Position numbers and translations under genes: made by a program
Shown here: in pieces, positions 1-34,875 of the stretch
How the letters are laid out: every line of letters begins with the position of its first letter
Position numbering within the stretch: position 1 is the stretch's first letter
The notes under the pieces: model-generated
Seen by the model: only the letters and a program-made list of their open reading frames with translations
Told to the model about the DNA's origin: nothing
Database searches by the model: none
Assembly: GCA_002705795.1 (NCBI GenBank)
Contig: PAHG01000013.1
Coordinates: 30,080-64,954, forward strand
Source of the DNA: Gammaproteobacteria bacterium
Lineage (GTDB): Bacteria > Pseudomonadota > Gammaproteobacteria > Pseudomonadales > Litorivicinaceae
Direction: 5' to 3'
DNA: 34,875 nt

Positions 1-762
1 GGTGCTGTTGCTCTCGCTTTCTGGGGTATCGATGGATTCTGGGTGATGCCGCTTGTTCTGTTAGGCGGTATTGTGGGCGGGCTGGTTTGGGGAGCAATCC
101 CAGCATTTTTAAAGGTCCGGTTCAACGCGAATGAGATTTTGGTCTCACTGATGCTGACCTATGTCGCGATACTGTTGTTGAGCGTGATGGTGCATGGACC
201 CTTGCGTGATCCCGACGGATTTAACTTTCCCGAGAGTCGATTATTCCACGACGCCGCAACGCTACCGAAATTGTTCTCCGCTGGTCGTGGGCATCTCGGA
301 TTCATTTTTGCGATCTTGTTCGCGGTATTGGGAACCTGGATGGTCAAGCAATGGCATATCGGGTTTGAGATGCGTGTCACCGGATTATCACAAAGCGCCG
401 CGAGGTTTGCTGGATATAGTCGCGATCGAACGGTCTGGATCGCACTCTTAATTGGTGGGGCCATAAGCGGGTTCGCTGGCGTCGTCGAGGTCACTGGGAA
501 CATTGGCCAGTTGGTACCGAACATCTCTCCGTCGTACGGTTTTACAGCAATTATTGTGGCTTTCCTTGCGAGATTGCATCCATTGGCTGTGATTCCTGCT
601 GGATTACTGGTCGCCCTATCCTATTTGGCCGGCGAGGCTGCGCAGTTGTCTTTAGGTATCCCCGCGGCCAGCACCCAAGTGTTTCAGGGACTATTGTTAT
701 TTTTCTTGTTGGGAACCTCGATTCTTGTGAATTACCGGGTTCGGTTAGAGCGGGTTAGTTGA
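1..762 (+). CDS. ABC transporter permease, BMP/nucleoside family (5'-truncated by window edge)
   Basis: Reading frame is open from base 1 through the listed ORF start at 43. Multi-TM permease of the BPD_transp_2 type (ANEILVSLMLTYVAILL); followed by a second permease and a BMP-type SBP. Confidence 0.85.
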   Translation, partial: GAVALAFWGIDGFWVMPLVLLGGIVGGLVWGAIPAFLKVRFNANEILVSLMLTYVAILLLSVMVHGPLRDPDGFNFPESRLFHDAATLPKLFSAGRGHLGFIFAILFAVLGTWMVKQWHIGFEMRVTGLSQSAARFAGYSRDRTVWIALLIGGAISGFAGVVEVTGNIGQLVPNISPSYGFTAIIVAFLARLHPLAVIPAGLLVALSYLAGEAAQLSLGIPAASTQVFQGLLLFFLLGTSILVNYRVRLERVS

Positions 763-763
763 T

Positions 764-1687
764 ATGGATCATGGCTTACTGACATCAATTATACATGCCA
801 TTATCGTCGCCTCTACGCCACTAGTGTTTGCGGGTTTGGGTGCCCTGATCCAAGAACGAGCCGGCGTCCTTAATCTGGGTATCGAGGGTCTTATGATTGT
901 GGGTGCCCTCGCGGGATTTGCGTCTGCACTGGCTGGCTACCCTCTCGTCGTCTCTGTAGTTATGTCGGGACTTGCTGGAGCAGCGTTAGCGTCAATTTTT
1001 GCGTTGCTGGTTTTAAGGCTCTACGCCAACCCCGTAGCGACTGGTTTGGCATTGACACTATTTGGATTGGGATTGAGTGCTCTGGCTGGTTCACAATATG
1101 TTGGGCAGGCCGCTCCGCAGGTATCGGAATGGATAATTCCTGTTTTGAGCGATATACCAGTCATCGGTCGTGCCTTCTTCTCTCATGATCCCCTCGTGTA
1201 CCTGTCGATCATAGTGGCCGGTGTCATGTGGTGGTTCTTAACAAAGTCTCGTACCGGATTGATTCTTCGGGCCGTGGGCGAGAACCACTCTTCGGCCCAC
1301 TCCCTGGGTTTCTCGGTTTTAGGTATTCGTTTCTTGGCAATAGTTTCTGGCGGGGCCTTGGCGGGTATTGGCGGAGCATATTTGACGCTTGTACAGACCC
1401 CGTTGTTTGTGGAAGGTATGACCGCGGGGAGGGGCTGGATAGCGCTTGCACTGGTCGTGTTTGCGTCATGGCGGCCGTTTAGAGTGATTGCAGGCGCCTA
1501 CTTGTTTGGGGGCGTGTCTATTGTCCAGTTGCATGGTCAAGCTTTGGGAATATCCATAGCCGCCCAGTGGCTATCGATGCTACCTTATATCGTAACGATC
1601 TTAGCCCTAGTTATCATAGCTAGTCGGGGTAGGGGCGGTCATGCGGCTCCTGGATCATTAGGTATTACATTTAAGGAAAGTAAATAA
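764..1687 (+). CDS. ABC transporter permease, BMP/nucleoside family
   Basis: Hydrophobic protein with the family motif GALIQERAGVLNLGIEGLMIVGAL; 1 nt after the upstream permease. Confidence 0.88.
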   Translation: MDHGLLTSIIHAIIVASTPLVFAGLGALIQERAGVLNLGIEGLMIVGALAGFASALAGYPLVVSVVMSGLAGAALASIFALLVLRLYANPVATGLALTLFGLGLSALAGSQYVGQAAPQVSEWIIPVLSDIPVIGRAFFSHDPLVYLSIIVAGVMWWFLTKSRTGLILRAVGENHSSAHSLGFSVLGIRFLAIVSGGALAGIGGAYLTLVQTPLFVEGMTAGRGWIALALVVFASWRPFRVIAGAYLFGGVSIVQLHGQALGISIAAQWLSMLPYIVTILALVIIASRGRGGHAAPGSLGITFKESK

Positions 1688-1705
1688 CTAACGGTGGAAC
1701 TACAC

Positions 1706-2809
1706 ATGAAGAAATCAAATCTGGTGATAGGTGTCTTGGCGCTGATCGCTGTTATCGCGGCGGTAGTGTTTTTCGAGCCTGTTGAGCCCAAGAAAACGGC
1801 CGCAGTATCAGACAAAGTAAAGGTTGGCTTCGTTTATGTGGGCCCGGTCGCTGACGCTGGCTGGACTTACGAACATGACAGAGGGCGGCTCGCGGTCGAG
1901 GCCGAGTACGGCGATAGGGTTGAAACAGTTTTTGTCGAAAGTGTCTCGGAAGGTCCCGACGCCGAGCGTGTGATCGCACAGATGGCTTCTGAAGGCGCTA
2001 ACGTAGTGTTTACAACATCATTCGGGTACATGAACCCGACCATAAAGGTGGCACAGCAGTTTCCGAACGTGAGGTTCGAGCACGCGACCGGCTACAAACG
2101 GGCCGACAACGTGGCGACCTACTCGTCGCGTTTCTATGAGGGTCGTCATGTTTTAGGTTTGATCGCTGGCAAAATGACCAAGACCAATACTATCGGCTAC
2201 ATCGCCTCCTTCCCGATACCTGAGGTTGTGAGGGGCATCAACGCTGCCTATTTGGCAGCGAAGAGCGTCAATCCGGCTGTTAAGTTTAAGGTGATCTGGG
2301 TGTCAACCTGGTTCGATCCGGGTAAAGAGGCAGACGCCGCCAAGGCGCTCATCGATCAAGGTGCGGATATATTGATGCAGCACACTGATTCGGCTGCTCC
2401 CATGAAGATCGCTGAAGAACGAGGTATCTATGCTTTTGGTCAAGCGTCCGATCAAGCCGCTTATGGTCCAAACGCGCAACTGACAGCAATCATCGATGAT
2501 TGGGCACCTTACTACGTGCGCCGTGTTGGTGACTTAATGAATGGTTCGTGGTCGTCAACCGACACTTGGGGTGGTTTTGATACTGGGATGGTTGCGCTGG
2601 CGCCTTATGGCAAAGCGGTGCCAGACGACGTGAGGGCGATGGCCGAGGAGGCTCGGAAAGCCATCACCGAGGGCAGCCTTCATGCTTTCACGGGGCCAGT
2701 GAATAAGCAGGACGGGACGCCTTGGTTGAAAGCGGAAGAGACCGCTGACGACGGCACCTTGCTCGGGATGGACTTCTATGTAGAGGGGATTGAAGGCTCG
2801 TTGCCATAA
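1706..2809 (+). CDS. BMP-family (PnrA-like) substrate-binding protein
   Basis: KVGFVYVGPVADAGWTYEHDRGR, FEHATGYK and DILMQHTDS resemble BMP-family proteins. Start taken at ATG 1706 (MKKSNLVIG...) rather than GTG 1694. Confidence 0.88.
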   Translation: MKKSNLVIGVLALIAVIAAVVFFEPVEPKKTAAVSDKVKVGFVYVGPVADAGWTYEHDRGRLAVEAEYGDRVETVFVESVSEGPDAERVIAQMASEGANVVFTTSFGYMNPTIKVAQQFPNVRFEHATGYKRADNVATYSSRFYEGRHVLGLIAGKMTKTNTIGYIASFPIPEVVRGINAAYLAAKSVNPAVKFKVIWVSTWFDPGKEADAAKALIDQGADILMQHTDSAAPMKIAEERGIYAFGQASDQAAYGPNAQLTAIIDDWAPYYVRRVGDLMNGSWSSTDTWGGFDTGMVALAPYGKAVPDDVRAMAEEARKAITEGSLHAFTGPVNKQDGTPWLKAEETADDGTLLGMDFYVEGIEGSLP

Positions 2810-2824
2810 ATTGTGCGAGGCAAG

Positions 2825-3571
2825 TTACACGGCGTATGTGTATTTTTTATCGAACCGGTGAGATATCCGGTTCGTTATATGCCAGATCATCAATGCCTCG
2901 CCACAGAGAACGACAAGGGCGGCAAACATCAGGTCGGTTTGACCTCGCCCGTTGGCGTGTAGCATCAAGTAACCCAATCCGCTAGATGAACCGACCCATT
3001 CCCCGACGACTGCACCTATGGGTGCGACCGAGGCTGCTACGCGCACGCCTGCTAGGGTATGAGGGAGAGCGAGTGGAAGGCGAACATAGAAAAACAACCT
3101 CGATTTTCGAGGCCGAAGTGTTTGGAAAGTGGTCTCCCAAGACGGTGGTAGAGCCCGGAATCCAGATAATGTGCTAGCCGTGACCGGGAAAAAGACAATC
3201 AAAGTTGTCATCGCAAGTTTAGATGCGAATCCGTAACCAAGCCAAAGCATCAAGATTGGAGCGATAGCGAATACTGGGAGAGCTTGGCTGATGATTAAAG
3301 CGGGCATAGTGATTGATTGCAGTCGCTTAGAATCGCCGATCAGACAGGCGACTGTGAAACCGAGAAGAGAACCCAAGAGTAACCCACAAACGATCTCTAA
3401 GGCCGTGGTCGTGGCATGAACGCTTATAAAACCAGCCCTGTCGAACAAAACAACTGCAACTCTATCGGGTGTCGGCAGTATAAAGTGCGGGATATCGAAG
3501 ATAATTACTGCCGACCACCAAATAGTAATTACAAGAATCGCTGGAACCAAAAGGGCTAGGGTTCGACTCAT
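2825..3571 (-). CDS. ABC transporter permease, ThiX/SsuC-like
   Basis: BPD_transp_1-type permease; FRALPPSWETTFQTLRPRKSRLFFYVRLPLALPHTLAGVRVAAS resembles the EAA loop. Overlaps the ATPase gene by 4 nt. Confidence 0.85.
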   Translation of the reverse strand: MSRTLALLVPAILVITIWWSAVIIFDIPHFILPTPDRVAVVLFDRAGFISVHATTTALEIVCGLLLGSLLGFTVACLIGDSKRLQSITMPALIISQALPVFAIAPILMLWLGYGFASKLAMTTLIVFFPVTASTLSGFRALPPSWETTFQTLRPRKSRLFFYVRLPLALPHTLAGVRVAASVAPIGAVVGEWVGSSSGLGYLMLHANGRGQTDLMFAALVVLCGEALMIWHITNRISHRFDKKYTYAV

Positions 3572-4263
3572 AAATCACCGTCCAGAGCCTGAATTAACGC
3601 ATCATCATTCTTAAAATTACTAAGGTCGAAGGGTCCTTTTAAGCCCCCCGGAGTAATAACCATCGACTCGTTAAACCAGTCCTGGGCATCTCTTGGATCG
3701 TGTGTCACCAGGATCACTGTTTTATCGACAAGCAACTGCCCACATAACTTCGTCATTTGAATTTTGGTTGATCGGTCGAGTGCGGCAAATGGCTCATCCA
3801 GTAACACAAGTTCAGCGTCTTCGATTAGCGCCCTCGCGAGCGCTACCCGCGACCGCTGGCCTCCGCTGAGCTGGTGTGCTTTCTGATTTTCGAGATAGGA
3901 CAGCTCGACATCAATCAACAGTTGGCGTGCGTGCTCTAAGTGTTCATGGACTATTTTTTGTCTTCGTAACTTGAAGCCAAGCAAGATATTGTCGAGAACA
4001 CTCAGCCAGGGAAGAAGAGCGGGCTGCTGGGATAGGTATGCGACGCGGTGAGTCCGGCACCGAATAGCGGCCGATCCTCGGACAATTGTGTCTAACAATG
4101 TTGACTTTCCGGACCCAGATTTTCCTAGGAGCGCAACTTTTTGCCCTCTCTGAATCATCCATGTAATCGTCGCTAGGGGTGGCTGTCCCTCAAACCCAAG
4201 ACTTAAATTGTCTATGGATAGCAGCGGATCGTTTGGAGGGATTGCCTCAAATACTTTTGTCAC
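3568..4263 (-). CDS. ABC transporter ATP-binding protein, ThiZ/SsuB-like
   Basis: Walker A GKSGSGKST, signature LSGGQRSRVALARAL, Walker B LVLLDEP. Confidence 0.9.
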   Translation of the reverse strand: MTKVFEAIPPNDPLLSIDNLSLGFEGQPPLATITWMIQRGQKVALLGKSGSGKSTLLDTIVRGSAAIRCRTHRVAYLSQQPALLPWLSVLDNILLGFKLRRQKIVHEHLEHARQLLIDVELSYLENQKAHQLSGGQRSRVALARALIEDAELVLLDEPFAALDRSTKIQMTKLCGQLLVDKTVILVTHDPRDAQDWFNESMVITPGGLKGPFDLSNFKNDDALIQALDGDL

Positions 4264-4315
4264 GTTATTACTGCAGATGCTCGGGTGATCGAAAACAGTT
4301 AACCTAGGGTAGCGA

Positions 4316-4370
4316 GTTTAGATTAAACGACCTGATCGATGTTTGTCGCGTTAGATTAAAGATGTGATCG
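4316..4370. promoter_or_regulatory. Paired operator-like repeats in the divergent ABC/xdhA intergenic region
   Basis: TTAGATTAAA at 4318-4327 and 4351-4360 (33 bp apart), each followed 4-5 nt later by TGATCG. The first lies in a perfect inverted repeat GTTTA-GAT-TAAAC (4316-4328). Confidence 0.4.
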
Positions 4371-4389
4371 GTCGGGTAGGGTTGAGTTT

Positions 4390-5778
4390 ATGGAGATACA
4401 GCAGGATCTACGCAGTCATATTAGATTCTATTTCGAGGGCCAGTTGAGAATATTGAGCGATGTGCGCACGACTGACATGTTGATGCGTTGGTTGCGATCG
4501 GAGGCGATGCGGACTGGTACGAAAGAGGGTTGTAACGAGGGCGACTGCGGCGCCTGTACCTGCATCGTCGGTCATCTGAATGAGTCCGGAGTTATCCAGT
4601 TTAGATTAATCAACACCTGTATTTATCCGCTGTCTTACCTAGATGGAGCGTGGTTAATCTCGGTCGAGACTCTCAGTAGTTGTGGATCCTTGGCCTCTGT
4701 ACAAAGCGAGATGCTTCCTCTGAACCTTTCCCAGTGCGGATTCTGCACACCTGGTTTTGTGATGGCGGTCTTATATGCTCAGATTAGTCAGAAAGACCAG
4801 ACCTCAGAAGAGGCTTTGGCTGGTAACCTTTGTCGTTGCACCGGGTACGGTGGTTTGATTGAGGCAGCGCGACGCGCCCAGAGCCTTCCCATCGAGCCAG
4901 CCTTCACAGCAGAAATCCAGAAAGCTGAAAAGATTCTCAGAGACTTGCCTGCGGATGGATTCTCGATCGTTGCTGAGGGATCCAGAGTTGATGCACCAAA
5001 ATCGCTGAAGCATTTGCTAGATCTTAGAAACAGTTTTCCGTCCGCCACAATAGTATCCGGCGCGACTGATTTTGGATTATGGGTAACCAAGAAACTTGAT
5101 AGGCCAGAGCATATCATTCTAACAAAGTTTTGCATCGAGCTGACGTCTATAAGCTCTGGACCAGACGTAATTGAAACCGGGGCAGCGGTATCCATAGAGG
5201 ATTTTGGAGACAGTTTGATACCAGAATATCCTGAGCTGCGAGAATGGTTTCACAGGTTCGGTGGACCGCAAGTCCGTTGCAGCGGCACCTTGGGCGGGAA
5301 TATCGCTAACGGTTCGCCGATCGGCGACTCTAGCCCTGTTTTAATTGCCTTAGGCGCATCACTTAAAATACGTTCGTATCGTGCAGAGAGATTTATTCCT
5401 ATCGAGGATTTCTTTATCGAGTACGGGAAGCAGGATCTGCGTCCAGATGAAGTCCTGGTCTCAGTTTTGGTTCCTAGACGGAAAAACATAAAGAGATTAG
5501 TCGTAGAAAAAATCAGTAAGAGGCATGACCAGGATATAAGTATCGTTCTGGCCGCGATGGCGGAGTTCTCAAGCGGCGCTCCCCGGTACCGGCTTGCTTT
5601 CGGAGGTATGGCGGCGACACCGATGCTCGCAAAGAGGACCATGGAGTCGCTAGACCCCAACGATTTGGCCCATGACTTCAGCCCACTGTCTGACCACCGG
5701 GCGGATGCCTGGTACCGTCTCTCTGTGTCAAAAAACTTGGTTCATGATTTTCTGAGTGGAAGTGCTTCCGATGGGTAG
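4390..5778 (+). CDS. xdhA: Xanthine dehydrogenase small subunit (2Fe-2S and FAD domains)
   Basis: 2Fe-2S motifs GCNEGDCGACTC and CGFCTPGF...GNLCRCTGY; FAD domain SGATDFGLWV and GGPQVRCSGTLGGNIANGSPIGD. Confidence 0.95.
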   Translation: MEIQQDLRSHIRFYFEGQLRILSDVRTTDMLMRWLRSEAMRTGTKEGCNEGDCGACTCIVGHLNESGVIQFRLINTCIYPLSYLDGAWLISVETLSSCGSLASVQSEMLPLNLSQCGFCTPGFVMAVLYAQISQKDQTSEEALAGNLCRCTGYGGLIEAARRAQSLPIEPAFTAEIQKAEKILRDLPADGFSIVAEGSRVDAPKSLKHLLDLRNSFPSATIVSGATDFGLWVTKKLDRPEHIILTKFCIELTSISSGPDVIETGAAVSIEDFGDSLIPEYPELREWFHRFGGPQVRCSGTLGGNIANGSPIGDSSPVLIALGASLKIRSYRAERFIPIEDFFIEYGKQDLRPDEVLVSVLVPRRKNIKRLVVEKISKRHDQDISIVLAAMAEFSSGAPRYRLAFGGMAATPMLAKRTMESLDPNDLAHDFSPLSDHRADAWYRLSVSKNLVHDFLSGSASDG

Positions 5779-8092
5779 TCAGAAAAACTTGAGGATAACC
5801 TCGCCGGTCGGCTCTTCAGAACTTCACGACAGCAATTTGGAGCACTTAACTGGTCAGGCTATTTATTGTGACGATATCCCAGAACCGAAAGGCTGCCTCC
5901 ATGCGGCGTTGGTGTTGGGCCCTCTGGTTCCGATTCGAGACCTCAGCATTCAGTCGCCCGACTTGGGCCACTTCGAAAATTTGTCCGCAGTTGACCACGT
6001 TTTTTTAACCGCTGCCGATATTCCTGGTGAGAATAACGCCGGTCCCGTGGTTCACGACGAGCCACTTTTACCTGCCAACGAGACGACCTACCCTCACCAG
6101 CCCGTGGGTGCGGTTTTGTGCAAAGACCGGGACGATGCGCGTCGAATCGCTCAAGCTTATCGCGTTGATGGCCAGCCCGCGGACTCCGTAGTGTCAACCA
6201 TAACCGGGGCAGCTGAGGTGGGTCAGGTCCTCCATGAGCCACTCATTTTAGAGAACCACTTCACCGAATCATCGTTCAGCCAGTGCGCCCATATATCCCA
6301 ATGTGGAATGTCGATCGGGGGCCAAGATCATGTCTATCTGGAGGGCCAGGTAGCGTTGGCAATCCCCTCATCAGACGGTATGCACGTGGTTAGCTCGACC
6401 CAGCACCCGACAGAAGTACAGGACCTGATCGCCAACCTGCTCAATATCAACGCGGCGACCGTGACCGTCGAGATCCGCCGGATGGGCGGGGCGTTCGGTG
6501 GCAAGGAGAGCCAAGCGGCTCATTTTGCAATGTTAGCCGCCCTTGGGGCCCAGCTGACAGGTATGCCCGTGAAGCTACGCCTCGACCGAGACGACGACAT
6601 GCGAGTCACAGGTAAACGGCATGATTTCTTGGTTAACTATAAAGTCGGTTACGACTCAGAAGGCCTGATTAAAGCGGCAGATATTGAGCTGAGTTCTCGT
6701 TGCGGTTGGAGCTCCGATCTGAGCCGGTCGGTGAATGATCGGGCCCTGTTTCATGCCGAGAACGCGTACTTTATTCCCTCAATCAGAATTACTTCGAATC
6801 GGTTCAAAACAAATACCGTCTCAAATACCGCGTTTCGGGGTTTTGGAGGGCCTCAGGGGATGATGGGAGTAGAGCGCTGTATAGACGTGATCGCAAAGGC
6901 TACGGGCAAAGACCCTTTGGATGTGCGGCTTCTCAATCTCTATGGGGTTTCTGGTAGAGAGACTCCCTATGGTATGTCGGTCGAGGAAGATGTCTTGCCC
7001 GAGTTGATTCGAAAGCTTGCAGATACGTCCAACTATCGGGCCCGAAGAAAAGAAATTGACCTGAAGAATGCGCAGTCGAAACGTTCGAGGAAGGGGATCG
7101 CTCTCACGCCGGTCAAGTTCGGTATATCGTTCACTGCGAGCTTCCTGAATCAAGCCGGTGCCCTGCTGCACGTGTACAAAGATGGTACGGTTTCCATCAA
7201 TCACGGAGGCACGGAGATGGGCCAGGGGCTACATACTAAGATCCGGCAGGTCGTGGCGGGTCATTTGGGTATAGCGCTGGACACGATACAGGTTACCGCA
7301 ACCAGGACAGATAAGGTCCCCAATACCTCTCCGACCGCGGCTTCTAGTGGCTCAGACCTCAATGGAATGGCGGCGCTGATAGCTGCAGTAAAAATCAGAA
7401 AAAGGCTAGAGGCCTTCCTTCGTGAAACCTACCAAACCTCGGCCGAGGTTCATTTTTCTAATGGGGTAGTTGAGATCGAGGATCATAAACTGACATTTGC
7501 AGACCTATCGAGAAGAGCCTGGTTCGCGCGCGTCCCGCTAAGTGCGATCGGGCATTATGCGACGCCAGATATTGGTTGGGACCCTAAGACGGGTAAGGGT
7601 CGTCCTTTTTACTATTTTGCGAACGGCGCCGCGGTGACCGAGGTGGAGATCGATACCTTGACCGGGGTCTCAAAGGTCTTGAGGGCAGACATCCTTCATG
7701 ACGTCGGCAAGAGCCTCAATCCGCTCATCGACTTGGGTCAGATCGAGGGCGGGTACATCCAGGGCATGGGTTGGCTGACGTCGGAGGAGTTGGTTTATTC
7801 GACTCATGGTGAACTGATGACGCATGGTCTCAGCACATACAAGATCCCAACCGCCACTGATAGGCCTCAGATGAATATTCAGTTATGGGATGGTGCGAAT
7901 CCTCGAGAGATGCTTTACCAATCCAAGGCGGTCGGAGAACCACCGCTGATGCTGGCAATCAGTGTACATTCTGCGATTTGTCACGCTATTAGCGGTCTGA
8001 GTTCCGATAGTCGATTCTGGCCAGAACTTAACGCGCCGGCTACCCCTCAAGAAATTCTCAGGTGCGTCCAGTGCGCGATGGCTGGATCCTAG
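5771..8092 (+). CDS. xdhB: Xanthine dehydrogenase molybdopterin-binding subunit
   Basis: QHPTEVQ, GGAFGGKE, NTAFRGFGGPQGM, GGTEMGQGLHTK and VGEPPLMLA are XDH large-subunit motifs. Overlaps xdhA by 8 nt; ATG at 5771 preferred over GTG 5756. Confidence 0.95.
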   Translation: MGSQKNLRITSPVGSSELHDSNLEHLTGQAIYCDDIPEPKGCLHAALVLGPLVPIRDLSIQSPDLGHFENLSAVDHVFLTAADIPGENNAGPVVHDEPLLPANETTYPHQPVGAVLCKDRDDARRIAQAYRVDGQPADSVVSTITGAAEVGQVLHEPLILENHFTESSFSQCAHISQCGMSIGGQDHVYLEGQVALAIPSSDGMHVVSSTQHPTEVQDLIANLLNINAATVTVEIRRMGGAFGGKESQAAHFAMLAALGAQLTGMPVKLRLDRDDDMRVTGKRHDFLVNYKVGYDSEGLIKAADIELSSRCGWSSDLSRSVNDRALFHAENAYFIPSIRITSNRFKTNTVSNTAFRGFGGPQGMMGVERCIDVIAKATGKDPLDVRLLNLYGVSGRETPYGMSVEEDVLPELIRKLADTSNYRARRKEIDLKNAQSKRSRKGIALTPVKFGISFTASFLNQAGALLHVYKDGTVSINHGGTEMGQGLHTKIRQVVAGHLGIALDTIQVTATRTDKVPNTSPTAASSGSDLNGMAALIAAVKIRKRLEAFLRETYQTSAEVHFSNGVVEIEDHKLTFADLSRRAWFARVPLSAIGHYATPDIGWDPKTGKGRPFYYFANGAAVTEVEIDTLTGVSKVLRADILHDVGKSLNPLIDLGQIEGGYIQGMGWLTSEELVYSTHGELMTHGLSTYKIPTATDRPQMNIQLWDGANPREMLYQSKAVGEPPLMLAISVHSAICHAISGLSSDSRFWPELNAPATPQEILRCVQCAMAGS

Positions 8093-8787
8093 TCGAAATC
8101 ATTCGGGTGTTGGGTAGCGCCCCTCGTGCGGAAGGCGCCAGGATGTGGGTTAGTTCTGACTCGCAGGTTGGTTCGATTGGTGGTGGTCAGTTGGAGTTAT
8201 CGGCAACGGAGCGGGCTCGTCACATGATCACCGAGGGACTGCGTGAATCGCAAGTGAGTCTGCCTCTGGGTCCCGTGTTGGCTCAGTGTTGCGGAGGGAT
8301 AGTAGATTTAGCTTTCACTGCCGTGGAGGAACCAGAAAAAAATTTAGAAACTGGTTTTCCAATGGTCCTTTACGGGCTGGGACACGTGGGATCATCAATC
8401 GCCGGTATTATGGCGACGATTCCCCATCCGTTGTTGACGTTCGACGATCGAGCAGAACTAGGGGCAGCATATTCGGATCTTACTAGTTTGATGGTTTCGA
8501 TCCCCGAGAAGGCCTATCACCTTGTGATGACCTATAGTCATGAGATGGACTTTGAGATATGTAGGATACTCATTGAGCGTGACGTGAGTGGTTGCATTGG
8601 TCTGATCGGCTCTAAGTCCAAGAAAGCCAGATTTAGGAGCCGGCTGAAAAAACTCGGCCTTGATCCGGGTAGAATAAATTGCCCGATTGGTGTGGTCGGG
8701 ATCCACGGTAAGGAGCCCTCAGTTATAGCGGTATCGGCGGTGGCAGAGTTTCTTTTATGGCAAACCGCGGAGGGCATTAAAAAGTGA
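8062..8787 (+). CDS. xdhC: XdhC-family Moco insertion/maturation factor
   Basis: VLGSAPRAEGARM, QVGSIGGGQLE, LGPVLAQCCGG, MTYSHEMDFEIC and GLIGSKSKKARF. Confidence 0.92.
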   Translation: MRPVRDGWILVEIIRVLGSAPRAEGARMWVSSDSQVGSIGGGQLELSATERARHMITEGLRESQVSLPLGPVLAQCCGGIVDLAFTAVEEPEKNLETGFPMVLYGLGHVGSSIAGIMATIPHPLLTFDDRAELGAAYSDLTSLMVSIPEKAYHLVMTYSHEMDFEICRILIERDVSGCIGLIGSKSKKARFRSRLKKLGLDPGRINCPIGVVGIHGKEPSVIAVSAVAEFLLWQTAEGIKK

Positions 8788-8846
8788 AAAGTTCTTCCGG
8801 CTCACACCGTGGATATTTTTTGATATGGATCATGGCATGAGGTCCT

Positions 8847-10163
8847 GTGGTTTTAGATAAAAAAGAACCGTTCGTTGTTCAAGGCAGACTCTTTACCCCT
8901 CTCGACCAGAGGGAAGTTGACGAGCACCTCTACTACGACGACGGATTCTTAGTGGTCGGCGTTGATGGTCGGATTTTGTCCGTAGGCCCCAAGCTCCCCG
9001 AGGAGTACGCTCAAAATCAAGTCCACCGTACGCGGCATCTGATTGCTCCTGGGTTTGTCGACGCTCACGTACACTATCCACAGTTGCCGGTAATGGCCTC
9101 TTACGGGACCTCCCTCCTTGAATGGTTAGACAGGTACACGTTCCCAGAGGAGACCAGATACGGTGATCGATCATATGCAGGCTCGCGTGCTACTAAGTTT
9201 CTGAAACTTTCTCTGGAGAGGGGAGTTACGTCTGCCGCAATTTTCTCTACTATCCATGACGTCGCGTTGGAGGCCCTTCAAGCCTCAAATCATGATCTAG
9301 GCTTGAATCTCGTTTCGGGTATCACTGGCATGGACAGGGGCGCCCCCGATTCGTTATCGGTCGACATCGTTGCCTTCAAAGACATCAACGAGAAGGCAAT
9401 CGAGACCAGTCGGGGCTTAGAAAGATTTAGTTATGCGATAACGCCTCGGTTCGCACTCTCATGCTCCGAGGAGATGCTGGATTACTGTGGCCAACTTCTG
9501 GAATCAGACCAAAGCTTATTGATGCAAACTCATATTAATGAAACAGAAGATGAGATCCTGGCGACCTCAGCATTATTCCCCAGGGCCAGTGACTACCTAG
9601 ACGTGTACGCCTCTTTCGGGTTACTGGGGAGTCGGTCACTGTTTGCTCACGGGATCCACAATACTGAGACTGAGTATGACAGATGGGCTGAGTCAGGTGC
9701 GTCGGTGATCCACTGCCCTACAAGCAACACGTTTCTGGGTTCAGGGCTCTTCGATGCCGATGGATACGTCTCAAGAGGGATCAATGTTGGGCTAGGGAGC
9801 GACGTCGGTGGAGGATTTTCATTGAACCCCTTCGTGACGATGGCCGAGGCATACAAGGTCGCAAAGCTCAGGGGTAAGGTATTAGACCCGCTTCGCTTGA
9901 TGTATTGGCACACGCTCGGCGGCGCAAAGGCTATCCATCAACACGACTCCATCGGCTCACTTGAGCCAGGTAAGTATGCAGATTTTTGTCTCATTGACAT
10001 AACGAGCGACGAGGTGGGCTCTGAGTTATGGGAGCGGGCAGCTACTGTGCGAGAGAAATTGTTCAGCTTGATGTTCTTCATGCCTGACTCCAAGAACAGG
10101 GTCGTAGCGACATTCACCGACGGGGCTTTGCGCTGGCAAGATGAAATTCAATCAGATCTTTGA
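8847..10163 (+). CDS. guaD: Guanine deaminase
   Basis: Amidohydrolase; APGFVDAHVHYPQLPVMASYG, HINET, HCPTSNTFLGSGLF, VGLGSDVGGG. GTG start. Confidence 0.92.
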   Translation: MVLDKKEPFVVQGRLFTPLDQREVDEHLYYDDGFLVVGVDGRILSVGPKLPEEYAQNQVHRTRHLIAPGFVDAHVHYPQLPVMASYGTSLLEWLDRYTFPEETRYGDRSYAGSRATKFLKLSLERGVTSAAIFSTIHDVALEALQASNHDLGLNLVSGITGMDRGAPDSLSVDIVAFKDINEKAIETSRGLERFSYAITPRFALSCSEEMLDYCGQLLESDQSLLMQTHINETEDEILATSALFPRASDYLDVYASFGLLGSRSLFAHGIHNTETEYDRWAESGASVIHCPTSNTFLGSGLFDADGYVSRGINVGLGSDVGGGFSLNPFVTMAEAYKVAKLRGKVLDPLRLMYWHTLGGAKAIHQHDSIGSLEPGKYADFCLIDITSDEVGSELWERAATVREKLFSLMFFMPDSKNRVVATFTDGALRWQDEIQSDL

Positions 10164-10238
10164 AATATGTGTGGTTCTGACACCCTCCTGTTTCTGTTCG
10201 ATGCGCATAAGAGGCTGTGGGTGTTTGAGGTGGTATCA

Positions 10239-10337
10239 ATGTCGCGTTACCTAGATTGGCTATTATTGGCGATCGTAGTGCTAGTCAGTCTAGCCTCACC
10301 TCTGATCGTGCTTGAATTCGTAAGCGGTAGGTACTGA
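10239..10337 (+). CDS. Possible small single-TM protein (32 aa; in-frame longer form from 10167)
   Basis: MSRYLDWLLLAIVVLVSLASPLIVLEFVSGRY; GAGG ribosome-binding site 8 nt upstream of ATG 10239. Absent from the supplied ORF track because of its length. Confidence 0.4.
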   Translation: MSRYLDWLLLAIVVLVSLASPLIVLEFVSGRY

Positions 10338-10338
10338 G

Positions 10339-10890
10339 TCAGATACGGGAATCAAGCGATTGTGTTCGTAAGAGCTGGATTCTTTCTTTAATTAGAACGT
10401 TTTCCGGCATCAGTTCGAGTAAGAGTTTTTCGGCTTGAATAGCCTTGTCGTATTGGAGCGTATTCTCAAGAATCATCGAGAGCCCGCCGAGAGCACCGAA
10501 ATGTCTGGGTTCTAAGGCCAATGTTTGTTGGATGTCTCGCAGTGATGCCTCGAAATCTCCGACCATAAAGTAGGCTGTGGCCCGACGGTTCCAACCCTCA
10601 GCGAACTGCGGTGCCGCCTCAATCACGCGAGTGAATTGGTTAATCGCGGTCTGCAACTGGCCGAGGTGCAGTGCTCGCATCCCTTGGTCGAATATTGTCT
10701 GAAGAGCTCTAGACCCCTCCGGGAGCTCGTACCAATGAAGCCAGATTTTATTCTGGATCGATGATATTTTTATTAAGTCATTTGATTGCTGAAGAGCCCG
10801 GAATAACCCGTCAAGTTCGGGATTTGTTTGATCCGACCTCACAAAAATTGAGAAGGCCGCTAAAACCATGAACACCATGACGCGTTTCAT
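10339..10890 (-). CDS. TPR-repeat protein with N-terminal signal/hydrophobic segment
   Basis: GMRALHLGQLQTAINQFTRVIEAAPQFAEGWNRRATAYFMVGDFEASLRDIQQTLALEPRHFGAL is TPR-like. Start taken at MKRVMVFMVLAAFS; the ORF extends to 10938. Confidence 0.8.
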   Translation of the reverse strand: MKRVMVFMVLAAFSIFVRSDQTNPELDGLFRALQQSNDLIKISSIQNKIWLHWYELPEGSRALQTIFDQGMRALHLGQLQTAINQFTRVIEAAPQFAEGWNRRATAYFMVGDFEASLRDIQQTLALEPRHFGALGGLSMILENTLQYDKAIQAEKLLLELMPENVLIKERIQLLRTQSLDSRI

Positions 10891-10960
10891 TATGCGCACA
10901 GCCACCTCTTCTGGCTTGTCGGATGTCAAGTTTATCAAAAACGATCACAGTTAGGGGTAA

Positions 10961-11308
10961 TTAACTGCCACGATAGGTCGAGTATCCGTAGGGACTTAAT
11001 AACAAAGGTACGTGGTAGTGTGTATCCTCGGAGATGCCGAATCGCACAGGAACAACGTCAAGGAAAGGGTAATCTGGAAGCGTCAATCCGAGTTTTCTTA
11101 GATAATCCCCGGCGTGGAAAGTGATTTCGTAGACCCCGACGAGAGCCTCTTTTTCTCTAAGTAATTCTTCGGATACGCGACCATCGGCGTTGGTAGTAAA
11201 AACGCCAAGCTCCTTTGGCTGCGGCTCAAGACGTTTGAGCGTTATTTTTAGGCCCTGGGCCGGTGTCCCGTTGGCTGTATCGAGCACGTGTGTCGAGAGA
11301 GTTGTCAT
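10961..11308 (-). CDS. uraH: 5-hydroxyisourate hydrolase (transthyretin-like)
   Basis: Starts LSTHVLDTANGTPAQGL; ends YHVPLLLSPYGYSTYRGS, the diagnostic C-terminal YRGS. Confidence 0.96.
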   Translation of the reverse strand: MTTLSTHVLDTANGTPAQGLKITLKRLEPQPKELGVFTTNADGRVSEELLREKEALVGVYEITFHAGDYLRKLGLTLPDYPFLDVVPVRFGISEDTHYHVPLLLSPYGYSTYRGS

Positions 11309-11402
11309 TATCGTCTCCGGGTTAATATAGCTACTTTAGAGAGGCGGGTTTCCAGGACCAATCGCTCCTGGACGCCGCTGCGCACTAATACCTCGAGGCA
11401 TG

Positions 11403-12584
11403 TTAATGCGTCTCCAACCAGCGGCCCAGGATCGCGCGTTCTCCTGCGGTCATCTGCGTCAAATTACCAGGCGGCATCGCCTCAGATGCAACCGACTGTG
11501 CGTACACTTGTTGCTTGTACCGTTGGACATCGGCGAGGGTCTCAAGGACAACACCCTTCGGCGGCGCAGAGAAACCTGACATCGTGGGTTGCGCGGCATG
11601 ACAGCCCGTGCAGTGTGTTGATACGATGATCTCGACATCTTTGTTTTCGATTATCTGATGGGAATCCAAGGAGATAGCTGTTGGCCTAGCCCAGACTGCT
11701 AACGTCACGATAAGCGCAGATGCCACTGGCCACTGCCATTTCACCCGGAACCCATCCGCACCGGCGTGCCCTGCATTGAAATAGTCTCGGATAATTGCGC
11801 CGATTAGGACTACGAGAGCGACTAAAATCCACAAGTCCTCTCCCGCAAAGGTCATGGGGTAGTGATTCGAGAGCATCATGAAAAGTACGGGTAGCGTTAG
11901 GTAGTTGTTGTGTGTAGAACGCTGCTTGGCTTGCTGACCTAGGGTAGGATCTGGCGCCTCACCCCGCTGAAGCGAGGCGACGACCTTTTTCTGATTAGGG
12001 ATAATGATGAAGAACACGTTACCGGTCATCCAGGTCGCAACCAAGGCCCCCACGTGTAGGAGCGCGGCGCGCGAGCTGAAGATCTCGCTGTAGGCGTAAG
12101 CAGATGCTACGACCACCGCATACACAAGAATGCCCAGCACTCGCAGATCCTTCCCGATCGGTGTCTTGCAGAGTCCGTCGTATATGAACCAGCCGAGGGC
12201 CAGTGACCCCAAAGACAGTCCGACCGCCTGTGTCACTGAAAGGTCAGCTACCGAAGGATCGATCAGGAATACCTGCGCCCCCCAGTAGTAAGTAACGGCC
12301 AGTAGTGAGAAGCCACTGACCCAGGTGAAATAGCTCTCATACTTGAACCAGTGGAGCTCTTTCGGCATCGTATCCGGTGCCACGAGATATTTTTGAACGT
12401 GGTAAAATCCACCGCCGTGGACGCTCCAAGATTCGCCGTACACGCTCTTAGGTGAGCGTTCGGCCTTGCGAAGCGAGAGGTCAAGCCAAACAAAATAGAA
12501 CGAGCTACCTATCCACGCGATCGCCGTGATTACGTGGAGCCATCGTAGGAGTAGGCTTGCCCATTCCATCCAGTAGTCAGCCAT
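11403..12584 (-). CDS. puuD: Membrane-bound urate oxidase/hydroxylase PuuD with C-terminal cytochrome c domain
   Basis: Multi-TM N-terminus WLHVITAIAWIGSSFYFVWLD and C-terminal heme c site CTGCH. Adjacent to uraH and puuE. Confidence 0.93.
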   Translation of the reverse strand: MADYWMEWASLLLRWLHVITAIAWIGSSFYFVWLDLSLRKAERSPKSVYGESWSVHGGGFYHVQKYLVAPDTMPKELHWFKYESYFTWVSGFSLLAVTYYWGAQVFLIDPSVADLSVTQAVGLSLGSLALGWFIYDGLCKTPIGKDLRVLGILVYAVVVASAYAYSEIFSSRAALLHVGALVATWMTGNVFFIIIPNQKKVVASLQRGEAPDPTLGQQAKQRSTHNNYLTLPVLFMMLSNHYPMTFAGEDLWILVALVVLIGAIIRDYFNAGHAGADGFRVKWQWPVASALIVTLAVWARPTAISLDSHQIIENKDVEIIVSTHCTGCHAAQPTMSGFSAPPKGVVLETLADVQRYKQQVYAQSVASEAMPPGNLTQMTAGERAILGRWLETH

Positions 12585-12619
12585 AGTTTATCCTCTAGGC
12601 GGTGAAGTGGTTTTCAGGG

Positions 12620-12644
12620 AGTCCGGAGACCGTTACTCTGGACT
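12620..12644. promoter_or_regulatory. Inverted repeat in the divergent puuD/puuE promoter region
   Basis: AGTCCGGAG-N7-CTCTGGACT: 9-bp arms with one mismatch. Confidence 0.4.
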
Positions 12645-12691
12645 AATTCTGTGGTTCATTGCTTATGTTAACAAATAAGTGGAGATAGAAA

Positions 12692-13612
12692 TTGGGACAC
12701 GGATATCCGCGGGACTTAAAGGGCTATAAGGGACAGCCGCCTCATCCAAATTGGCCGGCTAACGCCCGTGTCGCAGTCCAGTTCGTATTGAACTACGAGG
12801 AGGGCGCCGAAAATTCTATCCTTCACGGGGACCCGGCCAGCGAAGTGTTCCTTTCCGAGATCATCGGCGCCCAACCGTTTGAGGGCCGCCGACACTTATC
12901 GATGGAGTCGATCTATGAGTACGGATCGCGCGCCGGTGTCTGGCGTATCTTGGAGCTCTTCCGGTCACGCCAGGTTCCCCTGACAGTTTTCGGCACCGCC
13001 ATGGCAATGGAAAGGCATCCAGAGGTGGTCGAGTCATTCCTGCGAGACGACCACGAGATCGCGAGCCATGGCTACCGGTGGATTAACTATGACGGGTTCT
13101 CTGAATCAGATGAGCGAGAACACATAGAGACCGCGATTGAGATCCATACGCGCCTGACGGGCGAGAAGCCGGCCGGCTGGTACACGGGACGGACCAGCGA
13201 GCATACCCGTGGCCTGGTCGCTCGGTATGACCATATTGAATATGACGCCGACGATTATTCGGATGACCTACCGTTCTGGAGCAGGGTCGAGACCAGACGC
13301 CCACACCTTGTTGTACCCTACACCCTCGACACCAATGACATGCGGTTTGCGACGGCCCAGGGCTTCCACACGGCTGAGCAGTTCTATCAGTATCTCAAGG
13401 ACGCGTTTGATGTGCTGTATCTTGAGGGTGAGACGGCCCCCAAAATGATGTCCATAGGCTTGCACTGCCGTCTGATCGGCAGGCCAGCCCGTTTCAGGGC
13501 AATTCAGCAATTTCTTGACTATGTATTGGCTCACGACCGGGTCTGGGTAGCGCGTCGAGTTGATATTGCCAGGCATTGGGCCAGAGAGCATCCTCACGTG
13601 GTAGTTTCGTGA
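12692..13612 (+). CDS. puuE: Allantoinase, polysaccharide-deacetylase-like (PuuE type)
   Basis: YPRDLKGYKGQPPHPNWPANARVAVQFVLNYEEGAENSILHGD, EIASHGYRWINY and GWYTGRTSEHTR. TTG start inferred. Confidence 0.94.
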   Translation: MGHGYPRDLKGYKGQPPHPNWPANARVAVQFVLNYEEGAENSILHGDPASEVFLSEIIGAQPFEGRRHLSMESIYEYGSRAGVWRILELFRSRQVPLTVFGTAMAMERHPEVVESFLRDDHEIASHGYRWINYDGFSESDEREHIETAIEIHTRLTGEKPAGWYTGRTSEHTRGLVARYDHIEYDADDYSDDLPFWSRVETRRPHLVVPYTLDTNDMRFATAQGFHTAEQFYQYLKDAFDVLYLEGETAPKMMSIGLHCRLIGRPARFRAIQQFLDYVLAHDRVWVARRVDIARHWAREHPHVVVS

Positions 13613-14121
13613 CCCGATCTCCTTACCCTGAGCGATTAGATCATCACGATTTTGTCGACGTATTTGGCTCCGTGTATGAGCACTCCAAATGGGTCGCTGA
13701 GGCCATCTATCCGTCCACGACACCCGGGATTGATGTGGTGTCGATGGCGGAACAGATGCGGTCCGTGGTTGAGACAGCGTCGCGAGAGTTGAAGCTGGAT
13801 CTCCTTCGCGCGCACCCGGATTTAGCTGGTCGGCTGAGCTTGGCCGAGCTCACGGACTCGTCGCGCGCCGAACAGACGAGTGCGGGGCTGGACCAGTGCA
13901 CACCTGACGAGCTGCGCGAGTTTCAGGAACTGAACGCCGCATACACCGACAGGTTCGGGTTCCCGTTTATATTTGCGGTGAAGGGTTTCCATCGAACCGA
14001 TATTTTGGAAGCATTCCGTGTCAGGGTGACGCATCCGCCGGAAGAAGAATTTAAGACAGCAATCGAACAGGTCCATCGGATTGCGAAATTGCGTTTGGAG
14101 ACTATAGCTAATGAAAATTGA
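13609..14121 (+). CDS. uraD: OHCU decarboxylase
   Basis: LDLLRAHPDLAGRLSLAELTDSSRAEQTSAGLDQC and NAAYTDRFGFPFIFAVKG. GTG at 13609 overlaps the puuE stop. Confidence 0.94.
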   Translation: MTRSPYPERLDHHDFVDVFGSVYEHSKWVAEAIYPSTTPGIDVVSMAEQMRSVVETASRELKLDLLRAHPDLAGRLSLAELTDSSRAEQTSAGLDQCTPDELREFQELNAAYTDRFGFPFIFAVKGFHRTDILEAFRVRVTHPPEEEFKTAIEQVHRIAKLRLETIANEN

Positions 14122-15109
14122 GACCAACCTGCCTGCTTTTGCGGTGAACTGCGAAAACCTTGCGAGCGCAAAAGCTGGGGCCGAAGCGGTAGACTGTAGC
14201 GATGATTTTTTTGCGGATAAATCGAGACTGCTCTCCGACTCTGAGCCGGAATTTTACAAGGGTTGGTTTGACGATCACGGCCAATACATGGATGGTTGGG
14301 AATCACGGCGGCGGAGAACTACCGGAAACGACTGGTGCCTGATCAGGCTGGCGAAACCCGGTCGGATCGTCGGTTTCGATATCAACACGGCGCATTTTAC
14401 AGGTAACTACCCTCCCGGTGCCTCGATAGATGGCTCGTCGAGTGAGGGCGTTCCCTCGGATGATGATTGGCAGGAACTCTTGGAACCCGTCACCCTGACC
14501 GGTGACAAACAACACTTCTTTGAGTCTCAGTCCCACGAAAAACCGATCCGGTGGGTCAGGCTCAATATATACCCCGACGGAGGTGTGGCGAGACTCAAAG
14601 TCTATGGCGAGGCAGACGACGGTCTGGGTAATGAGGACACAAGTACTCAGCCGAACAATGAGCTGTCTGCCCTCCGGTTTGGTGGCCGTGTGGTGACCTA
14701 CTCTAACGCGCACTACGGAAACCCAGAGTTCATCTTGACCCCCGGCAGGGGGAAGAATATGGGCGATGGATGGGAGACCGCCCGGCGCCGAGTGCCCGGC
14801 AATGAGTGGATTATTATCAGGCTAGGGAGGATCGGGATTATAGAGCGTCTTGAGATCGATACGGCCCACTTCAAAGGGAACTACCCCTCGGGATGTACGC
14901 TGCAGGCGGCCCTGTCTCCGCACCTTCAAGAGGAGGCGTTGGTGGCCCAGGCGATGTTTTGGGACGAGGTCCTGGATTACAGCGAACTGACCGCAGACTC
15001 TGTTCATTCTTTTGACCTCAAGAAACTGGGGGTAGTGTCCCACGTGAAATTAAATATCTATCCGGACGGCGGGGTGTCACGGGTTCGAATCTTTGGTGAG
15101 GCGAACTAA
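14111..15109 (+). CDS. alc: Allantoicase
   Basis: Two homologous repeats: DGWESRRRRTTGNDWCLIRL...DINTAHFTGNYP and DGWETARRRVPGNEWIIIRL...IDTAHFKGNYP. Confidence 0.95.
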   Translation: MKIETNLPAFAVNCENLASAKAGAEAVDCSDDFFADKSRLLSDSEPEFYKGWFDDHGQYMDGWESRRRRTTGNDWCLIRLAKPGRIVGFDINTAHFTGNYPPGASIDGSSSEGVPSDDDWQELLEPVTLTGDKQHFFESQSHEKPIRWVRLNIYPDGGVARLKVYGEADDGLGNEDTSTQPNNELSALRFGGRVVTYSNAHYGNPEFILTPGRGKNMGDGWETARRRVPGNEWIIIRLGRIGIIERLEIDTAHFKGNYPSGCTLQAALSPHLQEEALVAQAMFWDEVLDYSELTADSVHSFDLKKLGVVSHVKLNIYPDGGVSRVRIFGEAN

Positions 15110-15588
15110 TGTTAAATATTCAACCACAGCGGTTAACACGCGAAGCGTTTGCCCCGTTCGGAGACGTCATTGAAATTGAAGGGTCCGAGCAGTTCGAGAT
15201 TAACTCGGGCTACACGACACGTGTTCACGATCTGATCGACGTCCAGCTAGGTGGTGAGAATGCGAGGGCACAGTTCAGCTTTTTCTTGGGCAGGCCGCGC
15301 CCCCTAGAAATAAGGATGCTAGAGAGACATCCTCTGGGAAGTCAGGCCTTTTATCCGACAGATAACAAGCGGTGGTTGGTGGTCGTCGCCACAGAACCAA
15401 AACCAGAAGAAGTTCGTGCGTTTTGGGCGACCGGCAAGCAGGGGGTGAACTATCATCAAAACGTCTGGCACCACCCTCTGCTGGTAATCGAGCCTCAGCA
15501 GTTTGTCATAATTGACCGCGGCGGGGATGGACATAATTGTGACGAGACAGAGCTTGATACTGCGGTTCTGATTAAGCTGAATGAGTGA
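15109..15588 (+). CDS. allA: Ureidoglycolate lyase
   Basis: LTREAFAPFGDVIE, FFLGRPRPLEIRMLERHPLGSQAF, GVNYHQNVWHHPLL. Start overlaps the alc stop (TAATG). Confidence 0.94.
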   Translation: MLNIQPQRLTREAFAPFGDVIEIEGSEQFEINSGYTTRVHDLIDVQLGGENARAQFSFFLGRPRPLEIRMLERHPLGSQAFYPTDNKRWLVVVATEPKPEEVRAFWATGKQGVNYHQNVWHHPLLVIEPQQFVIIDRGGDGHNCDETELDTAVLIKLNE

Positions 15589-15656
15589 AAATGGTGCGGC
15601 GCACTATAACAGGGCGCCGCACCATTACTGGTCAATTTTCGCACCATTTTATTCCA
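15582..15656. promoter_or_regulatory. Cluster of three NtrC-like enhancer sites upstream of urtA
   Basis: TGAGTGAAAATGGTGCG (15582-15598), CGCACCATTACTGGTCA (15618-15634), CGCACCATTTTATTCCA (15640-15656; reverse complement TGGAATAAAATGGTGCG). Confidence 0.6.
15590..15626 (+). repeat. Perfect 13-bp inverted repeat downstream of allA
   Basis: AATGGTGCGGCGC (15590-15602), 11-nt loop, GCGCCGCACCATT (15614-15626); no clear U-tract follows. Confidence 0.75.
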
Positions 15657-15733
15657 AAAAGTTTTCTTATCTTCGAGTTGCAAAAATAAAGTATTTTCTT
15701 TGAAATCAGTCGCTAAGTGGCTTCCAAGTCGTG

Positions 15734-15750
15734 TTGGCACATTCTCTGCT
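15734..15750 (+). promoter_or_regulatory. Sigma-54-type promoter of urtA
   Basis: TTGGCAC-ATTCT-CTGCT: invariant -24 GG and -12 GC with correct spacing. About 50 nt upstream of ATG 15802. Confidence 0.65.
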
Positions 15751-15801
15751 GAGATCCCTTTTGCGAGTGTCATCGCAAGCAATTTCAAATGGAGAATTTC
15801 T

Positions 15802-17097
15802 ATGCAAACACGATCTTGGAAGCGCACTTTTAAGAATACCATTTTTGCCTCCGCTGTGGGCCTCTCGGTTTCTTTAGCGCACGCCGCCGACACGATCAAA
15901 GTCGGTGTTTTACATTCACTGTCGGGAACAATGGCGATCTCAGAAACAACGCTGAAAGACACTGTCCTGATGATGGTCGAGCAACAAAACGCAAAAGGCG
16001 GCCTTTTAGGTAAGAAACTAGAGGCAGTCGTCGTTGATCCGGCAAGTAATTGGCCTCTATTCGCAGAAAAAACACGCGAGCTTCTTGAGAAAGAAAAGGT
16101 CGATGTGATTTTTGGTTGCTGGACCTCGGTATCGCGAAAATCGGTATTGCCAGTGATTGAAGAATTGAACGGTTTGATGTTTTACCCGGTGCAGTACGAG
16201 GGAGAGGAATCGAGCAAAAACGTATTTTACACTGGAGCAGCACCAAACCAACAGGCTATACCGGCTGTGAATTACTTGATAGATGAATTGGGAGTTGAGC
16301 GATTTGTTTTAGCGGGGACTGATTATGTTTATCCGCGTACCACCAACAAAATTCTCGAGAATTACCTCAAAAATTTGGGTATTGGTGAGTCTGATATCAT
16401 GATCAATTACACGCCATTTGGACACAGTGACTGGCAAACCATCGTGTCGGACATCAAAGCGTTTGGGTCTGCAGGGAAGAAGACTGCGGTCGTCAGCACA
16501 ATTAATGGTGACGCGAACGTGCCGTTTTATAAAGAGTTAGGCAACCAAGGAATGAGCGCGGAGGATATTCCAGTTATTGCTTTTTCAGTGGGAGAGGAAG
16601 AGCTATCAGGATTTGATACAGGCCCACTTGTTGGCCATTTGGCGGCTTGGAATTATTTTATGAGCGCTGAAGCCGAGGTAAATGATGAGTTTATAGAGGC
16701 ATGGCATTCCTTTACTGGTGATACGGCTCGGGTGACGAATGATCCCATGGAAGCCACATACATTGGCTTTGAAATGTGGGCAAAGGCGGTTGAAAAAGCA
16801 GGGACAACTGAGGTCGATAAAGTGCGGCCGGCACTATATGGCACTGCTGTTCCTAATTTGACAGGGGGAACGGCGGTAATGCATACAAACCATCACCTCC
16901 AAAAGCCAGTGCTGATAGGAGAGATTTTAGAAGACGGACAGTTTGAGATTGTCTCAGCGACGCCGGGCGAGGTAATTGGCGACGCCTGGACCGACTATCT
17001 TCCCGATTCTGCAAAAATCATCGCTGACTGGACCGCGCCTGTTAACTGCGGTAACTACAACATCGAAACACAACAGTGTTCTGGTCAAAACTTCTAA
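15802..17097 (+). CDS. urtA: Urea ABC transporter substrate-binding protein
   Basis: ADTIKVGVLHSLSGTMAISETTLKD, VFGCWTSVSRKSVLPV, LMFYPVQYEGEE, YNIETQQCSGQNF. ATG 15802 follows GGAG and gives a normal signal peptide. Confidence 0.95.
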   Translation: MQTRSWKRTFKNTIFASAVGLSVSLAHAADTIKVGVLHSLSGTMAISETTLKDTVLMMVEQQNAKGGLLGKKLEAVVVDPASNWPLFAEKTRELLEKEKVDVIFGCWTSVSRKSVLPVIEELNGLMFYPVQYEGEESSKNVFYTGAAPNQQAIPAVNYLIDELGVERFVLAGTDYVYPRTTNKILENYLKNLGIGESDIMINYTPFGHSDWQTIVSDIKAFGSAGKKTAVVSTINGDANVPFYKELGNQGMSAEDIPVIAFSVGEEELSGFDTGPLVGHLAAWNYFMSAEAEVNDEFIEAWHSFTGDTARVTNDPMEATYIGFEMWAKAVEKAGTTEVDKVRPALYGTAVPNLTGGTAVMHTNHHLQKPVLIGEILEDGQFEIVSATPGEVIGDAWTDYLPDSAKIIADWTAPVNCGNYNIETQQCSGQNF

Positions 17098-17111
17098 CAC
17101 GGGAGCTTCGT

Positions 17112-17134
17112 GAGTCGGGCTTCTAGCCCGGCTC
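17112..17134 (+). other. Stem-loop between urtA and urtB
   Basis: GAGTCGGGCT-TCT-AGCCCGGCTC: 10-bp stem with one G-T wobble; no U-tract. Confidence 0.7.
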
Positions 17135-17148
17135 TCAGAACACATATC

Positions 17149-18738
17149 ATGGTACGTGTTGGATCTTTTATTTTTTCACTCTTTTTTTTGTTCCAAGTGG
17201 CTTCTGCACAGACTTTCGTTCAAGGCAAAGCTCTGGCCGATGCTTCCCTGAAAGAAAAGGCGGTCTGGATGGAGAAATTAGCCTCTGATGATTCCGAGGA
17301 AGCGACACGTATTCTTCAATACTGGCTAGATGGCATCTTGGTCTATTGGCCTCAAGAAAATCGGTTAGTCCGCGGGATCAAGGAAGGCCGCAGGTATCAA
17401 CTACAAGACCTGATGACAGAAGAGGCGTTGGGAGCGGTCTCATCACGCGAGATTGACCGTGTCAAAACTAATAATTCACTGCGATCGGCGCTGAAGCAAG
17501 TGCTTGGATCAAGGCAGCTCGGGTCAAGTGATCGCAATGTGCGGCTTTCAGCCATTGCGGAACTCAAGCGAAGACCGGACTACAAGGTATTGCCGCTGTT
17601 AAAAAAACGTGAGGCTTCCGAACAGGATGATCAGGTCGCGCGCCAATTGTCAGAGCTGATCGGCTTAGTGCTTTTAGAAAGTGCTGAAGCAAATGAGCAG
17701 ATGGAGGGTCTTCGGCGCATTTCTGGTGGGCTATCACCAGAGGTCAAAGACTCACTGAGCCGATTTCTCTTGAACCCAAATTTGGACCCCGGGGTGGTCG
17801 AAGTTGCCCAACGTGAGTTGGACGCGATCACCCGAAGTCTGATGTATTGGGGAATTGGACAAGATTTGTTTTTCGGATTATCGCTTGGCTCAGTCCTATT
17901 GTTGGCAGCCATCGGCCTCGCGATCACATTCGGAGTGATGGGTGTGATCAATATGGCTCATGGAGAATTCATCATGCTTGGTGCCTACACGACCTTTGTC
18001 ATCCAGCAGTGGATTCCCGCAACAAGCATGTGGTCCTTATTGATTTCTATTCCGACAGCTTTTGTCGTGTCTGGAACTGCTGGGATCATACTTGAACGTT
18101 TAGTCATCCGGCATCTCTACGGAAGACCACTTGAAACTCTACTAGCAACTTTTGGCGTCAGCCTGATTTTGCAGCAACTTGTCAGAACAGTCTTCGGTCC
18201 GCTCAACCAGTCGGTCGTGACGCCAGATTTATTAAGTGGTGCGTTGGACATCAATGCAGCATTTTCGGTGACCTATAACCGATTATTTGTGATTGCTTTT
18301 GCTTTGTGCGTGTTGGTTACGCTCTGGGGGGTTATGCAACGAACTCCGTTTGGTGTGAGAGTCCGAGCGGTCACTATGAATCGTGGAATGGCAAGTTCTA
18401 TGGGGGTTCAAACGCAACGAGTAGATGCGCTTGCTTTTGGATTGGGTTCGGGGATTGCAGGGATGGGTGGCGTTGCCCTGTCACAGCTCACCAATGTTGG
18501 TCCGAATCTTGGTCAAAGCTACATCGTTGACTCCTTCATGGTGGTCGTTTTCGGAGGTGTAGGAAATCTGTTTGGTACCGTCTTCGCTGCGTTGAGTTTG
18601 GGGGTGGCCAATAAGATGCTTGAGCCTCTTAGCGGGGCTGTTCTTGCGAAGATCCTCATTCTCGTTTTCATTATTTTATTTATTCAGAAAAGACCTCGTG
18701 GCTTATTCGCTTTGAAAGGTCGGGCTGCCGAGGATTGA
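17149..18738 (+). CDS. urtB: Urea ABC transporter permease UrtB
   Basis: N-terminal periplasmic extension, then GVMGVINMAHGEFIMLGAYTTFV and a LIV-H-type permease. Start inferred at ATG 17149 with a signal sequence. Confidence 0.94.
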   Translation: MVRVGSFIFSLFFLFQVASAQTFVQGKALADASLKEKAVWMEKLASDDSEEATRILQYWLDGILVYWPQENRLVRGIKEGRRYQLQDLMTEEALGAVSSREIDRVKTNNSLRSALKQVLGSRQLGSSDRNVRLSAIAELKRRPDYKVLPLLKKREASEQDDQVARQLSELIGLVLLESAEANEQMEGLRRISGGLSPEVKDSLSRFLLNPNLDPGVVEVAQRELDAITRSLMYWGIGQDLFFGLSLGSVLLLAAIGLAITFGVMGVINMAHGEFIMLGAYTTFVIQQWIPATSMWSLLISIPTAFVVSGTAGIILERLVIRHLYGRPLETLLATFGVSLILQQLVRTVFGPLNQSVVTPDLLSGALDINAAFSVTYNRLFVIAFALCVLVTLWGVMQRTPFGVRVRAVTMNRGMASSMGVQTQRVDALAFGLGSGIAGMGGVALSQLTNVGPNLGQSYIVDSFMVVVFGGVGNLFGTVFAALSLGVANKMLEPLSGAVLAKILILVFIILFIQKRPRGLFALKGRAAED

Positions 18739-18742
18739 TGCC

Positions 18743-19852
18743 GTGATTGGATTGCGTTTACGACAACTGGTCTTTGCTTCCATCATTGCTTTGATTGCGT
18801 ATGTGTTTTTGGCAAACGTAATGTTCCCAGCATCGATGGGGGTGGCATTGGACTCTTACAGTTTGACTATTGTTGGCAAATATCTGTGCTTTGCGATACT
18901 AGCTGTTGCCCTCGATCTGGTGTGGGGATACTGCGGTATTTTGTCGTTGGGTCATGCCGCATTCTTCTCGCTAGGCGGCTACGCCATGGGCATGTATTTG
19001 ATGCGTCAAATTGGCGAGCGAGGAACCTATGGGCATCCCGTTCTTCCCGATTTCATGGTGTTCCTCAATTGGGAACAGCTCCCGTGGTTTTGGTATGGAT
19101 TTGATGCGTTTTGGTTTGCGGGACTGATGATCTTTTTCGCCCCCGGAATACTGGCATTTGTTTTTGGTTGGTTTGCGTTCCGATCACGCGTATCTGGTGT
19201 GTATTTATCGATCATCACTCAAGCGCTGACTTACGCCCTGATGCTCGCTTTCTTCCGCAATGAAATGGGCTTTGGTGGTAATAATGGCCTGACAGATTTC
19301 AAGGACTTATTAGGATATCCATTGACCTCAGATGGCGTCAGAGTCTGGCTGATGTTGTCTTCCGGCCTGGCTTTGCTGTTGAGCTTATTTCTATGCCAAA
19401 AACTATTAGCCACGAAATTTGGCCGGGTTTTGGTTGCGGTTCGGGATAGCGAGTCCCGAACACGGTTTTTAGGTTATCGAGTTGAGCATTTCAAACTTGT
19501 TGCCTTTGTGATGTCAGCTATGATCGCAGGTCTTGCAGGGGCGCTTTACGTCCCTCAAGTCGGCATTATCAACCCGGGTGAGTTTAGTCCCTTGGCTTCG
19601 ATTGAGGTGGTTGTTTGGGTTGCCTTAGGGGGTCGGGGGTCTCTATACGGTGCTGCGCTCGGAGCGATCGTTGTCAATGCTGCCAAGACGTTTTTCACGG
19701 GATTCTACCCAGAAGCTTGGCTGTTTTTCCTCGGCGCCATGTTTGTGATTTCGACACTATATCTTCCGAGAGGAATTTTAGGTGCGTTGGAAGACTTAGC
19801 CCAACAGGTTAAGGGTAAAGCGCCTAAGCTGTCGCAGGAGGGATTATCTTGA
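18743..19852 (+). CDS. urtC: Urea ABC transporter permease UrtC
   Basis: LDLVWGYCGILSLGHAAFFSLGGYAMGMYLMRQIG; VWVALGGRGSLYGAALGA. Confidence 0.95.
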   Translation: MIGLRLRQLVFASIIALIAYVFLANVMFPASMGVALDSYSLTIVGKYLCFAILAVALDLVWGYCGILSLGHAAFFSLGGYAMGMYLMRQIGERGTYGHPVLPDFMVFLNWEQLPWFWYGFDAFWFAGLMIFFAPGILAFVFGWFAFRSRVSGVYLSIITQALTYALMLAFFRNEMGFGGNNGLTDFKDLLGYPLTSDGVRVWLMLSSGLALLLSLFLCQKLLATKFGRVLVAVRDSESRTRFLGYRVEHFKLVAFVMSAMIAGLAGALYVPQVGIINPGEFSPLASIEVVVWVALGGRGSLYGAALGAIVVNAAKTFFTGFYPEAWLFFLGAMFVISTLYLPRGILGALEDLAQQVKGKAPKLSQEGLS

Positions 19853-20598
19853 TACCGGTAACTCGATCGGTGCTGTACTTAGACGGTCTTTCCGTGTCGT
19901 TTGATGGTTTCAAGGCACTGAATAATTTGTCTATTGATCTGGCACCCGGTGAATTGCGCGCAGTGATTGGTCCAAACGGCGCCGGTAAATCAACCATGAT
20001 GGATGTGGTTACAGGGAAAACGCGACCCGACGAGGGCACAGCTTTATTTCTTGGAAGTCATGATCTAACAGTTCTCGACGAGACTGAGATTGCTAATCTC
20101 GGTATTGGCCGCAAGTTTCAAAAACCAAGTGTTATCGAAACGTTGACCGTCGAGGAAAACTTGGAACTTGCTCTTGCAGGCAATCGCTCCCCGTGGCAGG
20201 CAATCATGCAGATTTTACGTCCACAAGATCATCGCTCGATGAACGAAGTGGCATCCCGTGTCGGTTTAACTGACGCGCTTGATCAGTTGGGTGGCGCTCT
20301 GTCTCATGGACAGAAGCAGTGGCTAGAGATTGGCATGCTCCTCCTGCAAGAACCTAAGGTGCTTTTGGTGGATGAGCCTGCTGCCGGGATGACAGATTCA
20401 GAGACCTTAAAAACAGCGGAACTTCTTAAAAGTTTAGCCGGAGAGCACACGGTCATGGTGGTTGAGCACGATATGGAGTTCGTCGAAGCACTCGGTTGCA
20501 AGGTGACGGTATTACATGAGGGCCGCGTGCTGGCTGAGGGTAGTCTGCCTCACGTGTCATCGAACAACGAAGTCATAGATGTGTATCTGGGTCGATAA
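19849..20598 (+). CDS. urtD: Urea ABC transporter ATP-binding protein UrtD
   Basis: GPNGAGKSTMMDVVTGKTRPDEG, LSHGQKQWLEIGMLL, VLLVDEPAAGMT. TTG start overlaps the urtC stop. Confidence 0.95.
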   Translation: MIPVTRSVLYLDGLSVSFDGFKALNNLSIDLAPGELRAVIGPNGAGKSTMMDVVTGKTRPDEGTALFLGSHDLTVLDETEIANLGIGRKFQKPSVIETLTVEENLELALAGNRSPWQAIMQILRPQDHRSMNEVASRVGLTDALDQLGGALSHGQKQWLEIGMLLLQEPKVLLVDEPAAGMTDSETLKTAELLKSLAGEHTVMVVEHDMEFVEALGCKVTVLHEGRVLAEGSLPHVSSNNEVIDVYLGR

Positions 20599-21294
20599 AT
20601 GCTACAAGTCAGGGATTTAAATGTCAGCTATGGGGCGAGTCAGGTACTTTATGAGGTCGACTTGCAAGCTGATCTTGGTGAAATTAGTTGTGTCCTTGGT
20701 CGTAATGGGGTTGGTAAAACGTCTCTAGTCCGAGCGATTGCTGGCCGCCATATCGCAACCTCAGGAAAAGTCTTCTGGGATGGTGAAGATATTCGCGATA
20801 GAGACCCAGCTTCCCGAGCGAAACTCGGTGTTGCCTACGTACCTCAGGGACGAGAAATATTTGCGCGGCTCACTGTCCAAGAAAATCTTGAATTAGGTTT
20901 TGCAGCTGCGCCGATGGGTCAGCGATTTATCCCTAAGGAAATTTTTGAGTTGTTTCCAGTTTTGGAACAAATGCTGGGTCGTCGAGGTGGAGATCTATCT
21001 GGAGGCCAACAGCAGCAACTGGCAATCGCGAGGGCATTGGTTACTAGGCCCAGATTATTGATCCTAGACGAGCCCACTGAGGGTATTCAGCCATCGATCA
21101 TAAAGGACATCGGCCGTGTCCTGAGCCTGCTGAGAGAGCGCAACGATATGGCCATTGTGCTTGTTGAACAATATTTAGACTTTGCGCTGGGTTTGGGTGA
21201 CCGCTTTTGTGTCCTAGATCGAGGCCAGATTAAGCTTTCGGGTACGGTTGATGAGATCAGTTCCGAGACTGTTCGCGATTTAGTGACCGTGTAA
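20599..21294 (+). CDS. urtE: Urea ABC transporter ATP-binding protein UrtE
   Basis: GRNGVGKTSLVRAIAGRH, LSGGQQQQLAIARAL, LLILDEPTEGIQPSII. Confidence 0.95.
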   Translation: MLQVRDLNVSYGASQVLYEVDLQADLGEISCVLGRNGVGKTSLVRAIAGRHIATSGKVFWDGEDIRDRDPASRAKLGVAYVPQGREIFARLTVQENLELGFAAAPMGQRFIPKEIFELFPVLEQMLGRRGGDLSGGQQQQLAIARALVTRPRLLILDEPTEGIQPSIIKDIGRVLSLLRERNDMAIVLVEQYLDFALGLGDRFCVLDRGQIKLSGTVDEISSETVRDLVTV

Positions 21295-21411
21295 GTGTGC
21301 TTAGGGTGGCACAATCACGTTTTAGGGACTGCTTTTTTTAGGCTGTACTGCTGGTAAGCCCCGACGCGCCGAATATTCAGTGATCAATTGGCTTGCCATC
21401 CTGATCGATGG

Positions 21412-22047
21412 CTAGTGGTCGTCGGTCCCGTAAATACGATCGCCCGCGTCTCCTAGTCCGGGCAGGATATAGCCCCTCTCGTCAAGCCTCTCATCGATTT
21501 TGGCGACGACAATCCTGACGTCCGGATACTCCGAAGTGATGCGTCGTATCCCCTCAGGACAGGCAAGAATATTGACCACAGTTATCTGATTTACGCCGGC
21601 GTCCATGAGCTTCCTGAGTGCCACGCTGAGGCTGTTACCGGTCGCCAGCATTGGGTCGACCACGATGCAGTGCCTGTCTCCTACATCGTCCGGTAGATTG
21701 GTGTAGTAGTCGTCGATCTCTAGAGTCACCGACTGGCGAGCCAGTCCGATGAATCCAATCGATGCATCGCTTACCAGATCTCGAAGTGTCTCCGCCATAA
21801 TGTTGCCGGCGCGCATAATTGAGACTATGCAGGGCCCCGGCTGCCCAATGAGTTGGCCAGTCGTTACCTGCAGCGGTGTCTCGACATCGACATCAACCAA
21901 CGGCAAATGGTTTGTCGCATCAGCGGCCAACAGCATCGTGATCTCTTGCACAAACTGTCTGAATTCTCGGCTGGGTGTGGTTTTATCTCGGAGCCGAGTG
22001 ATCCTGTCTAACACCAGCGGATTGTCTACTTCAACGACCGACGTCAT
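21412..22047 (-). CDS. upp: Uracil phosphoribosyltransferase-like protein
   Basis: PRPP-binding VDPMLATGNS and C-terminal GYILPGLGDAGDRIYGT match UPRT. Confidence 0.85.
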   Translation of the reverse strand: MTSVVEVDNPLVLDRITRLRDKTTPSREFRQFVQEITMLLAADATNHLPLVDVDVETPLQVTTGQLIGQPGPCIVSIMRAGNIMAETLRDLVSDASIGFIGLARQSVTLEIDDYYTNLPDDVGDRHCIVVDPMLATGNSLSVALRKLMDAGVNQITVVNILACPEGIRRITSEYPDVRIVVAKIDERLDERGYILPGLGDAGDRIYGTDDH

Positions 22048-22135
22048 AGGTTTGGACCTCTCTCATTAATTCACCACCGGACCCGTCGTTCAGCATATCA
22101 TTTTGGTGCGTCTATCGGAAAAAGAACCACTGCTG

Positions 22136-22152
22136 TGCACTAAGAGAGTGCA
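22136..22152. promoter_or_regulatory. NtrC-like enhancer site
   Basis: TGCACTAAGAGAGTGCA: TGCAC-N7-GTGCA, a TGCACT/AGTGCA inverted repeat about 100 bp upstream of the sigma-54-like element. Confidence 0.65.
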
Positions 22153-22191
22153 GTCGAAAAAGAGCTCCTCTCGTTCTTTTTGATGGGAAAA

Positions 22192-22238
22192 ATGTAACTA
22201 TATGTTTATAAGGGCAATTGTAACCTGATTGTAACTTG
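22192..22238. repeat. 11-bp-period direct repeats, PhoB/OmpR-type operator-like
   Basis: ATTGTAACCTG (22217-22227) and ATTGTAACTTG (22228-22238) in exact tandem; ATGTAAC near 22192 is a third copy of the core. Confidence 0.55.
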
Positions 22239-22252
22239 GCATAGGTTTTGTA
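22237..22252 (+). promoter_or_regulatory. Sigma-54-like promoter of the Pot-type operon
   Basis: TGGCAT-AGGTT-TTGTA with correct -24/-12 spacing; the -12 dinucleotide is GT rather than GC. Confidence 0.45.
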
Positions 22253-22276
22253 AAAGAACAATAAAAATGAGGGACT

Positions 22277-23242
22277 ATGGACGCACTCGAAGTTATAAGC
22301 CTGAGCATCCAGTACGACGACGTCATCGCTGTATCAGACGTTTCCTTCAAGCTTTCGACCGAGCAGTATTGTTGCTTGCTGGGTCCGTCGGGTTGCGGGA
22401 AGACCTCTACGCTGAGGGCTATCGCTGGTCATGAGGATGTCTCAGCCGGCGACGTGATCGTGGGTGGGCAGAACGTCACCGACCTGGCCCCGGCTAAGCG
22501 GCCTACCTCAATGATGTTCCAGGACTACGCGCTCTTCCCGCACCTCACGGTGCTAGATAACGTCGCGTTCGCTCTGAAAATAGCGGGTATGGATAAGACC
22601 GAGAGGCATACGGTTGCGCTTGGATATCTAAAGAAGGTCCAGCTCGAGGAATTCGCTAGCCGTTTCCCGTCCGAGCTATCGGGCGGACAGCAACAGCGGG
22701 TGGCGCTGGCTCGTGCGCTGGTTACGTCGCCGAAGGCGTTACTTCTCGACGAGCCCTTATCGGCGCTGGATCCCTTCTTACGTATTGACATGAGGGCAGA
22801 GCTGAAGGCCATGCAGAAGTCGCTCGGCATACCCTTTGTCCACGTCACCCACAGCCAAGAGGAGGCGATGGCCCTCTCAGACGTGGTGATCGTGATGGAC
22901 GGTGGGCAGATCCAGCAGGTGGGATCGCCCCGAGAAATATATGAAACCCCTGCAAACAGGTTCGTCGCAGAATTCATTGGGGGCCACAACGTGATCGAGT
23001 CTGATCATGGACTGGTCTCCGTGAAGTACAGTGAGCTACAGATAGAAACTAAGGGTCAGGCCAACTCAACGATCGAGAGAATTGAGTACCTCGGCCAGTA
23101 CCTAAAGGTATCGGTAGCCACTGATTTTGGGACATTGCACGCCTACACAGATGATAAGACTTTCTTAAGTTTGGGCTTAACGACAGGAGACGAGTGCAAT
23201 ACCCACTGGGTTCCGGGAACGGAAACTTTACTCAAAAACTGA
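22277..23242 (+). CDS. ABC transporter ATP-binding protein, PotA-like
   Basis: GPSGCGKTSTLRAIAGHE, MMFQDYALFPHLTVLDNV, LSGGQQQRVALARAL, LLLDEPLSALD, plus a C-terminal regulatory region. Confidence 0.93.
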   Translation: MDALEVISLSIQYDDVIAVSDVSFKLSTEQYCCLLGPSGCGKTSTLRAIAGHEDVSAGDVIVGGQNVTDLAPAKRPTSMMFQDYALFPHLTVLDNVAFALKIAGMDKTERHTVALGYLKKVQLEEFASRFPSELSGGQQQRVALARALVTSPKALLLDEPLSALDPFLRIDMRAELKAMQKSLGIPFVHVTHSQEEAMALSDVVIVMDGGQIQQVGSPREIYETPANRFVAEFIGGHNVIESDHGLVSVKYSELQIETKGQANSTIERIEYLGQYLKVSVATDFGTLHAYTDDKTFLSLGLTTGDECNTHWVPGTETLLKN

Positions 23243-23256
23243 GCTACGGAGGCATT

Positions 23257-24540
23257 ATGTCAAAGAAAACTCAAGAAAATACGGCTGGGTTGTCCAGACG
23301 ATCCTTTATCAAAGGTGCGGGCACACTAGCCGCCGCGTCGATGTTTGGTGGCGTCGCCCCATATGTCATGTCGAACGAGAAAAAGGTACTCCGCTACCTG
23401 GGTACCGCAGTGAACCAGGACAAGGCTATCGCTGCGAAGGCCAAGGAAGACCTGGGCATCACCATCGAATATATCCCGGTCACCACTGACGAGGTAACGA
23501 AGCGCATATTGACCCAACCGAACAGTTTTGATCTGGTGGACACGGAGTACTTCAGCCTGAAGAAGTTGGTGCCGTCAGGGAACCTGATTGGTATGAACGC
23601 TAGTAAGATTAAAGAGTTTGATAATATCGTCACCGCCTTCACAAAAGGCGAGGTCGCTGGTAAGAAAATTGGTGACCAGGGTACGGCCCCGAAGAAGGTA
23701 TTTTATAAAGAGGGCGAGAAGTCGACGAACTTCTCTAGCACGCCGACTGAGTGGGTAACGCTTATACCGACCGTATACAACGCGGATACATTGGGCATCA
23801 GGCCCGACCTGATCGGTCGTCCAATCAACAGCTGGGCGGAGCTGCTGAATCCTGAATTCAAGGGCAAGGCCTCGATCTTGAACATCCCATCGATCGGGAT
23901 CATGGACGCGGCCATGGTCGTCGAGGCGATGGGCGAGTACAAGTACCCCGACAAAGGAAACATGACCAAGAAAGAGATCGACCTGACCATGAAGGTCCTG
24001 ACGGAGGCAAAGAAGCAGGGCCAGTTCCGAGCATTTTGGTCTGACTTCAATGAGAGCGTTAACCTGATGGCGTCGGGCGAGGTAGTGATTCAGTCCATGT
24101 GGTCGCCAGCGATCACGGCGGTGAGGACCAAAGGCATCCCTTGCGTGTACCAGCCGCTGAAAGAGGGCTACAGGGCCTGGGCTGCCGGTTTTGGTCTGCC
24201 TACTACGATCAAAGGATACCAGCAAGATCTGGCTTACGAGTTCATCAACTGGTTCCTATCGGGTTGGGCGGGTGCGTACCTGAACCGCCAGGGCTACTAC
24301 TCGGCGGTGTTACCGACAGCCAAGGCGAACATGGAAGCCTATGAGTGGGATTACTGGATGCTCGGTAAGCCTGCCGCAAAAGATATTATGTCCCCGGGTG
24401 GACAGAAGCTTGCGTCGGCTGGCGAGGTTCGGGATGGTGGCTCGTACGAGACTCGGATGGGCGGTGTCGCGTGCTGGAACGCGGTGATGGACGAAAATCG
24501 TTACATGGTTAGAAAGTGGAATGAGTTTATAGCCTCCTAG
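23257..24540 (+). CDS. ABC transporter substrate-binding protein, PotD-like, Tat signal
   Basis: Twin-arginine motif SRRSFIKGAGTLAAASMFGG; PotD-like body. ATG 23257 preceded by GGAGG. Confidence 0.9.
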   Translation: MSKKTQENTAGLSRRSFIKGAGTLAAASMFGGVAPYVMSNEKKVLRYLGTAVNQDKAIAAKAKEDLGITIEYIPVTTDEVTKRILTQPNSFDLVDTEYFSLKKLVPSGNLIGMNASKIKEFDNIVTAFTKGEVAGKKIGDQGTAPKKVFYKEGEKSTNFSSTPTEWVTLIPTVYNADTLGIRPDLIGRPINSWAELLNPEFKGKASILNIPSIGIMDAAMVVEAMGEYKYPDKGNMTKKEIDLTMKVLTEAKKQGQFRAFWSDFNESVNLMASGEVVIQSMWSPAITAVRTKGIPCVYQPLKEGYRAWAAGFGLPTTIKGYQQDLAYEFINWFLSGWAGAYLNRQGYYSAVLPTAKANMEAYEWDYWMLGKPAAKDIMSPGGQKLASAGEVRDGGSYETRMGGVACWNAVMDENRYMVRKWNEFIAS

Positions 24541-24551
24541 GCGGACTCAGT

Positions 24552-24578
24552 CAGGGGGACGGCGCGGCTGTCCCCCTG
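24552..24578 (+). other. Strong stem-loop between SBP and permease genes
   Basis: CAGGGGGACGGC-GCG-GCTGTCCCCCTG: 12-bp stem with one G-T wobble; only TTT follows. Confidence 0.75.
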
Positions 24579-24593
24579 TTTACGGATAGAAGA

Positions 24594-25466
24594 ATGGCTA
24601 GACAAAACAGTAGCAGTATCCTCGCACTACCATTCGCTTCGGTGCTGGCGACGTTTTTCATCTTGCCGCTGATCTTGGTCGTGGTCGTGAGCTTTTGGGA
24701 CTACACCGAATATTCATTAATTCCTGACCTAATCCTCATGAACTATGAGGAGTTATTTTACGGGTGCTTTGACTGGAGCGAGGGGTTATGCACAACCTTT
24801 GCGACCTACCTATCGACCTTTAAGTACGTTTTTTTGACATGGTTCTTCACCCTAGGGATTGGTTTTGGGGTCGCTCTGTATTTGGTTTTCTGTGTCCGCA
24901 GTCTAAAGATGCAGATCGTTTTGTTTCTGATTTGTACGATCCCGTTCTGGACTAGTAACGTAATCAGGATGATTTCTTGGATCCCGTTGCTCGGGAGGAA
25001 CGGGATCGTCAATACAAGCCTCATGAGCATGGGGGTTATCGATCAACCGATAGAGTGGCTACTCTATTCTGGCTTCTCGGTCACGCTGGGCTTCGTGCAT
25101 CTCTATACCCTGTTCATGGTCGTCCCAATCTTCAACTCGATGGCGAAGATTGACAGGTCTCTGATAGAGGCGGCCAAGGACTCCGGTGCGTCGGCGTGGC
25201 AGATCATTACCAACATTATCATACCCTTGAGTCGCTCCGGGATCATGATCGGCTCGATCTTCGTTATCACGATCGTCGTCGGTGATTTCATAACGATAGG
25301 CGTGCTCGGGGGGCAACAGATCGCCTCTGTGGGGAAAATTATCTATGTCGAGATGAGTTACCTGCAGTTCCCGGCGGCCGCAGCCAACGCGGTAGTCTTG
25401 GTCTCGATTACCCTTCTGATGGTCGCGGCGATGATGAGAATCGTTAATGTGCGTAAGGAGCTCTAG
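24594..25466 (+). CDS. ABC transporter permease, PotB-like
   Basis: SLIEAAKDSGASAWQIITNIIIPLSRSGIMIGSIFVITIVVGDF (EAA loop); PFWTSNVIRMISWIPLLGRNGIVN. Confidence 0.92.
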   Translation: MARQNSSSILALPFASVLATFFILPLILVVVVSFWDYTEYSLIPDLILMNYEELFYGCFDWSEGLCTTFATYLSTFKYVFLTWFFTLGIGFGVALYLVFCVRSLKMQIVLFLICTIPFWTSNVIRMISWIPLLGRNGIVNTSLMSMGVIDQPIEWLLYSGFSVTLGFVHLYTLFMVVPIFNSMAKIDRSLIEAAKDSGASAWQIITNIIIPLSRSGIMIGSIFVITIVVGDFITIGVLGGQQIASVGKIIYVEMSYLQFPAAAANAVVLVSITLLMVAAMMRIVNVRKEL

Positions 25467-25468
25467 GG

Positions 25469-26341
25469 ATGTTTTCTAAGACCCAGACGGTGTGGCTGAC
25501 GATTTTCTTTGGATGTTTCGTTGTTTTTCTTTATGGGCCTGTTTTATCCATTATCCTGTTGGCATTTCAGGGACCCGAGGGCGGACTGACATTCCCGATG
25601 AGGGGCGTTTCTCTTCACTGGTTCGAAGAGCTTTGGCGCGGCCTGGGGGTGGTCGACATCTCCCGCGCGCTCCGACGTTCCCTGTTACTGGGCGTGCTGG
25701 TAATGATTTTCACCGTGGTGCTGAGCCTGTGCGCCGGCCTCGCGTTCCGAAAAAAATTCCGCGGCTCCGGTCTGCTGTTCTACCTCACGATTGCCAGCCT
25801 AATTATCCCATCGATCGCGATAAGCTTAGGCATCGCCCTGCAGTTCCGTTTGCTCGATGAGACCATCAAGTGGCTGGGCCAGACCCTGGACATCCAATGG
25901 ATAGTTAATGATTTCCAGACCTCGATGGGCCTCATCGCTTCGGGTCTGGGGACACACCTCACCTGGACACTGCCCTTCGGTCTGTTGATCATGTTCGCGG
26001 TATTTAACCGCTTCAATCCCAGCTACGAGGAGGCCGCGAGGGACCTCGGCGCGACCCCGTGGCAAACCTTCTGGGGTGTTGTTTTCCCGCTAATAGCTCC
26101 CGCCCTCGTGGGTGTCGCGTTGTTCGGGTTCACGCTCAGCTACGACGAGCTCGCGCGCTCGTCCCAGGCCCTGGGTGCCGTGAACACACTTCCCTTAGAG
26201 CTGAGAGGCCTCACGACAACGGTGACCAACCCATCGATATACGCGCTCGGGGCCGTGACCACCGGGGTCAGTTTCCTAGTCATCGGCCTCTCTCTGGCGC
26301 TGTTCTGGGTCCTGCGACGCAAGACGGGCACGGGCCAATGA
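25469..26341 (+). CDS. ABC transporter permease, PotC-like
   Basis: EEAARDLGATPWQTFWGVVFPLIAPALVGVALFGFTLSYDE. Confidence 0.92.
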   Translation: MFSKTQTVWLTIFFGCFVVFLYGPVLSIILLAFQGPEGGLTFPMRGVSLHWFEELWRGLGVVDISRALRRSLLLGVLVMIFTVVLSLCAGLAFRKKFRGSGLLFYLTIASLIIPSIAISLGIALQFRLLDETIKWLGQTLDIQWIVNDFQTSMGLIASGLGTHLTWTLPFGLLIMFAVFNRFNPSYEEAARDLGATPWQTFWGVVFPLIAPALVGVALFGFTLSYDELARSSQALGAVNTLPLELRGLTTTVTNPSIYALGAVTTGVSFLVIGLSLALFWVLRRKTGTGQ

Positions 26342-27006
26342 CGAACCTCCCGGTGGTCTGTTTCTTGAACCCCAACAGTACCGAGTCAATGACAAATACC
26401 TGTCGGGATACTCTGGGTCGGATCACTGTAGCTGCCGAGACACGATTTGAATTCATCACCAACCGTGGAGCGCCGGAAGCGATCCAAGGCGCGGAAGACG
26501 GTGATCTTGCAACCAAGGCCATGCTGTCCCTGGTGTCGGAGTTACCTCACAATTACTCGGCCTTCGTGGTTGGCTGCTTTGACGATACCGGCGTGTGGGA
26601 TCTCATTGAACAGGTGGGCCGGCCCGTGATCGGGATCGGTCAGGCGGCGTATCATTGGGCATCTCTCCGTTCGCAACGGTTCGTTGTCCTCACAACACTA
26701 GCGGTCTCTGTCCCGGTTATCAGAGAGTCAATTCGATGCCAAGGTTTCGAGCCTTACTGTCTCGACGTCGTCGCGAGCGGAATACCGGTACTTGAATTAG
26801 AGCGCAGCCCCGACCAGTCTTTGAAAATACTGAACGACTGCATTCGGAATATCGTCCAAACGTACGGTCAAGATGTGGCGGTCATATTAGGTTGTGCGGG
26901 TATGACGGACCTATATCCCGATCTGGCGGGCCAGTGGGACAGCCTGACCATCATTGACCCTGTCGCCGCCGGACTCAGACTGTCCGGTATTCTGTGCCAC
27001 GGGTAA
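26338..27006 (+). CDS. Asp/Glu/hydantoin racemase family protein; candidate allantoin racemase
   Basis: FLNPNSTESMT, GCFDDTGVWDL and ILGCAGMTDL, with paired catalytic-type cysteines. ATGA overlap with the permease stop; the listed ORF start at 26059 is an upstream extension. Confidence 0.8.
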   Translation: MTNLPVVCFLNPNSTESMTNTCRDTLGRITVAAETRFEFITNRGAPEAIQGAEDGDLATKAMLSLVSELPHNYSAFVVGCFDDTGVWDLIEQVGRPVIGIGQAAYHWASLRSQRFVVLTTLAVSVPVIRESIRCQGFEPYCLDVVASGIPVLELERSPDQSLKILNDCIRNIVQTYGQDVAVILGCAGMTDLYPDLAGQWDSLTIIDPVAAGLRLSGILCHG

Positions 27007-27013
27007 GCGACGT

Positions 27014-27871
27014 ATGGACCAACATCTGTCAAACCAATCCGACTATGTGTGGCCCGCAAGCCTGAGCTGTCAGTTCCATCAGACCAGTGCAGGTAATACC
27101 GCACTTGCAGAGATCTCGCATACCGGACCGTTGCGGGTGCAGAAATTGTTTCACGATCGAGACCTGGCACATTGCTACGTGTTGCACCCGCCCGGTGGGA
27201 TGGTTTCGGGTGACGACCTCGACTGCCGGTTCCGTCTTCACCCTAAGGCCAAGGTTCTGATAACGACACCTGCGTCAGGTAAGCTGTACCGGTCTCGACA
27301 AAACGGATCGATGCAGACCACCCGGACAGTGATCGAGATAGATGAAGAGGCAATGTGTGCCTATATGCCACAGGATACGATTGTCTTTGACGGCGCTTAT
27401 GGTGACCTGGAGACGCAGGTCTTCCTCGACTCGTCCGCTACCTACTTCGGCTGGGAGCATACGGTTTTTGGTCGGTCCGCTGGCTTTCTCCCGTTCACGG
27501 TTGGTCATTTGTCCCAGCGTCTTAGCGTCTACTGTGACCATCGGTTACTGTACCGAGATCATTTACGGATTGATCCTGAGACCTTGGCAAGCGCCAGCGG
27601 TCTGGACGCCATGACCAGCCTCGCGTCGGGGTTGTTGGTGCTGAGACAGGGATCCCAGGTGACAGATGCGGTGGTCGTCGGTTGCCGACAAATCTTAGAG
27701 GACTTTCCTGGAAAATCGGGCGTGACGGCTGTCCGTGACGGGCTGATTAGTATCCGTTTGCTATCTGATCGCTCGGAGGACACGAGGAACGTCCTTTATT
27801 CGTTGTGGTCTTTGGTTGGGGACCAAATCATGGCAAGAACAGTTGAAACCCCAAGAATTTGGAGGACATAA
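27014..27871 (+). CDS. ureD: Urease accessory protein UreD
   Basis: GPLRVQKLFHD, CYVLHPPGGMVSGDDL, LITTPASGKLYRS. Immediately upstream of ureA. Confidence 0.93.
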   Translation: MDQHLSNQSDYVWPASLSCQFHQTSAGNTALAEISHTGPLRVQKLFHDRDLAHCYVLHPPGGMVSGDDLDCRFRLHPKAKVLITTPASGKLYRSRQNGSMQTTRTVIEIDEEAMCAYMPQDTIVFDGAYGDLETQVFLDSSATYFGWEHTVFGRSAGFLPFTVGHLSQRLSVYCDHRLLYRDHLRIDPETLASASGLDAMTSLASGLLVLRQGSQVTDAVVVGCRQILEDFPGKSGVTAVRDGLISIRLLSDRSEDTRNVLYSLWSLVGDQIMARTVETPRIWRT

Positions 27872-28189
27872 ATGGAATTAACACCGAGAGAGAAAGATAA
27901 GCTACTACTCTACACGGCGGGCCTGGTCGCAGAACGCCGCTTGGCCCGGGGCCTGCGGCTTAACTATCCGGAGGCCGTTGCGTTGATCAGCTTGGAGATT
28001 ATGGAGGGCGCACGTGACGGGCGTTCCGTCGCAGAACTGATGCAGGTCGGACGCACAGTCCTGACCAGAGACCAAGTCATGGACGGTGTCGCCGAGATGG
28101 TGGACGAGGTACAGGTCGAGGCGACATTCCCCGACGGGACGAAGTTGGTCACGGTTCATGAACCCATACAGGAGGCATTGAAAAAATGA
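27872..28189 (+). CDS. ureA: Urease subunit gamma
   Basis: [40 protein letters not shown]. Confidence 0.97.
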
Positions 28190-28503
28190 TTCCAGGAGAA
28201 ACGAGAATTCAGTCGGGCGACGTGTACCTGAACGAGGACCGTGAAACAAAGACACTGGTGGTCGCAAACACGGGCGACCGACCCGTTCAGGTGGGCTCCC
28301 ACTATCATTTCTACGAGGTGAATCCTCGTCTCGAGTTTGATCGAGAGCAGGCGGTTGGCTTCCGTCTTAATATCGCAGCCGGCACCGCGGTGCGGTTCGA
28401 GCCGGGCCAGGAGAGGACCATCGAGCTGGTGGCGCTGGCGGGTGACCGCACCGTATTCGGGTTCAGGGGGCTGGTAATGGGTCGCTTGGAGGAGTCGGTA
28501 TGA
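28186..28503 (+). CDS. ureB: Urease subunit beta
   Basis: [46 protein letters not shown]. Confidence 0.97.
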
Positions 28504-30200
28504 AGATCTCTAGAAAAACGTACGCGGATCTCTACGGTCCTACTGTTGGCGACTCCGTTCGCCTCGGTGATACGAACCTCTGGGTTACCCCGGAGTCCGA
28601 CTCGGCCGTCCCCGGAGACGAGGTCACTTTTGGGGGAGGAAAAGTGATCCGAGATGGGATGGGCCAGTCCCAGCGCGGGAGCAAGGACTGCATGGATCTC
28701 GTGATTACGAACGCGCTGATTGTAGACTACTGGGGTATCGTCAAGGCCGATGTCGGTGTGAAGTCGGGAAGGATTGCGGCGATTGGTAAGGCGGGGAACC
28801 CCGACATCCAGCCGTCGGTCACTGTCGTTATCGGACCCGGAACCGAGATCGTCGCAGGCGAGGGTAAGATCCTCACGGCTGGCGGTATAGACTCCCATAT
28901 TCACTTCATCTGTCCGCAGCAGATTGATGAGGCGCTCGCGTCCGGCATCACGTCCATGCTAGGGGGAGGCACGGGTCCAGCGACCGGTACGAACGCGACC
29001 ACCTGCACACCAGGGCCCTTCAATATGGAAATGATGATGCGTGCGGTCGAGGGCCAGCCGATGAATTTCGGTTTTCTCGGAAAGGGTAACTCGAGCAACC
29101 GGCAGGCACTGCTCGAGCAGGTCCAGGCCGGGGCCTGTGGCTTGAAGCTCCACGAGGACTGGGGCACGACGCCTCAGGCGATTGACACGTGCCTGACGGT
29201 CGCTGACGAGACTGATACCCAGGTCGCGATTCATACCGACACATTAAACGAGTCTGGGTTCGTCGAGGAAACCCTGAAGGCGATTGCAGGACGGACCATC
29301 CATACCTACCACACCGAGGGCGCGGGCGGCGGACACGCCCCTGATATTATTAAGGCGGCCGGGTTGCCAAATATTTTGCCATCATCGACCAACCCCACAC
29401 GGCCCTATACGATCAACACCGTCGACGAGCATCTAGATATGTTGATGGTGTGTCATCACCTGTCACCGAACATCCCCGAGGACGTTGCGTTCGCGGACAG
29501 TCGGATCCGCAAGGAGACCATCGCCGCCGAGGACATCCTCCACGATAAGGGCGCGTTCAGTATGATCGCGTCGGACTCACAGGCCATGGGGCGTGTGGGT
29601 GAGGTTATTACTCGGACCTGGCAGACCGCTCACAAGATGAAGGACCAATTCGGATCGCTGGGCTCTGACCCAGACTGGAACGATAACTTCAGGGCCCGAC
29701 GCTACATCGCGAAATACACTATCAACCCAGCTATAGCTCACGGGATCGCCCACGAGGTCGGGTCCGTTGAGGTCGGGAAAATGGCTGACCTGGTCCTCTG
29801 GAAGCCTGCATTTTTTGGGACCAAGCCGGCACTGATTCTGAAGAGCGGGTTTATTGTTGCGGCCCCGATGGGTGACCCGAATGCATCTATTCCGACCCCA
29901 CAGCCCGTGCACTATCGAACGATGTTCGGGGCGATGGGGTCGTGCCCTGACCGCTTGTCGGCGACCTTTGTGTCTGAGTTGTCTTTGCGGCACGACAATG
30001 GGTGGATGTCTAGTACTGACCGGCAGTTACTGCCCGTCAAGAATATTCGGTCGGTTAAAAAATCCGATATGGTACTCAATGATTTTCAGCCAACCATCGA
30101 GGTTGACCCAGAAACCTACGAGGTCCGGGCCGATGGAGAACTCTTAGTTTGCGAACCCGCACGGTCGTTACCTTTGGCCCAACGATATTATTTATTTTAA
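28500..30200 (+). CDS. ureC: Urease subunit alpha
   Basis: [32 protein letters not shown], carbamylated-lysine motif GLKLHEDWG, active-site flap MVCHHL. Confidence 0.98.
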
Positions 30201-30203
30201 GGG

Positions 30204-30662
30204 ATGCACGATTTGTTGGAGCTGACCGAGAAACTCGATGTCGCCGCACGCTACGATGCGATCATTACGCTTGATTATGACTCACGCAAGCGGGGGCGTC
30301 TGAAGACCCTGACTGAGGCCGATGAGGAGGCCGGTCTTTTTCTGGACCGGGGCCAGGCTCTGGTGGACGGCGACTATTTGAGGGCGACAGACGGTCGGGT
30401 GGTCCTTGTGAAAGCCGCGGCCGAGCGGCTGACCGAGGCCTCGACATCCGACCCGGTGCTGTTCGCAAAAATTTGCTATCACCTAGGGAACCGACACACA
30501 CCGGTCGAGATTCAACCAGGCTCGGTTCGGTTCCAGCCAGACCACGTTTTGTCTGACCTTTGCCACCAGTGGGGTCTGCGGGTGACGGATCTTGAGGATT
30601 CATTCGACCCAGAGTCGGGAGCGTATGGTCAAAACGCGGGGGGCGGTCATCATCATGACTAA
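30204..30662 (+). CDS. ureE: Urease accessory protein UreE
   Basis: KRGRLKTL, YHLGNRHTPVEI, and a short His-containing tail GGGHHHD. Confidence 0.93.
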   Translation: MHDLLELTEKLDVAARYDAIITLDYDSRKRGRLKTLTEADEEAGLFLDRGQALVDGDYLRATDGRVVLVKAAAERLTEASTSDPVLFAKICYHLGNRHTPVEIQPGSVRFQPDHVLSDLCHQWGLRVTDLEDSFDPESGAYGQNAGGGHHHD

Positions 30663-31308
30663 CTCGGGGCATTTAATACACGCTCTGCATCTGTTCTCTC
30701 CGAGCCTTCCGATAGGCGCGTTTGCGTTCAGTCAGGGGCTCGAGGCCGCTATTGAGTCAAGGCATGTTTACGACCCGGAATCCCTCGCCCGGTGGTGCGA
30801 CAGCGTGATGCGGTTTTCGCTCACGACGCTCGATTGTCACTACGCGATCCATGCATACCGAGCGACTTCAGAGTCAATGTTTCGGGACGTTAACGCCGAG
30901 CTTCTCGCGTCTCGTGAGACACGAGAGTTGCTTCAGGAGGACCTACGCCTTGGAGCGGCCTTTAAGAAGTGGGCTACCGATCAGGGAATCGATGTACCCG
31001 ACGCACGTGAATATTCAGTTATCTGTCTGTATGGGTGGGTCGCGGCGAGGTATGAGGTCCCCGAGGAATGGCTGGTTACCGGTATCCTCTGGTCCTGGCT
31101 TGACAACCAAATGCTTGTCGCCGCCAAAGCGATTCCGTTGGGTCAGAACGCGTTACAAGCCGTTTTGGCTGACTTAAAGCCAGTGATCTCCGAGTGCGTC
31201 GAGCATTCGATTCAGTCTCTTGGGTCGGAGCCCTCGAGCACGGTCCCTCTTCTTTCAATCTTGAGCGCTCAGCACGAGACTCAATATTCCAGGCTTTTCC
31301 GCTCTTAG
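30655..31308 (+). CDS. ureF: Urease accessory protein UreF
   Basis: LFSPSLPIGAFAFSQGLEAAIE. Start at ATG 30655 overlaps the ureE 3' end. Confidence 0.94.
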   Translation: MTNSGHLIHALHLFSPSLPIGAFAFSQGLEAAIESRHVYDPESLARWCDSVMRFSLTTLDCHYAIHAYRATSESMFRDVNAELLASRETRELLQEDLRLGAAFKKWATDQGIDVPDAREYSVICLYGWVAARYEVPEEWLVTGILWSWLDNQMLVAAKAIPLGQNALQAVLADLKPVISECVEHSIQSLGSEPSSTVPLLSILSAQHETQYSRLFRS

Positions 31309-31317
31309 GAGGCATGC

Positions 31318-31965
31318 ATGCAGGCGTTACGCGTTGGTATCGGTGGCCCAGTCGGTTCAGGTAAGACCGCACTCACCCTCAATTTATGTCTCACGATGCG
31401 TGATCACTACGACATGGCCGTGGTCACGAACGATATCTACACACACGAGGATGCTCAATTTTTGACTCGCCACGACGCGTTGGATGAAACGAGGATATTG
31501 GGTGTAGAGACCGGTGGATGTCCACACACGGCGATTCGTGAGGATGCGTCTATGAACCTCGCCGCGATTGATGAACTCCAGGAACGACACCAGGGGCTCG
31601 AGTTGGTCCTGGTTGAGTCGGGTGGCGATAACCTCAGCGCCACGTTCTCGCCGGAACTGTCGGACCTTACCATCTATGTCATCGACGTTGGCGCGGGGGA
31701 CAAGATCCCGAGAAAGGGCGGGCCCGGCATAACGAAGAGCGATTTGTTGGTTATCAATAAGATCGATGTGGCCCCGTTGGTGGGTGCCTCGCTTGAGGTA
31801 ATGGAGCGGGACGCGACAAGAATGCGTGGGGACAGACCTTTCGTTTTCAGTAACATGAAAACCGGCGAGGGAGTCCGCGAGATAATCGAGTTCGTCGTGG
31901 ACCGGGGCATGTTGAGAACAAGAGATCTCGGAGACTTGGATCGGGCTCTAGCGAGGAGTGTCTGA
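31318..31965 (+). CDS. ureG: Urease accessory GTPase UreG
   Basis: P-loop [58 protein letters not shown]. Confidence 0.97.
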
Positions 31966-32203
31966 AAACCGCGGGGTGTCTATCTCGCTGATCGAGTGCT
32001 CGGATAAGACCGAGAGACGAGAGTGGGTTGTTAAATAACCGAGGTATTAGTTTGGCTGGTTTCGAGTGTATGGATTGAGTTGGAGTACATCTGTAGAGTC
32101 GGATCAGTTAATTTGGGAGGGTAGTCTGTCGACAAGAGTTAGCTTATTTGCGTCGTCCGGATTACCGAAGAGACCGGTTGGTCTAAAGAAGTGGGAGTTA
32201 ACT

Positions 32204-33211
32204 ATGAATATATTTAGGAAATTACTAGTGGCCTCCTTTGCGTCCATTTTCAGCCTATCGGCGGTGGCGGCGACAAAGGTTCAGTTTGCTCTAGATTGGA
32301 AGTTTGAGGGTCCTTCGGCGCCATACTTTTTGGCGATCGATAACGGTCACTTTTCAAAGGCGGGGCTCGAGGTAGAGATATCGCCGGGTAAGGGTTCCCT
32401 GGATGCCATTCCCAAGGTCGCGACCGGCGCGTTCCCTGTCGGCTTTGCCGACATCAACTCGCTGATTAAGTTTCTCGATCAGAACCCCGGTGCGCCGGTC
32501 ACGGCGATCATGATGGTCTACGACAAGCCACCATTCGCGATCGTGGGACGCAAGTCGCTTGGGATCTCTAAACCGAAAGACCTCGAGGGCTCTACCCTTG
32601 GCGCGCCGCCACCCGACGGGGCATGGGCGCAGTTCCCGTCTTTCGCGAAGGCCAACAACCTCGACATGAGCAAGATCAAAGTCGAGCCCGTCGGGTTCCC
32701 GACCCGTGAGCCGATGCTCGCTGAGGGGAAGGTTGACTCGGTCACAGGCTTCTCGTTTTCTTCGTACCTTAACCTGATCCGGTTGGGCACCCCAGAGAGC
32801 GACATCTCCACCATCTTGATGGCCGACCACGGCCTTAAGCTCTACGGCAACGCGATCATCGTCAATACTGAGTACGCGAACGCGAACATTGGCACGGTGA
32901 AGGCCTTCTTGAAGGCGGTAGGAGCCGGCTGGAAGGATGCGATAGCAGACCCCGGTGCCGCGGTCGTTGCCCTCGTTAAGAGGAACCCTGCCGCCGACGC
33001 CAAGCTCGAGGAGCGTCGTCTTGGTCTGGCCATCGACGCCAATGTCCTGACCGACTATGTCAAACAAAACGGGATGGGTAACATAGACAAGTCCCGGTTC
33101 GCGGGGGCTATTGAGCAGCTGCGTGATACTTATGAGTATAAGACCACGCCGAAGGCAGACCTGTATTTCACGGATGCGTTCCTGCCGTCGGGCGGTTTTA
33201 GGCTGAAGTAG
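32204..33211 (+). CDS. NMT1/THI5-like ABC transporter substrate-binding protein
   Basis: KVQFALDWKFEGPSAPYFLAIDNGHFSKAGLEVEISPGKGS; ATG 32204 follows GGGAG and has a signal peptide. Confidence 0.9.
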   Translation: MNIFRKLLVASFASIFSLSAVAATKVQFALDWKFEGPSAPYFLAIDNGHFSKAGLEVEISPGKGSLDAIPKVATGAFPVGFADINSLIKFLDQNPGAPVTAIMMVYDKPPFAIVGRKSLGISKPKDLEGSTLGAPPPDGAWAQFPSFAKANNLDMSKIKVEPVGFPTREPMLAEGKVDSVTGFSFSSYLNLIRLGTPESDISTILMADHGLKLYGNAIIVNTEYANANIGTVKAFLKAVGAGWKDAIADPGAAVVALVKRNPAADAKLEERRLGLAIDANVLTDYVKQNGMGNIDKSRFAGAIEQLRDTYEYKTTPKADLYFTDAFLPSGGFRLK

Positions 33212-33223
33212 ATACTAAACCCT

Positions 33224-33260
33224 TTGTGCCCACAGCCACTCGTGAGGCTGGTGGGCGCAA
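33224..33260 (+). other. Stem-loop between NMT1-like SBP and ATPase
   Basis: TTGTGCCCACAGCC-ACTCGTGA-GGCTGGTGGGCGCAA: 14 pairs, with one bulged G and one G-T wobble; no strong U-tract. Confidence 0.65.
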
Positions 33261-33272
33261 CTTTGACTAAGG

Positions 33273-34076
33273 TTGCTGGAAGTGGCTGACGCTCGAGAGA
33301 ATCTGATCGCGATAGAGAACGTGACCCACGCTTATCAGACGGATGGTCACCCTCTGCCTGTACTGGAAAAACTAACCCTCGGCGTGCCGGAGCACGGTTT
33401 TACGGCGGTGGTGGGTCCCTCAGGCTGCGGGAAGTCTACCCTAACAAGACTCATCGCAGGTCTCATGCGGCCCGACGAGGGCTCGGTTTGGTTGCACGGA
33501 GAGCAAGTTGTCTCGCCACGGTCTACGGTGGGGATGGCGTTTCAGAACCCGGTGCTACTAGAGTGGCGCAGTATCCTAAAAAACGTACTCCTCCCCCTCG
33601 AGATAGTGCCAACACGTCTTAGTAAGCAGGACGCGGAGGACCGGGCCAGGCACCTGCTACACTTGGTCGGGCTCACGGGGTTCGAGGACAAACGGCCGTC
33701 TGAATTATCGGGTGGTATGCGCCAACGTGCGTCTCTGTGCAGGGCCCTGATCCATAACCCCGATGTCTTGATTCTGGACGAGCCGTTCGGTGCGCTTGAT
33801 GCATTCACCCGAGAAGATCTTTGGCTCACGATGCACAAGCTTAGGGCTAAGGAACCGTTCACCGGCGTCTTGATAACACACGACCTCAGGGAGTCTATCT
33901 TTTTGGCCGACGAGGTAGTGGTACTCTCTGACCGGCCGGCGACGGTCCAGCACAGTGTGTCCCTGACACGTGAGGGTTCGCCGTCTCTTGACCAGCTCTA
34001 CACAGGCGAATCGATAGCGATACTGAACGAGTTGCGTGAACAGATCCGTATCGCGAGAAATGGTGCGGGGGTATAG
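33273..34076 (+). CDS. ABC transporter ATP-binding protein, ThiZ/SsuB-like
   Basis: GPSGCGKSTLTRLIAGL, LSGGMRQRASLCRAL, LILDEPFGALD. Non-ATG start (TTG 33273 or GTG 33282). Confidence 0.92.
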   Translation: MLEVADARENLIAIENVTHAYQTDGHPLPVLEKLTLGVPEHGFTAVVGPSGCGKSTLTRLIAGLMRPDEGSVWLHGEQVVSPRSTVGMAFQNPVLLEWRSILKNVLLPLEIVPTRLSKQDAEDRARHLLHLVGLTGFEDKRPSELSGGMRQRASLCRALIHNPDVLILDEPFGALDAFTREDLWLTMHKLRAKEPFTGVLITHDLRESIFLADEVVVLSDRPATVQHSVSLTREGSPSLDQLYTGESIAILNELREQIRIARNGAGV

Positions 34077-34832
34077 ATGAGACAGTACCTGATCCCCACC
34101 TTTGCGATGGTCATTTTCCTGGTTTTCTGGGAGGCGCTGGTCTGGGTCAACGACTGGCCGAACTACAAGATGGCCTCACCGTCGGACCTGTGGCCAGCGT
34201 TCTGGCGGTTCAAGGAGTTGTTTTTATCGTACGGCTGGGAGACCCTCTGGAGGACCGTGGTCGGACTACTGATCGCCATCGTGGTCGGCGTGTTCCTAGG
34301 GATGATTATGGGGTTCTCGAAGGTCATGCGTGAGGGCCTGTATCCGTTATTAGTCGGTTTCAACGCGATACCTAAAGCGACCGTGGTCCCTATCGTGGCC
34401 CTGATGTTTGTGGGCCAGCATGACTTGAACACGGTCCTGATCGCTTTCATGATCTCATTTTTCCCGATCGCGGTCTCTGTATCGATCGGGTTGTCGACCC
34501 TGGAGCCGGAGTATCGCGACATCTTGCGGTCTTTGGGGGCGTCGAAGCTGACCATCTTCTGGAAGATAGCACTACCCAAGACGCTCCCTGAGTTTTTTGG
34601 CGCGCTAAAGGTCTCGGTCACGCTCGCCTTTATCGGGACCAATCTGATGGAAATCGTATCCCCTCACGGCCGTGGGTTGGGGGCACTATTCGATAGCGGG
34701 AAGACAAATTCAGACTATCCGCTGATGTTTGCGGTATTGATCGCGCTCGCGGTGCTGGGTATCGCCCTCTATTACGTCGTGGTGTTTCTGGAAAAAATCT
34801 TCGCGGGTTGGGCCGAACGTTCAGCCGATTGA
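34077..34832 (+). CDS. ABC transporter permease, ThiX/SsuC-like
   Basis: LEPEYRDILRSLGASKLTIFWKIALPKTLPEFFGALKVSVTLAFIG (EAA loop). Confidence 0.92.
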   Translation: MRQYLIPTFAMVIFLVFWEALVWVNDWPNYKMASPSDLWPAFWRFKELFLSYGWETLWRTVVGLLIAIVVGVFLGMIMGFSKVMREGLYPLLVGFNAIPKATVVPIVALMFVGQHDLNTVLIAFMISFFPIAVSVSIGLSTLEPEYRDILRSLGASKLTIFWKIALPKTLPEFFGALKVSVTLAFIGTNLMEIVSPHGRGLGALFDSGKTNSDYPLMFAVLIALAVLGIALYYVVVFLEKIFAGWAERSAD

Positions 34833-34875
34833 CGGTTATTTGGTCGCGGGCGACAGAGAAAAATTGGCGCGCTCG

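Follow-up and report, generated by a model that had tools for sequence, protein, structure and literature searches.

Gene content and setting of the locus

The window, by which we mean the whole stretch of 34,875 nucleotides that was analysed, encodes xanthine dehydrogenase-type proteins, XdhC, HIU hydrolase, urate oxidase, OHCU decarboxylase, allantoicase, ureidoglycolate lyase, UrtABCDE, Upp, a Pot-type transporter, a racemase and urease. It also encodes a member of the polysaccharide-deacetylase family, probably a PuuE-type allantoinase. Judged by this predicted gene content, the window is a purine-to-ammonia island. The PotA-type ATPase gene opens an operon that continues through the substrate-binding protein (SBP), permease and racemase genes into the urease genes (Table 1). 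All control elements described here for this operon fall within the 229-bp intergenic region (22048-22276) between the operon and upp.

The closest relatives of the SBP (93-95% identity) were found in Gammaproteobacterium HIMB30 and a further three related assemblies from marine metagenomes, and the source organism is a marine member of the Gammaproteobacteria from the HIMB30/OM252 genus. In the OM252 clade, which includes HIMB30, PII is present and urt and urease genes occur in part of the genomes (PMC8269220). Within the genus, full upp was detected only in genomes with Pot genes; one further genome (G016) gave a 128-residue upp match adjoining the allantoicase and ureidoglycolate lyase genes. 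In four SAR116 loci (L022, L028, L053 and L059), the Pot-type transporter occurs with xanthine dehydrogenase, allantoicase, ureidoglycolate lyase, racemase and upp, and in most of them with urate oxidase as well. This gene company points to a substrate that may be purine-derived or pyrimidine-derived. For the window, the substrate of Pot-type uptake is probably a purine-derived ureide or related compound. The first-pass annotation had placed ureide import in a nitrogen-starvation circuit; the predicted shared nitrogen control stands, while the word ureide comes from gene company only. A literature search combining NtrC, allantoin, urease and ABC transporter in a marine setting returned nothing.

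Table 1. Positions of genes and predicted control elements in the window.
Feature	Position	Strand	Remarks
NtrC-like half-sites before urtA (CGCACTATAACAGGGCG, CGCACCATTTTATTCCA)	15589-15660	+	40 bp apart
urtA sigma-54-type promoter TTGGCACATTCTCTGCT	15734-15750	+	-12 C present
upp, uracil phosphoribosyltransferase	21412-22047	-	divergent, shares intergenic region
Upstream NtrC half-site (site 1, ATTTTGGTGCG)	22100-22110	+	centre about -161 from predicted start
Half-site core TTTTGGTGCG	22101-22110	+	
NtrC palindrome TGCAC-TAAGAGA-GTGCA (site 2, TGCACTAAGAGAGTGCA)	22136-22152	+	centre about -119 from predicted start
Sigma-54-type promoter element TTGGCATAGGTTTTGTA	22236-22252	+	-24 TTGGCAT, -12 TTGT
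Predicted leader, 14 nt	22263-22276	+	start position derived from the -12 element
PotA-type ABC transporter ATPase	22277-23242	+	first gene of operon
Pot-type substrate-binding protein (SBP)	23194-24540	+	real start slightly later
Two Pot-type permeases	24594-25466, 25469-26341	+	
Asp/Glu/hydantoin-racemase family protein	26059-27006	+	PF01177; open frame, domain from residue 102
Urease operon ureD-ureA-ureB-ureC-ureE-ureF-ureG	26954-31965	+	tightly spaced, downstream

Predicted control elements of the Pot-urease operon

The palindrome and the half-site proposed by the first-pass annotation were found exactly where it had put them, as were the ATG at 22277 and the TGGCAT-N5-TTGTA element (22237-22252), 85-100 bp downstream of the palindrome. 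The centres of sites 1 and 2 lie approximately 42 bp apart (four helical turns), and the left half of site 1 is degenerate. The region thus contains two sites that lie on one helical face 100-200 bp before the predicted start, as expected of an NtrC enhancer, site 1 being a half-site only. In the promoter element, the -24 (TTGGCAT, 22236-22242) contains the invariant GG, and the GG-to-G spacing is 10 nt in the window and in all orthologues. The consensus C is absent from the -12 TTGT, leaving GT at -13/-12. Transcription is predicted to start at 22263, and a Shine-Dalgarno-like GAGGG (22269-22273) lies inside the predicted leader. A candidate IHF site between enhancer and promoter was rejected, the best matches reaching 7-8 of 9 fixed positions and being unaligned between the two clades.

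Even when one mismatch is tolerated, TGCAC-N7-GTGCA matches the window once; that match is exact, but about 0.95 matches per window are expected at one mismatch, so the palindrome alone is not significant, and the full-length score of site 1 is no better than that of shuffles. When the -12 base is left free, the window contains two matches to a -24/-12-like pattern, one preceding urtA and the other the Pot operon, against a mean of 0.11 in shuffled sequence, in which two occurrences were never reached. These same two sites ranked best in a matrix scan of the window that left the -12 C and the following base unscored, using weight matrices built from general knowledge of the consensus and not trained. 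Whole-genome scanning for co-regulated sites, a check proposed in the first-pass annotation, yielded four perfect copies of the palindrome and no control matches. The four precede the core nitrogen genes glnA and amtB, an azlC-like region and the Pot-urease operon, the first three names being our reading of translated frames. Across 22 genomes of the genus, the pattern occurred 66 times, compared with 14 for the reversed control.

It is the conservation in six orthologues that lifts these elements above chance. Among the six genus members that carry Pot genes with a divergent upp upstream, 23 of the 24 core bases are invariant, compared with 16% of columns elsewhere in the intergenic DNA, where pairwise identity outside the motifs is 35-61% (71-81% among three close relatives). 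Treating columns as independent, which makes the values rough, binomial P is 5e-7 for site 1 (9/10 core bases invariant), 9e-5 for the left half of site 2 (TGCAC, 5/5, in 6/6 orthologues), 1.5e-5 for TTGGCA of the -24 (6/6) and 4e-3 for TTG of the -12 (3/3). The distance between sites 1 and 2 is 41-43 bp in all six orthologues. Only the window and HIMB30 retain site 2 as a complete palindrome; in the other four, its right half is degenerate. The first-pass annotation had named a lack of conservation of the NtrC-like site in orthologous intergenic regions as evidence against its reading; the site is conserved in six species. On this comparative evidence, the region at 22048-22276 holds a strong phylogenetic footprint.

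The same bases were weighed as a sigma-70 promoter, with TTGGCA at 22236 as a -35 box, the operon constitutive or otherwise regulated and the NtrC-like sites incidental or repressive. TTGGCA agrees with TTGACA at five of six bases, and a -10-like AATAAA (4/6) follows at 18 bp in the window, G009 and HIMB30. However, no -10 is conserved (never above 3/6 in the three second-clade members), and promoter prediction gives no plus-strand sigma-70-like promoter here. The TTG is invariant at exactly -15 to -13, where a -35 box has no need of it, and the NtrC half-sites upstream are conserved. We regard a sigma-70 promoter as very improbable.

Putative nitrogen promoters within and beyond the genus

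The urtA genes of the window and of three other genus members (G003, G002 and G013) are preceded by a sigma-54-like element whose -12 contains GC, and NtrC-like sites lie further upstream; the G002 promoter reads TTGGCATATTCCCTGCT. In the window, the translation start of urtA is probably ATG 15802, approximately 100 bp inside the longest open frame, which starts at 15700. The ureD genes of the Pot-free genomes G007, G010 and G008 likewise have a sigma-54-like element of their own, again with GC at -12, downstream of NtrC-like sites, and before G010 ureD the CATTTTGGTGCG / TGCAC-N7-GTGCA pair is repeated 43 bp apart. Some NtrC-like sites at these urtA and ureD promoters are individually weak, including the half-sites of the window (p approximately 0.13), which are conserved in kind in G003. 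NtrC-like and sigma-54-like elements are both present at glnA and amtB. Where NtrC sites are paired in nitrogen promoters of the genus, they lie approximately 31-32 or 40-43 bp apart. The genus urt promoters resemble that of the Pot operon in the kind of regulator site and in -24/-12 spacing; unlike it, they all carry the -12 C (CTGCT). These data support the earlier proposal that the Pot-urease operon shares a nitrogen-starvation circuit with urtA.

Two of the genomic palindromes have other surroundings. At amtB (L097:1398-1517, G000:C11), the order is unusual, in that the perfect palindrome lies downstream of the sigma-54-like element and only 17 bp from the ATG. Another perfect palindrome (L098:1501-1517, G000:C11) lies approximately 300 bp before a gene for an AzlC-like branched-chain amino acid exporter, as identified by eye; its 17-mer, TGCACCATTTCCGTGCA, also occurs in G007 and G020.

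Another reading of the shared 229-bp region is that its conserved elements act chiefly on the divergent upp, or on both genes, instead of on the Pot-urease operon; since full upp accompanies only Pot genes, the genus offers no upp-free controls. The -24/-12 element faces the Pot operon, 24-27 bp from its ATG in 6/6 orthologues, and urease and urt operons without an adjacent upp show the same kind of control. Control directed at upp is very improbable.

The genus search returned no urtA match in four of the six Pot-urease genomes, and at the corresponding place G006 retains a urtE fragment, so the Pot promoter has persisted despite the loss of urt. The urtE fragment at L020:7855-8097 (59% identity over approximately 80 residues) sits between ureidoglycolate lyase and upp in a relative that lacks the full urt set there, and suggests that urtABCDE may have been deleted from the island.

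Beyond the genus, we compared 55 orthologous operons with a potA-first layout, mostly from Comamonadaceae, related records whose counts are not independent. A -24/-12 element was detected upstream in 54 of them; at the cut-off used, 9.6% of shuffles gave one. In 36 of the 55, an NtrC-like site precedes this element (1.9% of shuffles), most commonly 54-55 bp upstream of the -24. These operons, from Acidovorax, Variovorax and other relatives (L023-L096), resemble the Pot operon of the window in having a -24/-12 upstream; they differ in that the NtrC-like site is much closer to the promoter and that urease is not adjacent in the loci mapped. In SAR116 orthologues, where potA is divergent from the SBP gene, no comparable -24/-12 or NtrC-like element was found in the divergent region.

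The enteric glnA promoter (glnAp2) has NtrC enhancer sites at -108 and -140. The Pot region is similar in that a -24/-12 promoter is preceded, at a distance of 100-165 bp, by two NtrC sites in helical phase, but the spacing is 42 instead of 32 bp, one site is a half-site and the -12 C is missing. At the glnA of the window genome itself, three NtrC sites are spaced by 31-32 bp and the -12 contains GC. Urease operons under sigma-54 control are known from alpha- and betaproteobacteria (PMC12316311). The urease genes of the window would likewise be under a sigma-54-type promoter, but they are distal, behind the Pot-type transporter and racemase genes, and the host is a gammaproteobacterium.

The missing -12 C and predicted nitrogen control

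At -12, the six genus orthologues have T, A, A, G, G and G, and in none of them a C (-13/-12 dinucleotides GT in the window and GA, GA, GG, GG and GG in the other five). The absence of C is common to all six, while the replacing base differs between lineages. The C is present in every other nitrogen promoter checked in the genus, and GC occupies -13/-12 in 54 of 54 out-of-genus Pot operon promoters, in which the -12 base was unscored. The GC at -13/-12 that marks sigma-54 promoters is thus lacking here, and we class the Pot operon promoter as putatively of the sigma-54 type but deviant at -12, rather than as one that fits the consensus. The first-pass annotation had rightly flagged the -12 GT variant, which turns out to be a conserved deviation.

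Of bacterial sigma-54 promoters, 96% conserve the -12 C, which helps to hold basal transcription in check; at sites giving activator-independent transcription with Region I-less sigma-54, it is not strictly conserved (PMC4551910). Since some experimentally validated E. coli sigma-54 promoters depart from the consensus at -12 (PMC12316311), the deviation does not exclude function. An altered sigma factor does not explain the missing C, given that the recognition segments of RpoN (the -12 helix-turn-helix segment and the ARRTVAKYRE box) match solved sigma-54 almost letter for letter. That the promoter has decayed, with the region inactive and the operon read from elsewhere, is most improbable: C is absent in 6/6 against its presence in 54/54 of the wider set, but TTGGCA and TTG are invariant amid DNA that is 35-61% identical in most pairs, and a dead promoter would have lost them too.

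Loss of the -12 C should lower the strength of a functional promoter of this type, or else loosen its shut-off, relative to a consensus sigma-54 promoter. Reduced strength alone is no less likely than leakiness. The stronger proposal, that selection keeps a C-less sigma-54 promoter before the Pot-urease operon alone among the nitrogen promoters of the genus, as an evolved leaky promoter with relaxed fork-junction locking, seems to us unlikely. Six related sequences are too few to separate drift from selection against C. Given that there is little evidence of pervasive bypass in vivo (PMC4551910), a leaky promoter is a prediction and not a finding. If true, it would mean basal, activator-light scavenging of ureide or urea to which NtrC adds, and an unusual instance of a sigma-54 promoter that has evolved to be leaky.

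Canonical RpoN, NtrB and NtrC are all encoded in the genome. The NtrBC equivalog profiles TIGR01818 (698.7 bits) and NF008293 (264.4 bits) both score above curated cut-offs, and ntrB and ntrC adjoin glnA, downstream of it. Five further strong sigma-54 activator domains were detected, several of which look like candidate flagellar-type regulators. A NifA-like GAF-AAA-HTH activator (by eye; L005, G000:C30:2981-6484) adjoins a nitrate/taurine-type ABC permease gene.

With these regulators encoded and the elements conserved in position and sequence in six species, the NtrC/sigma-54 reading of the first pass is supported. Very probably, 22100-22252 is an NtrC-dependent enhancer and sigma-54-type promoter that would activate the Pot-type transporter, racemase and urease operon under nitrogen limitation. 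At low glutamine, NtrB would phosphorylate NtrC, and NtrC~P would bind site 2 strongly together with the helically phased half-site 1. The NtrC oligomer would then loop to the RNA polymerase-sigma-54 waiting at 22236-22252, and ATP hydrolysis by NtrC would open the polymerase-promoter complex, with transcription from approximately 22263. The urtA gene would be driven by its own sigma-54 promoter, so that urea uptake, Pot-type uptake and urease would answer to one common nitrogen signal. The missing -12 base is the only oddity in this otherwise ordinary NtrC/sigma-54 nitrogen control. The Pot-urease operon would thus be a further operon under a known type of regulation, the regulatory effect being deduced from sequence.

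If correct, this arrangement would give the general nitrogen-starvation switch control over the transporter, racemase and urease of OM252/HIMB30, a widespread marine clade, and the timing of the uptake of urea, and probably of purine-derived nitrogen, by these cells could be predicted from it. With one nitrogen signal for urt, Pot and urease, no local regulator would be needed, and the general switch would account for the missing local regulator gene. The conserved missing -12 base offers a natural experiment on how sigma-54 promoters stay silent.
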